Positions 1 to 64,000 of a DNA stretch of 64,000 bases are shown here, piece by piece. This stretch comes from Acinetobacter pseudolwoffii (GTDB taxonomy: Bacteria; Pseudomonadota; Gammaproteobacteria; Pseudomonadales; Moraxellaceae): the NCBI RefSeq assembly GCF_002803605.1, contig NZ_PHRG01000001.1, positions 694,819-758,818 on the forward strand. Direction: 5' to 3'. A program made the position numbers and the translations under genes. The notes beneath the pieces were generated by a model, which worked only from the letters and a program-made list of their open reading frames with translations, did no database searches and was not told where the DNA came from. Positions within the stretch are counted from its first letter, which is position 1. Every line of letters starts with the position of its first letter.

Positions 1-1574
1 TGGAACACGATGTCCGGATAACGTTCTTGCATGAGCTGTAAATTCACTCGGCTTGGCGCAAGATAAGTCAAGTGACCACCGCCATCGACTGACAACTGGT
101 CGTGGGCTTTTTTCTTAAATTCGTTAAATTTTTTCTCGTCATCACAAGACACCCAACGAACAGTATTGATGTTCACGGGTTCGTAAACACAGTCAACTTT
201 ATATTCTTCTTTCAAACGATACGCCACCACTTCAAACTGAAGTACGCCCACTGCACCCACGATCAGGTCATTATTATGCTGTGGCATAAATACCTGTGTT
301 GCACCTTCTTCAGACAACTCTTTCAGGCCCTTTTGCAACTGTTTCGATTTCAAAGGATCTTTTAAGCGTACACGGCGGAACATTTCTGGTGCAAAGTGCG
401 GAATACCTGTGAACTGTAGTTTTTCACCCGAGGTAAAGGTATCACCAATCTGAATGGTGCCGTGGTTATGCAGTCCGATAATATCGCCCGGCCACGCTTC
501 TTCCAGATGCTGGCGGTCACCGGCCAGGAAGGTTAAGGCATCACTAATCCGCACATCTTTATCCAGACGTACATGCTTCATTTTCAGGCCTTTTTCATAT
601 TTACCTGAACAAATTCGCATGAATGCAATACGGTCACGATGTTTCGGGTCCATATTGGCCTGAATTTTAAAGACAAAACCGCTAAAACCTTCTTCATCAG
701 CTTCGACAACACGAGCCTGAGTAGGATGGGCCTTCGGCGGCGGTGCATATTGACTGAAGGCATCCAGCACATGGTCAACCCCAAAGTTACCCAAGGCTGT
801 ACCGAACAAGACCGGCGTTTGACGGCCTGCCAGAAATTCTTCACGATCCAATGGCTCATTGGCCATTTGCACCAGTTCAAGTGATTCTTCAAATGCAGCC
901 CACGCCAGCTCACCAACTTTCTCACGAAGATCCGGATAGTCATAACCATCACGTATTTCGATTGTAGGAATGGTTGAACCAAAACCGGTTTTGTAAATGT
1001 AGAATTTTTCTTCGATTAAATTAAATACACCGGCAAAATCACGCCCCGTACCCAATGGCCAGGTGATCGGAACACATTTAATTTTCAGAACGTTTTCGAT
1101 TTCATCCAGAAGCTCCAGTGGCTCACGGATTTCACGGTCCATTTTATTAACAAAAGAAATGATCGGTGTATCGCGCATACGACACACGTCCATCAATTTA
1201 ATGGTCCGGTCTTCCACCCCTTTTGCACCATCAATCACCATTAATGCCGAGTCAACGGCGGTTAAGGTACGATAGGTATCTTCCGAGAAATCTTCATGTC
1301 CCGGAGTATCGAGCAGGTTGATCATCTTGTCTTTGAACGGGAACTGCATCACCGAGGTCGTGATCGAGATGCCACGTTCTTTTTCCATTTCCATCCAGTC
1401 CGATGTAGCGGCCCGGTCAGACTTACGGCTTTTCACCATACCTGCAACCTGAATCGCCTGCCCCCATAACAGTAGCTTTTCTGTCATGGTGGTTTTACCG
1501 GCATCGGGGTGGGAAATAATGGCGAATGTACGTCGCTGAGCGACCTGCGCCGCTAACTCATCTTTAAAACTCAT
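1..1574 (-). CDS. prfC: Peptide chain release factor 3 (3' end outside window)
   Basis: This is a translational GTPase that removes RF1/RF2 from the ribosome after termination. The frame opens with ATG at 1574 ([11 protein letters not shown]) and stays open to the window edge, giving about 524 codons against 529 in the E. coli protein, so only a handful of C-terminal residues are missing. The GTPase motifs are visible: the P-loop HPDAGKTT near residue 22, DTPGHEDF and NKMDRE. The C-terminal part follows the RF3 family closely, ending in ERYPDIVF at the boundary. The gene has its own upstream region (1575-1873) and no operon partner inside the window. Identification is secure; only the extreme C-terminus cannot be seen. 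Confidence 0.96.
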
Positions 1575-1873
1575 GGAAAATACCTACTGCAGAACCGCAG
1601 TGCTCAAGATCAAAAACGATCAATATGAAAATTGGCGATATTGTAGCAGATTTCTAAAGCCAATAAGTATGCCCACGGCTGAAGGAAATGACAGTATTTA
1701 TAAGATCTACACTTGCTGACTGCTGGATTTTTCAGCCCAGATTGAGTCGGAAACAATACGGTTATGAAGCTTAAATATGGGAGTTTGTGTCATTCAACTG
1801 GCCTGCTGAATAATGCTAAATATAGGTTCACCGTACTCTTTAGTACCGTATTAGTAGCGTATAAAAATTCAAA

Positions 1874-3724
1874 TTAAGACAGGAAATCCTGTGTTTCCAA
1901 TGACTCGACTGGCATCGGCTTTGCCAGCAAATAACCTTGTAATTGCTGACAACCGAGTCGAGTCAAAATATCTGCTTGCAGCGTGGTTTCTACGCCTTCA
2001 GCGGTCACTTTTAAACCCAGTTTAATCGCCAGCCGAATAATACTTTCCAGAATCATTTCTTCTTTAGAGCCGACGCTAAGATCCTGAATAAACTCTTTAT
2101 CAATTTTCAGTTCATCCACGGGCAGATTTTTTAGATATAAGAAGCTGGAATGTCCGGTTCCAAAATCATCAATCGCCAGCTGGATGCCGATATTACGTAA
2201 TTGTTCAAGGGTACGAATACTGGCATCGATATAATGCATGGCGGTCGATTCAGTAATCTCGATCATCAAGTGCTGCGGATTGATCTTATAGCGTTTAAAC
2301 AGGTTTTGCAGATTAGCTAATAGATGCTTATGCTCAAACTGCACCGCAGACAAATTCACGGCAATCGGGAAAAAGTCAGTATTATTTTTTTCCCAGAGTT
2401 GGATCTGTTTGCAAGCCTGCTCCAGTGCCCAATAGCCCATCTGAATAATAAGCCCGGTTTTCTCAGCGCCATGAATAAACATATTGGGACCCAGTAACCC
2501 ATGTAATGGATGCTGCCAGCGAATCAGGGCTTCTACCCCACAAATTTTTCGTTCACTGGTAAATTTAGGCTGATAAAACAGTACAAATTGCTGATCTTCA
2601 ACTGCTTTATACAGATCATTAATCAGCTTGCTCTGGCTCTTGGATTCATGCTGATCAGAAGAAAAATTAAAGACTGAATAGGTATTGCGGCCCTGATATT
2701 TAGAACTGAGCATTGCAGCATCGGCATTCACCAGTAAATCTTGCAGATTCTTGCCATGCTCCGGATACATCGCGATTCCGATACTGCCCGAAATATTAAT
2801 GGTTTTGCCATCAATCAGGAAGCTGTCCTGAATCAGATTTAGAATCTGCTCTGACATTTCTGAAGCTTTGCTGACGGACGTATTTTCCAGCACCACCAGG
2901 AACTCATCGCCGCCAATTCTGAGCAGCTTGGAACGGTCACCCCATAACTGATGAATACGCGCAGTCAGTTGAATCAGCAACTGGTCTCCGACCTGATGAC
3001 CAAACACATCATTCACCGCCTTAAAACGATCCAGATCAATATATAAAAAGGCAATTTCCTGCTGATGTTGTTGCTTGGAAAACAAGATATCTGCGTATTC
3101 AGCCAGGTATAAACGGTTGGGTAATTTGGTGAGATTATCCTGGATATTTTGATTTTCGAGCTCTTTATTGGCCCATCGCAGTTGGCGATTCCGAGATGCC
3201 AGGCGCAATTCCGAGAGAACCAGACGAATCATGGCAATCAGTAACAGAGCACTGATTAACACAACCGCGAACAACAGATCATAAGTCGCATGTGAAGATT
3301 CTGTGATTGGCGTAATCTCTGTTCTCTCAAAGTTGGCCCTAAGACTACTTGTATAGTGCATGGCTGAGACCCCGAGACTCATCACCACGATCACGAGAGC
3401 CACTCTGGAAAATGACCAGATGCTTTGGATCATTAAGCAGAGGGTAAAAATAGAAGCCGTAAAGACACTCAAATAAGAGAGCAACATCCAGCTGAAATCA
3501 AAATGATAGGCATGACTTAAATGAATTGCTGTCATCCCAATGAAATGGATCGACCAGATCAACAGCCCCAGTAATGCGGCCGTTGCAAATAGCATGAGTG
3601 TTGCAAATTTTCTTCGCGACTCACGCCACCATATTTTTTGAATCGGCATCAAAAAATAGCCAGCGACGAAAGCAAAGAGAGTTGATCCGATGACCAGACT
3701 GATATCATGCTGAATAGGAATCAT
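1874..3724 (-). CDS. MHYT-GGDEF-EAL c-di-GMP turnover protein
   Basis: This is a 616-residue inner-membrane signalling protein. Residues 1 to about 170 carry several hydrophobic segments of MHYT type, with an IHFIGM motif near 59 and SAMHYT near 120. MHYT sensors usually have three such motifs; only two are visible. A GGDEF domain follows (GGDEF at 271-275, intact), then an EAL domain (EAL at 398-400, plus EITES, IDDFGTG, ELKID and AEGVET, all intact). By family knowledge GGDEF makes c-di-GMP and EAL degrades it; both active sites look complete, so the protein may be bifunctional. No RxxD inhibitory site is seen just before GGDEF. Its MucR-like architecture suggests response to a diatomic gas or redox signal, which is inference. 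It is monocistronic. Confidence 0.92.
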   Translation of the reverse strand: MIPIQHDISLVIGSTLFAFVAGYFLMPIQKIWWRESRRKFATLMLFATAALLGLLIWSIHFIGMTAIHLSHAYHFDFSWMLLSYLSVFTASIFTLCLMIQSIWSFSRVALVIVVMSLGVSAMHYTSSLRANFERTEITPITESSHATYDLLFAVVLISALLLIAMIRLVLSELRLASRNRQLRWANKELENQNIQDNLTKLPNRLYLAEYADILFSKQQHQQEIAFLYIDLDRFKAVNDVFGHQVGDQLLIQLTARIHQLWGDRSKLLRIGGDEFLVVLENTSVSKASEMSEQILNLIQDSFLIDGKTINISGSIGIAMYPEHGKNLQDLLVNADAAMLSSKYQGRNTYSVFNFSSDQHESKSQSKLINDLYKAVEDQQFVLFYQPKFTSERKICGVEALIRWQHPLHGLLGPNMFIHGAEKTGLIIQMGYWALEQACKQIQLWEKNNTDFFPIAVNLSAVQFEHKHLLANLQNLFKRYKINPQHLMIEITESTAMHYIDASIRTLEQLRNIGIQLAIDDFGTGHSSFLYLKNLPVDELKIDKEFIQDLSVGSKEEMILESIIRLAIKLGLKVTAEGVETTLQADILTRLGCQQLQGYLLAKPMPVESLETQDFLS

Positions 3725-4171
3725 ATAAAATGTTCCGTATTGGTCATCATTGTTATTATTCCCCTCACGTGTATTTCTATTTCCACCTGGTCAAGTTTAA
3801 AGCCGTCAGAATCGTAAAGTTGACAAGCAATGCACATGTGTCGCTGTGCAAAGCCTCTGGTTTTAAATAAAATTAGAATTTATATTTCTTTAATTCAGGG
3901 TCGAGAACAGATTCTGAAATCATGATGAGCATCAGCATAAAATATGACTTCTATCTTATGAGTCTTGAAAATTTTAGCAAATGTTTAAATCTATTTTTCC
4001 AGTTTATTTATTCGACCACCGTCACAATTTTTTTCTTTTTATTTAGACAGCTAGCAATTCATATGAAAAATTTATTCTGATTTTTAAATAGCCGGATATC
4101 ATAAAAAAATAGCCTGTCGAAACAGGCTATTTTTTTAGATCCTTAGATACTTAAATGGACATGCTTAAAAG
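3725..4171. other. Intergenic region between the GGDEF-EAL gene and prc
   Basis: About 450 AT-rich bases. Apart from the prc terminator at its left-hand part (4103-4137), I see no open reading frame with a ribosome binding site, no RNA gene and no clear repeat. It must contain the promoter of the MHYT-GGDEF-EAL gene near 3725-3800. Confidence 0.5.
4103..4137 (-). terminator. Rho-independent terminator of prc
   Basis: Inverted repeat AGCCTGT / ACAGGCT around a CGAA loop, flanked by A and T runs. It lies 35 bp after the prc stop codon and could act in both directions. Confidence 0.85.
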
Positions 4172-6358
4172 TTACTGTTTGGCCTGTAATTTGGCATAGT
4201 CCAATAACACATGTGCTGCTTCAATTACAAAAGCTTCTTCTTCAGGCAGAGCCGGACGTTCCTTGGCTTTCATTTTGGCACGGGTTTCAATCAGTGCATC
4301 CATGGACGCCTGATAGGTTTCCCAGTTTGGATAAGGCTTGAGACCTGTAGCAATACGACGCGCATTTTCTGCTTCCAGAGTTTTTTGCTCCATGGCAATC
4401 AGCTCTGCTTTACGCTGCTGTAAATCCAGTACCTGACGCTTTTCATCTTCAGCTTTTTTCATTACTGCCTTACGCTGCTCCAGATACTTGAACTGAGAAT
4501 CCAGTGCGACCCGTTGCTGAGAAAGTTTAGCCAACTCTGGTACATATTTTTGTACTGCGCCTTCGCGTTTAAATGGCGCGGTTGGAATGGTATCCCATTG
4601 CAAGGCATTTTTAGCCTTACGCTCACCAAACTCTTCGTTATAAATATCAACCAGTTTAATGTCTGGAACCACACCCTTGTTCTGGGTACTGCCACCGGTC
4701 ACCCGGTAGAATTTACGCTGTGTCAGGGTTGCCTGACCATGCGCCAAGCTATCCAGTTGCACTTGCGCTGTACCTTTCCCGGTGGTGGTACTGCCAATCA
4801 CAATCCCGCGCTCATAATCCTGAATCGCGGCAGAGTAAATTTCACTGGCCGATGCAGAAGCCAGATTGATCATTACCGCCAAAGGACCCGCATAGGTTTG
4901 TGCACCGCCATCATCATCTTCAAAGACGCTAACATTGCCATTACCATCACGAATCTGCACCACTGGGCCAGATTTAATCACCTGCCCCAACATACGTGCC
5001 ACTTCTTCTAGTGAGCCACCCGGGTTATTACGCAAATCGACAATAATCCCGGCAACATTTTTGGCCGCCAGTTCTTTTAAAGCCTTATTGGTATCTTCAG
5101 AGACTGAACGATAATCTGTACCGGCACGACGTGCACGATAGTTCAGGTAGAACGACGGGATTTCAATCACACCATATTGATATTTCTTGCCATCGCGCTG
5201 AATGTCGACAACACGCGTACGCACACCGGCATCTTCTTCCTGAATCACATCACGGGTAATGGTCACGTTACGTGCCTGCCCCATGGTCGCGCCTGCACCG
5301 AGTAAACGTAGAGTGACTTTAGTGCCACGCTTGCCGCGAATCAGACCGACAATTTCATTGCTTGGCCAGCCAATCACATCGACCATCTGTTCGCCATCCT
5401 GGGCTACACCAATGATGCGATCACCCGATTTCACCTGACCGGATTTACTCGCAGGACCACCTTCGACAATGGTTTCAATCTTGGTGTAATCTTCATTGCC
5501 ACGTTCAGGACGAATCGAGACCCCGACCCCTTCGAGCTGCAAAGTGGTCTGACGATTCAGCTCCATCGCATCTACAGGCGGGAAATAATTACTATGCGGA
5601 TCATAGGTCAGCATCATCGCATTCAAGGTCTTGTCGAGCACATCATCACTCTTGATCCGGCTGACACGTTCCAGCTGACGGGTATAACGCTTGGTCAAGG
5701 TTTGTGCAGGCGTCAGATCTTCAGGTCCGGTAAGGTCTTGTCCATTGGCCAGTTCTGGATTGGCCTTCAGTGCTTTCTGTTTGGCCTGTTCTTCTTCTTT
5801 ACTGATGGTCAGATTGATCAGCTGGGACACCAGCATTTTTGACCAGTGCGCGCGCTGTTCAGCCTCAGTTTTAAAGAATGGCGCTTTTTCACGATCAGTT
5901 TCGATATAGACATTTGGCTGATTCAGATTCTGTGGTTTCTTCAGCTCATTCAACATATAGGTGTAAAACTGGGTCAGGCGCTGACGATATTGCGCATGGA
6001 TTTCATAAGGACCCGACAAATTGCCAGCTTTCAGGTGAGCACCAAAATTGGCCCCATAACGTTTCTTGTAATTTTCAACTTCTGGTGCCAGAAATAAGCT
6101 ATGTTCCGGATCCAGACTATCGATATAGAAATCGAAAATACGCTGCGAAGTCTGGGCATCCAGACGCATATTCAAATAGTGCTGACGATCCACCAGCGTC
6201 GCCAGTTGACGTGATACCAATGCCTGTTCCTGAGATGGCTGAATGGCTTTGCTGACCACTTCTGCACTATTGGCTGCAATCGCATCATTCACGACATGGG
6301 TAAAAAAGAAGCCACCTGTCGCAATCGCAACGGCGCAAGCTATCGTTTGAAATTTCAT
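4172..6358 (-). CDS. prc: Tail-specific periplasmic protease Prc
   Basis: This is an S41-family protease of the periplasm that degrades proteins by their C-terminal tails and, in E. coli, works with NlpI on the peptidoglycan hydrolase MepS. The ATG at 6358 gives 728 residues starting MKFQTIACAVAIATGG, a signal peptide; an in-frame TTG 11 codons upstream would bury it, so it was rejected. A PDZ domain lies near residues 230-320 (LEGVGVSIRPE, GDRIIGV). The protease core follows, with IIVDLRNNPGGS, the nucleophile region SASASE and the general base in TTGKGTAQ, matching the Ser-Lys dyad of E. coli Prc. The C-terminal third is lysine/glutamate rich, as in the family. It is transcribed alone and ends at a strong terminator. 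Confidence 0.95.
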   Translation of the reverse strand: MKFQTIACAVAIATGGFFFTHVVNDAIAANSAEVVSKAIQPSQEQALVSRQLATLVDRQHYLNMRLDAQTSQRIFDFYIDSLDPEHSLFLAPEVENYKKRYGANFGAHLKAGNLSGPYEIHAQYRQRLTQFYTYMLNELKKPQNLNQPNVYIETDREKAPFFKTEAEQRAHWSKMLVSQLINLTISKEEEQAKQKALKANPELANGQDLTGPEDLTPAQTLTKRYTRQLERVSRIKSDDVLDKTLNAMMLTYDPHSNYFPPVDAMELNRQTTLQLEGVGVSIRPERGNEDYTKIETIVEGGPASKSGQVKSGDRIIGVAQDGEQMVDVIGWPSNEIVGLIRGKRGTKVTLRLLGAGATMGQARNVTITRDVIQEEDAGVRTRVVDIQRDGKKYQYGVIEIPSFYLNYRARRAGTDYRSVSEDTNKALKELAAKNVAGIIVDLRNNPGGSLEEVARMLGQVIKSGPVVQIRDGNGNVSVFEDDDGGAQTYAGPLAVMINLASASASEIYSAAIQDYERGIVIGSTTTGKGTAQVQLDSLAHGQATLTQRKFYRVTGGSTQNKGVVPDIKLVDIYNEEFGERKAKNALQWDTIPTAPFKREGAVQKYVPELAKLSQQRVALDSQFKYLEQRKAVMKKAEDEKRQVLDLQQRKAELIAMEQKTLEAENARRIATGLKPYPNWETYQASMDALIETRAKMKAKERPALPEEEAFVIEAAHVLLDYAKLQAKQ

Positions 6359-6557
6359 AAATAATTCGTACTTCCTTGGCCTAGAGACCAATGTGACCGT
6401 GTTGCTTTTCGACCAGAATTTAAAGTATTCAGCATCTTAAACAACTTAATATGTTTATGTCGTGTAGTTTTATCATATTCTGTGCTGACAAAGTGTAGCA
6501 AATCATTGCAGAAATCAGGTATTGTTTCCCGGAAAAATTCTAAAACGGATTCCGCAT

Positions 6558-7580
6558 ATGATTGGCGCATTGATGCTCGACATCGCAGGCACAACCCTGA
6601 CTCAAGAAGATATTGAACTATTCGGTGCGCCGCAAGTCGGTGGAGTCATTTTATTTGGACGTAACATCGAATCTGCGGCTCAAGTCCGTGCCTTAACCGA
6701 TCACATGCGCCAGATTCGTCCTGATATTTTGATTGCAGTCGATCAGGAAGGTGGACGTGTGCAGCGCTTAAGACAGGGCTTTACCCTGCTCCCTGCGATG
6801 GGGAAATTTGGCGAACTGTATGCTCATGATTCGCAGCGTGCTTTAGATTTGGCCGAAAAATGCGGCTGGCTGATGGCGATTGAAGTACTGGCTGTCGGGA
6901 TTGATTTCAGTTTTGCGCCGGTGCTGGATTTAAACGACATCAGTGATGTGATTGGTGACCGAAGCTTTGCCAGAAATATTTCAGATATTATTCCACTGGC
7001 CAGCGCATTTTTAAAAGGGATGAAACGTGCAGGAATGGCGTCAACTGGGAAACATTTCCCGGGTCATGGTTCAGTCAAAGCGGATTCACATGTTGCCGCA
7101 GCCATTGATATGCGCAGCTATGAAGACATTCAGCAAAAAGACATGCAGACCTTTATCCAGTTACAGCCGCAACTCGATGCTTTAATGCCAGCGCATGTGA
7201 TTTATAGTCAGGTAGATCCCAATCCGGCCGGATTCTCGGAATTCTGGATTCAGAAAGTTTTGCGTCAGCAACTCGGTTTTGACGGCGTTCTGTTCTCGGA
7301 TGATTTAAGCATGCAGGCCGCCTGTGTGGCAGGCGGTGCCGATGCCCGAATTCAGGCCGCACTGAAAGCCGGGTGTGATATGGGGCTGGTCTGTAATGAT
7401 CGTGCAGCACAATGTATTGCACTGGAAGGCATTGCCGACCTGCCGTTGCCAAATCAGGAACGTTTAGAACGTATGCGCGGCAACATCCCGAACATCCAGA
7501 TTGGTGATGAACTGGATCTGGGTGAAGAATGGCGCGAGATCCGTGATGAAATACTGGCATTTAAACAGCAATCCAGCTAA
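6558..7580 (+). CDS. nagZ: Beta-N-acetylhexosaminidase NagZ
   Basis: This is a cytoplasmic GH3 glycosidase that removes N-acetylglucosamine from anhydromuropeptides during cell-wall recycling, feeding the pathway that controls beta-lactamase induction in many Gram-negatives. The ATG at 6558 gives 340 residues (MIGALMLDIAG), the usual NagZ length; the upstream TTG at 6522 is unlikely. The GH3 signatures are intact: KHFPGHG with the catalytic His loop continuing to DSH, and the nucleophile Asp in FSDDLSM. IAVDQEGGRVQR near residue 60 is also typical. The gene is divergent from prc and is followed by its own terminator. Confidence 0.95.
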   Translation: MIGALMLDIAGTTLTQEDIELFGAPQVGGVILFGRNIESAAQVRALTDHMRQIRPDILIAVDQEGGRVQRLRQGFTLLPAMGKFGELYAHDSQRALDLAEKCGWLMAIEVLAVGIDFSFAPVLDLNDISDVIGDRSFARNISDIIPLASAFLKGMKRAGMASTGKHFPGHGSVKADSHVAAAIDMRSYEDIQQKDMQTFIQLQPQLDALMPAHVIYSQVDPNPAGFSEFWIQKVLRQQLGFDGVLFSDDLSMQAACVAGGADARIQAALKAGCDMGLVCNDRAAQCIALEGIADLPLPNQERLERMRGNIPNIQIGDELDLGEEWREIRDEILAFKQQSS

Positions 7581-7603
7581 AACTTTTTAAATCCAATCAA
7601 TAT

Positions 7604-7637
7604 GAAAAAGGGACACGACAAGGTGTTCCTTTTTTAT
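7604..7637 (+). terminator. Terminator of nagZ
   Basis: AAGGGACAC pairs with GTGTTCCTT (one G-T pair) around a short loop, followed by a T run, 24 bp after the nagZ stop. Confidence 0.8.
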
Positions 7638-7700
7638 TATGATGTTAAAAGGCGTTACTTCTGTAGCACCCAACTAAAATAACAATAAGGTCAGAACCCT

Positions 7701-8567
7701 ATGCCAAAATCACTTTCGCAGCATCGTCATATTTCTTTTACAGCACATTATACCGGCTATATCTGGTATCAAATGGGGATCTCACATCCGGTCTTTGCCA
7801 CGACTAAAGGCAAATTTCTGGCCACACTGCTACATCCACTTGAAGTATGGGCAGAACGCTCTGTAGGTGGCAGCATGCGTACCACACTCAAGCAGCGCCA
7901 TCAGATGATTGATGAACATCTGTGTCAGTTGATCGAGCAGCATCCACAACTTCATATTCTTGAAATTGCCTGCGGTTTGTCTCCACGTAGCTGGAATTTC
8001 AGACAAAAATTTCCCGAGATTAATTATCGTGAACTGGATCTTCCCGACATGGCCAGAATCAAGACCCAAGCCTTGCAGCAGATTGATCAGCAGGCTCCCG
8101 AAGTGCTCACTGCAGATATTTTTAGTGAAGAGTTGGACTGTATCTTTCAGATGTTTGATCCCGACCAACCTTTGGTGGTAATTAATGAGGGGCTGATTAA
8201 TTACTTTGATCAACGCATGTTGCGTATTCTGTTGCAAGGTATTGCAGAGAATGCACGACATTTTCCAGCCTTGCATTACCTTAGCGACATTTACCCGGAA
8301 CCCGTCAAAAATAAATTGACAAATTTTATTTGGAGCTGTAGCCGTCTGCTTAAATTCATGTCACGCAGTGCTTTTACCTTTCATTTTAAAACCCCCCAAG
8401 AATTACAGCACTTTTTTCAAGATGCCGGTTTCGATCAGGTTGAGGTACAACAACCGCAACGTTATTTTGCCGAGCCTCGTCAGCAAAATCTGACACCGGA
8501 GCAGGATGAACATCTCGGTGATCTGGTCTGGATGATTCATGCAGTGAAAAAAAACAGCGTTAAATGA
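7701..8567 (+). CDS. Class I SAM-dependent methyltransferase, leucine carboxyl methyltransferase-like
   Basis: This 288-residue protein has an N-terminal motif ISFTAHYTGYIW and a SAM-binding segment HILEIACGLSPRS near residue 92. These, with RELDLPDMA and VVINEGLINYF, resemble the leucine carboxyl methyltransferase/PPM-like group annotated as O-methyltransferases of polyketide-like biosynthesis. The substrate cannot be read from the sequence. The start is ATG 7701 with AAGG about 10 bp upstream. It stands alone between the nagZ terminator and a shared convergent terminator. No signal peptide or membrane segment is seen, so it is probably cytoplasmic. Confidence 0.75.
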   Translation: MPKSLSQHRHISFTAHYTGYIWYQMGISHPVFATTKGKFLATLLHPLEVWAERSVGGSMRTTLKQRHQMIDEHLCQLIEQHPQLHILEIACGLSPRSWNFRQKFPEINYRELDLPDMARIKTQALQQIDQQAPEVLTADIFSEELDCIFQMFDPDQPLVVINEGLINYFDQRMLRILLQGIAENARHFPALHYLSDIYPEPVKNKLTNFIWSCSRLLKFMSRSAFTFHFKTPQELQHFFQDAGFDQVEVQQPQRYFAEPRQQNLTPEQDEHLGDLVWMIHAVKKNSVK

Positions 8568-8580
8568 TGCTGTTTTTTTA
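8546..8580. terminator. Bidirectional terminator between methyltransferase and PilZ hydrolase
   Basis: AACAGC and GCTGTT arms flanked by A8 and T7 runs. It overlaps the methyltransferase stop codon and lies just beyond the end of the convergent gene. Confidence 0.8.
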
Positions 8581-8591
8581 TTAAGCCCCGA

Positions 8592-9929
8592 TTAAATCAC
8601 TGCATCGAAAGCGTCTTCTTGCTGAAGGATTTTCTGTTGTTGCACAAAAGCCAATAAACGTTCTGCCACTTCAAAACTGCCATGTTTAAACAGGGCCCGC
8701 ACTTGAGTCTCATCCTGTTCAAAGATCAGACATTCGATCTTGAACTCGCCGTTTTCATCTTCCAGATGCAAGGCCAGATCACGCGGATAAGCTGCGGCAC
8801 ACTCTGTCTGTCCTGCGTCTAACTCCAGCAATACTCCAAAGAAATTCATGTCGATAATTTCTACATTCAACAGCAGATCCGAATGACGATGACTCAAATA
8901 ACGTTGTGGCTGTTGCACACAAATCCGCTCTTCACCGCGCCGTTCAATCTGCTGCATCTGTTCACGGCTAAACGGAATAATTCCCGGCAACTGCTCGACT
9001 GCTTCATCACGCAAGAAGGTGGCAAACAGATGCATAGTTTCTTTCCTGCGCTGCAACTGAGGCACATGGTCAGCACCGGCAATTTGTACATACTGCATAT
9101 TTGGACATTGCAGGGCAAAATTGGCATTCTCATGTGGCAAGGTAAAACTGTCATATTGACCACAGGCCACCAGAACCTTGCACTGTGGAATCGGCACGTG
9201 GGTCAGACGCAATAGACGGTTGCAGTTAATATCATAACGCTCTTGTTCGGTCACCGTGAATTCTGACATCTGCTTGAAGAATAAGCGCTTTGCTGTTGGT
9301 GACATGCGGGTTTCTTTGAGACGGGCATGATTGACCAGATATAAAATGACCGCCTGACCAAATTCATCCATACGCTGTTCTTTCATCAGATGCAAGGATT
9401 CTTCCAATAGCATGCGCCAGCTTTTGCGGGTTTTCTGCATTACGCCCATCAGGATCATCCGGTCCACCAGTTCAGGGCGCTGGTCTGCCAGACAGGAGGC
9501 GACCACTGAGCCTAAGGACATGCCTAAAATTGAAACTTGAGGAAGTTGCATCTGCTCCAGCCATTGCCCCAGCATGGCAGCAAGGTCTTCAAGCTCCAGA
9601 GTTCCAGCCGACAGGCCAGTATCCACATTGCTGATCTGCTGGTTGGCTCCCATCGAAGGCAAGTCAATCAGAATGATCGGGCCGGCAGCGAAGAGCTGTT
9701 CGACACAATATTTATAGGAATTAAAATTCTGGAAGGCGCCCCCAATGATCACCATCGGCCTGAGATGCAAGGTATCCGGACGGGCAATCGCCATATATTC
9801 GATTTTCCAGCCATCCATCCAGGTGCTTCGTGCTGGCTGCTTAAAACTGTGCTTATCATAAAGATCAAAAAAACCATAATGGCTTTGCGAATCCAATACA
9901 TGGGCATCCATGTGGATAATGGAATTCAT
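8592..9929 (-). CDS. Alpha/beta hydrolase fused to a C-terminal PilZ-like domain
   Basis: This 445-residue protein starts at ATG 9929 behind a GGAGG at 9939-9943; an ATG 15 codons upstream has no such site. Residues 60 to about 315 form an alpha/beta hydrolase. GMSLG gives a nucleophile Ser near 138, with an Asp in CGQYDSF near 260 and a His in GADHVP near 288, a complete apparent triad. After a linker, the last 120 residues look like PilZ: RRGEER near 330 fits the RxxxR c-di-GMP signature, and DMNFFG near 360 fits (D/N)xSxxG except that Ser is Asn. The likely function is an esterase or lipase-like hydrolase under c-di-GMP control; the substrate is unknown. The neighbouring GGDEF-EAL gene at 1874 is compatible with this but does not prove it. 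Confidence 0.82.
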   Translation of the reverse strand: MNSIIHMDAHVLDSQSHYGFFDLYDKHSFKQPARSTWMDGWKIEYMAIARPDTLHLRPMVIIGGAFQNFNSYKYCVEQLFAAGPIILIDLPSMGANQQISNVDTGLSAGTLELEDLAAMLGQWLEQMQLPQVSILGMSLGSVVASCLADQRPELVDRMILMGVMQKTRKSWRMLLEESLHLMKEQRMDEFGQAVILYLVNHARLKETRMSPTAKRLFFKQMSEFTVTEQERYDINCNRLLRLTHVPIPQCKVLVACGQYDSFTLPHENANFALQCPNMQYVQIAGADHVPQLQRRKETMHLFATFLRDEAVEQLPGIIPFSREQMQQIERRGEERICVQQPQRYLSHRHSDLLLNVEIIDMNFFGVLLELDAGQTECAAAYPRDLALHLEDENGEFKIECLIFEQDETQVRALFKHGSFEVAERLLAFVQQQKILQQEDAFDAVI

Positions 9930-10251
9930 TTTCCTTTTCCTCCGTCCTTGCCTTATTTTTATTGTGCAAGTCATGATTAACAGATCTTATGCTTCAGACA
10001 CATTCCGATGAGCCTGAACACGCATCCTGCTCTTTAATAATTATATATGACTTCAATGTCGCTTATTTCATTCTATACAGAGCGGCTTTTCACAAGCAAC
10101 CGCTTCAGCGACCACTTATCTGCTTTTAAACAGAAAACAATTTCAAAATGTTTAGAAGTCCGCGAAAACGGATGATTTTTAACAGATGGGCTTCATTGTC
10201 CGGCAGCAGACTGTTAATATCGAAGTGAAATTTCTAAGTGATCAAAGCGCT
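9930..10251. other. Divergent promoter region, PilZ hydrolase / proA
   Basis: Roughly 320 bases separate the two divergent starts. I see no gene, terminator or convincing operator in it. An in-frame ATG at 10186 would extend proA by 22 residues into this region. Confidence 0.4.
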
Positions 10252-11517
10252 ATGCAAGAGTCTATTGAACAATATATGCAAACGGTAGGACAGCAGGCAC
10301 GCCAGGCTTCTCGCATTTTGGCTCGTGCGTCCACCCAAACCAAAAACAACGCACTATCGGCTATTTATACGGCTTTGGAAAATAGCCAGCCAGCTATTTT
10401 GGCTGCCAACCAGAAAGATATGACCAAAGCGCATAATAACAATCTGGACAGTGCCCTGCTTGATCGCTTAGAACTCAACCCCGCACGCTTTAAAGGTATG
10501 TTAGAAGGCCTGAAAGATGTGATTGGCCTGAAAGATCCGATTGGTGAAATTAGCGATATGGCTTATCGCCCATCTGGCATTCAACTGGGCAAGATGCGTG
10601 TACCTTTAGGTGTGGTCGGCATGATTTATGAATCACGTCCCAACGTGACCCTGGAAGCGGCTTCACTGGCGCTGAAATCAGGCAATGCGATTATTTTACG
10701 TGGCGGTTCAGAAGCACTGGAATCCAATCAGGCGATTGCCGCGGCAATTCAACATGCGCTGAAAATTTCCGGCCTGCCAGAATCAGCAGTACAAGTGATC
10801 AATACCGTTGATCGTGCTGCAGTCGGCCAGCTCATTACCATGACCGAATATGTCGATGTGATTGTGCCTCGTGGCGGCAAGAGCCTGATCGAGCGCATTA
10901 CTGAAGAAGCTCGTGTCCCGGTGATCAAACATTTGGATGGTAATTGCCATATCTATGTGGAAGCACAGGCGGATCTGTTAAAAGCCTTACCCATTGCTTT
11001 AAATGCTAAAACCCATCGTTATGGCGTGTGTAATGCCATGGAAACTTTGCTAGTCGATGAAAAAGTCGCTGAAGAGTTCTTGCCCCGCATCGCAGAACTT
11101 TATCAGGAGAAAAAAGTAGAGCTCCGTGGTTGCAAAGAAACCCAGCGTATTCTTGCTGATGCAGTGATTGCGGCCACTGAAGAAGACTGGTATACCGAAT
11201 ATCTGGGCCCAATTCTGGCCATCAAAGTGGTTTCTGGCATAGAAGAAGCGATTGAACATATTAATCAGTATGGCTCACATCATACCGATTCGATCATTAC
11301 TGAAAATTACAGTCTGGCACGCGAGTTTTTGGCCGGTGTCGATTCGAGTTCGGTGATGATCAATGCCTCGACCCGCTTTGCTGATGGTTTTGAATATGGC
11401 TTAGGCGCGGAAATCGGAATTTCAACCGATAAAATTCATGCCCGTGGTCCGGTTGGTCTTGAAGGCCTGACCTCACAAAAATGGATCGTATTTGGTGATG
11501 GTCAGATTCGCCAATAA
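10252..11517 (+). CDS. proA: Gamma-glutamyl phosphate reductase
   Basis: This enzyme reduces gamma-glutamyl phosphate to glutamate-5-semialdehyde with NADPH, the second step of proline synthesis. The ATG at 10252 gives 421 residues ([13 protein letters not shown]), near the E. coli length of 417; an ATG at 10186 gives 443 residues with an N-terminus lacking family resemblance. The aldehyde dehydrogenase-like fold shows [34 protein letters not shown] and the catalytic Cys in [13 protein letters not shown]. The C-terminus has the GPVGLEGLT motif of ProA. It is monocistronic; proB is not in the window. Confidence 0.95.
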
Positions 11518-11966
11518 CTATTTCAGATGATCACGTTAAAAATCAGCTTTGTTCGCAAGGCTGATTTTTTATGGATATAAAAATTAAAACCGAAATGGAT
11601 CAGAACCTTTGGGTCATTTTATTGATGAATCTCTGTATAGAATTGTATGTATAAGTCATATTTGCTGTTTTAGGCACTAAACTGAAAGCAATCTGTTCCA
11701 GTACGACATTGAAAATAGAATTTGGCAGCTTTATTGATTATATTTTCAGCATCATTTTATTTATAAATGAAAACTATGAACTGATAAATTTTAGTTATTA
11801 TTGTCAGCCTGGTCGATAATGCTTAAGTCTAATCTGCTAAAGTCTATCTAGGACAGAAAAAAAACAAATGTTAAAACATCAATATTGATTCAGCTTAGTG
11901 CCTTTTTGCTGATCACTGGATCAAGTCAATGGACGAGAATTTTAATTAAAAATCGGGTAATCAATC
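11518..11966. other. Intergenic region proA-ackA
   Basis: About 450 AT-rich bases. The proA terminator occupies 11538-11570. The rest must hold the ackA promoter and a long leader; I see no reading frame with a ribosome site and no strong hairpin beyond a short TGATC/GATCA palindrome near 11910. Confidence 0.4.
11538..11570 (+). terminator. Terminator of proA
   Basis: AAATCAGC pairs with GCTGATTT, with further pairing toward a TTCG loop, then a run of T. Confidence 0.8.
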
Positions 11967-13187
11967 GTGTCTAAATCAGTATTAGTTATTAATTGTGGCT
12001 CTTCTTCAATCAAGTTTGCATTACTTCTTGAGGAACAGAACTTCCGTATTCATGGTTTAGCTGAGAATTTAGGCACAGAGAATGCTCGTATCAAAGGCGT
12101 GACTGTCGGTAACGAACCGGTTGATATCCATATTCCTTTTGCCGACCATAAAAAAGCCCTTGAAGTTGGTTTGGAGCGTCTGGCTAACTATCGCCCAGAT
12201 GCGATTGGTCACCGTGTGGTACATGGTGGCAGCCTGACCAAAGCAGAATTGATCAATGATGAAATTATTGAAAAGATTCGTGAAGCAACGCCACTTGCGC
12301 CCTTACACAATCCGGCACATCTGATTGGCATTGAAGCCACCAAACGCTTGTTCCCAGACTTACCGCAAATAGCAGTATTTGATACCGCATTCCATCAAAG
12401 CATGCCAGCACATGCATATCGCTATGCCCTGCCAAAATTCTTATATACAGCCCATGGTGTGCGTCGTTATGGTTTCCACGGCACCAGCCATGCTTATGTT
12501 TCAGACCGTGGTTCTGAACTGGCAGGTAGCCTGAAACAAGGCGGCTGGTTAACAGCACATCTCGGTAATGGCAGCTCGACCTGTGCCGTGTGGAATGGGG
12601 AAAGTGTAGATACGTCAATGGGCTTAACCCCGCTTGAAGGTATTGTCATGGGCACCCGCAGTGGCGATGTCGACCCAAGCCTGCACAGCTTCCTGGCAAA
12701 GAACCTGGGTTGGGATATCTATAAAATTGACAAGATGCTGAATAGCCAGAGCGGTCTGTTGGGTCTGTCTGATTTGTCGAATGACATGCGTACCCTGATT
12801 GAAGCATCGGAACAAGGCAATGAAGATGCTGCATTAGCGATTGAAGTATTCTGCTACCGTCTAGCCAAATCTCTGGCAGCACTGAGCTGTGGTCTGCCAC
12901 GTATTGATGGCTTGTTCTTCACTGGCGGTATTGGCGAAAATTCTGCCTATATCCGTGAAAAAACCATGACTTATCTGCCCCACTTCGGCTTCAACCTGGA
13001 TAAAAGTGCCAATAATGACCTGAAACGTGGCACTGAAGGCCGTATCGATTCAGGTACAGGTCCACAAATCTGGGTAGTGCCAACAGACGAAGAAGGTCGT
13101 ATCGCTCAAGAAGTACATAGCGTTGTAGAACTTGAAGTGGAGCAAAAAAACGCAAAAAAGTCTGAAGCTGAGGTAGCGCTTGCATAA
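11967..13187 (+). CDS. ackA: Acetate kinase
   Basis: This enzyme interconverts acetate plus ATP and acetyl phosphate. With Pta next door it forms the acetate overflow and assimilation pathway. The start is GTG at 11967 ([17 protein letters not shown]), the conserved N-terminus. The ASKHA-fold motifs are present: [33 protein letters not shown] and TGGIGENS. At 406 residues it is slightly longer than the roughly 400-residue norm because of a charged tail ending EAEVALA. pta starts 54 bp downstream, so the two are probably one operon. Confidence 0.96.
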
Positions 13188-13241
13188 GCAAGCAGGGCCA
13201 CTTTTTAACTGATTTTTATTATTGTGTGACTGACGTAACTT

Positions 13242-15380
13242 ATGAAAACGATTCTATTGGTTCCCACTGGGGAAGGCGTAGGCTTAACTTCTGCATGTTT
13301 AGGCCTGATTTATGCACTGGAATGCCAAGGGGTTAAAGCTGGCTTTCTCAAACCTTTTGCTCAGGAATTGAATGAAGTCGAAGACCGTACTACGGCTTTG
13401 TATCGTCATATTTCTCAAAGTGAAACTGTTGAACCCATCCGTTATAGCAAAGTCTTGCAGCAGATTAATCTGGGTGAACAGGATGAACTGCTGGAAGAAG
13501 CGGTACGTCTGCATCGTCAAATTGCCAGACAGCATGACCTGATTATTGTCGAAGGTCTATTGCCAAATGCTCAGGACAGTTTTGCCGATGATCTGAATGC
13601 CTCGCTGGCGCAGGCTTTGGATGCCAAAGTGATTGTGGTCAGCAATGCCAATATCCAGCAGCCAGGTCAGACTGCCGATAAAGTTGAAAACCAGATTCGC
13701 AACTTTGGTGGCGCCAGTTCAACCCGCCTGTCTGGCATCCTGTTGATGCGAACCAAAGGTCTGCCTGAAGAATCTGCACAGATTCCTGTAACGCTTGATC
13801 CGGATTTACGTCTTGCAGAAGAAACCACACAATTTATTCGTGCCATCCAGCAAACCCATCCACATATTGGTTCAGAAAAGTTACCTGTAATTGGACTGGT
13901 GCCTTTCAGTAAAACTTTAAGTGTGCCGCGTATATCTGATCTGGCGGCACATATTCAGGCCTACTGGATTAATGAAGGCGAAGCGAAACAGCGCCGTGTC
14001 CAGCACAGCAGCCTGATTTCGGCCAATATTGAACATGAATTGCATAAATTTGTAGCGGGTGAATTGATCATCAGTGCATCTGACCGGATTGATGTGTTAT
14101 TGGCCAGCAGTCTGGCCAGCAGCAATGGTATTCCTTTGGCTGGCTTGGTGCTAACTGAACATCATCAACCAAATGATCACGTACTGGAATTTTGCCAGAC
14201 CGCCATCAAACAAGGTTTACCAATTTTACATACACCGCTTAGTACCTTTGAAACCGCACAAAAACTGGTAAATCTCAGCAATGAAATTCCAGTAGATGAT
14301 ACGGAACGTGCAGATCAGGTCACGCGTTTTGTTTCGAGTCACATCAATCCGGAATGGCTCGGTCAGATGTTGAATGGTTCTTATAAGCCACGTCTCTCGC
14401 CTTCAGCCTTCCGGCATGAACTGGTACAAAAATCGATTGCGGCGAAAAAACGTATTGTATTACCTGAAGGTGATGAACCACGTACGATACAAGCTGCAGC
14501 AATCTGTCAGTCGCGTGGCATTGCACAATGTATTTTATTGGCCAATCCCGAATCTGTTTTAGAAGTGGCAAAAGCTCGTGGTATCGAATTGCCTGAAGAT
14601 CTGGAAATTCTGGATCCGGATCTGATTCGTGACAACTATATCGACAAGATGGTCGAGCTACGTAAAGGCAAACTCAACGAACTGCAAGCGCGTGAACAGT
14701 TGCAAGACACTGTGGTGCTCGGCACCATGATGCTGGCGCTGGATCAGGTTGATGGTCTGGTCTCTGGCGCGGTACATACCACGGCCAATACCGTACGTCC
14801 TGCCTTTCAGCTGATCAAGACTGCACCGGATTATTCATTGGTTTCTTCTGTGTTCTTTATGCTGCTGCCAGATGAAGTCTATGTTTATGGCGACTGTGCG
14901 ATTAATCCTGATCCAGATGCAGAGCAGCTGGCCGAGATTGCGATTCAATCGGCAGATTCTGCCAAAGCCTTTGGCATTGACCCGCGGATTGCCATGATTT
15001 CTTACTCTACCGGAACTTCAGGTATGGGTGCCGATGTCGAGAAAGTGGCTGAAGCAACACGAATTGCCAAAGAACGTCGTCCTGACCTGCTAATTGATGG
15101 GCCATTACAATATGATGCTGCCTCGGTTGAAAGTGTTGGCCGTCAAAAAGCACCAGATTCACAAGTGGCCGGACGTGCCAATGTCTTTATTTTCCCGGAT
15201 TTAAATACGGGTAATACGACTTATAAAGCTGTGCAACGTGCTGCCAATGTAGTCAGTGTTGGGCCAATGCTGCAAGGCTTGAACAAACCGGTGAATGACC
15301 TGTCTCGTGGTGCTTTGGTCGATGATATTGTATTTACCATCGCCTTAACCGCGATTCAGGCAGAACAGCAGGCTCAATAA
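13242..15380 (+). CDS. pta: Phosphate acetyltransferase, long form
   Basis: This enzyme interconverts acetyl-CoA plus phosphate and acetyl phosphate plus CoA. The 712 residues match the long enterobacterial type. The N-terminal BioD-like P-loop domain opens with LLVPTGEGVGLTS, a DRTGG-type middle domain follows to about residue 370, and the catalytic PTA domain runs from about residue 385 (RIVLPEGDEPRT) to the end. SYSTGTSGMGADV and FPDLNTGNTTYK are signature stretches of the catalytic domain. It is the second gene of the ackA-pta pair and ends at a hairpin terminator. Confidence 0.96.
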   Translation: MKTILLVPTGEGVGLTSACLGLIYALECQGVKAGFLKPFAQELNEVEDRTTALYRHISQSETVEPIRYSKVLQQINLGEQDELLEEAVRLHRQIARQHDLIIVEGLLPNAQDSFADDLNASLAQALDAKVIVVSNANIQQPGQTADKVENQIRNFGGASSTRLSGILLMRTKGLPEESAQIPVTLDPDLRLAEETTQFIRAIQQTHPHIGSEKLPVIGLVPFSKTLSVPRISDLAAHIQAYWINEGEAKQRRVQHSSLISANIEHELHKFVAGELIISASDRIDVLLASSLASSNGIPLAGLVLTEHHQPNDHVLEFCQTAIKQGLPILHTPLSTFETAQKLVNLSNEIPVDDTERADQVTRFVSSHINPEWLGQMLNGSYKPRLSPSAFRHELVQKSIAAKKRIVLPEGDEPRTIQAAAICQSRGIAQCILLANPESVLEVAKARGIELPEDLEILDPDLIRDNYIDKMVELRKGKLNELQAREQLQDTVVLGTMMLALDQVDGLVSGAVHTTANTVRPAFQLIKTAPDYSLVSSVFFMLLPDEVYVYGDCAINPDPDAEQLAEIAIQSADSAKAFGIDPRIAMISYSTGTSGMGADVEKVAEATRIAKERRPDLLIDGPLQYDAASVESVGRQKAPDSQVAGRANVFIFPDLNTGNTTYKAVQRAANVVSVGPMLQGLNKPVNDLSRGALVDDIVFTIALTAIQAEQQAQ

Positions 15381-15398
15381 ATTTAATAGCTCCGCACT

Positions 15399-15435
15399 CA
15401 CCACCCTCTCGCAAGATGGGGTGGTTTTTTTAATC
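15399..15435 (+). terminator. Terminator of ackA-pta
   Basis: ACCACCC and GGGTGGT arms followed by T7, 18 bp after the pta stop. Confidence 0.85.
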
Positions 15436-15511
15436 ATTTTTGTTCTAAAGTCGGACATTCTATAATCTGTCGATTACGTTTCTAAAAATAAAAAATGCTC
15501 TCAAAGAGCAT

Positions 15512-16059
15512 CAAATCAGCACTGATCTTAAATGGAATCGCATCTACTTACACTTACTGAAAGTTGAAAATCTGCTCACATTTTTAGCGCTCACGCAAAT
15601 CGATGAAATGCGTTATATGACCGGCTTGAAATGGCATTTTACACTTGAAGATATGCAGGCACATATTCAGCGCTGTTTGGCTGATCCAACCCGTTATGAC
15701 TTTACAATTTGTTTAAACCATCCTGATGAAATGATCGGTAAACTTTGAATTCTAGAAATCAATCTTGTGCTCAACATGCTGAATTTTGTATTGCAATCTC
15801 AACAATCACTTGGACAGCTCAAGGCTATGGCAGTGAAGCGCTCAAGTTGGTCAAAGAGTTTTTCTTTAAGCCATTACAACTCAAAAGTTTAGGCTTGATA
15901 GTCTTTGGACATAATTTAGGTGGAAGTCGTGCCTAGGAAAAATATGGTTTTCAAACGCTAAAAATCATACAAAATGGTTTTGAATATGAAGGGAAATTTT
16001 CAGATAAAATCATTATACAGGCTCAAAATCCATTTCTGGCAGAATGCAAAACCAAATAA
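15512..16059 (+). pseudogene. Decayed GNAT-family N-acetyltransferase
   Basis: Remnants in two frames join into one GNAT-like protein. The first frame reads KVENLLTFLALTQIDEMRY and on to MIGKL before a TGA near 15747. The second, from about 15745, reads QHAEFCIAIS, WTAQGYGSEALKLVKEFFF (the acetyl-CoA binding motif AQGYGSEA) and VFGHNLGGSRA, hits a TAG at about 15935, and then resumes in frame with EKYGF and FEYEGKFS to TAA at 16057-16059. No usable start codon is seen at the N-terminus. At least one frameshift, one nonsense codon and a lost start make it non-functional. The boundaries, especially the 5' one, are approximate. Confidence 0.8.
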
Positions 16060-16082
16060 AAAAGAATCAACTACGCATAATA

Positions 16083-16110
16083 AATGCCAGTCTTTCGAAC
16101 TGGCATTTTC
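16083..16110. terminator. Hairpin after the acetyltransferase remnant
   Basis: AATGCCAGT pairs perfectly with ACTGGCATT around a 7-base loop, followed by T4. It is the surviving terminator of the decayed gene. Confidence 0.65.
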
Positions 16111-16188
16111 AACGATTACTAATAAAGTCTGTGACATAAAAAATTAAGCTGAGACAGCCCTGCTTTTCAGTCCACTGACTTTAATTTT

Positions 16189-16428
16189 TTATAAGGTGGT
16201 CCACTCTTTACGCACATCTTCTGCTGTTTTATTGAGCACCACGCTATCGTCTTTGATTTCGCTTACCCAACTCAAGGGAATCAGATGATGCTCATTATTT
16301 TCATCATCACTTCTTGTTAATTTAATTGAATCCTGACCTTCTAAATGGTCTACCTTCCCGACTTGAGTACCACATGAAGCAATGACTGAAGCATGTTCTT
16401 TAATATCACTTGCATTAAAATTGTTCAT
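16189..16428 (-). CDS. DUF2171 domain protein
   Basis: A 79-residue protein starting at ATG 16428. The pattern IKEHASVIASCGTQVGKVDH, then KLTRSDDE, HHLIPLSWV and a final RKEWTTL is that of DUF2171 proteins. These are small, cytoplasmic, PRC-barrel-like and often expressed under stress; no biochemical function is established. It has no operon partner: the acetyltransferase remnant lies downstream on the opposite strand and the microprotein gene lies 270 bp upstream. Confidence 0.8.
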   Translation of the reverse strand: MNNFNASDIKEHASVIASCGTQVGKVDHLEGQDSIKLTRSDDENNEHHLIPLSWVSEIKDDSVVLNKTAEDVRKEWTTL

Positions 16429-16611
16429 TCTACTTGCCTGTTTCTAGAAGTTGAGAGAAACAGTCTAAGCAATAAAAAATGCCACATGTGTAAGGGTTTT
16501 CAGGCTTTGAGTTTTTCTGGGTTAAAAATGTAAATGGTCAACATGGCTTGAGTAAGCTATAGGAGAGATGCTTTTTAAATTTGAGTTTTCAAATATTTTT
16601 ATAACTGGATT

Positions 16612-16657
16612 TGAAGATTTGAAGATGTGAAGATGTGAAGATGTGAAGATGTGAAGA
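16612..16657. repeat. Short tandem repeat, 8-bp unit
   Basis: TGAAGATG occurs four times exactly in a row (16620-16651), flanked by the imperfect units TGAAGATT and TGAAGAAA. It is non-coding and lies downstream of the microprotein gene. Such arrays change length by replication slippage. Confidence 0.85.
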
Positions 16658-16680
16658 AAGGTTAATTTTTTATGTCTTAA

Positions 16681-16716
16681 AATAAAAAAGAAGATAAAGC
16701 TTAGGCTTGATCTTCT
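16681..16716 (-). terminator. Terminator overlapping the 3' end of the microprotein gene
   Basis: On the minus strand AGAAGAT/ATCTTCT and AAGC/GCTT arms (one mismatch between them) close a 4-base loop and are followed by TTTTTATT. The hairpin includes the last codons and the stop of the 28-residue gene, a compact arrangement. Confidence 0.8.
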
Positions 16717-16787
16717 TTCTGACCGTACATCCAAGTTGCAGCGATATATACACAAAAACCACTTGCCATTAAAATACCTGTAACCAT
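16701..16787 (-). CDS. 28-residue putative membrane microprotein, Pho-regulated
   Basis: A short reading frame starts at ATG 16787 and ends with TAA at 16701-16703. It begins MVTGILMASG, continues with an uncharged stretch including FCVYIAATW, and ends with the polar tail GQKEDQA. One transmembrane helix is therefore likely. I do not recognise the family; CydX-like or KdpF-like subunits were considered but the residues do not match what I know of them. The case that it is a real gene rests on its signals. A GGGAG Shine-Dalgarno lies 9 bp before the ATG. A CATAAT -10 element (16816-16821) sits exactly 10 bp after a near-consensus Pho box (16831-16849). An intrinsic terminator overlaps the stop. 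It is probably induced by phosphate starvation; the function is unknown. Confidence 0.75.
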   Translation of the reverse strand: MVTGILMASGFCVYIAATWMYGQKEDQA

Positions 16788-16830
16788 TGTTAAGATCTCC
16801 CGTTTCAATAGCTGCATTATGTAAAAGTTT

Positions 16831-16849
16831 TATGACAGTTATATGACAA
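16831..16849 (-). promoter_or_regulatory. Pho box of the microprotein gene
   Basis: The minus strand reads TTGTCATATAACTGTCATA: half-sites TTGTCAT and CTGTCAT separated by ATAA, an 11-bp period. One base differs from the E. coli first half-site CTGTCAT. A CATAAT -10 hexamer begins 10 bp further on, the normal PhoB-activated geometry. Confidence 0.8.
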
Positions 16850-16934
16850 TCTGGTTTTTTATTAAATTTAAAATAATTAATAAAATTCAATCGCTTAATA
16901 CGGAATAAGCAAAATTATGCGTATTTTTTATCTG

Positions 16935-16972
16935 AAATATGACACTAAATATGACCGATTACTGTCATATTT
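16935..16972. promoter_or_regulatory. Three copies of AAATATGAC (two direct, one inverted)
   Basis: AAATATGAC occurs at 16935-16943 and 16947-16955, and its exact reverse complement at 16964-16972. The last two form a 9-bp perfect inverted repeat around an 8-base spacer. This is a probable regulator-binding array between fumarase and the divergent microprotein gene. The core GTCATA resembles half of a Pho box, but the 12-bp spacing is not standard. Confidence 0.6.
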
Positions 16973-17069
16973 GACCCGCTGAGCTGCTCAAGTCGTCCTT
17001 CAGATTGCTTAAACTATAAACTTTCGGCCAATGCTCGCCCAAAATGCCCACAACCCGATTCTTTTGTCT

Positions 17070-17075
17070 TATAAT
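17070..17075 (+). promoter_or_regulatory. Probable -10 element of the fumarase promoter
   Basis: A perfect TATAAT lies 40 bp upstream of the fumarase ATG. No good -35 hexamer is visible at normal spacing, so activation by a regulator is possible. Confidence 0.5.
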
Positions 17076-17114
17076 TTAGCCCGCTAGCTATCAGCCCGCT
17101 CAAGAGATATTTGT

Positions 17115-18641
17115 ATGACAACTATTATCAAGCAAGATGACTTGATCACATCGGTTAAAGATGCGCTTCAGTTCATTTCTTACTATCACCCACAAGACTT
17201 TATCCAAGCGATGAGCCGTGCGTATGATCGTGAAGAGAACAAAGCTGCTAAAGATGCGATCGCGCAAATCTTAATTAACTCACGCATGTGTGCAGAAGGC
17301 CACCGCCCAATCTGTCAAGATACCGGTATCGTCAACGTATTTGTTGAAGTGGGCATGGATGTTAAATTCGATTTAACCATGGGCCTGGATGATGCAATCA
17401 ATGAAGGCGTACGTCAGGGTTATTTAGAAAACTCCAACGTGCTTCGTGCATCAGTTCTGGCCGATCCTGCTTTTGGTCGTAAGAATACCAAAGACAACAC
17501 TCCTGCCGTGATTTACCACAAGCTTGTGCCTGGTAATAAAGTAGATATCACTGTAGCAGCCAAAGGTGGCGGTTCAGAAAATAAATCTAAACTCGCAATG
17601 TTGAACCCATCTGATTCAATCGTAGATTGGGTACTGAAAACTGTTCCAACGATGGGTGCAGGCTGGTGTCCACCAGGTATGCTAGGGATTGGGATCGGTG
17701 GTACTGCTGAAAAAGCCATGATGCTTGCCAAAGAAACATTGATGGAAGAGATCAACATGGACGAATTACTTCGTCGTGGTCCACAATCTAAACTTGAAGA
17801 ACTTCGTATCGAAATCTTCGAAAAAGTGAATGCTTTGGGTATTGGCGCACAAGGTCTTGGCGGTTTAACCACTGTTCTTGATATTAAAATCAAAGATTAT
17901 CCATGTCATGCTGCGGGTAAGCCAGTCGGTATGATCCCGAACTGTGCTGCGACTCGTCATGCACACTTCACACTTGATGGTACGGGTGTTGCCAACATCA
18001 TCGCACCAAAACTTGAAGACTATCCTGAAGTAACCTGGGATTCTTCAACATCTAAGCGTGTTGACCTAGACAACATCACACAAGAAGAAATGAATGCCTG
18101 GAAACCAGGTGATACATTGCTTCTGAACGGTACTATCTATACAGGTCGTGACGCTGCGCACAAACGTATGGTAGATATGCTGAATAACGGTGAAGAACTG
18201 CCTGTTGATCTGAAAGGCAAATTCATCTACTACGTTGGTCCGGTCGATCCAGTCGGTGATGAAGTTGTAGGCCCTGCTGGTCCAACAACGGCTACGCGTA
18301 TGGATAAATTCACACGTCAAGTCCTTGAAGCAACTGGCATGTTCGGCATGATCGGTAAAGCAGACCGTGGTCCTGCTGCCGTTGAAGCCATTAAAGACAA
18401 CCAGGCAACTTACCTGATGGCTGTCGGTGGTGCTGCTTACTTGGTATCGAAAGCGATCCGTGAAGCTGAAGTGGTGGCGTTTGCTGACTTGGGTATGGAA
18501 GCAATTTACAAGTTTGTCGTGAAAGATATGCCGGTTTCTGTCGCGGTTGATGTGAATGGTACTTCTATTCACGCGACTGCACCGAAAATCTGGCAAGCTA
18601 AAATTGGCAAGATTCCAGTCGTGGACGCTGCTGCAGGCTAA
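17115..18641 (+). CDS. fumA: Class I (iron-sulfur) fumarate hydratase
   Basis: This TCA-cycle enzyme hydrates fumarate to malate using an oxygen-sensitive 4Fe-4S cluster. The single chain of 508 residues contains both the alpha-type half (N-terminal) and the beta-type half (C-terminal). Cluster cysteines are expected in ICQDTG (near 67), GAGWCPPGM and IPNCAATRH. The C-terminal half shows YYVGPVDPVGDEVVGPAGPT and TGMFGMIGKADRG. The start is ATG 17115 with AAGAG upstream. It is monocistronic and closed by a strong terminator. The gene letter is uncertain (FumA/FumB type). Confidence 0.94.
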   Translation: MTTIIKQDDLITSVKDALQFISYYHPQDFIQAMSRAYDREENKAAKDAIAQILINSRMCAEGHRPICQDTGIVNVFVEVGMDVKFDLTMGLDDAINEGVRQGYLENSNVLRASVLADPAFGRKNTKDNTPAVIYHKLVPGNKVDITVAAKGGGSENKSKLAMLNPSDSIVDWVLKTVPTMGAGWCPPGMLGIGIGGTAEKAMMLAKETLMEEINMDELLRRGPQSKLEELRIEIFEKVNALGIGAQGLGGLTTVLDIKIKDYPCHAAGKPVGMIPNCAATRHAHFTLDGTGVANIIAPKLEDYPEVTWDSSTSKRVDLDNITQEEMNAWKPGDTLLLNGTIYTGRDAAHKRMVDMLNNGEELPVDLKGKFIYYVGPVDPVGDEVVGPAGPTTATRMDKFTRQVLEATGMFGMIGKADRGPAAVEAIKDNQATYLMAVGGAAYLVSKAIREAEVVAFADLGMEAIYKFVVKDMPVSVAVDVNGTSIHATAPKIWQAKIGKIPVVDAAAG

Positions 18642-18654
18642 TTTTGGACTGCAA

Positions 18655-18686
18655 TAAAAAAGCACCCTCTATGGGTGCTTTTTTAT
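18655..18686. terminator. Terminator of fumarase
   Basis: AAAAAAGCACCC pairs with GGGTGCTTTTTT around a 5-base loop. It is symmetrical and also serves the convergent lipoprotein gene. Confidence 0.9.
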
Positions 18687-18711
18687 TATATTTATTCTGG
18701 GAAATGTTCCA

Positions 18712-19428
18712 TTACCAAGTACGCGGATCCCAAAGTTTAAAAGGTGCCTTCAACTGTACATCTAATGATGGATCATAAACAGTTGGTTCAATTTTCTGGG
18801 CTTTTTTGCGAATCTGGCCAGTTTCCTGATCTTGCGCTACAAAATTAAAACTGTGAGATTTAAGCTGAGTAAAAGCAATTTCACTCAGACCGACCTTTTC
18901 CGGCATGAGCATGAAGGGCCCCGAGACACTACGCCGCGTGCTGATATTTTCTTCATCATATTTAATAAAATAGGATTGTCCTGCTTCCACACTAAAATCC
19001 AGATATTTAGGCTTCTGAAAATGCAAAGCACCCAACGGTCGACTGGTACTTAAACGATATGTTCCTGTAGGAACTTCAATCCAGTAATAATGATTATGCA
19101 AAAGACTTGGAATATGTTCTTGATTGATAAACAGGCTGGCAGCGACAATTTCCTGACGGTTCCATCTGGAATCAGGACGGTATAAATACACGATGGCGGC
19201 TTGATCATGTTGTGGTTTCACCGTTTGAAACTGATTGCCCTGCTTTTGATTGACCCAGCCACCAATAGTAAACATACCAATACGATGCTGTTCAACAAAG
19301 CCCGGTTTTTTTTCAAGATCAATATTTTTTAGAGTGCTGAGTGACTGTGTAGGCTCAACTACGGCTTTCTTACCATGACACCCCAGCAATGCCAAACTGC
19401 TGATGAGTACAATTGCGACTCCACGCAT
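18712..19428 (-). CDS. DUF2846-like lipoprotein
   Basis: A 238-residue protein with a lipoprotein signal: MRGVAIVLISSLALLGC, acylated Cys at 17. The following residues are HGKK, so no Asp sits at +2 and outer-membrane sorting by Lol is expected. The central part, AIVYLYRPDSRWNRQ, then ASLFINQEHIPSLLHNHYYW and VPTGTYRLS, resembles DUF2846, a small beta-rich domain of unknown function common in surface lipoproteins. The ATG at 19428 has GAGGGA upstream. It is followed by the fumarase terminator. No partner gene is evident and the function is unknown. Confidence 0.75.
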   Translation of the reverse strand: MRGVAIVLISSLALLGCHGKKAVVEPTQSLSTLKNIDLEKKPGFVEQHRIGMFTIGGWVNQKQGNQFQTVKPQHDQAAIVYLYRPDSRWNRQEIVAASLFINQEHIPSLLHNHYYWIEVPTGTYRLSTSRPLGALHFQKPKYLDFSVEAGQSYFIKYDEENISTRRSVSGPFMLMPEKVGLSEIAFTQLKSHSFNFVAQDQETGQIRKKAQKIEPTVYDPSLDVQLKAPFKLWDPRTW

Positions 19429-19544
19429 GCTTATCCCTCACTGCGTCTTTATTCTTTTATATGCAAGTGCTTTGCGATTTATTTTTTATAAGTTTTAGGC
19501 ATCCACACCTAGTCAATCAGATTAACACCCAGCTTTATTTTTGG

Positions 19545-19584
19545 AAATAAAAAACCTGCGAAAACACGGAGTTTTCGCAGGTTT
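19545..19584 (-). terminator. Terminator of clpX
   Basis: A 13-bp perfect stem (AACCTGCGAAAAC and its complement) with a 5-base loop and T6 on the minus strand, 15 bp after the clpX stop. Confidence 0.9.
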
Positions 19585-19598
19585 CGGATGAATAGCAG

Positions 19599-20909
19599 TT
19601 AAGCAGATTTGCTATTCACCACTTTTAAATCTATTTTTGTCGCTGTCTCTTGCTGCTCATGCGGTTGACGCTCGGCACGATATTCTGGCTCTGCTTCACC
19701 TTTAATCACCGCTTCATTGACGACCACCGTGCCGACATCGCTACGGCTTGGCAGGTCATACATGGTTTCGAGTAATGAATTTTCCAGGATCGAACGTAGA
19801 CCACGCGCGCCAGTATTACGCTCAACCGCTTTTTTCGCCACGGCACGTAATGCGGATTCTTCAAAGACCAGATCCACGTCTTCCATATCAAACAAATGTT
19901 GATACTGACGGGTTAATGCATTCTTCGGTTCAGTCAGAATCTGCATCAATGCTTCTTCATCTAACTCATCCAAAGTAGCAATCACCGGCAAACGACCAAT
20001 AAATTCTGGAATCAAACCAAATTTTACCAGGTCAGTTGCTTCAACTTGACGGAACAGATCAGACAGCTTCTTGGTTTCATCTTTTTTACGCACTTCTGCG
20101 GTAAATCCGATGCCACCTTTTTCCTGACGCTGCTGCACAATTTTCTCAAGTCCAGAGAATGCACCACCACAGATAAACAGAATGTTGGATGTATCAATCT
20201 GAATGAATTCTTGCTGCGGGTGCTTACGGCCACCTTGGGGCGGAATCGATGCAACCGTACCTTCGATCATTTTCAGTAAAGCCTGCTGTACGCCTTCACC
20301 CGATACATCACGCGTAATCGATGGATTTTCAGACTTGCGGGTAATCTTGTCGATCTCGTCGATATAGATAATGCCCTTCTGTGCTTTCTCGACATCGTAA
20401 TCGGCTTTTTGCAAAAGCTTCTGTACAATGTTTTCTACATCTTCACCCACATAACCTGCTTCTGTCAGTGTGGTTGCATCTGCCATGGCAAAGGGTACAT
20501 CAAGAAGGCGCGCCAGCGTTTGTGCCAACAAGGTTTTGCCTGAGCCCGTCGGGCCGACCAGCATGATATTACTTTTTGAAAGTTCAACTGAATCGTCAGC
20601 TTTTTTGCCATTATTCTGCACTTTCAGGCGCTTGTAATGGTTATACACTGCAACCGACAAGGTCTTTTTTGCGATATCCTGACCAATGACATATTGATCC
20701 AAGGCCGCACGGATTTCCTGTGGTTTCGGCAAAGGACGATTGGCCCAGTCATTGGTTTCCACCTGTTGACTGGTTTGAACCAAATCTAAGCATACGTCCA
20801 CACATTCGTTACAAATGTATGCGTCCTCGCCTGCAATCAGCTTCCCGACTTCAGACTGCGTTTTACCGCAAAATGAACAATGCTTTTGTCCTTGAGGATG
20901 TTCGGACAT
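19599..20909 (-). CDS. clpX: ATP-dependent Clp protease ATPase subunit ClpX
   Basis: This hexameric AAA+ unfoldase delivers tagged substrates to ClpP. The 436 residues comprise an N-terminal C4 zinc-binding domain (CSFCGKT near 12 and CNECVDVC near 33), Walker A GPTGSGKT, the pore loop GYVGEDV, Walker B IIYIDEID and the sensor region NTGARGLRS. The C-terminal tail from about 405 is rich in E, Q and K and varies between species. It starts at ATG 20909, 29 bp after the clpP stop codon, in the same transcription direction, so clpP-clpX form an operon as in most gammaproteobacteria. Confidence 0.97.
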
Positions 20910-20938
20910 ATTTACTCCACTATCTGAATCTTTAAAAC

Positions 20939-21544
20939 TTATGGACGTTTAGTTAAAACTTCGTCCACAAGACCGTATTCTTTCGCTTGCTGAGCAGTCA
21001 TAAAGTTATCACGGTCTGTATCGCGTGCTACTTTCTCGTATTCCTGACCGCTGTGTTCAGCCATTAAACGATTTAAACGTTCTTTAATAAATAGAATTTC
21101 ACGGGCATGAATTTCAATATCCGAAGCCTGACCACGGAAACCACCGAGTGGCTGATGAATCATAACACGGGCATTTTCTAAGCAGTAACGCTTACCTTTA
21201 GTTCCGGCATTGAGCAGGAAGGCACCCATAGATGCTGCCTGCCCCATACAATAGGTCACCACGTCAGGTTTGATAAACTGCATGGTGTCATAAATTGCCA
21301 TACCTGCAGTCACTGAACCACCTGGCGAGTTGATATATAAATGAATATCTTTATCTGGATTTTCAGCCTCTAAAAACAACATTTGCGCAACGATAAGGTT
21401 CGCCATATTGTCTTCAACTTCGCCCGTCATAAAAATTACACGTTCACGCAAAAGGCGTGAATAAATATCAAAAGAACGCTCACCACGAGAGGATTGTTCT
21501 ACCACCATTGGCACTAAAGCGTTTTCAATCGTTGGAACATACAT
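20939..21544 (-). CDS. clpP: ATP-dependent Clp protease proteolytic subunit
   Basis: This is the serine peptidase that forms the double-heptamer chamber used by ClpX (and ClpA). The 201 residues show the catalytic Ser in GQAASMGAF, His in MIHQPLGG and Asp in DTDRDNFM. The N-terminal [17 protein letters not shown] includes the short propeptide usually removed by autoprocessing. It is followed by clpX after 29 bp and preceded by tig 195 bp upstream, the classic tig-clpP-clpX order. Confidence 0.97.
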
Positions 21545-21697
21545 ACGTTTATTTATTCCTAAATTTTTTGTGACCTAACCCATAATCACAATATGAGGGA
21601 TAATCACTGAAATTGCAAAAAATTCGCCAATAAATCCATCATATTTTTTGCATTAGTTTTGTGAAAATCAGAAATGCTTTTTTCAGGCATCAATATG

Positions 21698-21727
21698 AAA
21701 AAAAGGCGCATCAAGCGCCTTTTTTAT
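21698..21727 (-). terminator. Terminator between tig and clpP
   Basis: AAGGCGC pairs with GCGCCTT around a 4-base loop, with A and T runs outside. It separates tig from the clpPX operon, so clpP must have its own promoter in 21545-21700. Confidence 0.8.
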
Positions 21728-21739
21728 GGAAAGCTAAAA

Positions 21740-23071
21740 TTAAGCTTGTTGACGAGCTTGCTGCTCTTTCAATAAGTCTTCATAGCTTACAGTCGCATCA
21801 GTTACTTTAGCAGAAGCCAAAATGTAATCAACAACTTGGTCTTCTAGTACAACAGCTTCGATTTGTTGACGTTGTTGCGCATCGTTTTTGAAGTATTCGA
21901 TCACTTCGTTTGGATCTTCATAAGAAGACGCCATGTCTTGGATATACGCTTCAACACGTGCAGCATCTACTTCGATTTTCGCATCAGCTAAAACACGGCT
22001 AACCAATACACCAAGTTTTACAGATTTTTCAGCTTGTTCTTTGAACAATTCATCTGGAAGCATGCTTGAATCAAATGCTTGCGCACCTTGAGCACCGAAC
22101 TGTTGAGTGAACTGCTGAATCATTTGTTGACGTTGACGGTCAATTTCTTGAGCAAGCATAGCCGCTGGAAGTTCAACTTCGTTTGCAGCAACAAGCGCAT
22201 CAAAAGTCGCACCTTTTACCTGGTTACGCAGGCCGTTTTTCACTTCACGTTCCATGTTTTTACGAACGTCAGCTTTCAACTTCTCAACGCCTTCTTCTTC
22301 AGACACACCGAAGATTTCCAGGAATTCAGCATCAATTTCTGGAAGCTTTTGTTTTTCAACAAGCTTCACAGTGATTTTGAATTGAGCTTGTTTACCAGCA
22401 AGGTTTTCAGCTTGGTAATCTTCAGGGAAAGTTACATCAATCACTTTCTCTTCGCCTTTCTTCATACCAACGATGCCGTCTTCGAAGCCAGGAATCATAC
22501 GGCCAGAACCGAGTACAAGTTTGAAGTCTTCAGCAGCGCCGCCTTCAAATTTCTCACCATCAACCGTACCTTCAAAATCGAAAGTCACTTGCATGTCTTT
22601 TTTAGCCATGCCTTTGGTTTCAGCCCAAGCAGCACGTTGTTTTTGAAGATTTTCGATCATCTTCTCAACGTCTTTATCGTTGACTTCAGTTGCTTTACGT
22701 TCAACTTCCAGACCTTCGAATTTCACTTCAACTTCTGGATAAACTTCAACAGTCGCTGTATATACCAGCGCGTCGTCTTTCATTTCAGTTTTTTCGATGT
22801 TTGGCATGCCCACAGCATTGATTTTCTCTTGCTGGATTGCTTCGAAAACTGTGTCACGAATAATATCGTTTACCACTTCTTGGTAGATACCCGCGCCGTA
22901 TTCACGACGAACTACGTTTACAGGCACTTTACCTGGACGGAAGCCGTTGATCTTCGCAGTTTTAGCAGTGCGTTTTAAACGAGCTTCAAATTGCTCATTA
23001 ATACGGCTCGTCGGTACAGAAACATTTAAACGACGGGCAACGCCCGAAACCGCTTCAGAAGTTACTTGCAT
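21740..23071 (-). CDS. tig: Trigger factor
   Basis: This is a ribosome-associated chaperone and peptidyl-prolyl isomerase that meets nascent chains at the exit tunnel. The 443 residues contain the ribosome-docking signature GFRPGKVP near 43 (family GFRxGKxP), then an FKBP-type PPIase domain from about 160 ([33 protein letters not shown]), and the helical chaperone C-terminal domain. The ATG at 23071 is preceded by GAGGAAG. It is the first gene of the tig / clpPX region. Confidence 0.97.
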
Positions 23072-23256
23072 GGCTTCCTCTATATATTAGGTTATAACAG
23101 GTTTATAAAAATGTGCCACATTATATGACAACATTTAAGGATATACAAAAAATACGCGCGAGTTCCAGTTTTTAAACCCTTTTTTTACTTGAATTGGCAT
23201 CTTTTCAAATATTCAAGCGATTAAATTGAAATGAAGGAATTGTATATTTTTATTGC

Positions 23257-23277
23257 AAATGATAAATATTATCACTA
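23257..23277 (+). promoter_or_regulatory. Fur-box-like palindrome upstream of receptor 1
   Basis: TGATAA and TTATCA arms separated by ATA (23260-23274), within AT-rich flanks, resemble the Fur 7-1-7 site. It lies about 65 bp before the receptor ATG, where the core promoter is expected. Confidence 0.65.
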
Positions 23278-23336
23278 GTATTCACTTTCAAATTTGATAC
23301 AAAACTCTGAACTCTCTCCATATTGGAATTTTGGTT

Positions 23337-25544
23337 ATGCGTGATTTTAATCTTCGACCTTTAGCTGTGGCTATTCTTGGGGTTACAACAGCTGCTGCAC
23401 ATGCTGAAACAACAAGCACAACATCTGTTCCGACAACTCAACTTTCCACGATTGTGGTGTCAGCGGCGGGTTATGAACAAAAGATTAAGGACGCACCCGC
23501 TTCAATTACTGTACTCACCGAAGAAGATTTTAAAACAAAACGTATTACTTCTTTAGCAGATGCTTTAAGCGATGTAGAAGGTATTGATATTAGTCCTACG
23601 GCTGGTAAAACAGGCGGTCTAGATATTAGCATTCGTGGCTTACCATCTGAGTACACACTTGTACTCATTGATGGTCGCCGTCAAAACAGTACCGGCGATA
23701 TTACACCGAATGGTTTTGGTGAAACAAAAAATAATTTTATTCCTCCATTGTCTGCAATTGAACGCATCGAAATTATTCGTGGCCCGGCATCTACCTTATA
23801 TGGTTCGGATGCAATGGGAGGTGTCGTAAATATTATTACTAAAAAAGTAAGCAGCGAATGGACCGGTTCGATTGGTTTAGAAGGATCAATCTTGCCGAAA
23901 AGCTCTGATTTTGGTAACCAACGTAGTATCGATTTGTATGCAACTGGTCCCTTAGTACAAAACCTTTTGGGCTTACAAATTCGCGCAAAACATTGGGAAC
24001 GTGACGAATCGAATGTAACTAGAGATATTGACCAAACAACATTAGGTACAGGTAATAATCCATCTGAAGGTAAAATTGATACCCTAGGTGCACGTTTAAC
24101 ATTAACACCCACAGACAAGCATGACATATCTATTGATGCAGAGTCTCAGCGCCAATCATATGAAAATCCGAAAAATACCAGCGGTTTCCAATTAGGTACT
24201 GTAGGCCCAGCAGGTGGCTATGATAATGAGATGGAATTTAATCGTGATAAATATGTGCTAGCTCATCAATGGCGTAATGACATTGGTACTTTAGACAGCA
24301 GCATTACCCGTAATGAAAGTGAAACTGTTGGTCGTCTTATTCCATCACGTATGCAAGGTGGCGATTTAGTTACTAAAACCCCGCGACTAATTGAAAGTGA
24401 AGATACTATTTTTGATACTAAACTGTCTGTAAATTCAATAGCAAATCATAACTTGATCTTAGGTGGCCAATGGTGGGATGCCAGCATTTCAGATGGCCTA
24501 CGTTCATCTAAACCTGAGGTTAACTTTACTCAAGTTGGTTTGTTTGCAGAAGATACATGGAATATCTTACCAAACTTCGCCTTAACATTAGGTCTGCGTT
24601 ATGATGATCACGATACTTTTGGTGATTTCATTACTCCTCGTGCTTATGCTGTTTGGAATGTTAACGATACTTGGACACTAAAAGGCGGTTATTCAGAAGG
24701 CTATAAAGCTCCTCGTTTAGAACAGTTGACAAATGGTGTAGTAAACGTTGGACGTCAAGGTGCTCAACCTATTTTTGGTAATCAAAATTTAAAACCTGAA
24801 ACTAGCGATAACTATGAGCTTGGCATTTATTTCACACCTAATAATGACTTAAATATTAACTTGACAGGTTTTATCAGTACCGTTGAAGATAAAATTGTTT
24901 CAGGTGCAATCACAGATACTTCGGTAAATACAGGTGGCAATCCAGGTGAATGTTTAGTAAACCAAACTTGTGCAGACTATTTAACTGGTCTCGGCACTCC
25001 ATGGCAGTGGCTTAATCAATCCAGTGATCGTGCTTTTATGATCACTCGACCTGACAACGTTGATGAAGTTGAAATTTATGGTACAGAGCTAGGTATTAAT
25101 TGGGGCTTTGCTGAAGATTGGAAATTAAACTTTAACTACACTTGGACTGAAACTGAGGTTACCAAAGGTAAAGATAAAGGGAAAAAGTTACAAGACACCC
25201 CTGAGCATATGTTTAATGCAACTGTAAAATGGAATGTCGCTGACAATGCTGATCTTTGGTTACGTGGTGAATACCGTACCGAACGCTCTCGCTTCAAAAC
25301 CACAAACTTAACTGGAGATGATCTTACTGTTTATAATACGTTGGGTGACTATGAGGCATATGGTTTAATGCACTTAGGCACAAATTATGCCGTGAATGAT
25401 AACTGGGATATTGGTGTTGCACTCTACAACATTTTCGATAAAGACTTTAATAAGTATGAAATCGTTGATGGTACTGCCTATAACTTATATAGCAATACCC
25501 AAGAAGGTCGTCGCGTTCAGTTAAGTACAACTTTTAAATTCTAA
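23337..25544 (+). CDS. TonB-dependent siderophore receptor, CirA/PirA-like
   Basis: This outer-membrane gated channel for ferric catecholate-type siderophores has 735 residues from ATG 23337 (a TTG two codons earlier is unlikely), beginning with a signal peptide ending near AAAHA. A TonB-box region LSTIVVSA is followed by the plug: APASITVLTEEDF, IDISIRG-type repeats, then YTLVLIDGRRQN and IEIIRGPASTLYGSDAMGG, which closely match CirA/FepA family plugs. The 22-strand barrel occupies the rest and ends in RVQLSTTFKF with a terminal Phe, the outer-membrane assembly signal. The substrate is inferred as catecholate siderophores from this resemblance. The upstream Fur-like site suggests iron repression. 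It is followed by a terminator, so it is separate from piuA. Confidence 0.88.
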   Translation: MRDFNLRPLAVAILGVTTAAAHAETTSTTSVPTTQLSTIVVSAAGYEQKIKDAPASITVLTEEDFKTKRITSLADALSDVEGIDISPTAGKTGGLDISIRGLPSEYTLVLIDGRRQNSTGDITPNGFGETKNNFIPPLSAIERIEIIRGPASTLYGSDAMGGVVNIITKKVSSEWTGSIGLEGSILPKSSDFGNQRSIDLYATGPLVQNLLGLQIRAKHWERDESNVTRDIDQTTLGTGNNPSEGKIDTLGARLTLTPTDKHDISIDAESQRQSYENPKNTSGFQLGTVGPAGGYDNEMEFNRDKYVLAHQWRNDIGTLDSSITRNESETVGRLIPSRMQGGDLVTKTPRLIESEDTIFDTKLSVNSIANHNLILGGQWWDASISDGLRSSKPEVNFTQVGLFAEDTWNILPNFALTLGLRYDDHDTFGDFITPRAYAVWNVNDTWTLKGGYSEGYKAPRLEQLTNGVVNVGRQGAQPIFGNQNLKPETSDNYELGIYFTPNNDLNINLTGFISTVEDKIVSGAITDTSVNTGGNPGECLVNQTCADYLTGLGTPWQWLNQSSDRAFMITRPDNVDEVEIYGTELGINWGFAEDWKLNFNYTWTETEVTKGKDKGKKLQDTPEHMFNATVKWNVADNADLWLRGEYRTERSRFKTTNLTGDDLTVYNTLGDYEAYGLMHLGTNYAVNDNWDIGVALYNIFDKDFNKYEIVDGTAYNLYSNTQEGRRVQLSTTFKF

Positions 25545-25558
25545 GAAATACATCTCTT

Positions 25559-25589
25559 AAAAAAACCCTGCCCTGGCAGGGTTTTTTTC
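25559..25589 (+). terminator. Terminator of receptor 1
   Basis: AAAAACCCTGCC pairs with GGCAGGGTTTTT around a tiny loop, 15 bp after the stop. Confidence 0.9.
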
Positions 25590-25855
25590 TTATCGTGCGA
25601 TCAATACTTTCCAAAACATTGCTAATTTATGCTGTTCTATAAACATCATTATTCTCAATAAAAATTTAACAATTAGATTAATTTTTCAATATTTACTAAA
25701 ATCATATGTTTATATATTGATTGTTATAATATTACATTTAGAAACTCATTTAACATTTTCTTAAAGATCATGAATTCCCATGATAAAAAGATAAAAATAA
25801 AAACAAGAATCATTATTATTCGCATACATTTTCAAATTCATTTTTTAGGTTTAAC
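25590..25855. other. Intergenic region before piuA
   Basis: Very AT-rich, no reading frame with a ribosome site. It should contain the piuA promoter; the only recognisable element is the Fur-like sequence at 25805-25823. Confidence 0.4.
25805..25823 (+). promoter_or_regulatory. Candidate Fur site upstream of piuA
   Basis: AGAATCATTATTATTCGCA contains AATCATTAT, which matches nine or so bases of the right half of the Fur consensus. It is less symmetrical than the site before receptor 1. It lies about 35 bp upstream of the piuA ATG. Confidence 0.45.
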
Positions 25856-28153
25856 ATGACCTTCATTAAAACACGTAAAAAAATCGTTTCCTCTGCAATT
25901 GTTTCATCTTTATCAATAGTAGCTGGATCTGCGATGGCAGAAGAACAGGTGATCCAGTTAGAAACTATTCATCAAGAAGTCAAAGCTGAACAAGCACCCA
26001 GCTTAAAAGTAGATCAATCTGCGAATAGCAAATTTGTTGCGCCTTTACTCGACACACCCAAATCAGTTTCAGTGATTTCAAAACAGCTGATTGCCGATAC
26101 ACAAGTGACGACTTTAGCTGATGCACTGCGTACAGTTCCGGGGATTACCTTGGGTGCAGGTGAAGGTGGTAATCCGAATGGTGACCGCCCATTCATTCGC
26201 GGTTATAACTCTGAAAGCTCGATGTATGTAGACGGCGTTCGTAATGCCACTTCACAAAACCGTGAAATGTTTGCTGTCGAACAGGTCGAAGTGACTAAAG
26301 GTTCTGCGTCTGCGATGGGCGGCGCAGGAACAACTGGTGGTAGCATTAACATGATTTCTAAAGTCGCTAAAGCAGGCGATTTTCTAGAAGGTTCGGTCGC
26401 TGGCGGCACAGATAATTATCAACGTATTACTTTAGATGGTAACAAAGACTTTGGTAATGGTATTGCGGCACGTGTTGCAGTCATGGGGCATCAAAATGAA
26501 AAAGCAGGCCAGAAAGACGGTGCAGAATATAAACGTGCCGGTATTGCACCGAGTATTAGCTTTGGTCTAGACACCCCTACCCGTGGGACTCTAAGTTATT
26601 ACTACTTAAAAACCGATGACACGCCTGATTCAGGTGTTCCATATTGGAATTCTGCAGATAATACTGCTACTGGTAAACCGTTAAATGCTAAACAAGGTAT
26701 TTACTATGGTTGGCTAGATCGTGATTTCCAGAAACAGGAAAATCAGGTTGGCACATTAAAACTAGAGCACGATTTAACAGATAATCTAACCATCAGTAAT
26801 ACGGTTATGTATGGAAAATCTAAAAATGATTATGTCTGGACTCAGCCAGATGATTCAAAATTAAATATTGCTAATGGACAAGTAGTTCGTCGTGCAAATA
26901 CACGTATTACGGACACAGATACCTTTAGTGATCAACTTTCATTAACAGGTAAATTCAATACCGGCACGCTAAAACATAGCTTTAATGTAGGCACTGAATA
27001 TTCAAAACAAGAATCTGATAAAGGAAATTATTTACTTACAGATTTAGGTCAGGCGGCAACTTCTACTCTTCCAGCTAATCTTAGCGGAAGTAAAGCATGT
27101 AACACATTTACGAATGCTACCTCCAATAACTGGTGTACTAATGCATATAACCCGAACTCAAAAGACTCTTGGTTGGGCTCAATAACAGCTGCGCAAAAAG
27201 CAAGTACAACCGAAACAGAAAGCACCGGAATCTACTTGTTAGATAATATTGAATTAAATTCACAGTGGTTACTAGATCTAGGTCTTCGTTGGGACAAATT
27301 TGAAACTGAACAAAACATTCATGCTTCAGATACTAAATATACAAATGACAGTGATTTCTTTAACTACCAGGCGGGCGTGACATATAAACCACTGGAAAAC
27401 GGTTCTATTTATGCAAGCTATGCAACTTCCGCCAATCCAGTTGGGGTAGACGCTGCTGATGGTTCAGAATCACTGTCCGTTCCTGGCAGAAATACAACTG
27501 AAGAACAAGCCAAAGCGATCAACAATCTAAAACCAGAAGAAGTTAAAACATATGAAATTGGCACAAAGTGGGATTTATTTAATGACAAATTAAATCTAAC
27601 CGCTGCTATTTTCCGCACAGAGAAAACGAATACGCGCTCTACTGACTTTGATGGTTTTACACGAAATATTGGTGAAACACGTGTAGACGGTTTTGAGCTA
27701 GGTGTAAACGGTAATATCACGGATAAATGGGCTGTATCTGCGGGTTATACCTATTTAGATAGTGAAATTGTAGACGCTGGTTTTGTGAATACTGCTCCTT
27801 CAGGTCAACCACCAGTATATGAAACTAGTCCTAATAATGATAATCAAGTTCAGAACGTTGCGAAAAACTCTGCAACTCTTTGGACAACCTATGCGATAAC
27901 TCCTGCTTTAACCCTAGGTGCTGGTGCAGTGGCGATGGATAAAGTTTATGGTGATGCAGCCAATACCAAATATGTTCCAGGCTATGTTCGCTATGATGCC
28001 ATGGCACGTTATAACGTGAATGAAAACGTTGATTTGCAATTAAACCTCAACAACCTGTCTGATGAACGTTACTTCACAAAAGCTTACGCCTCTCACTATG
28101 CCACTGAAGCAGAAGGTCGTAGCGCAGTATTGGCAATCAACTTTAAATATTAA
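25856..28153 (+). CDS. piuA: TonB-dependent catecholate siderophore receptor, PiuA/Fiu-like
   Basis: This 765-residue outer-membrane receptor belongs to the Fiu/PiuA group, which takes up iron complexes of catechol compounds; family members also import siderophore-conjugated beta-lactams. A signal peptide ends at GSAMAEE. The plug has DTPKSVSVISKQLI, TLADALRTVPGITLGAGEGG and FIRGYNSESSMYVDGVRN, typical of this group. The barrel ends in AVLAINFKY with a terminal aromatic. The PKHD hydroxylase gene that accompanies fiu/piuA in E. coli (ybiX) and Pseudomonas (piuC) follows 72 bp downstream, which supports the assignment. A weak Fur-like site lies upstream. Confidence 0.9.
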   Translation: MTFIKTRKKIVSSAIVSSLSIVAGSAMAEEQVIQLETIHQEVKAEQAPSLKVDQSANSKFVAPLLDTPKSVSVISKQLIADTQVTTLADALRTVPGITLGAGEGGNPNGDRPFIRGYNSESSMYVDGVRNATSQNREMFAVEQVEVTKGSASAMGGAGTTGGSINMISKVAKAGDFLEGSVAGGTDNYQRITLDGNKDFGNGIAARVAVMGHQNEKAGQKDGAEYKRAGIAPSISFGLDTPTRGTLSYYYLKTDDTPDSGVPYWNSADNTATGKPLNAKQGIYYGWLDRDFQKQENQVGTLKLEHDLTDNLTISNTVMYGKSKNDYVWTQPDDSKLNIANGQVVRRANTRITDTDTFSDQLSLTGKFNTGTLKHSFNVGTEYSKQESDKGNYLLTDLGQAATSTLPANLSGSKACNTFTNATSNNWCTNAYNPNSKDSWLGSITAAQKASTTETESTGIYLLDNIELNSQWLLDLGLRWDKFETEQNIHASDTKYTNDSDFFNYQAGVTYKPLENGSIYASYATSANPVGVDAADGSESLSVPGRNTTEEQAKAINNLKPEEVKTYEIGTKWDLFNDKLNLTAAIFRTEKTNTRSTDFDGFTRNIGETRVDGFELGVNGNITDKWAVSAGYTYLDSEIVDAGFVNTAPSGQPPVYETSPNNDNQVQNVAKNSATLWTTYAITPALTLGAGAVAMDKVYGDAANTKYVPGYVRYDAMARYNVNENVDLQLNLNNLSDERYFTKAYASHYATEAEGRSAVLAINFKY

Positions 28154-28164
28154 TTCAATGTAAG

Positions 28165-28197
28165 CGCATAGCCTCCTTATGGGGGCTATGCTATTTT
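28165..28197 (+). terminator. Hairpin between piuA and piuC
   Basis: GCATAGCC pairs with GGCTATGC, with additional inner CC/GG pairs around a TTAT loop. The T-tract is short (TATTTTC), so it may be a partial terminator or an mRNA-stabilising hairpin that lowers piuC expression relative to piuA. Confidence 0.6.
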
Positions 28198-28225
28198 CAA
28201 TATAAAATATTCAGGAAAAGTCTTC

Positions 28226-28909
28226 GTGCTGCATCATATTCCAAACGTACTGAGCAAAGAACAAGTGCAATATTTCCGGGAGGAGATGAATAAAATCGAG
28301 TGGGTGAATGGCAAGGTTACGGCTGGTACGCTCTCTGCAACGGTGAAACAGAATCAGCAATTGCCTGAAGATCATCCCCTGACCCATCATTTAAGTAATA
28401 TTATTCTTGAATCATTGGGTCAACATCCGCTATTTCTATCGGCTGCGATTCCACTCGATATCATTCCCCCACTGTTCAACCGTTATGAAAATAACGAAGC
28501 TTTTGGCTTTCATGTCGACAATTCGATTCGTCGTATTCGCGGCAGCAATGAACGCCTTAGAACGGATTTATCCTGTACGGTTTTCCTGAGTGAGCCGGAA
28601 GAATATGTCGGTGGTGAACTGGTGGTCGAAGACACTTACGGTTATCACGAAGTGAAACTGCCTGCCGGCGATATGATTCTGTATCCGTCGACCAGCCTGC
28701 ATGAAGTCACTCCGATTACTTCTGGTTGCCGAATAGCCTCTTTTTTCTGGGTACAAAGTATGATTCGGGATGATGCAGAACGGCATATGCTGTTTAATCT
28801 GGATCAGAGTATTCAAAATCTGAGAATTGAGCTAGGTGATCAGCATGCCGAAGTCATGAAACTGACCAATCTGTATCATAATTTAATGCGTAAATGGGCC
28901 GAGCTTTGA
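28226..28909 (+). CDS. piuC: PKHD-type Fe(II)/2-oxoglutarate hydroxylase
   Basis: This 227-residue cytoplasmic dioxygenase is of the PiuC/YbiX family. The iron ligands are visible as the HxD in FGFHVDNS and the distal His in TSLHEVTP; the oxoglutarate-binding Arg is in SGCRIASFFW. The start is GTG at 28226, with AGGAAAA 8 bp upstream and the family N-terminus MLHHIPNVLSKEQV. It sits in the same orientation behind piuA, the arrangement conserved in Pseudomonas and E. coli. It probably assists use of the imported iron complex, but its physiological substrate is not established. Confidence 0.92.
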   Translation: MLHHIPNVLSKEQVQYFREEMNKIEWVNGKVTAGTLSATVKQNQQLPEDHPLTHHLSNIILESLGQHPLFLSAAIPLDIIPPLFNRYENNEAFGFHVDNSIRRIRGSNERLRTDLSCTVFLSEPEEYVGGELVVEDTYGYHEVKLPAGDMILYPSTSLHEVTPITSGCRIASFFWVQSMIRDDAERHMLFNLDQSIQNLRIELGDQHAEVMKLTNLYHNLMRKWAEL

Positions 28910-29172
28910 AAGCCAGCATGAATTTAGTGATCTGTGAACATAAGCAGATTTATTTTTTGTAAAAAAATACTGCATCACCGGGCATTTAAGTGTAAAAAAT
29001 CATGCATTAAGTTTAAATTAAGAAAATATAAAATAAAATATTTAAAATTAGTGAAAATATTTTCCATGACTTAAACTTTATAAGAAAATCTTTATTGAGA
29101 TACGACTAAAATCCATAAAAAAAGCAAAAACTTTTCGATTTAACTGGATTAAACTAAATTGTATAAGTGATA
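28910..29172. other. AT-rich region upstream of leuA
   Basis: About 260 bases with very low GC and no credible gene. The leuA promoter should be at its right end; TGTATAAGTG near 29160 could be a -10 region. Confidence 0.4.
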
Positions 29173-29251
29173 CATGCAGGTTTTGTGGTTAAAACTAAAT
29201 TTCACATATTTCGGAAGTTTTTTAGTTTTAATCCTGGTTCCAACCTGCATG
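29173..29251 (+). promoter_or_regulatory. Large two-stem leader hairpin upstream of leuA
   Basis: CATGCAGGTT (29173-29182) pairs perfectly with AACCTGCATG (29242-29251), and inside it TTAAAACTAAA (29189-29199) pairs perfectly with TTTAGTTTTAA (29221-29231). There is no T-tract, so it is not an intrinsic terminator. The right outer arm contains the ATG of the small upstream frame at 29249. It is a likely regulatory element of the leuA mRNA. Confidence 0.65.
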
Positions 29252-29344
29252 AAAATGATTATAGACAAAATCTATTCCGCAACCTTTGCCAGTGCTTCAA
29301 CCAAACACAGGCTGTATCAGGTTACACAAGGAGCTCTCTCATGA
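29249..29344 (+). CDS. Possible 31-codon leader peptide overlapping the leuA start
   Basis: A frame from ATG 29249 (MKMIIDKIYSATFAS) runs to a TGA at 29342-29344 that overlaps the leuA ATG at 29341. Its start codon lies in the outer arm of the leader hairpin. It lacks the leucine-codon run of classical leu attenuators (two Leu codons near the end), and no clear Shine-Dalgarno precedes it. It could couple translation to leuA or be chance; treat it as tentative. Confidence 0.35.
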   Translation: MKMIIDKIYSATFASASTKHRLYQVTQGALS

Positions 29345-31038
29345 TGTTGGCTGATCCAAGTAAAAAATACCGTCGTATGTATCAGCGTGTGGACTTACCA
29401 GACCGTCAATGGCCGAACAATGAAATCAACAAAGCGCCAATCTGGATGAGTACTGACCTGCGTGATGGTAACCAGGCGATCTTCGAGCCAATGAACATGG
29501 AGCAAAAATTCAAGATGTTCCAGATGTTGGTGAAAATCGGTTTCAAGCATATTGAAATTGGCTTCCCTTCAGCATCGCAAATTGACTTTGATTTCACCCG
29601 TAAATTGATTGAAGAAGATCATATTCCTGAAGATGTTTATATCGAAGTTTTGGTTCAAGCCCGTGATCATTTAATTGCTCGTACCTTTGAATCTTTACAG
29701 GGTGCAAAACGTGCCATTGTGCATATCTACAACTCCAATTCACCGACTTTCCGCGAGAAAGTCTTGAATGTAGATGTAGCGGGCGCAAAACAATTAGCCG
29801 TCAATGCAGCACAAAAAGTCAAAGAATATGCCGCAAAACAGCCTGAAACTGAATTTGTCTTCCAGTACAGTCCGGAATGTTTCACTGCGACTGAATTAGA
29901 AGTCGCAAAAGATGTCTGTGATGCTGTGACTGAAATCTGGGAAGCATCACCGACCAATAAAGTGATCTTGAATTTGCCAGCAACGGTAGAAGTCTCAGGT
30001 CCACACATCTATGCCGATCAAATCGAATGGATGCACCGCAACATTCAGCGTCGTGACGGCGTGATTATTTCAGTGCACTGTCATAATGACCGTGGTTGCG
30101 GCATCGCGGCATCTGAATTGGCGATGATGGCTGGTGCCGATCGTGTTGAAGGTTGTGTGTTTGGGAACGGTGAGCGTACCGGTAACGTCGATGTGGCAGC
30201 AATCGCATTGAACATGTATACCCAAGGTGTTGCGCCAAACCTGGATTTCTCCAATATCAATGAAATTATCGCGACTATAGAAGAATGTACTGGTTTACCT
30301 GTGCATCCACGTCATCCATACGCAGGTGATTTGGTCTTTACTGCATTCTCCGGTTCACATCAGGATGCGATCAAAAAAGGTTTCGAATTCCAGAAAGACC
30401 AAGAAATGTGGGATATGCCATATTTACCAATCGATCCAAAAGACTTGGGTCGTGACTATGATGCGGTGATTCGCGTTAACTCACAGTCAGGTAAAGGCGG
30501 TATCGCCTACTTGTTAGAATCGAATTACAACGTGACTTTACCACGTCGTTTACAAATCGAGTTCTCGCAAATTGTACAAAAACGTACCGATGAACAAGGC
30601 ACTGAAATTTCTGCAACCGAGATCTGGAAGTTGTTTAAAGAGACTTATGTCGATGTTAAACATGTACATTACTCGACTAAAAACTACAAGTTATCGGATG
30701 ACAATGGCAATCAGGTGATTGAGCTGGATCTTGAAGTTGAGGGTCAGTCCCGCCGTGTTCGCGGTGAAGGCAATGGTCCAATTTCTGCAATCTTGGATGC
30801 ACTTCAGTTACCGATTGATGTGGTGAACTATGAAGAGCGCAGCATCAGTTCAGGTGCGCATGCCAAAGCCTTGGCCTTGATTGAACTGCAAGTCAAAGGC
30901 ACTGGCAAGTCTGCCTTTGGTGCGGGTGTACATGACAACATCGTGACCTCTTCGATTGAAGCAATTCTTGCCTCGACCAACCGTCTGATTGATCAAGGTG
31001 TATTAAGCACTGATCAGGTAATCGCTGCTGCGGTCTAA
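29341..31038 (+). CDS. leuA: 2-isopropylmalate synthase
   Basis: This is the first committed enzyme of leucine synthesis, condensing acetyl-CoA with 2-oxoisovalerate. The ATG at 29341, with AAGGAG 8 bp upstream, gives 565 residues (MMLADPSKKYRRMYQ), the length of the long LeuA type. The frame is open for a further 58 codons upstream, but those residues are low-complexity and lie in the hairpin leader. The metal-binding and active-site stretches are MSTDLRDGNQA, SVHCHNDRG and GNGERTGNVD. The C-terminal regulatory (leucine-binding) domain is represented by GEGNGPISAILDAL and HAKALALIELQ. It is monocistronic. Confidence 0.95.
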   Translation: MMLADPSKKYRRMYQRVDLPDRQWPNNEINKAPIWMSTDLRDGNQAIFEPMNMEQKFKMFQMLVKIGFKHIEIGFPSASQIDFDFTRKLIEEDHIPEDVYIEVLVQARDHLIARTFESLQGAKRAIVHIYNSNSPTFREKVLNVDVAGAKQLAVNAAQKVKEYAAKQPETEFVFQYSPECFTATELEVAKDVCDAVTEIWEASPTNKVILNLPATVEVSGPHIYADQIEWMHRNIQRRDGVIISVHCHNDRGCGIAASELAMMAGADRVEGCVFGNGERTGNVDVAAIALNMYTQGVAPNLDFSNINEIIATIEECTGLPVHPRHPYAGDLVFTAFSGSHQDAIKKGFEFQKDQEMWDMPYLPIDPKDLGRDYDAVIRVNSQSGKGGIAYLLESNYNVTLPRRLQIEFSQIVQKRTDEQGTEISATEIWKLFKETYVDVKHVHYSTKNYKLSDDNGNQVIELDLEVEGQSRRVRGEGNGPISAILDALQLPIDVVNYEERSISSGAHAKALALIELQVKGTGKSAFGAGVHDNIVTSSIEAILASTNRLIDQGVLSTDQVIAAAV

Positions 31039-31085
31039 CCGGCTGTATTAGAATTAGCGATAATTCATAGCACTAAAATGACTTT

Positions 31086-31119
31086 AGAAGGATATCCGCT
31101 AGTGGTATCCTTTTATTAT
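31086..31119 (+). terminator. Terminator of leuA
   Basis: AAGGATA(T)CC pairs with GGTATCCTT with one bulged T, followed by TTTTATTATT. Confidence 0.7.
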
Positions 31120-31151
31120 TCATACTCAAGATTTTAAGGCGAATCCTCCCC

Positions 31152-32312
31152 GTGTCTTTTCCAGCTGACTCAGTGGGCATTGTTGTCCCACAAAAGTTCC
31201 AATTTGAAGAGCCGTTAGAGCTTGAATGCGGTCGCATCCTCCCCCGTTTTGAACTGATGGTTGAAACTTACGGTACCTTAAATGCTGACAAGTCGAATGC
31301 CATTCTGATTTGTCATGCCCTTTCTGGTCATCATCATGCCGCAGGTTATCATCATGAAGATGATAAAAAGGCCGGCTGGTGGGACGCCTGTATTGGTCCC
31401 GGCAAAGCCATTGATACTGCAAAATTCTTTGTGGTTTCACTGAATAATATTGGGGGCTGTAGTGGCTCTACCGGTCCAACCTCACCAAATCCTGAAAATG
31501 AAAACCGTCCTTATGGTCCAGATTTTCCGCTGGTCACGGTCCGCGACTGGGTTAAAACTCAGGCTTTATTGTCCGATCGTTTAGGCATTCAGACTTGGGA
31601 TGCCATCATTGGTGGTTCACTCGGTGGCATGCAGGCACTGCAATGGTCAGTGGATTACCCGAACCGTTTAAGAAAATGTGTGATTATTGCCAGTGCGCCA
31701 AAACTTTCAGCACAGAATATTGCCTTTAATGAAGTAGCACGTCAGTCAATTTTGTCTGATCCTGACTTCCACAACGGCCGTTATCTGGAAAATGACAGCT
31801 ATCCCAAACGTGGCCTGATCCTGGCGCGTATGGTCGGTCATATTACCTACCTGTCCGAAGAAGCCATGAAGCAGAAATTTGGCCGTGATCTGAAATCTGG
31901 CAAATTTATGTATGGTTTTGATGTCGAATTCCAGGTCGAAAGTTATTTGCGTTATCAGGGTGAACAGTTCAGCCGTAACTTTGATGCCAATACCTATCTG
32001 ATCATGACCAAAGCACTGGATTATTTTGATCCGTCACGTGAATATGAGCAGTCACTGAAAAAAGCCATGGCCCATACCCAGTGCAAATTTTTGGTGGTGT
32101 CCTTCACGACTGACTGGCGTTTTACCCCTGCCCGCTCGCAGGAAATTGTGGATGCATTAATTAGCAACCATAAACCGGTGAGCTATTTAGATATTGATGC
32201 CGAACAGGGTCATGATTCCTTCCTGTTCCCGATTCCCCTGTATGTAAAATCTTTGCGTGCATTCCTGGGTGGTGAAGAACACCTGAAAGCCACACCGAAG
32301 GAGGCCGTATAA
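31152..32312 (+). CDS. metX: Homoserine O-acyltransferase MetX
   Basis: This alpha/beta-hydrolase-fold enzyme activates homoserine for methionine synthesis. It starts at GTG 31152 and has 386 residues. [29 protein letters not shown] and the nucleophile loop GGSLGGMQ near residue 160 are conserved, and EQGHDSF near the end holds the catalytic Asp/His region. Related Acinetobacter enzymes are described as succinyl-CoA users (MetXS) despite their MetX fold, so the acyl donor may be succinyl-CoA; the sequence alone does not settle it. Its stop overlaps the metW start (TAATG). Confidence 0.94.
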
Positions 32313-32905
32313 TGCGTATCGATCAACAACTCGCTGAAAAGTGGATTAAGCCCGGTTCTAGCGTGCTCGACCTGGGTTGTGGCGATGGTGAACTGCTGGC
32401 ACAAATGAGTAAAAAACACGATATTCGTGCATACGGATTGGAAATTGATCAGGAAAAGATTGCAATTGCGGTCAGTCGCGGGTTAAATATCATCCAACAA
32501 GACTTAAACCTCGGTTTAAGCCGCTTTGCCGACCAGTCTTTTGACAATGTGGTCATGGCACAAGCTTTGCAGGCTGTAGATGCACCTGACGTATTATTGC
32601 GTGATATGGTGCGTGTAGGGAAACAGGCCATTATTACGTTTCCAAACTTTGCCCACTGGAAGACCCGTTCTTTCTTGGCGATCAAAGGAAAAATGCCGGT
32701 TTCTGAAGCCTTGCCTTATATGTGGTATAACACCCCGAATATCCACTTATGTACATTCCGTGACTTTGAAGCACTCTGTGCGGAAAATAACATCAAAATT
32801 ATTAATCGACTCGCTGTGAACGGGAATCAAGAAGATAGTTTGCTGAGCAAACATCTCCCTAATCTATTTGGTGAAGTCGCAATTTATCGAGTGAGCGCGC
32901 TATGA
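32312..32905 (+). CDS. metW: Methionine biosynthesis protein MetW
   Basis: A 197-residue SAM-methyltransferase-like protein (SVLDLGCGDGELL, then QALQAVDAPD) that always accompanies metX in proteobacteria. In Pseudomonas, MetW is needed for efficient MetX function. A strong AAGGAGG lies 8 bp before ATG 32312. It overlaps metX by one base upstream and the sel1 gene by four bases downstream, implying translational coupling of all three. Confidence 0.95.
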   Translation: MRIDQQLAEKWIKPGSSVLDLGCGDGELLAQMSKKHDIRAYGLEIDQEKIAIAVSRGLNIIQQDLNLGLSRFADQSFDNVVMAQALQAVDAPDVLLRDMVRVGKQAIITFPNFAHWKTRSFLAIKGKMPVSEALPYMWYNTPNIHLCTFRDFEALCAENNIKIINRLAVNGNQEDSLLSKHLPNLFGEVAIYRVSAL

Positions 32906-33492
32906 AAAAATTATTATTAGGTACGACGCTACTGGCTGGACTTTTTGGCATGCAAGCCCATGCCGACTATGTTGCTCCAAGTCCTTCTGTTGCCAGTCAA
33001 GCGGCTCAGTATTCAGTAATGGATATCAACAGTCTGATCAAAGCAGCTAAAGCAGGTCAGGCCGGTGCACAGTTTTATCTGGCCACCAAATACCAGTATG
33101 GCAAAGACATTCAAAAAGATGAACGACAGGCCTTTGCCTGGTACAAAGCTGCTGCCGATCAAGGTTTAGCTGTGGCGCAGTTAAATGTCGGCCGTATGCT
33201 GGCAGATGGCATGGGCACCCGAAAAGATGAAGCGCTGGCACGTCAGTATTTTGAAAAAGCAGCCAGCCGTGGTGATAACCGTGCCAGCTTTAACCTGGCC
33301 ATGATGGAAGAGAAAAAGAAAAACTACATGGGTGCTTATCAGTGGTATGAACTGTCTACCCGTGATGGCATGCTCGACAATAAAGTGATTACCCTTTCTG
33401 AAGGCAAGAAAACAGCATTGGCGGCAAACTTGACCCAGGAACAGATCCGTCAGGCGCGTGACCGTGCCGACAGATGGATTCAGGCACAATAA
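32902..33492 (+). CDS. Sel1-repeat exported protein
   Basis: This 196-residue protein starts at ATG 32902, overlapping the metW stop by four bases (ATGA). A signal peptide MKKLLLGTTLLAGLFGMQAHA ends before DYVAP. Three Sel1-like (TPR-related) repeats follow from about residue 50: GQAGAQFYLATKYQYG, DQGLAVAQLNVGRMLADG and SRGDNRASFNLAMM. Such proteins act as periplasmic adaptors. Its coupling to metXW is conserved-looking but no methionine role can be deduced. It ends at a terminator. Confidence 0.85.
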   Translation: MKKLLLGTTLLAGLFGMQAHADYVAPSPSVASQAAQYSVMDINSLIKAAKAGQAGAQFYLATKYQYGKDIQKDERQAFAWYKAAADQGLAVAQLNVGRMLADGMGTRKDEALARQYFEKAASRGDNRASFNLAMMEEKKKNYMGAYQWYELSTRDGMLDNKVITLSEGKKTALAANLTQEQIRQARDRADRWIQAQ

Positions 33493-33507
33493 AGCTGAAT
33501 GGTATAA

Positions 33508-33533
33508 ATAGCACCTTCGGGTGCTTTTTTATT
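33508..33533 (+). terminator. Terminator of metX-metW-sel1
   Basis: GCACC-TTCG-GGTGC hairpin followed by T6. Confidence 0.9.
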
Positions 33534-33594
33534 GCCTACAAACCCGCAATGGCAGTTAAAATAGCACGATTGATATTTAGAGAATGAGTGACAC

Positions 33595-34221
33595 ATGGCT
33601 TCTACAGATTGGTTATCCCAAGGCACACTGGTATTGGCAAGTAATAACAAAGGTAAAATTGCCGAGTTTGAGAAAATGTTTGCGGAACTGCAACTGCCGG
33701 TAGATGTGATTCCTCAAGGTCAACTGAATATCGAAGATGCCATCGAAGATGGCTTAAGCTTTGTTGAAAATGCCATTATCAAGGCACGTCATGCCTCTAA
33801 AATCTCAGGTAAACCTGCGATTGCCGATGACTCAGGCATTTGTGTGCCAGTTCTTGGCGGAGCTCCTGGGATCTACTCAGCACGTTATGCCGGTGAACAT
33901 GGCAATGATGCTGCCAATAATGAGAAACTGCTGGCAGACCTTAAACCATTGCGTAAAGATAGCGAAGCGATTGAAGGCATGTTTGTCTGTGTACTGGCAC
34001 TGGTTCAACATGCTGAAGATCCACTGCCACAAATTTTCCAGGGCATCTGGACGGGTGAAATTTTAGAAGCAGCACGCGGTGAAAATGGCTTCGGTTATGA
34101 CCCGCTGTTCTGGTTGCCGGAACTCGGTATTTCCAGTGCAGAAATGAGCAAAGAAGAAAAGAATAAAATCAGTCATCGTGGTCAGGCCATGCAGCTGTTT
34201 AAAGCCAGTTTGGCGAAATAA
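33595..34221 (+). CDS. rdgB: dITP/XTP pyrophosphatase (RdgB/HAM1)
   Basis: This house-cleaning enzyme hydrolyses deaminated purine nucleoside triphosphates to monophosphates so that they are not built into DNA or RNA. The 208 residues show LVLASNNKGKIAEF, AIADDSGICVPVL, APGIYSARYAG, GFGYDPLFWLPE and ISHRGQA, all family signatures. The start is ATG 33595. The gene is separated from the metX operon by a terminator. Confidence 0.96.
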   Translation: MASTDWLSQGTLVLASNNKGKIAEFEKMFAELQLPVDVIPQGQLNIEDAIEDGLSFVENAIIKARHASKISGKPAIADDSGICVPVLGGAPGIYSARYAGEHGNDAANNEKLLADLKPLRKDSEAIEGMFVCVLALVQHAEDPLPQIFQGIWTGEILEAARGENGFGYDPLFWLPELGISSAEMSKEEKNKISHRGQAMQLFKASLAK

Positions 34222-34230
34222 TTTGTTTTA

Positions 34231-34265
34231 CCCCTCCCTTTTCCAAAGGGAGGTCGGGAGGGATT
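34231..34265. repeat. GC-rich palindromic intergenic element 1
   Basis: CCTCCCTT pairs with AAGGGAGG around a 5-base loop, followed by a second GGGAGGG-type half. It stands out from the AT-rich background and looks like a dispersed intergenic palindrome. Confidence 0.5.
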
Positions 34266-34285
34266 CAAATTTACCTCTTATCAAG

Positions 34286-34326
34286 AATCCCCCTAAATCC
34301 CCATTTTTCAAAGGGGGGGACTTTAT
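34286..34326. repeat. GC-rich palindromic intergenic element 2
   Basis: AATCCCCCT followed by AATCCCC, a T-rich loop and a run of seven G (AAAGGGGGGGA). It is the same design as element 1 (short stem plus an extra half). Together the two elements fill the rdgB / AEC transporter gap. Confidence 0.5.
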
Positions 34327-34361
34327 AACTCTTTCTAGCCTTCTCTCCAAAAAAGGAAACT

Positions 34362-35243
34362 TTATAGCGTAGGCATCACCGCATGCAACACCAGCCCATA
34401 GATCCCAATCAAAATTGCACTCGCAATCGTCCCCGAAGCAATATATTTAGCGGAATGCCCTGTGCCCTGATAATGGGTTTCTAAAGCCACGATGTTCGCT
34501 GCCGGTGGCAATAAGAAATACATCATCATTACACTATAAGTCAGGAGCTGATGTGGAATCGGCAAGAATATATAGGCAATACCAGCCAAGCCTAATGCAA
34601 AAATAAAGCGCCCGCTGATCAGCACCAGACTGCGCTTTAAATCCCTCAGCTGAATACGGACATGACGAAGCCACATGCCCAAAATGCACATTCCTGCAAA
34701 AGTGACTAAAAATTTATTGGCTGCATATGCCCATTGAAGGATGGGATGAAACTCATAATGACTAAAGTCCCAAAATGATAAAACCCCTGCAATACTGAGT
34801 GCGATCACCGGTGGTGATTGCAGGACATTTTTCAGAATAAATGTCCAATCTTGGCGAGTTTGGCTCACGGCAATGACAGCACTGACATTCCCAAATAATG
34901 AGCCACCAATATAAAGTGCAATCATGGTCGACATTGCGTCAGTGCCAAACACTGCTAAGGCAAACGGCAGACCGAGCCATACGCCATTCAAATAGCTAAA
35001 ACACAGCGCACGCAATTTATCTTTGGCAAAATAATAAAACAGGCTAAACAGCACAATTGAACTAAAAATACTAAAGCCCATCAGCCACAGACTGCCCGCT
35101 TTATAAAACACCATATTGTAAATAATCAGCACAGGAATCAGGACACGTGCCAATAAAGCCGCCAAGACAGGTCGAATTGGCTTTAAATATTGCACGCCCC
35201 AATAACCAATCAAAAAAGACAGCAGGGGAAGAATCAAGGCCAT
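34362..35243 (-). CDS. AEC-family membrane transporter
   Basis: A 293-residue integral membrane protein with about ten hydrophobic helices. The family resemblance is to auxin efflux carrier/malate permease-type transporters: VLIPVLIIYNMVF in the first half, and LLPPAANIVALETHYQG in the second half, the conserved Pro/Asn crossover region. Many bacterial members export or import organic acids; the substrate is unknown here. The ATG at 35243 is divergent from tatA. Confidence 0.8.
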   Translation of the reverse strand: MALILPLLSFLIGYWGVQYLKPIRPVLAALLARVLIPVLIIYNMVFYKAGSLWLMGFSIFSSIVLFSLFYYFAKDKLRALCFSYLNGVWLGLPFALAVFGTDAMSTMIALYIGGSLFGNVSAVIAVSQTRQDWTFILKNVLQSPPVIALSIAGVLSFWDFSHYEFHPILQWAYAANKFLVTFAGMCILGMWLRHVRIQLRDLKRSLVLISGRFIFALGLAGIAYIFLPIPHQLLTYSVMMMYFLLPPAANIVALETHYQGTGHSAKYIASGTIASAILIGIYGLVLHAVMPTL

Positions 35244-35355
35244 GACAGTGCTGCTGAGATTTCCATATCAGGTTATATGCTAGCACAGCATCCTTTTCAT
35301 CTAATGATAGATTTTTCATATGAATTACTCATTACCCTGCTGCCGTGTCGGCAAA

Positions 35356-35384
35356 CTGTCATTAAAGCGTCACTGCATTGTCAT
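35356..35384 (+). promoter_or_regulatory. Three tandem Pho half-sites upstream of tatA
   Basis: CTGTCAT (35356-35362), GCGTCAC (35367-35373) and TTGTCAT (35378-35384) lie in exact 11-bp register with 4-bp spacers. The first pair matches the PhoB consensus except for two bases. The tatA ATG is 45 bp downstream. I see no strong -10, only TGAGAT at 35395-35400. Confidence 0.7.
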
Positions 35385-35428
35385 ACAAGCCTGCTGAGAT
35401 AGGGGCATGAAATATAGAGGATAAAATA

Positions 35429-35647
35429 ATGGCAGGATTATCAATTTGGCATGTGCTGATTTTTGCAATTGTGGTGATTTTATTGTTTGGTACATCGAAG
35501 CTGAAAAACCTGGGTAAAGATGTCGGCGGTGCAATTAAAGACTTTAAAAAATCAGTCAAAGATGAAGAAGCAGAAATGGCCAAGCTGCAAGAACCGCGAA
35601 CGATTGATGCACAAGTCAAAACCCCTGAAACCTCGATCAAGAGTTAA
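35429..35647 (+). CDS. tatA: Twin-arginine translocase subunit TatA
   Basis: A 72-residue protein with one N-terminal membrane helix ([18 protein letters not shown]), the FG hinge and an amphipathic helix ([20 protein letters not shown]). It oligomerises to form the pore of the Tat pathway, which exports folded proteins. AGAGG precedes the ATG by 9 bp. It is first in a tatABC operon; tatB follows after 9 bp. Upstream Pho half-sites suggest phosphate control. Confidence 0.96.
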
Positions 35648-35656
35648 GAGTCCGCT

Positions 35657-36079
35657 ATGCTCAATATCGGAATGACCGAGCTGCTGATTTTCGGGATTAT
35701 TGCACTTCTGGTGCTTGGGCCAGACAAGTTACCTGAGGCAGTCCGTTTTGTCGGAACATGGTATGGCAAGATCAAGCGCATGGTCAGCAATGTTCAGAAC
35801 GATCTGGATCGTGAATTACGCTTGTCCGAACTGCGAGAACAGATGCAGGTCGAAATGCAGCGGATCCAGCAACTCGAAGCCAAGATGCAGGCACAAATGG
35901 CAGATTTGCAGCAGCCCATTGCAACTGATGAATTAAAAATAAAGCCTCAGGCTGCCCAGCCCGTGCTTCGCTATCAGCCTGTAGTACAGCCCGTATCAGT
36001 GGTGTATTTACCTCAGCCTGCACAAACTCAAGCAGTGATTTCCCAACAACGCTATACAGAAATGAAGGTGGCCGTATGA
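35657..36079 (+). CDS. tatB: Twin-arginine translocase subunit TatB
   Basis: A 140-residue protein starting MLNIGMTELLIFG, with the conserved Glu in the membrane helix, the GPDKLPEAVR hinge and a long amphipathic, then Gln/Pro-rich, C-terminal tail. With TatC it forms the signal-peptide receptor of the Tat system. It overlaps tatC by four bases (ATGA). Confidence 0.95.
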   Translation: MLNIGMTELLIFGIIALLVLGPDKLPEAVRFVGTWYGKIKRMVSNVQNDLDRELRLSELREQMQVEMQRIQQLEAKMQAQMADLQQPIATDELKIKPQAAQPVLRYQPVVQPVSVVYLPQPAQTQAVISQQRYTEMKVAV

Positions 36080-36852
36080 CATCCTTGCCGACCACACCAG
36101 CCTCAAATGATGCTGCAGCGCTGAATCTTGAACAGATGCCGATTACCCAGCATTTGGTGGTGTTAAGAAAACATCTGTTTAAAGTGGTTGCTGTCCTGAT
36201 TGGCCTGTTTTTCTGTTTGCTGCCCTTTGCCAATCAGACCTATCAATGGCTATCTGAACCTTTACGGGCACAATTGCCTGCCAGCTCGACCATGATTGCT
36301 ACGGATGTGACGGCAACATTCATGGCACCGTTCAAGCTGAATTTCTTTGTGGCGCTGATGATCACAATGCCGTTTATTCTGTATCAGCTCTGGACATTTG
36401 TTAAACCGGCGTTATATGCCAAAGAAAAGAGTCTGGCGCTGCCGCTTTTGATCGGCAGTATTGTGCTGTTTTATACCGGGATCAGCTTTGCCTACTTTGT
36501 GGCCTTGCCTTCGATCCTGCATTTTTTTATCAGTGTCTCGCCGGAAACTGTGGCACCGATGACCGACATTAACAGTTATCTTAGCTTCTGTTTAAAGCTG
36601 TTTCTGGTCTTTGGTTTTACCTTTGAAATCCCGATTATTACCTTGGTTTTAATCCTGATTGGGGCAGTTTCAACACAAACCCTGGTGGAGAAACGGCGCT
36701 TTATTATTGTCGGCTGTTTCTTTGTCGCGATGTTCGTGACACCACCAGATGCACTGTCGATGATCATGTTGGCTTTACCGATGTGGTTGCTGTTTGAACT
36801 GGGTTTGCTGGCCGGAAAACTGATCGAAAAACGGCGTTTAAAAGCGCAATAA
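36076..36852 (+). CDS. tatC: Twin-arginine translocase subunit TatC
   Basis: A 258-residue membrane protein with six predicted helices. The N-terminal QMPITQHLVVLRKHLFKV matches the cytoplasmic cap that binds the twin-arginine motif; YQLWTFVKPALYAKEK and FEIPIITLVLILIG are typical. It is last in the tatABC operon, followed by a terminator and then phoX, which encodes a Tat substrate. Confidence 0.96.
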   Translation: MTSLPTTPASNDAAALNLEQMPITQHLVVLRKHLFKVVAVLIGLFFCLLPFANQTYQWLSEPLRAQLPASSTMIATDVTATFMAPFKLNFFVALMITMPFILYQLWTFVKPALYAKEKSLALPLLIGSIVLFYTGISFAYFVALPSILHFFISVSPETVAPMTDINSYLSFCLKLFLVFGFTFEIPIITLVLILIGAVSTQTLVEKRRFIIVGCFFVAMFVTPPDALSMIMLALPMWLLFELGLLAGKLIEKRRLKAQ

Positions 36853-36889
36853 GAACAATCAGCCAAAACAAAAATCATGCTTTAACTCA

Positions 36890-36911
36890 GGCAGCTCCGG
36901 CTGTCTTTTTA
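36890..36911 (+). terminator. Terminator of tatABC
   Basis: GGCAGC-TCCG-GCTGTC hairpin (one G-T pair) followed by T6. It separates tatC from phoX, which therefore needs its own promoter. Confidence 0.75.
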
Positions 36912-36952
36912 TTTTCAAAATATTATTAAAATACTGATTTATTTAATCTTAA

Positions 36953-36980
36953 TGTCACATTTCCTTAAGATTAGTGTCAT
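36953..36980 (+). promoter_or_regulatory. Candidate PhoB half-sites upstream of phoX
   Basis: TGTCAC (36953-36958) and TGTCAT (36975-36980) are 22 bp apart, two periods of 11, with a degenerate repeat between them. This is weaker than the sites before tatA and the microprotein gene. Confidence 0.45.
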
Positions 36981-37046
36981 ATCCCAAGCTTAAGGTATTG
37001 AAAACTTCTACACCACCAAGCACTTATTTTTACTTGAGACTTTAAA

Positions 37047-39299
37047 ATGAAAAACGAAGACATGATACCTTGCCAGGATCTGGTTGAAGACAGTAATAAT
37101 TCAAACAATAGCCACTTTCAAACAATTCTGGATCAATACACCAGTCGCCGTAGTTTTATTGCAAAAACCACCAGTGGGGCAATGGCCTTAGCCTTTGCAG
37201 CAACAGTAAGTGGTTGTTCAGATGATGATAATGATTCTGGCACGCCTGACACTAACCCCACCACACCACCAGACACCACAAACCCAGATCAACATGCATG
37301 GAGTGACCTGAAAGCGCGCCCGAATAAATTGACCTTTGAGCCGGTTCGCAAAAATACGCAAAACTTCTTTAGCGTGCCTGAAGGCTATGAACTGAAAGTG
37401 CTATATGCGGTCGGTGATCCAATTAACCCTGCATATTCAGAAAAGACAGATGTAACATTAGCTTCAGGTGCTTCTTATCAGTTCCGTGCAGGCGATAACC
37501 ATGACGGCATGAGCTTTTTCGGTATGCATCCAAGCAACAAAAACTATGCGGCCAAAGAGTCCACCCAAGGTTTACTGGTTTTAAATCACGAATACCTGCA
37601 ACAAGCTCAACTCCATACGCCAGAAGGCCCGATTACGATCGACGGTGTACGTCCAGAAGATCAGGTCCTTCGTGAAGTGAATGCGCATGGGGTTTCGGTA
37701 ATTGAGATTAGCAAAGATGCCAATACACAAGAGGTTAAAATTAACTTAAATTCTAAGTTTAACCGTCGTATCACGGCAGCAACCGAGATGGAAATTCATG
37801 GACCCGCTCGCGGCTCTGACTTGGTGAAAACGATTTTCTCACCCGATGGAACGTTGACGCGCGGCACCTTTGCCAACTGTGGTAATGGGTATACACCTTG
37901 GGGCACTTACTTAACCGCGGAAGAAAACTGGAGTGGTTATTTTGCCCGTCAAGCCAATGACACCCGCGCGATTGCAAAAGAAGAAATTGCCTTGTCACGT
38001 TATGGTCGTGGCGGTAGTGAGGCCCGTTCATCTCAATACCGCTGGAATACTCCGGTTGCTGAATTAACCGGTGATAAAGGACTGTATGATCGTTGGGATA
38101 TTTCAGTAAAAGGCGCCAGTGCTTTAGCTGATTATCGTAATGTCATGAATACCTGCGGATTCATTGTCGAGATTGATCCATTTAGCGCGAACACACGTCC
38201 GGTTAAACGTACTGCATTGGGCCGCTTTGCCCATGAAGACTGCCGCTGTAGTAATCCGATTCCGGGTCAGCCATTAGCCTTCTATATGGGGGATGATGCA
38301 ACAGGCGAATATATCTATAAATTTGTTTCTGATGCAGTCTGGGATCCGAAAGATGTCAATGGGGGTTATACCGCTGGTGATAAATACATGGATAAAGGCA
38401 CATTATATGTCGCTAAATTCAATGATGATGGTACTGGTGAATGGTTAGAACTTAGCTATGGTAAAAATGGTTTAACTGCTGCCAACGAAATTTATCCATT
38501 TGCAGGCCAAGACGATATCGTCATTAATCTCCGTCTTGCTGCCGATCATGTCGGTGCGACCAAAATGGATCGTCCGGAATGGGTTGCCATCAATCCGGAA
38601 AATGGTGAAGTCTATGTCACTCTCACCAATAACGGTAACCGCGGACGCGCCTATCCGACCGATGCAGCAAACCCACGTAGCTATATCGACTTCAAAGATT
38701 CAAATGCCAGTAATTCAGGCAATATGAATGGTCACATTATCCGTTTTAGTGAAAATGAGAATAATGTCAAAGCCACGACATTTGCCTGGGATATCTTCCT
38801 GTTCGGTGCAGAAGCACGTGCTGCCTCTAACATCAACCTGTCAGGTCTGGATGATTTAAATGACTTCTCTAGCCCGGACGGGATGTGGTTCGATCCGCGT
38901 GGTATTTTGTGGATCCAGACGGATGATGGCCAGTACACCGATGAAACCAACTGTATGATGCTGGCAGCCCTGCCAGGTACAGTCGGTGATGGCAGAAAAG
39001 CATTGGCAGCCAGCACCAAGGCTGAAGGACAGGAAACCTTTGTCGGTGCCAAACTGAATAATGATCGGGTTCGCCGCTTCCTCACAGGGCCATCGGGCTG
39101 TGAAATTACCGGTGTGACGATTACGCCGGACTACAAAGCAATTTTCGTCAATGTGCAGCATCCAGGCGGTGCATGGCCAGCCAATCAAAGCGAGCGTTAT
39201 AGCCGTTTAGGCAAAGTGCCTCGCTCTGCGACTGTGGTCATTACCCGTAAGGATGGCGGTGCGATTGCCGGTGAAGCCTTGGAACAAGCGACAGCATAA
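37047..39299 (+). CDS. phoX: PhoX-family alkaline phosphatase, Tat-exported
   Basis: This 750-residue phosphatase (DUF839) frees phosphate from organic esters outside the cytoplasm; characterised PhoX enzymes use an iron-calcium cofactor. The twin-arginine motif SRRSFIAK is at residues 33-40 behind a long polar n-region, followed by a mildly hydrophobic stretch and VSGC at 54-57. The latter looks like a lipobox, so this may be a Tat lipoprotein. Family stretches include FEPVRKNTQNFFSVPEGY, GLLVLNHEYL, GTYLTAEENWSGYF, ALGRFAHEDC and FSSPDGMWFDPRG. Its position after tatABC and the Pho-like repeats upstream fit a phosphate-starvation enzyme exported by the neighbouring translocon. A terminator follows. 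Confidence 0.92.
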   Translation: MKNEDMIPCQDLVEDSNNSNNSHFQTILDQYTSRRSFIAKTTSGAMALAFAATVSGCSDDDNDSGTPDTNPTTPPDTTNPDQHAWSDLKARPNKLTFEPVRKNTQNFFSVPEGYELKVLYAVGDPINPAYSEKTDVTLASGASYQFRAGDNHDGMSFFGMHPSNKNYAAKESTQGLLVLNHEYLQQAQLHTPEGPITIDGVRPEDQVLREVNAHGVSVIEISKDANTQEVKINLNSKFNRRITAATEMEIHGPARGSDLVKTIFSPDGTLTRGTFANCGNGYTPWGTYLTAEENWSGYFARQANDTRAIAKEEIALSRYGRGGSEARSSQYRWNTPVAELTGDKGLYDRWDISVKGASALADYRNVMNTCGFIVEIDPFSANTRPVKRTALGRFAHEDCRCSNPIPGQPLAFYMGDDATGEYIYKFVSDAVWDPKDVNGGYTAGDKYMDKGTLYVAKFNDDGTGEWLELSYGKNGLTAANEIYPFAGQDDIVINLRLAADHVGATKMDRPEWVAINPENGEVYVTLTNNGNRGRAYPTDAANPRSYIDFKDSNASNSGNMNGHIIRFSENENNVKATTFAWDIFLFGAEARAASNINLSGLDDLNDFSSPDGMWFDPRGILWIQTDDGQYTDETNCMMLAALPGTVGDGRKALAASTKAEGQETFVGAKLNNDRVRRFLTGPSGCEITGVTITPDYKAIFVNVQHPGGAWPANQSERYSRLGKVPRSATVVITRKDGGAIAGEALEQATA

Positions 39300-39315
39300 A
39301 AAAATAAGTTTCATT

Positions 39316-39345
39316 AAAATGCCGGCAGATGTCGGCATTTTTTAT
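39316..39345. terminator. Terminator between phoX and the NRDE gene
   Basis: AAATGCCG pairs with CGGCATTT around an 8-base loop with T6 after it. It is convergent, so it probably serves both genes. Confidence 0.85.
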
Positions 39346-39351
39346 CTGGGA

Positions 39352-40134
39352 TTATTGTTGTAGCATCATGATTTTCTCGATCAATTGCCCTGCAGTCACA
39401 CCTTGTTGTGACTTCTCAATCCAGTGCCATTGTCCCTGCTGCATTCTCAAAAAATTGGAGCATCGGGTGCCATAGGCCGGACTCTGGATAAAAGTCGAAG
39501 ACAGCAGCTGTTCCATTTCAACCGAGATGCCGGTGTCTGGCAGAAGTTCAGGAATCACCTTGCGTTCATCTTCCAGAATATCCCAGACTGCATGACACAA
39601 ATCTGCTTCTGCGATCTCCAGTTGTTGCAGCATCGGTAAAAATTCCTGGGTAAAGCGTTTACGTAAATGTCGGGTCTTGTACCAGTCTTCGCTCATCAGG
39701 CCATTCGAAACCACATAGACGCCATGCGCCAGTACTTGTGGTGCTTCACCGCGATTGCTCATATATACGGCCTGATCTTGATTTCCAATAAAAAGATTAA
39801 AGCCGGCGTAGTCACACTGATGCTGTTCCAAATCTTGTGCGAAACGAATCGGCGTTAAGTCAGAATCTAAAAAGTTCTGGATGATATGTCCACGTGAAGT
39901 TGGATAATGTCCTTTGTCCTGTCCATCACGAAAATTGGTAATCACCGCCCAGCGACCTGAGGCCGTGATACCCATCCAGGTGCCGCCCGACTGCAAATCC
40001 TGCCCGGCAATAATCGGACTATCTTCCCATTCATGTAATGCCTGTGTAGGCCGCTGATAGAATTCATTTCGATTTGAAATCAGACATAATGGGGTCTCAT
40101 CTACAACCCGCCAAGCCAGTGCCACGATACACAT
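39352..40134 (-). CDS. NRDE (TANGO2-like) family protein
   Basis: A 260-residue protein with Cys at position 2 (MCIVALAW) and the signature NRNEFYQRPT near 21, the variant of the Asn-Arg-Asp-Glu motif that names the family. GGTWMGITASGRWAVITNFR and YGTRCSN are also conserved. The N-terminal Cys suggests an Ntn-hydrolase-like fold. The eukaryotic homologue TANGO2 has been linked to heme or lipid handling, but the bacterial function is not settled. It is divergent from lgt. Confidence 0.85.
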   Translation of the reverse strand: MCIVALAWRVVDETPLCLISNRNEFYQRPTQALHEWEDSPIIAGQDLQSGGTWMGITASGRWAVITNFRDGQDKGHYPTSRGHIIQNFLDSDLTPIRFAQDLEQHQCDYAGFNLFIGNQDQAVYMSNRGEAPQVLAHGVYVVSNGLMSEDWYKTRHLRKRFTQEFLPMLQQLEIAEADLCHAVWDILEDERKVIPELLPDTGISVEMEQLLSSTFIQSPAYGTRCSNFLRMQQGQWHWIEKSQQGVTAGQLIEKIMMLQQ

Positions 40135-40227
40135 AATTTACGCTCTCGATCTTTACACATTGAATGTACAACATTTTTCTTTGCTTTCAGCTAAAATCTG
40201 TGCAAAACAGAATCACAAGGAACAGGA

Positions 40228-41037
40228 ATGCTCACCTATCCCAATATTGATCCCGTCGCGATTTCGCTCGGGCCCCTGCAAGTCCACTGGTATGGACTGA
40301 TGTACTTACTGGCATTTTTATTTGCCTGGGGCTTGGCAACGTTTCGAGCCAAACAACGCGGCTGGACGCCAGATATGGTCTCTGACCTGATTTTCTTCGG
40401 TGCGCTTGGTGTCATCATCGGTGGCCGTGTCGGTTATGTCTTGTTCTATGGTTTTTCTCAGTTCCTCGCAGATCCTTTATGGTTATTCCAGATCTGGACC
40501 GGTGGTATGAGCTTCCACGGTGGTTTCCTCGGTGTCATTCTGGCCATGCTGTGGTGGTGCCGGAAATACAAGATGACCTGGTTCCAGACCCTGGATTTTA
40601 TCGCACCCTGCGTACCAACGGGGCTGATGTTTGGCCGGATTGGTAATTTTATTGGCGGTGAATTGTATGGCCGTCAGGTGACCGATCCCAACTTTGCCTG
40701 GGGCATGATTTTCCCGACCGATCCTTTGCAGCTGGTGCGTCATCCATCACAATTGTATCAGGCGCTGTGTGAAGGCCTGATTCTGTTTATTGTATTGTGG
40801 TGGTTCAGTTCCAAGCCGCGTCCACGTATGGCGGTCTCTGCACTGTTCCTGATCGGTTATGGTCTGGCACGCTTCGTGGTCGAGTTCTTCCGTGAGCCGG
40901 ACAATGGTCAGCTGTTTATTGGCTGGATGAGCAAGGGCCAATTCCTGAGCCTGCCAATGATCCTGATTGGCTTGTGGATGATGTGGTATGCCTACCAAAA
41001 GAAAATCTATGACTGGGGTCCACAGAAAAACAGTTAA
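40228..41037 (+). CDS. lgt: Prolipoprotein diacylglyceryl transferase
   Basis: This essential inner-membrane enzyme transfers diacylglycerol from phosphatidylglycerol to the lipobox Cys of prelipoproteins. The 269 residues form seven helices. The Lgt signature [14 protein letters not shown], the catalytic-region SFHGGFLG and [12 protein letters not shown] are intact. AAGGAACAGG precedes ATG 40228. The window contains at least two of its likely clients (DUF2846 and META lipoproteins). In many bacteria thyA follows directly; here four other genes intervene. Confidence 0.96.
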
Positions 41038-41052
41038 AACCAGCTTAATTGA

Positions 41053-41077
41053 GCGAGGCACAGGCCTCGCTTTTTTA
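41053..41077 (+). terminator. Terminator of lgt
   Basis: GCGAGGC-ACAG-GCCTCGC hairpin followed by T7. Confidence 0.9.
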
Positions 41078-41127
41078 TAGCCAAAATATGCTAAAGTGCC
41101 GATTATCTTTTCGATTTCTTCATCACT

Positions 41128-41520
41128 ATGCTTGAGTTCTGGTTCAATCCACAGGTGTCTGTTCTAAAAAAACTGTTGATCTTTATTGTGATTGCCGTGA
41201 CAGCTGCAGTGTTGTACTGGATGGAACCGCTGCCCTTGGATGCAATTCTGATGTTTGTCGGTACGGGTGTGATTTTTCTGATTTGTCGTTACTGCAAAAT
41301 CCACTTTGCCAGCAAAAAGCCGACCGGTTTACTGTATAGACTACTGACCTGGATTCCAATTGCCTTATTGATTGCTTTAGTTTTTATGAACATGCAGCAG
41401 GGTGAAATCCTGATTCCGGGTGCACAAGGCATTGCTTTTATGGCACTGGCAATTTGTCTGTTTTCACCGCTATCGCTGCTCAATCAGAACTCTCACGATC
41501 CAGAGCCGCCACATGCTTGA
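41128..41520 (+). CDS. Small membrane protein A of a tandem pair
   Basis: A 130-residue protein of unknown family beginning MLEFWFNPQ. Three or four hydrophobic segments are visible (LLIFIVIAVTAAVLYW, AILMFVGTGVIFLIC, WIPIALLIALVFM, GIAFMALAICLF) and the C-terminus is polar (NSHDPEPPHA). The next gene starts with the same MLEFW, is nearly the same length and has a similar helix layout, so the two appear to be tandem duplicates. They overlap by 8 bases and so are probably co-translated. No function can be assigned. Confidence 0.65.
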   Translation: MLEFWFNPQVSVLKKLLIFIVIAVTAAVLYWMEPLPLDAILMFVGTGVIFLICRYCKIHFASKKPTGLLYRLLTWIPIALLIALVFMNMQQGEILIPGAQGIAFMALAICLFSPLSLLNQNSHDPEPPHA

Positions 41521-41899
41521 ATTTTGGTATTCCGAACGCTGTCACCGTCAAATCAAACTGATGGTGATTATTGCGACCTGTATTGTCATTTACGCAGCAT
41601 CAACTGTGGCCCAGTTAGGTCCGGCGTTGGTCGCAGTCAGTCTGGGCATTGGAATTGTCGTGCATTTACTGCATCATTTCCGCTTGAAAATCTCCAAGTC
41701 CAATCCCTATGCCAATGGTTTTAGCGCCTTAAGCCGGGTCATTCCTATCATTGCACTGATTACCCTGTTTGGTTATTTACCCGAGCAACATCAGCCATGG
41801 GCGAAACTTGCCTTGGGTCTGCAATGTCTTGGCTTTGCCGCGATTGGATTGTTTATCGTATCGGTCTATGAAAACCGTGCGAAGCGCTTTGAGGACTGA
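41513..41899 (+). CDS. Small membrane protein B of a tandem pair
   Basis: A 128-residue protein starting at ATG 41513 inside the end of the preceding gene (overlap 41513-41520). It begins MLEFWYSERCHRQIK and has hydrophobic segments around LMVIIATCIVIYAAST, LVAVSLGIGIVVHLL, RVIPIIALITLFGYL and LGFAAIGLFIVSVY, ending ENRAKRFED. An upstream in-frame start at 41420 would overlap the first gene by 100 bases and was not chosen. It is a paralogue or distant duplicate of the preceding protein by layout; the function is unknown. Confidence 0.65.
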   Translation: MLEFWYSERCHRQIKLMVIIATCIVIYAASTVAQLGPALVAVSLGIGIVVHLLHHFRLKISKSNPYANGFSALSRVIPIIALITLFGYLPEQHQPWAKLALGLQCLGFAAIGLFIVSVYENRAKRFED

Positions 41900-41917
41900 T
41901 CACTTCGCAGCATTTTC

Positions 41918-42433
41918 TTAGAAGTATGTTTCCAGTCGATAGTAACTATAGGTCAGGTTTTTGGTGCGATAGATTGCATGACTATTCTGCTTGAAATCTG
42001 ACACCCAGGCACTGCCTGAATATGCCGCAATGTGTCCATATTTATGATTTGAGGTACGGTCAATAATATAGATGTCACCTTTTTTCGGCCGGTCAAAAGA
42101 AGCATTAATTTTCTTATAACCCAGTTGCATCAGGGTATTTCCCCAATCCGCTGCTGCCACGGGATGATTGACAATTTTCGCACCCGAAGATTGCAGACCG
42201 ACACGAATACTGCGCGCACATTTCTGTGTACTGGTATTTCGGGTAATGCCTTGCAGATAACTGGTAAATTTCTCGATATTAATACGCTGACCATTGCCTG
42301 CGCCTGAAGCATTACGGACAGTGGCTTTTTGCGTTGGCTTTTTAGGTCTTTGCTCCGATTGGGAACGCACCATGATATTCGCTTGCACAGGAGCATAAAC
42401 TTCGCTCATGTTCACCTGATGATCATAGATCAT
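41918..42433 (-). CDS. CHAP-like peptidoglycan amidase domain protein without a signal peptide
   Basis: A 171-residue protein. Residues 1 to about 50 are polar and Lys/Ser/Gln rich without a secretion signal. Residues 50-171 resemble Cys-His amidohydrolases of the CHAP/NlpC group: catalytic Cys in QKCARSIRVGLQSSG (near 72), then KKGDIYIIDR, His in KYGHIAAYSG (near 134) and WVSDFKQNS. Similar domains occur in phage lysins, type VI secretion amidase effectors and bacteriocins. No phage or secretion genes are nearby and no immunity protein is evident, so the role is open. The start is ATG 42433; the gene converges on the small membrane pair. Confidence 0.65.
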   Translation of the reverse strand: MIYDHQVNMSEVYAPVQANIMVRSQSEQRPKKPTQKATVRNASGAGNGQRINIEKFTSYLQGITRNTSTQKCARSIRVGLQSSGAKIVNHPVAAADWGNTLMQLGYKKINASFDRPKKGDIYIIDRTSNHKYGHIAAYSGSAWVSDFKQNSHAIYRTKNLTYSYYRLETYF

Positions 42434-42840
42434 GCCTTACCAACCGCTCCTCGCCTGCAACTTAGGCTTTCATATTGTTAACAAGCGAAGGATACTAGCC
42501 GGATAAATGTTATTTTTCACATAAAAAATGTAAACAAATTTGTCTATTTTTACAGCATTTAAATTAAGCCTTTCTTTCTATTGTAATTACAAAAATAATC
42601 ATCTTTATAAAAAAATTGTAAAGCAAATAAGACTCAAACAACGAATAAAGTCTGAACATATCTGTATAAGCATCCTCTTCATCTATTTTTTCGGCAATCT
42701 GGTATGCATATTTAATGCATTGCAAAGCGCTATTCCAAGATAACATTTCACTACAGGACGACATCATTTTTAGCTGCAAATCTCGTATTAAACTAATTCG
42801 GTAGTTTTAATATTGGATTGAGATTAACGGAGAAGAAAAA
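42434..42840. other. AT-rich intergenic region before the lipocalin gene
   Basis: About 400 low-GC bases. Small frames exist on both strands (for example a minus-strand frame ending at 42564 from ATG 42767), but none has a ribosome site or recognisable product. It should contain the CHAP-like gene promoter and the lipocalin promoter. Confidence 0.4.
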
Positions 42841-43332
42841 ATGACTCAGGATTTAGCCACTGTTTCAAATTTTAATTTAGAACAATATTTAGGTACCTGG
42901 TATGAAATTGCACGTTTGCCAATGAAACACCAGCCCGACGACAGCACCGATATTTCTGCAGTATATAGCTTGAATGAAAATGGTAAAGTTCGGGTGCAGA
43001 ACCGCTGTCTGGATGGCGATGGCAAGCTCGATGAAGCCATTGCTGAAGCCAGCATCGTTGATGCAGAACATGCCAAGCTTGAAGTCAGCTTTTTACCCGA
43101 AGGTCTGCGTTGGATCCCGTTTACCAAGGGCGATTACTGGGTATTAAAAATCGATCCGGATTATCAGACGGCCCTTGTAGGCGAGCCAGGTAAAGAATAC
43201 TTATGGCTGCTACATCGCGGGACGACTTTAGATGAAGCCACTCAACGTGAATATTTAAGCTATGCAGAATCCTTAGGTTATGATCTGTCCGATCTGATTC
43301 ACACCGTGCATACTGGCCATAAAACGGCTTAA
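42841..43332 (+). CDS. Lipocalin (Blc-like) without a signal peptide
   Basis: A 163-residue bacterial lipocalin. The fold signature YLGTWYEIARLPMKHQ (GxW motif) is near residue 17, and RVQNRCLDGDGKLDEAIAEA and DYWVLKIDPDYQTALVGEP follow the Blc pattern. Typical Blc is an outer-membrane lipoprotein; this one starts MTQDLATVSNFNLEQ with no signal peptide, so a cytoplasmic location is expected. GGAGAAG precedes ATG 42841, and no upstream in-frame extension encodes a signal. Family members bind lipids such as lysophospholipids; the ligand here is unknown. Confidence 0.88.
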   Translation: MTQDLATVSNFNLEQYLGTWYEIARLPMKHQPDDSTDISAVYSLNENGKVRVQNRCLDGDGKLDEAIAEASIVDAEHAKLEVSFLPEGLRWIPFTKGDYWVLKIDPDYQTALVGEPGKEYLWLLHRGTTLDEATQREYLSYAESLGYDLSDLIHTVHTGHKTA

Positions 43333-43340
43333 TTTACTGT

Positions 43341-43370
43341 AAAAAGACCTCTATCAGGAGGTCTTTTTTA
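43341..43370 (+). terminator. Terminator of the lipocalin gene
   Basis: AAAAAGACCTC pairs with GAGGTCTTTTT around a 6-base loop. Confidence 0.9.
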
Positions 43371-43513
43371 TTCTGGTTTGAGCGATGAAAGCTCATCAAA
43401 AAATGTTATGATATGCGCAATTTAAATTCTCCCTTTCGACAGCAAATTATTTTGGAAATAATCTATACTGCTGTTAAAACGGCGATTTTCAACAGATTTA
43501 AATAGAGAGACCT

Positions 43514-44356
43514 ATGCGCCAATATCTTGACCTTTTACAACACATTCTCGACAACGGCGGTGATAAAGGCGACCGTACCGGTACAGGGACACGTTCGGTA
43601 TTTGGTCATCAGCTGCGCTTCGATCTTTCCCAAGGTTTCCCTTTACTTACCACCAAAAAAGTTCATTTCCGTTCTATCGTGATTGAATTATTATGGTTTT
43701 TAAAAGGCGACACCAACGTTCAATATTTAAAAGAGCATAAAGTTTCGATTTGGGATGAGTGGGCAACCGCCGAACAGACCGCGCGTTTTGGCCGCCCTGA
43801 AGGTGAACTGGGGCCAGTTTACGGTCACCAGTGGCGTAATTTTGGTGCCAGCAAAAATGCAGATAATAGCTATAATCAGGACGGTTTTGACCAGATCAAA
43901 TGGTTGATTAATGAAATTAAAACCAATCCGAATTCGCGCCGTCTGATTGTATCTGGCTGGAATCCGAATGAAGCGGGCCAAGTGGCATTACCGCCTTGCC
44001 ATACCCTGTTCCAGTTCTTTGTCCACAATGGCAAATTGTCTTGTCAGCTGTATCAGCGTAGCGCCGATGTTTTTCTGGGTGTGCCGTTTAATATTGCCAG
44101 CTATGCCCTGTTAACGCATATGATCGCGCAGGTTTGTGATCTGGAGGTGGGTGATTTTGTCTGGACAGGTGGCGATACACATCTGTATAGCAACCATTTT
44201 GAACAGGCACAATTACAGCTCAGCCGTGAGCCACTCGACCTCTGTCAATTAAAACTAAATCCCGAGATTAAAGATCTGTTCGATTTCAAATTTGAAGATA
44301 TCGAAATTGTCGGTTATGAATCTCATCCAGGAATTAAAGCCCCTGTCGCTGTTTAA
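43514..44356 (+). CDS. thyA: Thymidylate synthase
   Basis: This enzyme makes dTMP from dUMP with methylenetetrahydrofolate. The 280 residues show [26 protein letters not shown], catalytic Cys in [31 protein letters not shown] and GDTHLYSNH. The start is ATG 43514. folA, whose product regenerates the folate oxidised by ThyA, follows 200 bp downstream after a palindromic element. Confidence 0.97.
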
Positions 44357-44372
44357 TTTTCTTTATTATAAA

Positions 44373-44409
44373 GTTCCCTCTCCTCCTAGGAGAGGGCTAG
44401 GGAGAGGTC
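44373..44409. repeat. GC-rich palindromic intergenic element 3
   Basis: CCCTCTCCT (44376-44384) pairs with AGGAGAGGG (44388-44396) and is followed by a second half GGGAGAGG. The design is like the two elements between rdgB and the AEC transporter. It lies just after thyA. Confidence 0.5.
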
Positions 44410-44555
44410 TTTTACCACACGTGAATCGCCAACTCCTTTCAAAATATATTCCCGGCCTTAAAGCACAAGGAAATTAGCATAGATTGTTAAGCTCTCCTTC
44501 GTAGCAGTGAAAAATTACACAAAAGACTTTGGGCTTGACCAGAAGGATTCAATAC

Positions 44556-45068
44556 ATGTCATTTCAAGATTTAGAAGTTGTCCACGTTGTCGCCATGGAT
44601 CAGCAGCGCTGTATCGGCAAGGGCAATGACCTACCTTGGCATATCTCTGCCGATCTGAAGCATTTCAAGGAAATCACCCAAGGCGGTGTGGTGGTGATGG
44701 GTCGCAAGACACTAGAGTCGATGGGACGTACTCTACCTAAACGGGTGAACTGGGTCATTACTCGTGATCCAAACTGGGCATTTGCAGGTACCAAAGTCGC
44801 TTATAGCATTGAAGATGCACTGAGCCAAGCCGTGGCAGATGTGAAAGCTTCAGAAAAGCCTGATACCATTTTCATCATTGGTGGCGGTGAAATCTTTAAA
44901 CAGACCATGGAGATCACAGACCGTCTAGAACTGACGCATGTCGAACTGGATGTACAGGGCGATGCCTATTATCCAGCGATTCCAGCAGAATTTAAAAAAG
45001 TCGCTGCCGAGCAACATATCGACGACAAAACCGGCATTGCTTTTGAGTTCGCAACCTACAGAAAATAA
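44556..45068 (+). CDS. folA: Dihydrofolate reductase
   Basis: This enzyme reduces dihydrofolate to tetrahydrofolate with NADPH and is the target of trimethoprim. The ATG at 44556, with AAGGA upstream, gives 170 residues; a TTG nine codons earlier was rejected. VAMDQQRCIGKGNDLPWHISADLKHF, split here as VAMDQQRCIGKGNDLPW then HISADLKHF, holds the substrate site with the acidic residue at the Asp in SADLKHF. VVMGRKTLESMGR and IFIIGGGEIFKQ bind NADPH. It is co-oriented with thyA and followed closely (20 bp) by the DUF4105 gene. Confidence 0.95.
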   Translation: MSFQDLEVVHVVAMDQQRCIGKGNDLPWHISADLKHFKEITQGGVVVMGRKTLESMGRTLPKRVNWVITRDPNWAFAGTKVAYSIEDALSQAVADVKASEKPDTIFIIGGGEIFKQTMEITDRLELTHVELDVQGDAYYPAIPAEFKKVAAEQHIDDKTGIAFEFATYRK

Positions 45069-45088
45069 AACCTATTTCTCATGAAAAA

Positions 45089-46141
45089 ATGATGATGCAG
45101 GGACGCGAATACATCTCCAGACATTGGAGTCTGTGGCTACTGGGCAGCCTGTTTACTTTATTCGTCCTTCTGTCGAGCCTGTGGTTCAGCCTGATGCTCT
45201 GGGTTCATCAACCCCTCGGAAAAATCGGCAGCTTGATGCTGATTGGACTCTGGCTGACCTTTGCGCTGGTCGTTCTCGGGATTTATTTCACCCGGCATCT
45301 GATCTCCCGCCAAGTGGATAGCGTTCTTTATCTTCTGGCCTTTTTATTCTGTCTGCTGGGATATTTCAGTCTGGAAGCGCATCAGGATCGAGAGTGGAAT
45401 CCTGAGGTTTCCCAGCTTCTGCATTATGAGCAGCAAGGCGATCAGGTTACCTTACACAATATCCGCAACTTTGACTGGCAGGCCGATGGGCGCTATATCG
45501 AACGCTGGGAAAGCCGCAGTTTTGATCTGAATCAGATTACTGGCGTGAACATCATTACTTCCTACTGGATGGGGCCTAAAATTGCCCATACTCTGGTCAG
45601 CTTCGATTTTGCCAATCAAAAACCACTCACCTTCTCAATCGAAATCCGCAAGGAAAAGAATGAAGAATTTTCAGCAATTGGTGGCTTTTTCCGAAAATAT
45701 GAACTGAGTCTGGTCGCATCGGACGAAAAGGATATTCTCTATACCCGCAGTAATGTCCGTGGTGAACAGGTCTACTTTTTCCCAGTCAAAATGCCGCAAG
45801 CTCAGGCCAAAGCGCTATTCAAGGAATATCTGCGCCAGGCCGATGAATTGGCCAGAGAACCCAAGTGGTATAACACCCTGACCAGTAATTGCACCACTCT
45901 GGTCTTTGATATGGTTCAGGCAGTATCGCAACAACAATTGCCTTCAGATTATCGACTGTTAGCGTCCGGCTATTTACCGAATTATCTCTATGATCTGAAA
46001 GTGCTGGATCAATCCTGGGATATGCACACCTGGTACCAACGGGCGCATGTGAATCCACGAGTCAAACAGAGCGCCGATCTGTCCAGCCAGGAATATTCGC
46101 AGCGACTTCGTCAAGGCCTGCCTGCACCTCAGACACATTAA
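45089..46141 (+). CDS. DUF4105 (Lnb_N-like) membrane protein
   Basis: A 350-residue protein with three N-terminal membrane helices (to about residue 95), then a soluble, presumably periplasmic domain. The domain resembles DUF4105, a family also called the N-terminal periplasmic domain of Lnb, the lipoprotein N-acyltransferase of Bacteroides. HNIRNFDW, NEEFSAIGGFFRKYEL and the Cys-bearing WYNTLTSNCTTLVFD are visible; the Cys suggests a thiol active site. It starts 20 bp after folA, so it may be in the same transcript. Its activity in a bacterium of this kind is not known to me. Confidence 0.75.
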   Translation: MMMQGREYISRHWSLWLLGSLFTLFVLLSSLWFSLMLWVHQPLGKIGSLMLIGLWLTFALVVLGIYFTRHLISRQVDSVLYLLAFLFCLLGYFSLEAHQDREWNPEVSQLLHYEQQGDQVTLHNIRNFDWQADGRYIERWESRSFDLNQITGVNIITSYWMGPKIAHTLVSFDFANQKPLTFSIEIRKEKNEEFSAIGGFFRKYELSLVASDEKDILYTRSNVRGEQVYFFPVKMPQAQAKALFKEYLRQADELAREPKWYNTLTSNCTTLVFDMVQAVSQQQLPSDYRLLASGYLPNYLYDLKVLDQSWDMHTWYQRAHVNPRVKQSADLSSQEYSQRLRQGLPAPQTH

Positions 46142-46243
46142 CTGGCGTTTTTATCACTGTAAATAAAGATACAAAATCAACTGGAACCTGAGTCATTTTT
46201 TTGTTTATATACAAATAGCTAGTCAATAATCAGAGTATCTTTC

Positions 46244-46705
46244 ATGCTAAAAAAATTAACTGCAATTGCCCTATTAGGCTCGGTATTGGCTGTAATGGGC
46301 TGCGAGACCGTGCCGAATACCGCCACCACACAAACCACGAATCATTTACAACTTTTGCAAAATCGTACCTGGATTGCCACACAGATTGGCAATACTGAAA
46401 TCAAAACCGCAGCTACTGCATCTCATCTTCCAAGTCTGCAATTTGATACCAGCACCCAGCGTGTTTCCGGTTCAGATGGTTGTAACCGGATCATGGGCAG
46501 CTATACGGCGGGCAAAGATACTTTGAATTTAAGCCAGATGGCAACAACACGCATGGCCTGTATGCATAATGATCAGCTTGATCAAAAATTTAATGAAGCT
46601 TTAGCCAAGGTGACGCATTATCAGGTATTTGGTAAAACCCTAAAACTATTGGATCGTCATGGTAATGTGTTAATTCAGCTGGAAAGTGCAGTTCAGCCAC
46701 GTTAA
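46244..46705 (+). CDS. META-domain (HslJ-like) lipoprotein
   Basis: A 153-residue lipoprotein with signal [20 protein letters not shown] and acylated Cys at 20, followed by Glu-Thr, so it is probably sorted to the outer membrane. The META domain spans about 35-150: [11 protein letters not shown] at its start, [17 protein letters not shown] in the middle and [19 protein letters not shown] near the end. HslJ, the E. coli relative, is linked to heat shock and novobiocin resistance. It is monocistronic with a terminator. Confidence 0.85.
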
Positions 46706-46716
46706 GACTTCCCTAC

Positions 46717-46746
46717 AAAAAGCCTGTATTGGCGGGCTTTTTTTAT
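46717..46746 (+). terminator. Terminator of the META lipoprotein gene
   Basis: AAAAGCCTG pairs with CGGGCTTTT (one G-T pair), followed by T5. It lies inside the long upstream extension of the msrA frame, which argues against that extension being translated. Confidence 0.8.
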
Positions 46747-46808
46747 CTTTCATACTGATGGGCCAGGATTTAACCATCAGCCCAGTTCAATCGAATGAGG
46801 AATCAGCC

Positions 46809-47333
46809 ATGCAACAAGCACTTTTTGGTGGTGGATGCTTTTGGTGTACCGAAGCGGTATTTTTACAAATTCAGGGCGTTCAGCAAGTCCTGAGTGGCTA
46901 TGCCGGCGGTCATACCCCTGAGCCAAATTATGAGGCCGTGTGCGGCGGTGAAACCGGCCATGCTGAAGTTATTCTGGTTGATTTCGACGAAAACCAGATC
47001 AGCTATGCCCAGCTCCTTGAGGTGTTTTTTGCGACGCATGATCCAACCACTTTGAACCGTCAGGGCAATGACGTCGGCACCCAATATCGTTCCGTGATTT
47101 ATTATCTGAATGCTGAACAAAAAACTCAGGCAGAAGCAGCCATGGATGCTTTAAAAAATGAAGGCCTGACTATTGTGACTGAACTCAGCCCGATGCCGAC
47201 CTTCTATCCTGCTGAGGAATATCACCAAAATTTCTTTGCGAAAAATCCAAACCAAGGTTACTGCAATTTTGCCATTCCGCCAAAACTGAATAAATTACGC
47301 AGTAAATTTATGACTTTGTTAAAAACCCATTAA
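46809..47333 (+). CDS. msrA: Peptide methionine (S)-S-oxide reductase
   Basis: This enzyme repairs oxidised methionine in proteins. The ATG at 46809, with GAGG upstream, gives 174 residues starting [18 protein letters not shown]; the catalytic Cys is in [29 protein letters not shown] and later [12 protein letters not shown] and AEEYHQNFF are family hallmarks (the first read in two parts, [13 protein letters not shown] and [10 protein letters not shown]). An upstream GTG at 46686 would add 41 residues and cross a terminator; it was rejected. No MsrB domain is fused. Confidence 0.95.
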
Positions 47334-47353
47334 TTTGCATAAAAAATGGGGAT

Positions 47354-47385
47354 AAAAAAAGCGACTGAAATCAGTCGCTTTTTTT
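47354..47385. terminator. Bidirectional terminator msrA / exbD
   Basis: A7 GCGACTGA and TCAGTCGC T7 form a perfect hairpin with a 2-base centre. It serves the convergent genes. Confidence 0.9.
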
Positions 47386-47398
47386 CGTTAGCTGAATC

Positions 47399-47803
47399 TT
47401 AGTTATCGGTTGCAAAGGCAATATCGCTGAGTCCGGCTCCACTCGCACGCGACATGACTTGAGCTACCATGTCATAACGGGATTCTTTATCTGCTTTCAG
47501 CACAATCGTCGGCTGACGTTCAGTCTGACCTGCTTCATTAAAACGGGTCTGCAATTCGTCTAGGGTCAGGACATTGCCATTCCAGGCAATGTCACCTTCC
47601 GCATTGATGCTGATTGTGACATTTTCAGGCGGCAGATCAATAATCTCCGCAGTGGTTTGTGGCAAGGTTAATGGAATTGATGGGTTCGCAACGGTCGCTG
47701 TCACCAAGAAGATGATCATCAATACCAACATAATGTCGATGAGGGGAATGAGGTTCATCTCATTCATACCTACATCGTTGTCTTCACCCAGTTGAAAAGC
47801 CAT
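47399..47803 (-). CDS. exbD: Biopolymer transport protein ExbD
   Basis: This 134-residue partner of ExbB in the proton-driven motor that energises TonB has one membrane helix after a short cytoplasmic N-terminus: MNEMNLIPLIDIMLVLMIIF, with the conserved Asp in PLIDIML that carries protons. The periplasmic domain follows (ENVTISINAEGDIAWNG, TIVLKADKESRYDMV). The start overlaps the exbB stop by one base (TAATG). It is third in a tonB-exbB-exbD operon. Confidence 0.93.
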   Translation of the reverse strand: MAFQLGEDNDVGMNEMNLIPLIDIMLVLMIIFLVTATVANPSIPLTLPQTTAEIIDLPPENVTISINAEGDIAWNGNVLTLDELQTRFNEAGQTERQPTIVLKADKESRYDMVAQVMSRASGAGLSDIAFATDN

Positions 47804-48426
47804 TAAGCTTGACCTCCCACTAAACTCTGTTGTGTTACTTTTTCATCAGACTTTTTTGTAGCAGATTCCTGTTGCAACATGGTGTCAATCAACAAGCCAT
47901 GTGCCTGATCTTGTAACTCATGCGCCAAACCACGATTGAAACGCACACAGATGTTATAAGCCAGTACCGCAGGAATCGCGACGGCCAAGCCTAGACCCGT
48001 CATGATCAAGGCTTCACCGACTGGGGTTGCCACTTGTGCCAGACCAGCCTGACCGCTTTTACCCACTGCAACCAGCGCATGGAAAATACCCCACACGGTA
48101 CCAAACAAACCGACAAATGGTGAAATCGAAGCAATCGTACCGAGGACGGATACCCCTTTCTCAGCATTGGCTTTTTCGGCTGAAATCTGACGTAATAACG
48201 CCTGTTCTGCCACTGCCTTACGCTGTTCAAAGCCCAAAGGAGCCAATTTGGTTTTCAGTTGCTCCAATGCTTGAGACAGCTGGGTATAAGCAACTTGTTT
48301 AAGCTGGCGAGTGCCCATTAAACGCAGCACAAAAATGGTCCATGTCGCAATCGACATTGCCAATAACACGAAGTACAGCGTTTTACTGACTGCATCAGCG
48401 TGTTGCCAATAAACTGAAAAGTTCAT
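47803..48426 (-). CDS. exbB: Biopolymer transport protein ExbB
   Basis: This 207-residue MotA/TolQ/ExbB proton-channel protein has three helices, beginning MNFSVYWQHADAVSKTLYF. The conserved regions are TIASISPFVGLFGTVWGIFHA and PVGEALIMTGLGLAVAIPAVLAYN (the first read as TIASISPFVGLFGTVWG). It lies between tonB (25 bp upstream) and exbD (1-bp overlap). It forms the pentameric stator around the ExbD dimer. Confidence 0.94.
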   Translation of the reverse strand: MNFSVYWQHADAVSKTLYFVLLAMSIATWTIFVLRLMGTRQLKQVAYTQLSQALEQLKTKLAPLGFEQRKAVAEQALLRQISAEKANAEKGVSVLGTIASISPFVGLFGTVWGIFHALVAVGKSGQAGLAQVATPVGEALIMTGLGLAVAIPAVLAYNICVRFNRGLAHELQDQAHGLLIDTMLQQESATKKSDEKVTQQSLVGGQA

Positions 48427-48451
48427 CTTCGAACTCCTAATGGGTTAGCCG

Positions 48452-49219
48452 TTATTTGGTAATTTGAAAATCGAAAGGCTGCTCAACCCGGGTTGGATAA
48501 GCCACACCATTTTCCACATATTTGGTTAGTTGCGCGCGGCGTACCGCTGCTTCAACTTTACGGTTCACTGCCGAGCTACAATCCGAATTACGTGCAGTCG
48601 CAGAAACCACTTTACCCTGCTCATTTGCCGCCACATCGACCACCATCGAACAAGTCGCTCTTAACTCACCTGAAGACAAGGAAACTTTCGGTGCGCGCTG
48701 CCAGCTCACTCCCCCCCCAATCGAGACACTTTTTGGTGATGGCGGCGCAGCAGGTGCTGGCGGTGCTACAGGCGCAGGTGGCGCGACTGGAGCTGGTGCC
48801 GGTTGCACTTTGGTTTCGGTGACCACTGTCGACACCACCGGACTTGGGGTTGGTTTAGCTTCAACGGGTGGTGCTTTCACGACTTTAGGTGCTTCTGCCT
48901 TCTTCACCTGTTCTATTTTTTCAACTTTTTTCGGTGGTGGCAGCGGTTTATCTACAATTTTGACTTCTTTGGGCTTAGGCGGCTCTTTTTGTGGCTCGGC
49001 CTTCGGCTTTGGCGGTAAAGGTTTGGGTGCTTCCTGCAATTTTACAAAGCGCACTTTAAGCGGCTCTTTCTCTACAGGCTTGAGCTCCGGTGCGTCCATC
49101 TGGCTCACTGCCCACAATAGGCCCACATGTCCGACGAACACGGCCGCCAGAATCGAGATGACTTTCTTTTTCATCTTGTTGGGCGGTGTAGGTGGCATGG
49201 GAGCAGCAACTTGACTCAT
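48452..49219 (-). CDS. tonB: Energy-transducing protein TonB
   Basis: This protein links the inner-membrane motor to the outer-membrane receptors. The ATG at 49219 gives 255 residues; a TTG 13 codons upstream was rejected. A membrane helix lies near residues 20-40 (VISILAAVFVGHVGLLWAV). A long Pro/Lys/Glu-rich periplasm-spanning segment follows (about 50-165: KPLPPKPKAEPQKEPPKPKE and similar). The C-terminal domain includes ELRATCSMVVDVAANEQG and NGVAYPTRVEQPFDFQI. The two Cys in this domain could form a disulfide. A run of eight G (48711-48718) encodes three Gly just before the C-terminal domain. It is first gene of tonB-exbB-exbD, with a Fur-like palindrome upstream, and probably serves the two receptors at 23-28 kb. 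Confidence 0.93.
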   Translation of the reverse strand: MSQVAAPMPPTPPNKMKKKVISILAAVFVGHVGLLWAVSQMDAPELKPVEKEPLKVRFVKLQEAPKPLPPKPKAEPQKEPPKPKEVKIVDKPLPPPKKVEKIEQVKKAEAPKVVKAPPVEAKPTPSPVVSTVVTETKVQPAPAPVAPPAPVAPPAPAAPPSPKSVSIGGGVSWQRAPKVSLSSGELRATCSMVVDVAANEQGKVVSATARNSDCSSAVNRKVEAAVRRAQLTKYVENGVAYPTRVEQPFDFQITK

Positions 49220-49298
49220 TAAATCTATTACCTTGAGGAGATGATGTGAAACAAACAATCAAGCTCATCGGTTAGCACAATTAAAGTACGCCAATAAT

Positions 49299-49319
49299 AA
49301 ATGAGAAGTGTTTTCATTT
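49299..49319 (-). promoter_or_regulatory. Fur-box-like palindrome upstream of tonB
   Basis: AAATGA and TCATTT arms with inner AA/TT pairs (AAATGAGAAGTGTTTTCATTT) form an imperfect inverted repeat about 80 bp before the tonB ATG. It is AT-rich and like the Fur 7-1-7 core. Confidence 0.5.
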
Positions 49320-49363
49320 GCAACTACTAATCATGCCTTTCACTGACTTTTTTTGCATCAAAA

Positions 49364-49394
49364 CAAAAAAGGCACACTAAAAGTATGCCTTTTT
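49364..49394 (-). terminator. Terminator of purU
   Basis: AAAAAGGCA and TGCCTTTTT arms with an inner ACT/AGT pair after one mismatch. It lies 18 bp after the purU stop. Confidence 0.8.
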
Positions 49395-49411
49395 AAATAG
49401 GGATGCAAGTT

Positions 49412-50278
49412 TTATTGGAACACCACAGTTTTATTGCCATCGACAATAATACGGTCTTCCAGATGCCATTTCACTGCACGTGCCAGTACATTACGTTCTA
49501 CGTCCTGACCGAGTTCACGTAACTGTTCAACGGTAAAGTCATGATTGACACGTTCTACGTCCTGCTCGATGATCGGGCCCTGATCCAGATCGGCAGTGAC
49601 ATAGTGTGCAGTCGCACCGATCAGCTTGACACCTTTTTCATGCGCCTGTTTATACGGATTTGCACCGACAAATGCGGGCAGGAATGAATGGTGAATATTG
49701 ATCACTTTCATTTCCCACTTGCTTACAAATTCTTCATCTAGAATCTGCATATAGCGCGCCAATACCAACAGGTCATTGCCCTGCATTAACTGGTCAATTT
49801 CTGCATAGGCTTCAGGCTTGTTGTCTTTGGTCACCGGCACCACTTCAAATGGAATGCCAAAGTTTTCAACCGCTTCGCGTAAAGTCTCGTGATTCGATAC
49901 CACCTTGGTAATTTCACATGGCAAACCACCACGGGCATGACGCCATAACAGCTCAAGCAAGGCATGATCGACCTTAGACACCAAAATACCGACTTTCTTC
50001 ACATCGCTGACCAGAGCCAGACGCCATTGCATGCCATAACGCTCTGCGACATTTACCGCAAAAGTCTGGGTAATGCTTTCTTTACGGCTTTGCAGATGAT
50101 CCAGTTCAAATTCAACGCGCATGAAGTAACGGCCGCCCTGCGCTGCTGTCGCATATTGGTCAAGCGCAGTAATATTGGCACCTTGATGATACAAGAAGCT
50201 CGAAACAGCCTGCACGATGCCCGGCTTGTCTTCACAAGTAATCAATAAACGTGCGGTGTTAGCAGTCGTCATATTCAT
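49412..50278 (-). CDS. purU: Formyltetrahydrofolate deformylase
   Basis: This enzyme hydrolyses 10-formyltetrahydrofolate to formate and tetrahydrofolate, balancing one-carbon units. The 288 residues comprise an N-terminal ACT regulatory domain (RLLITCEDKPGIVQAVSSFL, residues about 10-85) and a C-terminal formyltransferase-fold domain with the active site INIHHSFLPAFVGANPY, then GATAHYVTADLDQGPII. The start is ATG 50278. It is monocistronic, with the TetR gene upstream in the same direction. Confidence 0.95.
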   Translation of the reverse strand: MNMTTANTARLLITCEDKPGIVQAVSSFLYHQGANITALDQYATAAQGGRYFMRVEFELDHLQSRKESITQTFAVNVAERYGMQWRLALVSDVKKVGILVSKVDHALLELLWRHARGGLPCEITKVVSNHETLREAVENFGIPFEVVPVTKDNKPEAYAEIDQLMQGNDLLVLARYMQILDEEFVSKWEMKVINIHHSFLPAFVGANPYKQAHEKGVKLIGATAHYVTADLDQGPIIEQDVERVNHDFTVEQLRELGQDVERNVLARAVKWHLEDRIIVDGNKTVVFQ

Positions 50279-50325
50279 GTTGGTTTAAGTCACTAATCAG
50301 TTAAATTTAAAATAAGCCGAGTATT

Positions 50326-51057
50326 CTAGCGCGTTTCCGAGATATTCTGAATAGTCGACTCGACTTCTGTGTTTTTTGCAGATGACAGGCTGGCAAAAAG
50401 TTCCGAAGAACCCAGGCTATTTAGCAAACCTTCATAAGTTTGACGGCTTTCACCGCGTAAATAGGCCCCTTCCAGGAACACCATTTGACGGAGTGCCTGC
50501 CAGACCCATTTTTCTTCCAGCGTATTGGAATCGGTCAGATGACCTGACATATATAGGAAGTTGGTCCAGTTGGTCAGTACAATCCACAGGTTAATGATCA
50601 GTGCTTCAATTTCTGAATCGGTCATGTCCATCAAGCCAGCATTCACAAAAGCCTTATAGATTTTCTGACCTTGCTGCATCACCTCGCCGGCAAAGCGTGG
50701 ATACATCTTGCGGAAATCTTCGTTATTTTCGACCAGATGATAGACATCGCGATGCAGGAAACGATAAGCCCACAGCTGACTGCTCAGTACCTGAAAATAA
50801 TGAATCTTGTCATTGGCATCCAGAGCACGATCATCCGGCAGCGCCAGCATTTCCAGAGTTTGCTGCTGGTACTCCTCCATCAGTTCTTTAATAATTTCAT
50901 TCTTATTACGGAAATGATAATACAGGTTACCAGGGCTCATCCCGAGTTCAGCCGCAATATGATTGGTGGTCACAGAGCGTTCGCCACGCTCATTGAACAG
51001 CTGCAAACTGAGCTGCAAGATACGCTCTTTAGTTTTTAAGGTTTTGGTTTGGGACAT
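50326..51057 (-). CDS. TetR-family transcriptional regulator
   Basis: This 243-residue regulator starts at ATG 51057 (MSQTKTLKTKERIL). Longer alternatives upstream give residues unlike the family. The helix-turn-helix is clear: GERSVTTNHIAAELGMSPGN, then LYYHFRNKNEIIKELM. The C-terminal ligand domain is unclassified; its Trp/Tyr-rich segment (IVLTNWTNFLYMSGH) suggests a hydrophobic effector. It is divergent from an aldehyde dehydrogenase gene with a 115-bp gap that contains a palindrome, so it probably represses that gene and itself. The ligand may be an aldehyde or fatty acid, which is inference only. Confidence 0.85.
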   Translation of the reverse strand: MSQTKTLKTKERILQLSLQLFNERGERSVTTNHIAAELGMSPGNLYYHFRNKNEIIKELMEEYQQQTLEMLALPDDRALDANDKIHYFQVLSSQLWAYRFLHRDVYHLVENNEDFRKMYPRFAGEVMQQGQKIYKAFVNAGLMDMTDSEIEALIINLWIVLTNWTNFLYMSGHLTDSNTLEEKWVWQALRQMVFLEGAYLRGESRQTYEGLLNSLGSSELFASLSSAKNTEVESTIQNISETR

Positions 51058-51116
51058 CCTAAAATAACCATTCAGTTCGTGCATTAGCAGGCTAACACAC
51101 AAAGTCACTTGACTAA

Positions 51117-51134
51117 TTAGAGTATTTGCTCTAA
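51117..51134. promoter_or_regulatory. Candidate operator between TetR gene and aldehyde dehydrogenase
   Basis: TTAGAG and CTCTAA are perfect inverted arms around a 6-base spacer, central to the 115-bp divergent gap. The size fits a TetR-family operator. Confidence 0.5.
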
Positions 51135-51172
51135 AAATTAATTAATCGATTTTTGAATAATGGTAGTGCGGC

Positions 51173-52621
51173 ATGAACAGTCACACAAAAACAATATCAA
51201 TGACACCACATTTTTTTGATGGCCAATACTTAAATGAGCTTTTGGCACAACAAAAACATGCTTACTTAAACTATCCTTTGCCGACGGCAAAGGAACGCAT
51301 CGATCGTTTAGCTCGACTTAAGCGTATCTTAGTTAAGTATCAAGATCAATTTGCAGAGGCAATTAATCAAGATTATGGTAACCGCTCGATTGGGGAAACC
51401 AAAATCGGTGAACTGCTCACCTGTCTGGAACATATCAAATATTATAGCAAAAACTTGACCCGATGGATGAAACCCTCCAAGCGTCATGTCGGCATTATTC
51501 ATCAACCGGCCAAAGCTTGGGTGCAATATCAGCCTTTGGGCGTGATTGGGATTATTGCACCGTGGAACTATCCGCTGTTGCTGTCCGTTGGCCCGCTCAT
51601 TTGTGCATTGGCTGCCGGCAACCACGCCATGATCAAGATTTCTAGTGCATCGGCTGCGTTTGGTGAAGTGCTTGAAAAAGCCTTGGCAGAAGCCTTTCCA
51701 AAAGAGCTGGTCGCAGTGGTCAATGGTGGCGGTGTGATCTCAGATGCTTTCTGTCGTCTAGCCTTCGACAAAATGATTTTTACCGGCTCGACTGCTGTGG
51801 GTAAAACCGTGATGGCAGCCGCAGCAGAAAATCTGGTTCCGGTGATTCTGGAACTGGGAGGTAAATCGCCAGTGCTGGTGCATCCATCGATTGATCTGCG
51901 TGATGTCGCGCAGCGGATTGCGGTGGGCAAACTCTGGAATGCCGGTCAAACCTGTGTCGCACCGGACTATATGTTCCTGCCTCGTGGCAAGACGGCAGAA
52001 TTTATTGATCATTTTAAAGCCTGCGTAGAAAGAATGTATCCGGATATCACTCATAATCAGGATTACACCTCGATTGTGAATGACAAACAGTACAACCGTC
52101 TGCAAGGCTATCTGGATGATGCGCGTGAACAGGGTGCTCATGTTATTGAAATCAATCCGCGCCATGAAAATTCCGCTGATCTGCGTAAAATTTCCCCCAC
52201 CATTGTGACCAATGTCACACCAAGCATGCAGATCATGCAGCATGAAATCTTTGGTCCACTGCTGCCAATCATGGAATATGATCAAATTGATGAAGTTATC
52301 GACTTTATTAATAGCCGTCCACGCCCACTTGCTTTATACTACTTCGACTTTGATCAAGCGCGTGCTGATTATGTCGCACAGCGTACCCATTCAGGGCATT
52401 TCGGGCAAAATACGGTATTAACCCATGTTGCACAAGACGATCTACCATTTGGGGGTGTCGGTGCATCAGGTATGGGGAAATATCACGGTCCAGAAGGCTT
52501 CTTCAGTTTGTCGCATGAACGCTCGGTAATGTCGAATCCAAAGCTGTATAGCTTGAAATACATTCTGCCGCCGTTCAATAAACCGATTCACAAGCTGATT
52601 TCGAAGACACTTCTCCGTTAA
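51173..52621 (+). CDS. Aldehyde dehydrogenase, coniferyl-aldehyde type
   Basis: This 482-residue NAD(P)-dependent aldehyde dehydrogenase has the motifs GIIAPWNYPLLL, FTGSTAVGK (cofactor), LELGGKSP (catalytic Glu) and NAGQTCVAPDY (catalytic Cys near residue 262). Length and the C-terminal segment FFSLSHERSVM resemble the coniferyl aldehyde dehydrogenase / long-chain class-3-like group, and the hydrophobic C-terminus could attach to membrane. The start is ATG 51173, and the operator-like palindrome lies 39 bp upstream. The physiological substrate is not clear. Confidence 0.88.
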   Translation: MNSHTKTISMTPHFFDGQYLNELLAQQKHAYLNYPLPTAKERIDRLARLKRILVKYQDQFAEAINQDYGNRSIGETKIGELLTCLEHIKYYSKNLTRWMKPSKRHVGIIHQPAKAWVQYQPLGVIGIIAPWNYPLLLSVGPLICALAAGNHAMIKISSASAAFGEVLEKALAEAFPKELVAVVNGGGVISDAFCRLAFDKMIFTGSTAVGKTVMAAAAENLVPVILELGGKSPVLVHPSIDLRDVAQRIAVGKLWNAGQTCVAPDYMFLPRGKTAEFIDHFKACVERMYPDITHNQDYTSIVNDKQYNRLQGYLDDAREQGAHVIEINPRHENSADLRKISPTIVTNVTPSMQIMQHEIFGPLLPIMEYDQIDEVIDFINSRPRPLALYYFDFDQARADYVAQRTHSGHFGQNTVLTHVAQDDLPFGGVGASGMGKYHGPEGFFSLSHERSVMSNPKLYSLKYILPPFNKPIHKLISKTLLR

Positions 52622-52786
52622 ATGATCAAGGCATGAGCTATCGATATAGCTCGTGCTGCGTTTTGACGAAAATCGCTTGTCTTTTAAGCGCATTTTTGAT
52701 ATAAAACGCCCCTTGAATGATTTCAATCCGTTTATTTTTGACTGGCCATACAGATTTGCTGTTGGCTAAATCAATGGAGTTACACC

Positions 52787-53023
52787 ATGTCTAAGGTTTG
52801 CCAAGTTACCGGCAAGCGTCCAGTCGTTGGTAACAACGTCTCACACGCCAACAACAAAACTAAACGCCGGTTCGAGCCGAACCTGCACCACCACCGTTTC
52901 TGGTTAGAAAGCGAAAAACGTTTTGTACGTCTTCGTTTAACCACTAAAGGTATGCGTATTATCGACAAATTGGGCATTGAAAAGGTTGTTGCTGACCTAC
53001 GTGCTCAAGGTCAAAAGATCTAA
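52787..53023 (+). CDS. rpmB: Ribosomal protein L28
   Basis: A 78-residue large-subunit protein beginning [20 protein letters not shown] and rich in basic residues. TGGAG lies upstream of the ATG. It is in the usual rpmB-rpmG operon, with rpmG 12 bp downstream. Confidence 0.97.
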
Positions 53024-53035
53024 GGAGTCTGAACC

Positions 53036-53191
53036 ATGCGTGATAAAATTCGCTTAGTTTCTTCAGCTGGTACAGGTTATTTCTATACCACGACTAAGAA
53101 CAAACGTACTATGCCGGAAAAAATGGAAATCAAAAAATTTGATCCAAAAATCCGTCAACACGTAATCTTCAAAGAAGCTAAAATCAAATAA
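53036..53191 (+). CDS. rpmG: Ribosomal protein L33
   Basis: A 51-residue protein starting [20 protein letters not shown] and ending FKEAKIK. It has no cysteines, so it is the zinc-independent form of L33. AAGGAG lies 10 bp before the ATG. It is second in rpmB-rpmG, closed by a terminator. Confidence 0.97.
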
Positions 53192-53203
53192 TTTTGGCTT
53201 TTT

Positions 53204-53237
53204 AAAAAAAACGACCCTTTCAGGTCGTTTTTTTTTG
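53204..53237 (+). terminator. Terminator of rpmB-rpmG
   Basis: A8 CGACC pairs with GGTCG T9 around a 6-base loop, directly after rpmG. Confidence 0.95.
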
Positions 53238-53326
53238 CATTTTTTTTACCCCACTTGATAAACTTTCTACATGTTTTGGCACTTTTTGTGCTTATTTCCC
53301 AGCAAACCTAACTAAAGGAGTATTTA

Positions 53327-55042
53327 GTGCCACATGACGTAGAACTCATTATATTATTGGCTGTTGGTTTTGGCTTAGCCCTGGTTTTTGGCTATATCGC
53401 TGCACGTCTGCGCCTCCCCCCACTTATCGGCTATCTGGTGGCCGGCATTCTGATTAGTCCCAATACACCCGGTGTGGTCGGCGACATTCATCTGGCCAAT
53501 CAGCTGGCAGAATTAGGTGTCATGTTCCTGATGTTCGGGGTCGGGATGCATTTCTCGCTAAGTGATCTGATGCAGGTGCGGCGGATTGCATTGCCCGGTG
53601 CGATTTTGCAAATTGCAGTCGCCACTCTGCTCGGAGTGGGAGTCTCGATGTTATGGGGCTGGAGCTTTGGCTCTGCGCTCGTATTCGGTTTAAGCCTGTC
53701 CTGTGCCAGTACGGTGGTTCTACTCAAAGCACTCGGTGATCGTGGTCTGCTCGATTCAATTAATGGCCGGATTGCCGTCGGTTGGCTTTTGGTCGAAGAT
53801 CTGGTCATGGTCTTGGCCTTGGTGTTATTGCCGGCCACTGCCTTACTTCTAGGCGGACAAGCACTTGAAGGTGCGAGTGATGACAATATCTGGGCCACTT
53901 TAGGCATTACCCTGCTGAAAGTCGCAGGCTTTATTGCCTTTATGCTGATTATTGGTAAACGTCTGGTGCCGATGATCATCCAAGTCGTGGCACGTCTGGG
54001 TTCTCGTGAGCTGTTTACCCTGACTGTAGTCGCTGCGGCCATCTCGATTGCCTTTGGGGCCTATAAGGTTTTTGGGGTATCTATGGCGCTGGGGGCTTTC
54101 TTTGCCGGGATGGTGGTGAAAGAGTCAGATTTCAGTCATCGCGCGGAACAAGAAACCTTGCCGCTGCGTGAAATCTTCTCAATCTTATTCTTTGTTTCTG
54201 TCGGAATGCTGTTTGATCCGCGTATTTTACTGGAACAGCCACTCCATGTGCTGACAGTCGTCGGCATTATTCTGATTGGTAAAACTCTGGCGGCAATGGC
54301 ACTGGTATTGTTCTTCCGCTATCCAATCAATACCGCGTTGACTGTTGGCGCTTCGCTGGCACAGATTGGTGAATTTTCATTTATTTTGGCAGCACTTGGG
54401 GTGTCACTGAATCTGCTTTCACTAGAAGGTCAAAACCTGATTCTGGCGGGCGCATTGATCTCGATCACTCTCAACTCCTTTATCTTCTCCGCGATTGAAC
54501 CGGTACAAAAATGGATTCGGGAACGCTCGACCCTGGCACGTTTACTGGAACGCAGTGGTGATCCCTTGGCGATGTTACCCGATGAAGTTTCACAGGATTA
54601 CTTGCGTGATCAGGTGGTGCTGATTGGTCATGGTGAAGTGGGGCGTCGTATTACCCGCTCATTAATGGAAGAAAATATCAAGGTGGTTATTGCAGAAGAA
54701 AACCGCGATATTGTCGAAAATCTGCGTGAAAAAGGCATTGCCGCGGTTTCAGGCGCTGCGACTGAAGCCGGTGTTTTGATCCAGGCGCATATTCAACATG
54801 CGCGCTTACTGGTCATTTCCCCTATGGATATCATCGATATTCATAAAATTGTAGATATTGCCAAGACCTTGAATCCGAAAATTCAGGTATTGGTCTGTGC
54901 CGAAAGCAAGGAAGAAGCTGAAGCGATCCGTCGTGATAATATCGGCGCGGTGTATTATGCCAAAGAAGAAATGGCGAAGAATATGAGTAATCATATTTTG
55001 AACCAGATCGAGATTGCGCATCAGCATCCCCCTTCTCATTAA
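53327..55042 (+). CDS. ybaL: CPA2-family cation:proton antiporter with RCK domain, YbaL-like
   Basis: This 571-residue inner-membrane protein carries a Kef-type transporter domain of about twelve helices (residues 1-400; RLPPLIGYLVAGILISP, SLSCASTVVLLKALGDRG, GASLAQIGEFSFILAALG) and a C-terminal RCK/TrkA-N nucleotide-binding domain (QVVLIGHGEVGRR near 425). The architecture and length fit YbaL. The start is GTG 53327 with AAAGGAG 8 bp upstream. It probably moves K+ or Na+ against H+ under nucleotide control. It is monocistronic. Confidence 0.9.
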   Translation: MPHDVELIILLAVGFGLALVFGYIAARLRLPPLIGYLVAGILISPNTPGVVGDIHLANQLAELGVMFLMFGVGMHFSLSDLMQVRRIALPGAILQIAVATLLGVGVSMLWGWSFGSALVFGLSLSCASTVVLLKALGDRGLLDSINGRIAVGWLLVEDLVMVLALVLLPATALLLGGQALEGASDDNIWATLGITLLKVAGFIAFMLIIGKRLVPMIIQVVARLGSRELFTLTVVAAAISIAFGAYKVFGVSMALGAFFAGMVVKESDFSHRAEQETLPLREIFSILFFVSVGMLFDPRILLEQPLHVLTVVGIILIGKTLAAMALVLFFRYPINTALTVGASLAQIGEFSFILAALGVSLNLLSLEGQNLILAGALISITLNSFIFSAIEPVQKWIRERSTLARLLERSGDPLAMLPDEVSQDYLRDQVVLIGHGEVGRRITRSLMEENIKVVIAEENRDIVENLREKGIAAVSGAATEAGVLIQAHIQHARLLVISPMDIIDIHKIVDIAKTLNPKIQVLVCAESKEEAEAIRRDNIGAVYYAKEEMAKNMSNHILNQIEIAHQHPPSH

Positions 55043-55049
55043 TCTCTTT

Positions 55050-55089
55050 GCATAAAAAAAGTTGCCCAATGTGGCAACTTTTTTTATGC
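55050..55089. terminator. Terminator of the antiporter gene
   Basis: GCATAAAAAAAGTTGCC and its exact reverse complement form a 17-bp perfect stem with a 6-base loop, a strong intrinsic terminator usable in both directions. Confidence 0.95.
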
Positions 55090-55223
55090 ATAATCACAAG
55101 ATTTTTTGTATAAGCTGAATTCAAATCATCAGGAGTAAAATCACAGAAACGGGGTTTTCATTTCTTGAAATTCACCTTGAGCTCGTACTTAAAATCTAAC
55201 TTATTCCCCAACCCTTTAAAATC

Positions 55224-55249
55224 AAAAAGCACACCGATAGTGTGCTTTT
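55224..55249 (-). terminator. Terminator of the 92-residue hypothetical gene
   Basis: AAAAGCACAC pairs with GTGTGCTTTT around a 5-base loop, with T5 on the minus strand. Confidence 0.85.
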
Positions 55250-55264
55250 GAATACATTGTAATC

Positions 55265-55543
55265 TTAACTCATATACTTCGGCTCTTCATCTACGACTTC
55301 TGCCTGCCATTCATTGACCTGCTGTTCCAGCAAGCCATACAGGGCCGCCTGAATCATCTGTTGCGCAATTACAGGCGTCTGCTCTCCGAGTAGAGCCTTC
55401 ACCTCGTCATTAAACTGAATCATGACCAAAGGCTGTTTATGCGAACCTGCATTGCGTAAAGCCAAGGCACCACCTTCAAGTTGAACGAGTTCTAAAATCG
55501 CGTCTTGATTACCAAATAAGTCTTTCAACTGTTCTATAGACAT
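55265..55543 (-). CDS. Conserved hypothetical protein, 92 residues
   Basis: The start at ATG 55543 is set by GGAGG 6 bp upstream (an upstream ATG 14 codons earlier lacks this). The protein, beginning MSIEQLKDLFGNQ and ending EEPKYMS, is acidic, soluble and helical, without a signal. I do not recognise a named domain. It has its own terminator. It lies in the same direction as the DUF6586-like gene, 105 bp downstream of it, and the two may be cotranscribed. Confidence 0.7.
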   Translation of the reverse strand: MSIEQLKDLFGNQDAILELVQLEGGALALRNAGSHKQPLVMIQFNDEVKALLGEQTPVIAQQMIQAALYGLLEQQVNEWQAEVVDEEPKYMS

Positions 55544-55648
55544 ATATCCTCCATGTTCAACATGGTGGCAAAGAGCCGGGTGCACTTTGCATCATTAGAG
55601 TAATTGATATAGGGTTAAAAATTCTAATTTCAAGTACGGTCGATCCGA

Positions 55649-56152
55649 TTAAAATTCAATCATCTCATTGCGAAAACCATCGATGAGTTGTGTTAAGTCA
55701 CGATGCCATTCTCTTAATATAGCAGGATCAGGTAACCATGCTTGTGGAGACTGTGTGACTTTAATGATGAGATTTGAGGAGGTTTCGTCTTCGGGTTCCG
55801 GTGTACTCGGTTCAGGCGCATACTGGCACAGATGATAGGCACGTTTCAGTTCAGCAATGAAACCGCTCTTGGATAAGTGTTGTAATACGGCTACTTCGGG
55901 TGAAATCTGGCCTTTGGCTGCCATTAGTTCTTCGATCGATTTCAGCGTCGGATTGGCATCATTCAGGCGATAGTAACGCACCAGTTCCTGCAAAAATGCC
56001 AATAAAGCGCCATGTAAATGAAATACAGTCGCCTCACGTTGTGCCTGAGCCTGTTGCACATGCTGGGTTTGCTCTGCCTGCTGGCAGGCAAGACGGGCAA
56101 AATACAGTTTTTGATTGGTACGGTCCGCATGATAGCGAGCAACACGGGTCAT
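55649..56152 (-). CDS. DUF6586-like protein, 167 residues
   Basis: A soluble protein starting MTRVARYHADRTNQKLYFAR, which matches what I recall of DUF6586, a family found in Pseudomonas and relatives near topA. Residues 20-45 are Gln-rich and helical; VRYYRLNDANPTLKSIEEL is a conserved-looking core; the C-terminal third has WLPDPAILREWHRDLTQLID. There is no signal or membrane segment. The function is unknown. It lies a few kb from topA, consistent with the usual neighbourhood. Confidence 0.65.
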   Translation of the reverse strand: MTRVARYHADRTNQKLYFARLACQQAEQTQHVQQAQAQREATVFHLHGALLAFLQELVRYYRLNDANPTLKSIEELMAAKGQISPEVAVLQHLSKSGFIAELKRAYHLCQYAPEPSTPEPEDETSSNLIIKVTQSPQAWLPDPAILREWHRDLTQLIDGFRNEMIEF

Positions 56153-56322
56153 TGATATTTCCTAAGGTTTTAAACAAATTTTGGCTTTTATAAAGTAAAA
56201 GGTTCGCTTTCATTTCGCAATCAAAACATGTTTAAACTGAATCCATCCAGTACTGAAATCCAGAAAATCTAACTGCCTGCACGAGTACAACCATGAGCAC
56301 AACAAGGTTAAATTTCAGCCAT

Positions 56323-56352
56323 AAAAAAGGAGCATATCAAGTGCTCCTTTTC
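56323..56352 (-). terminator. Terminator of the RRM gene
   Basis: AAGGAGCA pairs with TGCTCCTT around a 7-base loop, with T6 on the minus strand, just after the stop. Confidence 0.85.
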
Positions 56353-56356
56353 CAGT

Positions 56357-56608
56357 TTAAGCCTCGGGCTTATCTTCTGCTTGTTTTACCCGGATTCCAT
56401 GTCCGTGCAAGCGCAAAGTATTCAGGCCTTTAATGGCTTTGATGGCTTCACGTGCATGCGGCATTTCTACAAAGGCAAAACCTTTTGATTTCCCGGTTGC
56501 CGCATCGAGCACCAAAGTACAAGTATTCACTGTGCCATATTCCTGGAACAACTTCAGCAACTCGGCTTCTGTGACCGTACGTTCTAAATTACGAACTAAA
56601 ATTTTCAT
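56357..56608 (-). CDS. RNA recognition motif (RRM) protein
   Basis: An 83-residue single-domain RRM protein. RNP2 is ILVRNL near residue 3 and RNP1 is KGFAFVEM near 42; the beta-alpha-beta layout EAELLKLFQEYGTV is complete. A short tail KQAEDKPEA follows. Such one-domain RRM proteins occur in many proteobacteria and cyanobacteria and bind RNA; cold-shock or post-transcriptional roles are suspected but not proven. The start is ATG 56608. It is monocistronic, with a terminator. Confidence 0.9.
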   Translation of the reverse strand: MKILVRNLERTVTEAELLKLFQEYGTVNTCTLVLDAATGKSKGFAFVEMPHAREAIKAIKGLNTLRLHGHGIRVKQAEDKPEA

Positions 56609-56691
56609 CTGATAACCTTAAGAAGATAGGCAAAAAATATCAAAAAGCACGCGCCTACTCTACTTTTTGTATGCAACAACTTTGCTATAGT

Positions 56692-58680
56692 TTAATCGAG
56701 ATCAATGCCAAAATCTAAATTAATCGATTGACGTTCAATTAAGGCACTTTTCACGGTCTGCTGCCGGGTTTTGTAATGGGTTTCCGTGGTGCATAAATGC
56801 CGGGTGAGATCATTCAAGAAATAACTTGCGACTTTACGTCCCTGCGCATCGACCGTTTCCCGCGCCCAGTGATTCAGATTTTGTTTGGTTAGAATCAATT
56901 CATTTTTGGCTCGGGTCAGCGCCACATACAGCACACGACGTTCTTCTTCAACATCATCAAAGTCGCCTTGGGCGCGTGCATGCGGATAATTTCCCGGCGT
57001 GACATTGGCCACATAACAGACATTCTGTTCGGTGCCTTTTGCTGAATGAATGGTAATCAGGGTCACCACATCATGATCGGACTGGCGTTCAATTTCCGAA
57101 ATCGACACTGGATCGAGCACATATTCCTCTAAAAATTCACTTAGTTGTGAATGCTTGGAGGCCAGTTGTTTCACCAGTTCAAAATCACCCTGACGACGTG
57201 GCCAGTCTTTTTTATAGTTCTCTGCCAGTTGTGTTTCAATTGCCTGAATCGCAAGACTGACACAAGCCTGCACTTCGCCTTTCAGCACGCTCATCTGCTT
57301 CATGATCAGAATCGCATTTAGAGGTATCTTGCCAAATTTCTCCAGTTTATCGGAGATTTTATCGATTTCAGGTTCCAGCAAAATGTGTTGCGCCAGCTTG
57401 CTTGCACCGACATCACCGACACCATTCCACAGGGTCAAGAAACGCATCCAGGCGATATCATCCAGCGGATTGGCGACCACACGCAGCATGCTGAGCAAAT
57501 CTTTGACATGTGCCGTTTCCAGCAGCTTCATACCGCCAATAAATCGATACGGTACATTGGCCGCGATACAGGCCGCTTCAATATGCCGCGCGGCAAAACT
57601 GGAACGCACCAGTACCATATGTTCGCCCCATTTGCTGCCCTGTAAATAATGACGCTCTTTAATATCAATTGCGATCCATTTGGCTTCATCAAACTCATTC
57701 GGAAATATATGCATGCGCGGCTTTAGGCCCTCGCCACGATAAGCTTCCAGACGTTTGTCATATTTGATTTCAGACTGATCCAGCAGCCAGTTGGACAGAT
57801 CCAGAATTTCCTGGGTCGAGCGGTAGTTTTTTTCCAGTTTAAAAATTTGCGCATCTGGTACCCGTTCTTTGAAATGATGAATATTTTCAAAGTCTGCGCC
57901 ACGGAAACCATAAATCGACTGGGCATCATCGCCGACACAAAACAGGCTGATCCGGTCTTTCAGCGGCTCCAGCAAAGCCCATTGCAGCGGATTGGTATCC
58001 TGCATTTCATCGACCAGCATATGTCGACAGATTGAAGCCACATAATCGACCAAGCCTTCTGATTGTGCCAAAGCTGTCGCCACCACCGCCAGAATATCGT
58101 CATAATCCAGAAAGCTGCGTGCCTGCTTACGTGCTTCGTACTCTTTCATAATCTCGGCAATTTGATCTTTCAGCGCCAAATATTCCGGCATCTGCTTTTC
58201 CAGTGCCAGACTGAGCTTCTGCCGAGTATTACGTGCAAAGGAATATAAATCGCAGAGTTCTTGTGGCTTGGGCAAATGATTGGGATTTTTCTTGTCATCA
58301 CGGCCACGAATCAGACGGAACATCATCAACTGATCATCACGATCAATAATCGAGAACTGTTCCAGACCAAAGGCCTTCGGAATACGGCGCAACAGATACA
58401 TACAGAAAGTATGAAAAGTCGAGGCACGCAAACCTTTGGCTTGATCCCCCAAGGCTAATTCCACCCGCGCTACAATTTCACTGGCTGCACGGCGGGTAAA
58501 GGTCAGAATCTGAATCTGGTTGGCGGGTACACCCTGCTCAATCAGGTAAGCTGCACGTGCCACGATGGTCTTGGTTTTGCCACAACCTGCCCCGGCCAGC
58601 ACCAGACTATGTTTTGTTTCTGTGGTCGCTGCTTGCTTTTGTTGGGGATTTAATTCATCAATCAGGTTGGCTAAACTCAT
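56692..58680 (-). CDS. UvrD/Rep-family DNA helicase
   Basis: An SF1A helicase of 662 residues from ATG 58680 (a GTG two codons earlier is possible). Motifs are in order: ELNPQQKQAA (Q), LAGAGCGKTKT (Walker A, Ia nearby ILTFTRRAASEI), LVDEMQDTNPLQ (II), CVGDDAQSIYGFRGAD (III), LEKNYRSTQEIL (IV), TIHSAKGTEQNV (V) and RRVLYVALTRAKNEL (VI). It resembles Rep/UvrD-like helicases but lacks the long C-terminal tail of UvrD. It could be Rep-like in replication restart or a UvrD-like paralogue; sequence comparison is needed to decide. It is monocistronic. Confidence 0.9.
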   Translation of the reverse strand: MSLANLIDELNPQQKQAATTETKHSLVLAGAGCGKTKTIVARAAYLIEQGVPANQIQILTFTRRAASEIVARVELALGDQAKGLRASTFHTFCMYLLRRIPKAFGLEQFSIIDRDDQLMMFRLIRGRDDKKNPNHLPKPQELCDLYSFARNTRQKLSLALEKQMPEYLALKDQIAEIMKEYEARKQARSFLDYDDILAVVATALAQSEGLVDYVASICRHMLVDEMQDTNPLQWALLEPLKDRISLFCVGDDAQSIYGFRGADFENIHHFKERVPDAQIFKLEKNYRSTQEILDLSNWLLDQSEIKYDKRLEAYRGEGLKPRMHIFPNEFDEAKWIAIDIKERHYLQGSKWGEHMVLVRSSFAARHIEAACIAANVPYRFIGGMKLLETAHVKDLLSMLRVVANPLDDIAWMRFLTLWNGVGDVGASKLAQHILLEPEIDKISDKLEKFGKIPLNAILIMKQMSVLKGEVQACVSLAIQAIETQLAENYKKDWPRRQGDFELVKQLASKHSQLSEFLEEYVLDPVSISEIERQSDHDVVTLITIHSAKGTEQNVCYVANVTPGNYPHARAQGDFDDVEEERRVLYVALTRAKNELILTKQNLNHWARETVDAQGRKVASYFLNDLTRHLCTTETHYKTRQQTVKSALIERQSINLDFGIDLD

Positions 58681-58815
58681 TTTCACTCATCGTTTTGTGG
58701 ATGGCTGTAGTTTAGCAGATCGCTCTTATAATTATGGCTTTTCATCCGCCCTGAAACAGCAGCAAATTTTATCTCTTGATTTGTTTGCTATAGGGTCGAC
58801 AGCATAGATGCCGTC

Positions 58816-58854
58816 TGCTGGATTGAGATATAGGAACATACCCTCAATCCAGCA
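58816..58854. repeat. 12-bp perfect inverted repeat
   Basis: TGCTGGATTGAG (58816-58827) and CTCAATCCAGCA (58843-58854) are exact complements around a 15-base spacer. A second small palindrome GAAGCA-G-TGCTTC lies at 58875-58887. Neither has a T-tract. They fill the gap between the glycerate kinase and helicase genes. Confidence 0.6.
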
Positions 58855-58974
58855 AAGGATTTCTGTTACCTTGCGAAGCAGTGCTTCTCATCCATGAAAA
58901 GCAAGATCTGCTTATGCGTTATTATCTGCCATTACGTAAAGCTTGTGCAGCAATGACGATCTTGTAAAAGAAAA

Positions 58975-60120
58975 CTAAATACGCTGTTCCTCAATATTTT
59001 TAATTGTTTTGGACACTGCTTTTTCCAGATTCACTTCCGCATTTTTTAAGGCTTCTTCCCGGCTACAATCTGGTGGATTAATCCCGATAATCTGACTAAA
59101 TCCAGACTCATATAGTGACTCAATCCCATCGCCCACCAGTCCAGCAAATGCAAGCACCGGTTTATTGAATTTTTGCGCTACTTGTGCCACGCCAAATGGT
59201 GTTTTTCCTAACTTAGTTTGATGATCAAGCTTGCCTTCACCGGTCAGAACATAATCGGCTTGAGCTATTTTATTGGCTAAATCTGTCTGCTGAATGATGA
59301 GTTCCACACCTGATCGAATAGAAGCAGCTGTGAATGCCATTAAGCCAAAACCGAGTCCACCTGCCGCACCCGCACCTGCAACATGACGATGATCACGTCC
59401 AATGTGCCGAGCAACCAGATCGGCAAAATGACTGAGGTTTTGATCCAGTTGCTTGACCATTTCCGGTGTCGCACCTTTTTGTGGGCCAAAGATCGCTGAA
59501 GCACCATTGGGTCCACACAGCGGATTATTCACATCCGATGCAATGATAATTTCAATATCCGCCAGCCGTGAATCCAGTTCGGATAAATCAATTGCTATGA
59601 TTTGATCTAGGTTTCCACCGCAAGCCTGTATTTCTAATCCTTGGGCATCTAAAAACCGAGCGCCTAAAGCCTGTGCCATTCCCGCACCGGCATCGTTCGT
59701 CACACTGCCACCCAAGCCAATGATGATTTTACTGGCCTCTAAATCGAGCGCAGACTTGATCATTTCTCCTGTGCCACAGGTTGAGGTCAGCAGAGGATTA
59801 CGCTTTGCAGCTTCCAGCAGATCTATGCCATTGGCTTTGGCCATTTCAATGATTGCGGTTTTTCCTGCATCAATTACGCCAAAATACGTCTGGATGCGCT
59901 GATCAGGCAATGGCCCGGTCACTTCACAGGGAATGCGCTGTCCTTTTGAACTTGAGATCAGCGTATCGACAGTGCCTTCCCCTCCATCCGCCATAGGAAC
60001 ATGAATGCACAAAGCATCAGGCAACACGTTTTGAATGCCACGCTGCATGGCCTGACAGGCTTGTTCAGCACGCATACTTTCTTTAAAGGAATCTGGAGCA
60101 AGAACAAAAGTAAGCGGCAT
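58975..60120 (-). CDS. Glycerate kinase (GarK/GlxK family)
   Basis: This enzyme phosphorylates glycerate, giving access to glycolysis from glyoxylate or glucarate catabolism. The ATG at 60120 gives 381 residues (MPLTFVLAPDSFKESM), the family N-terminus; a TTG seven codons upstream was rejected. MADGGEGTVDTL, MAKANGIDLL, IIGLGGSVTNDAGAGMAQALG and GEGKLDHQT are signatures of the type-II glycerate kinase family. It is not clear whether the product is 2- or 3-phosphoglycerate. No glyoxylate-pathway partner is adjacent. Confidence 0.92.
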   Translation of the reverse strand: MPLTFVLAPDSFKESMRAEQACQAMQRGIQNVLPDALCIHVPMADGGEGTVDTLISSSKGQRIPCEVTGPLPDQRIQTYFGVIDAGKTAIIEMAKANGIDLLEAAKRNPLLTSTCGTGEMIKSALDLEASKIIIGLGGSVTNDAGAGMAQALGARFLDAQGLEIQACGGNLDQIIAIDLSELDSRLADIEIIIASDVNNPLCGPNGASAIFGPQKGATPEMVKQLDQNLSHFADLVARHIGRDHRHVAGAGAAGGLGFGLMAFTAASIRSGVELIIQQTDLANKIAQADYVLTGEGKLDHQTKLGKTPFGVAQVAQKFNKPVLAFAGLVGDGIESLYESGFSQIIGINPPDCSREEALKNAEVNLEKAVSKTIKNIEEQRI

Positions 60121-60184
60121 ATGGTTATTTTTATCTATCAATAAAGTCTAGATTCTGGATAAATCCAAGAGAATCTACAAGTCT

Positions 60185-60940
60185 TTATTTCCAGCCCAAC
60201 TCAATTGCTGTGATCTCATTAATCAGGGTCTGATCCAGAGATCCCGGCATTTTACTCGTGGTTTCGGACAGCGGGATATGTCCTGCCATCAGTTCTGCCT
60301 TGGCTTGTGGGAACACAGGTTGCTGATCTGGAAATGCATAACCTATTGGATAAATCGGCTGACCTGTGGCCAGATCATATTTATCACTGGCACCAAAGGC
60401 ATGCAGTAACTCATGTACCAAAACAATTTTATTTTGTTCAGACTGCTTTTGAGAGGCAAACAGGTTGACCGAACCAATCCGGCCTTTTTGCAAGGCAGTT
60501 GAATGCTTTAATTGCCGGGTTTGTGCCGGATCATAATAATTTAAAAACAGGGTCAGACTGGCAGAAGGGTCCGAACTTTGTTGCTGTTTCCAGGCATAAA
60601 ATCGAAACTTTAAACTCCATACAACAGTATCGAAAATTGAGGCCTGCTCAGGGACTTTAGGCGGTAAAACTTTAAGCTCACGACCCAAATTAAAATAAAA
60701 ATAAGTGGGTTGATTACGATATTGCTGTGCTGATTTTTGTAGAAAGTCTCTTGCCGTTTCTAGATCCTGAACTGACAGTTGCTGGATGTATTGCTGTGTG
60801 GTCGGTAATCCATCTGCATTAATCGGATGCAACAGAACCATGACCGGCTTTGACCAGTTCTGATTTTGATCACGATAGGCATTGACTGCAACGATCAATA
60901 AAATACTTAATAAAATCAGAATCCGAATCTTTTTCCACAT
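60185..60940 (-). CDS. Membrane-anchored metzincin-like protein
   Basis: A 251-residue protein starting at ATG 60940 (MWKKIRILILLSILLIVAV), one N-terminal membrane anchor or uncleaved signal. The extracytoplasmic part contains VHELLHAFGASD near 175-186: HExxHxxGxxD, the zinc motif of metzincins with Asp as third ligand, followed 32 residues later by AELMAGH, where a Met-turn is expected. The C-terminus INEITAIELGWK is conserved-looking. It is therefore probably a zinc metallopeptidase, substrate unknown. It lies 97 bp downstream of topA, separated by the topA terminator. Confidence 0.7.
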   Translation of the reverse strand: MWKKIRILILLSILLIVAVNAYRDQNQNWSKPVMVLLHPINADGLPTTQQYIQQLSVQDLETARDFLQKSAQQYRNQPTYFYFNLGRELKVLPPKVPEQASIFDTVVWSLKFRFYAWKQQQSSDPSASLTLFLNYYDPAQTRQLKHSTALQKGRIGSVNLFASQKQSEQNKIVLVHELLHAFGASDKYDLATGQPIYPIGYAFPDQQPVFPQAKAELMAGHIPLSETTSKMPGSLDQTLINEITAIELGWK

Positions 60941-60991
60941 ATCCCCAAGCAACCTTATTTATTTTTTTTAAAATATCGACACATCATAAAT

Positions 60992-61021
60992 AAAAAATGC
61001 CGACTTTCGTCAGCATTTTTT
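60992..61021 (-). terminator. Terminator of topA
   Basis: AAAAATGC and GCATTTTT arms with an inner GAC/GTC pair after one mismatch, 17 bp after the topA stop, with T6 on the minus strand. Confidence 0.85.
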
Positions 61022-61037
61022 CAAGTTTAAACTTTAT

Positions 61038-63680
61038 TTAGGCTTCAACCCATTTTCCATCCTGGTAAATCAGAGACCATTTGGTTTGCTTGCCTTCCGC
61101 ATTTTCAGAGCCAATATATTGCGATTGGTTCTTGCGACTGAATTTCACCAAAGTCGGGTTACCTTCCGGATCTGCATCAGGCGCTTGCAAGATAAACTGA
61201 TATTTCGGATCTAGCTGTTCAGCCACAGAGCGAATCTCGGCAACTTTCGGTGCCCGTGTTTCACGCACTTTCGGGAACTTGCTGGCAGCCAAAAATAAAC
61301 CGGCCGCACCATCACGCAGCACAAAGAAGTCATCGTGCTTGGTCGAGCGCAAATGTTCCATCTTGATCGGATCGACACGCGGAGGTGCCGGCTGACCACT
61401 CTTTAATACTTTACGGGTATTGTCACAACTGTTGCAGGCGAAGTATGGACCAAAACGACCCGTTTTAAGCTGCATTTCGCCATCACATTTGTCGCATGGA
61501 ATGGTTGGGCCATCATAACCTTTGATCTTGAACTCTCCTTCTTCGAGTTCATAACCATCACAGTCCGGGTTATTGCCACAAACATGCAGTTTACGACCGC
61601 CATCAATCACATAGCTGTCCATTGCCGTTTCACACACCGGACAACGTTTCTTCGACATCAGGTCAGCGGTTTCGGCCGCATCATCATCAGACAGTGCAGC
61701 CAAAGACTCGACTGGGGTCAGGTTCAAGGTTCCCTTGCAACGTTCTTTCGGTGGCAGGTTATAACCAGAACAGCCCAGGAAAACGCCTGTGGTTCCGGTA
61801 CGAATCTGCATTGGGCGCTCACATTCTTTACAATGTACCGCATCCACTTCCACTGGCTGATTACGGCGCATACCGTTCTCACCTTGTGCCGTAGTCAAAC
61901 GCTGCTTGAAATCGCCGTAGAAGCTGTCTAACAGCTCTTTCCAATTACGTTCACCATCTGCCACCTTATCCAGCTGACCTTCAAGATCTGCGGTAAAGGC
62001 GTAGTTCATCAGGTTATTGAAGTTTTCATCCAGACGGTCGGTGACGATCTCACCCATCTTCTCGGCAAAGAGACGACGGTTATCGAGCTTCACATAACCA
62101 CGATCCTGAATGGTCGAGATAATTGCAGCATAGGTCGATGGACGGCCAATGCCTTTTTTCTCGAGTTCTTTGACCAGTGAGGCTTCAGTAAAACGAGCTG
62201 GTGGCTTGGTGAAATGTTGAGATGGATCAAGCTTCTGAAGTTTCAGCACTTCACCGACTTTCACTGCCGGTAATAGAATATCGTCATCCGCTTTGTTGGC
62301 ACCACGCACCCGGGTAAAACCATCAAAGACCAGCGTCCGGCCTTTGGCTTTTAGTTCTACGCCATTGGCATTGACTAAAATGGTTGAAGACAGGTATTCA
62401 GCCGGTGTCATCTGACAGGCCACAAACTGGCGCCAGATCAAGTCATAGAGACGCTGTGCATCACGCTCCACACCGACCAGACTGTCACCTTTGAGGCCCA
62501 CAGTAGATGGACGGATTGCCTCATGCGCTTCTTGCGCGCCGGCTTTATTGCCATAGCGGTTTGGTTTGGCCGGCAGGTACTTCTCACCAAATTCTGATTC
62601 GATATGGCCACGGACCATGCTTACCGCATCATCACTCAGGAAGGTCGAGTCGGTACGCATATAGGTAATGAAACCGGCTTCATACAGGCGCTGTGCCAGC
62701 ATCATGGTTTTCTTCACAGAAAAACCGAGACGGGTACTGGCCGCCTGTTGCAGCGTCGATGTGATATAGGGCGCGCTTGGATTGACCTTGGTTGGCTTAT
62801 CTTCACGGGCAGAAACGGTATAATCCGCATCTTTAATCAGGTTTAACAGTGCATCCGTTTCGTCTTTATTACGAAGCTTTAAAGTCTTGCCATTTTGCTT
62901 GACTGCTTCCAGACGGATGTCATCTTTTTTCGATTTGGTATCGGCAAACACCTGCCAGTATTCTTCAGGAATAAAGGCCCGAATTTCACGTTCGCGTTCA
63001 ACCACCAGTTTCACCGCAACCGACTGTACACGACCGGCTGACAGGCCACGGGCAATCTTTTCCCACAAGAGTGGTGAAATCATGAAGCCGACCACGCGGT
63101 CCAGGAAACGGCGTGCCTGCTGGGCATTGACTTTATTGGTGTCCAGACGTGAAGGATGCTTAAAGGCTTCCTGAATGGCATTTTTGGTAATTTCGTTGAA
63201 GACCACACGTTGATAACGTGACTCATCGCCGCCAATCACTTCTTTTAAATGCCAGGCAATCGCTTCCCCTTCTCTGTCCATATCCGTTGCCAGATAGACT
63301 TCATCGACTTGCGCTGCCAGTTTTTTCAGTTCGGCAACCACATGTTCTTTGCCAGGAAGCACTTCGTATTTGGCTTTCCAGTCATGTTCCGGATCGACAC
63401 CCATGCGGTTAATCAACGCATTCTGTGATTTTTCAGCTTTCTGTTCATCTGTCAGTTTGGTGCGTGTCGCCGGCTTTTTCTCTGTCGATTTGGCAGAGCC
63501 GCCTGTTGGCAAGTCACGGACATGACCGACTGATGATTTTACGATGTAGTTTGGACCAAGGTACTTATTGATTGTTTTCGCTTTTGCAGGCGACTCCACA
63601 ATCACTAAGGCACGCTTACTTCCAGCGTCGGGAGACTTTGCTGTGCTGCTTTTTGATGTGGACCGAGGAGCGTTCGCCAT
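61038..63680 (-). CDS. topA: DNA topoisomerase I
   Basis: This type IA topoisomerase relaxes negative supercoils. The 880 residues contain the Toprim domain ([14 protein letters not shown] near 25 and [15 protein letters not shown]), the catalytic Tyr in [10 protein letters not shown], and three C-terminal zinc ribbons: CKECERPM with CSGY and [10 protein letters not shown] with CGNNPDC, and CDKCDGEM with CNSC. A low-complexity Ser/Lys N-terminus precedes the Toprim domain. The start is ATG 63680, 30 bp after the stop of the upstream gene, so the two are probably cotranscribed. Confidence 0.96.
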
Positions 63681-63710
63681 AATTAACCGTTAATCCTGTT
63701 TATTTCTAAA

Positions 63711-64000
63711 TTAAAGTTCAGCCAAAGCGTGTAATAGTGCTTTGATATCGTCGAGTTGGGCTGCTCTTAAATCAGCATGTTCATCCCAATACAATCCGAC
63801 ACAGTTGGCCTGCATATCAATAGCATAAATGCCTTTTAATGCAATGGGAAAATCTTTAAATTTCTCATCACCCTGCACAATTTCGAGTTTATTATCGACA
63901 ACACGGGCACGCATCAAGGGTAAACGCGCATCTGGCATGAGTACGCTGTAGTACGCAACCATACTGGCACGACTTTCAGTGGCCTTTGGAATTTTGGTCC
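63711..64000 (-). CDS. Conserved protein upstream of topA (5' end outside window)
   Basis: The frame ending at 63711 stays open to the window edge; an internal ATG at 63962 gives 83 residues but has no ribosome site, so the true start probably lies beyond 64000. Visible residues include VAYYSVLMPDARLPLMRARV, then GIYAIDMQANCVGLYWDEH and a helical end KALLHALAEL. I do not recognise the family. It sits 30 bp before topA. Confidence 0.6.
   Translation of the reverse strand, partial: TKIPKATESRASMVAYYSVLMPDARLPLMRARVVDNKLEIVQGDEKFKDFPIALKGIYAIDMQANCVGLYWDEHADLRAAQLDDIKALLHALAEL

Follow-up and report, generated by a model that had tools for sequence, protein, structure and literature searches.

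The 28-amino-acid microprotein of Acinetobacter pseudolwoffii (MVTGILMASGFCVYIAATWMYGQKEDQA) is encoded on the reverse strand by a 29-codon frame at 16701-16787, with the ATG at 16787-16785 and the stop codon TAA at 16703-16701. Positions refer to the window, the whole stretch of 64,000 nucleotides that was analysed. The frame is placed between a DUF2171 gene (16189-16428) and a divergent class I fumarase gene (17115-18641), and promoter, ORF and terminator together take up about 165 bp (Table 1). All of the signals listed in the earlier sequence-only reading, from the Pho box through CATAAT, GGGAG, ATG and TAA to the hairpin, were located at their described positions, and the 9 nt between the end of the box and CATAAT correspond to its statement that this element starts 10 bp further on. 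Across 27 distinct 28-nt leaders, the GAG core at -12 to -10 is mostly kept (G in 21/27, A in 22/27, G in 25/27), and an A occupies the predicted transcription start in 26. In all 66 regions with a matched box, an ATG stands at codon 1 or at the codon before it. An upstream in-frame ATG would give an alternative product of 38 amino acids; it overlaps the predicted -10 and start region. The microprotein gene is very probably real and lies below normal annotation size. About 25 bp past its terminator, at 16608-16657, there is an 8-bp tandem array (GATGTGAA) of 6.2 copies with 97% match.

Table 1. Features of the microprotein gene and its predicted signals in the window.
Feature	Position	Strand	Remarks
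Predicted PhoB box TTGTCATATAACTGTCATA, two direct half-sites	16831..16849	-	exact (14/14) to TGTCATA-N4-TGTCATA
Spacer AAACTTTTA, third half-site-like	16822..16830	-	conserved between box and -10
-10 element CATAAT	16816..16821	-	kept in 66 box-matching regions; the search pattern itself required ATAAT
Predicted transcription start, A	16809	-	7 nt past the -10
Shine-Dalgarno-like GGGAG	16797..16801	-	followed by 9 nt, then ATG
Microprotein ORF	16701..16787	-	28 aa; hydrophobic at about residues 2-20, polar tail at 23-28
Predicted intrinsic-terminator hairpin	16685..16720	-	CUAA tetraloop holds the stop (16703-16701); T-rich 3' arm and tail to about 16684

The box upstream of the gene consists of two TGTCATA half-sites of 7 bp each, set 11 bp apart. 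The exact TGTCATA-N4-TGTCATA arrangement occurs at two sites in the A. pseudolwoffii genome, one before the microprotein and the other (L146, C25:46254-46271) 169 bp upstream of an acyltransferase (PF01553) gene. Four further sites carry one mismatch and precede a PHO4-family permease gene (L147), phoB-phoR (L150), a DUF2057 gene and an unassigned 82-codon frame. With up to two mismatches, the pattern is unenriched against a reversed control in the same genome (34 vs 32), so only the best sites mean anything. Neither the site before the acyltransferase gene nor the phoB site shows an obvious CATAAT-like -10 at the microprotein spacing. Extended to box, spacer and CATAAT with up to two mismatches, the pattern matches 68 of 175 Acinetobacter genomes, once in each, and its reversed control matches none. 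All 68 matches lie at the microprotein, 67 of them within 39 bp of a profile hit and the last at the gapped copy of G045. The nine microprotein genomes outside the extended pattern (G034, G037, G038, G087, G103, G143, G150, G161, G171), when read directly, prove to have a less well matched box, except for G161 (L138), where a single half is intact. Among 70 distinct regions, 66 fit the box expression with a constant length of 34 nt to the end of the -10, and the distance from box to CATAAT is the same in all of them under a pattern that permitted four lengths; letter counts inside the box are inflated, as the expression fixed several letters. The other four regions comprise two with a different first box base, one single half-site and one second copy without a box.

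A comparable box precedes the gene of the PHO4-family Pit permease (near 201930 on C1 in A. pseudolwoffii, L147, together with L209-L238) in 30 of 31 genomes. It reads TGTCATATAATTGTCA(C/T)A, lies about 60-67 bp before the start and differs by one letter in G122. This conservation supports the box as an Acinetobacter PhoB site. Where the microprotein occurs, the Pit box is present in 16 of 16 genomes, and where it is missing, in 14 of 15; the box is thus independent of microprotein presence, and no link between the microprotein and Pit is seen. In 29 of the 30 box-bearing genomes the Pit box contains TATAAT, so that PhoB could activate or block the Pit promoter. For A. baumannii, a report describes that the consensus CTGTCATNNNNCTGTCAT located a Pho box before olsB and that PhoR regulates the OlsB-made lipids (PMC11828411). 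Because near-identical boxes precede phoBR and the Pit permease gene in the same genome, control of the microprotein gene by PhoB is strongly indicated.

The distribution of the microprotein was determined by peptide and profile searches. The peptide matched at E ≤ 0.1 in 54 of 119 Acinetobacter genomes. Two profiles, A1 built from 26 sequences and A2 from 20 sequences including distant forms, were run on 175 genomes of the genus, and the best E for the microprotein frame was 5e-20. A1 returned 119 genomes at E ≤ 0.5, with values from about 0.01 upwards read as chance, and A2 returned 77 at E ≤ 0.02, of which 76 lie below 1e-8. The remaining one, G102 (E 0.0135), was dropped as a chance match; L054, which sits in a long NuoL-like frame, and L056 were likewise removed from the ortholog matches. 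The microprotein is accordingly counted in 77 of the 175 genomes, 76 by profile at E < 1e-8 plus G045, where the box, the start and 12 codons run into an assembly gap. Missing from the other 98, it is not a core Pho function. In a collection with one genome per species, 85 stretches fit the peptide pattern; 47 were confirmed, all titled Acinetobacter, and 38 were unconfirmed. Named carriers include A. lwoffii, A. schindleri, A. indicus, A. variabilis, A. tandoii, A. bouvetii and A. portensis, and A. baumannii is absent from the 47 confirmed title-bearing loci. No match at E ≤ 0.005 was obtained in 292 other genomes of the order, a set that includes at least one gene-less Acinetobacter. Among 199 genomes drawn from the family (genus members included), the best non-genus match, G295 (E 0.00175), was read as chance, and its 2501-bp stretch (L134) holds no TGTCA-N6-TGTCA site. 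The search for plasmid carriage of the microprotein gave no match. By sequence comparison, the microprotein is restricted to Acinetobacter among the genomes searched. Two loci with more than one copy were observed. G073 has a second, box-less copy near a contig start (L051, contig C8, 931-1008) that lacks an ATG at the usual place and is perhaps a decayed duplicate. In G031 (L055), two tandem copies of the microprotein core flank an assembly gap next to glnA, and the first copy is preceded by a Pho box.

Of 54 loci checked, class I fumarase was found at 50, and the microprotein gene runs divergently from it in all of these; the remaining four are distant forms. Alternative settings are beside glnA (L053, L055) and beside a LysR-like gene (L077, L132, L133), these neighbours having been named by eye from translations. 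The box accompanies the gene at both, more weakly beside the LysR-like gene, and box and ORF therefore seem to move as one unit. The 1200 bp upstream of fumarase were also read in 30 genomes that gave no profile hit, and in 28 of them no box (at least 11 of 14 positions) is present. The remaining two are G045, with box and ORF start, and G036 (L191), which carries degenerate box-like remnants without an ORF, as if the gene had been lost and traces of the box left behind. A pta-like coding sequence, recognised by eye, directly adjoins in several gene-less genomes. On a quickly built fumarase tree of 99 rows (70 with the gene, 29 without), presence and absence amount to 5 changes vs 25.4 with shuffled labels, which points to old, mostly vertical inheritance with few losses of box and ORF together. 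OlsB-like acyltransferases (PF13444, strong hits) accompany the microprotein in 27 of its 77 genomes, vs 76 of the 98 genomes that lack it (Fisher 1.6e-8, ancestry ignored; the weak-only genomes G001, G034 and G172 scored as lacking OlsB). This skew hints at membrane remodelling and could be explained by shared ancestry alone; as evidence the negative association was rejected, since ancestry could give the same and both are present together in 27 genomes.

The claim of a real gene had been tied to conservation of its reading frame, and on synonymous and non-synonymous changes this frame is strongly retained while the 5' UTR and flanks vary. Across 63 distinct sequences, dN/dS in frame comes to 0.264 over codons 2-22 and to 0.162 when codons 10-22 are taken. 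Read in the two alternative forward frames, the ratio is 0.95 and 1.38, and in the reverse frames 1.25, 0.43 and 1.54; the single reverse value below 1 (0.43) counts against the favoured reading. The motif used to gather the first ortholog set prescribed several residues. The 63-sequence set adds the forms left out and returns the same ratio, and with them I15 and T18 lose their invariance. F11, W19, Y21 and G22 are invariant in all 55 distinct profile hits, collected with no motif filter, among which I15, A17 and T18 show one change each. Entropy by codon position is 0.67, 0.51 and 1.18, a gap matched by 16 of 20000 column shuffles. Frame-specific dN/dS, entropy and invariant residues together identify a protein gene, and on this comparative evidence the frame 16701-16787 is under protein-level selection.

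The predicted terminator hairpin has a minimum free energy of -16.1 kcal/mol (z -2.69), and 2 of 200 shuffles fold as well; it was found by folding and was not listed by a simple terminator scan. The earlier description of a terminator overlapping the stop was right on the overlap and understated it, for the stop codon lies in the apical loop and part of the tail KEDQA is encoded within the hairpin. The hairpin appears in the minimum-energy fold of 61 of 64 distinct ortholog 3' regions, being absent in L037, L052 and L053. Pairing is kept in 96.3% of cells over 25 rows, with three pairs changed on both sides and slid partners reaching at most 71.6%; these rows were picked for variety from the 64 and omit the hairpin-less L052 and L053 as well as L037, which has a rival fold, a choice that favours structure. 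Codons 25 and 26 (GAA GAT) are near-frozen throughout, as are the second and third positions of codon 24, which is expected if the stem holds them. Hairpin-less distant forms are also without the tail (L053 ends YGKS, L132 ends YGHK), so that residues 1-22 probably make up the core of the protein and tail conservation is owed partly to the terminator; KEDQA may be kept in part for the hairpin rather than for the protein.

The product had been described as having one likely transmembrane stretch, and prediction agrees: its best 19-residue Kyte-Doolittle mean is 1.61. In 61 distinct orthologs the corresponding value ranges from 1.49 to 2.59, and the first 8 residues are uncharged in all of them. 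Insertion of the microprotein into the membrane is likely. The invariant F, W, Y and G hint at a face used for docking, and such fixed aromatic and glycine residues would be easier to reconcile with a docking surface than with a bulk-hydrophobic pore.

The suggestion that the protein is undescribed agrees with the lack of a family match in Pfam, NCBIfam or Rfam and of a paper. NCBIfam gave no match, and neither did Rfam over 15300-17300 at E values up to 1. A Pfam search with 26 members returned only stray matches, to five families by one or two members each with a best E of 0.014 (TadE 0.014, Pkr1 0.03, MWFE 0.041, Ibs_toxin 0.088, DUF7394 0.25), which were read as chance, as was the single PHROGs match (E 0.23). 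No paper on the microprotein was found in the openly accessible literature searched, which is weak evidence of novelty.

Among known systems, the E. coli protein YoaI (34 amino acids) has its own PhoB box (TGTCATCAAACTGCCATT) and is reported as a PhoB target by ChIP-seq and RNA-seq (PMC10294691). It is further reported to connect PhoR-PhoB to EnvZ-OmpR, activating the latter (PMC11853020). The microprotein gene resembles it as a tiny membrane-protein gene with its own, here predicted, PhoB box; it differs in its neighbour genes, and the two peptides do not align at E ≤ 100, so no sequence homology to YoaI is seen. MgtS of E. coli (31 amino acids) is described as starvation-induced, thought to inhibit PitA and also to stabilise MgtA (PMC10710835). 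A parallel, drawn by description, lies in the Pho-boxed Pit permease of the microprotein's own genome. MgtS, however, responds to low magnesium via PhoPQ, and no microprotein-Pit link was found. DUF1127 small proteins are reported to bind PhoR and affect phosphate metabolism (PMC12501420); DUF1127 gave no match among the Pfam results for the 26 members.

We postulate that the locus is a monocistronic gene whose mRNA of about 125 nt encodes a 28-amino-acid single-pass inner-membrane microprotein. Under low phosphate, phosphorylated PhoB would bind the box, which stands where a -35 element would be, and would recruit RNA polymerase to the CATAAT -10. Translation would proceed from the GGGAG site, and the hairpin, made up of the final codons and the stop codon, would end the mRNA. 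The helix would insert into the inner membrane, where a conserved face of F11, Y/F14, I15, A16, A17, T18, W19, Y21 and G22 may dock on a membrane protein and tune it, in the way reported in E. coli for YoaI (EnvZ-OmpR) and MgtS (PitA). Since YoaI, MgtS and DUF1127 proteins are of similar size and act on membrane partners, we favour a PhoB-induced membrane modulator, and we hold the tuning of a partner, argued by analogy, with moderate confidence. Taken as a whole, a PhoB-induced single-pass inner-membrane microprotein that docks on and tunes a membrane partner is somewhat probable in our view. As for the partner, a sensor kinase, whether PhoR or a different one, is a tentative candidate, and the Pho-boxed Pit permease a slightly weaker one. 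It is conceivable, and also put forward tentatively, that what stands behind one of the best-matched predicted PhoB promoters of the Acinetobacter genomes is neither a transporter nor a phosphatase but a genus-specific connector of 24-29 amino acids that would switch a second membrane signalling or lipid-building system in phosphate starvation, with its last codons and stop serving as terminator.

A doubtful alternative is that the peptide is an accessory subunit of the CydX or KdpF kind, used only under phosphate limitation, which would stabilise an oxidase or transporter rather than regulate it. Single-helix subunits of about 28 amino acids exist in larger complexes, CydX (PF08173) among them resembling the microprotein in both respects, and two of the 26 members match the MWFE complex-I subunit (best E 0.041). 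These matches are at chance level, however, and within the window the locus has no genes of a respiratory or transport complex next to it, its conserved neighbour being fumarase. PF08173 is absent from the Pfam matches of the 26 members, and in the microprotein's own genome it matches another gene only, a separate CydX (L208, E 1.2e-10); the two peptides gave no alignment.

Slightly less likely still is a dual-function or purely RNA gene, in which the Pho-induced transcript of about 125 nt would act as a small RNA and the ORF would be incidental or secondary. Such a role draws on the very short predicted transcript, on the conserved hairpin at its 3' end with its compensatory pairs, and on the near-frozen codons 25 and 26. 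A CATC..AAA-like stretch is conserved in the leader as well, but the remainder of the leader varies in both length and letters. Against an RNA gene also stand the absence of any Rfam match in the region and, above all, the frame-specific selection on codons 2-22 (dN/dS 0.26). A purely RNA gene is nearly excluded, and a dual role remains a lesser rival.

We consider it improbable that the peptide is a membrane-active type I toxin under phosphate control, similar to TisB, Ibs or Hok, which would slow growth in starvation. Its size and hydrophobicity are within the range of such toxins, and one of the 26 members weakly matches PF13956 (Ibs_toxin), a match at chance level. Promoter-like sites on both strands of 16000-17500 number 3 vs 5.3 expected from shuffles, and Rfam yielded no antitoxin, a search that unknown antitoxins could escape. 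The fixed aromatic and glycine residues and the usual single copy per genome are likewise atypical of type I toxins. The last reading, that the box serves the fumarase gene from which the ORF, then a chance frame, diverges in most loci, has almost no likelihood and is already contradicted, as box, -10 and ORF are co-oriented and point away from fumA, the box travels with the gene elsewhere (L053, L055, L132), gene-loss genomes keep fumA without a box, and the ORF is under coding selection.

If the favoured reading of a PhoB-induced membrane microprotein is true, it adds a case to the few known PhoB-controlled small membrane proteins, none of which was described for Acinetobacter in the literature searched. 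As the unit of about 165 bp is common to dozens of species, deletion, tagging and partner-finding would be straightforward, and naturally gene-less species offer ready comparisons. Confirmation would mean that small size has kept a gene behind one of the best Pho boxes of these Acinetobacter genomes from being noticed.
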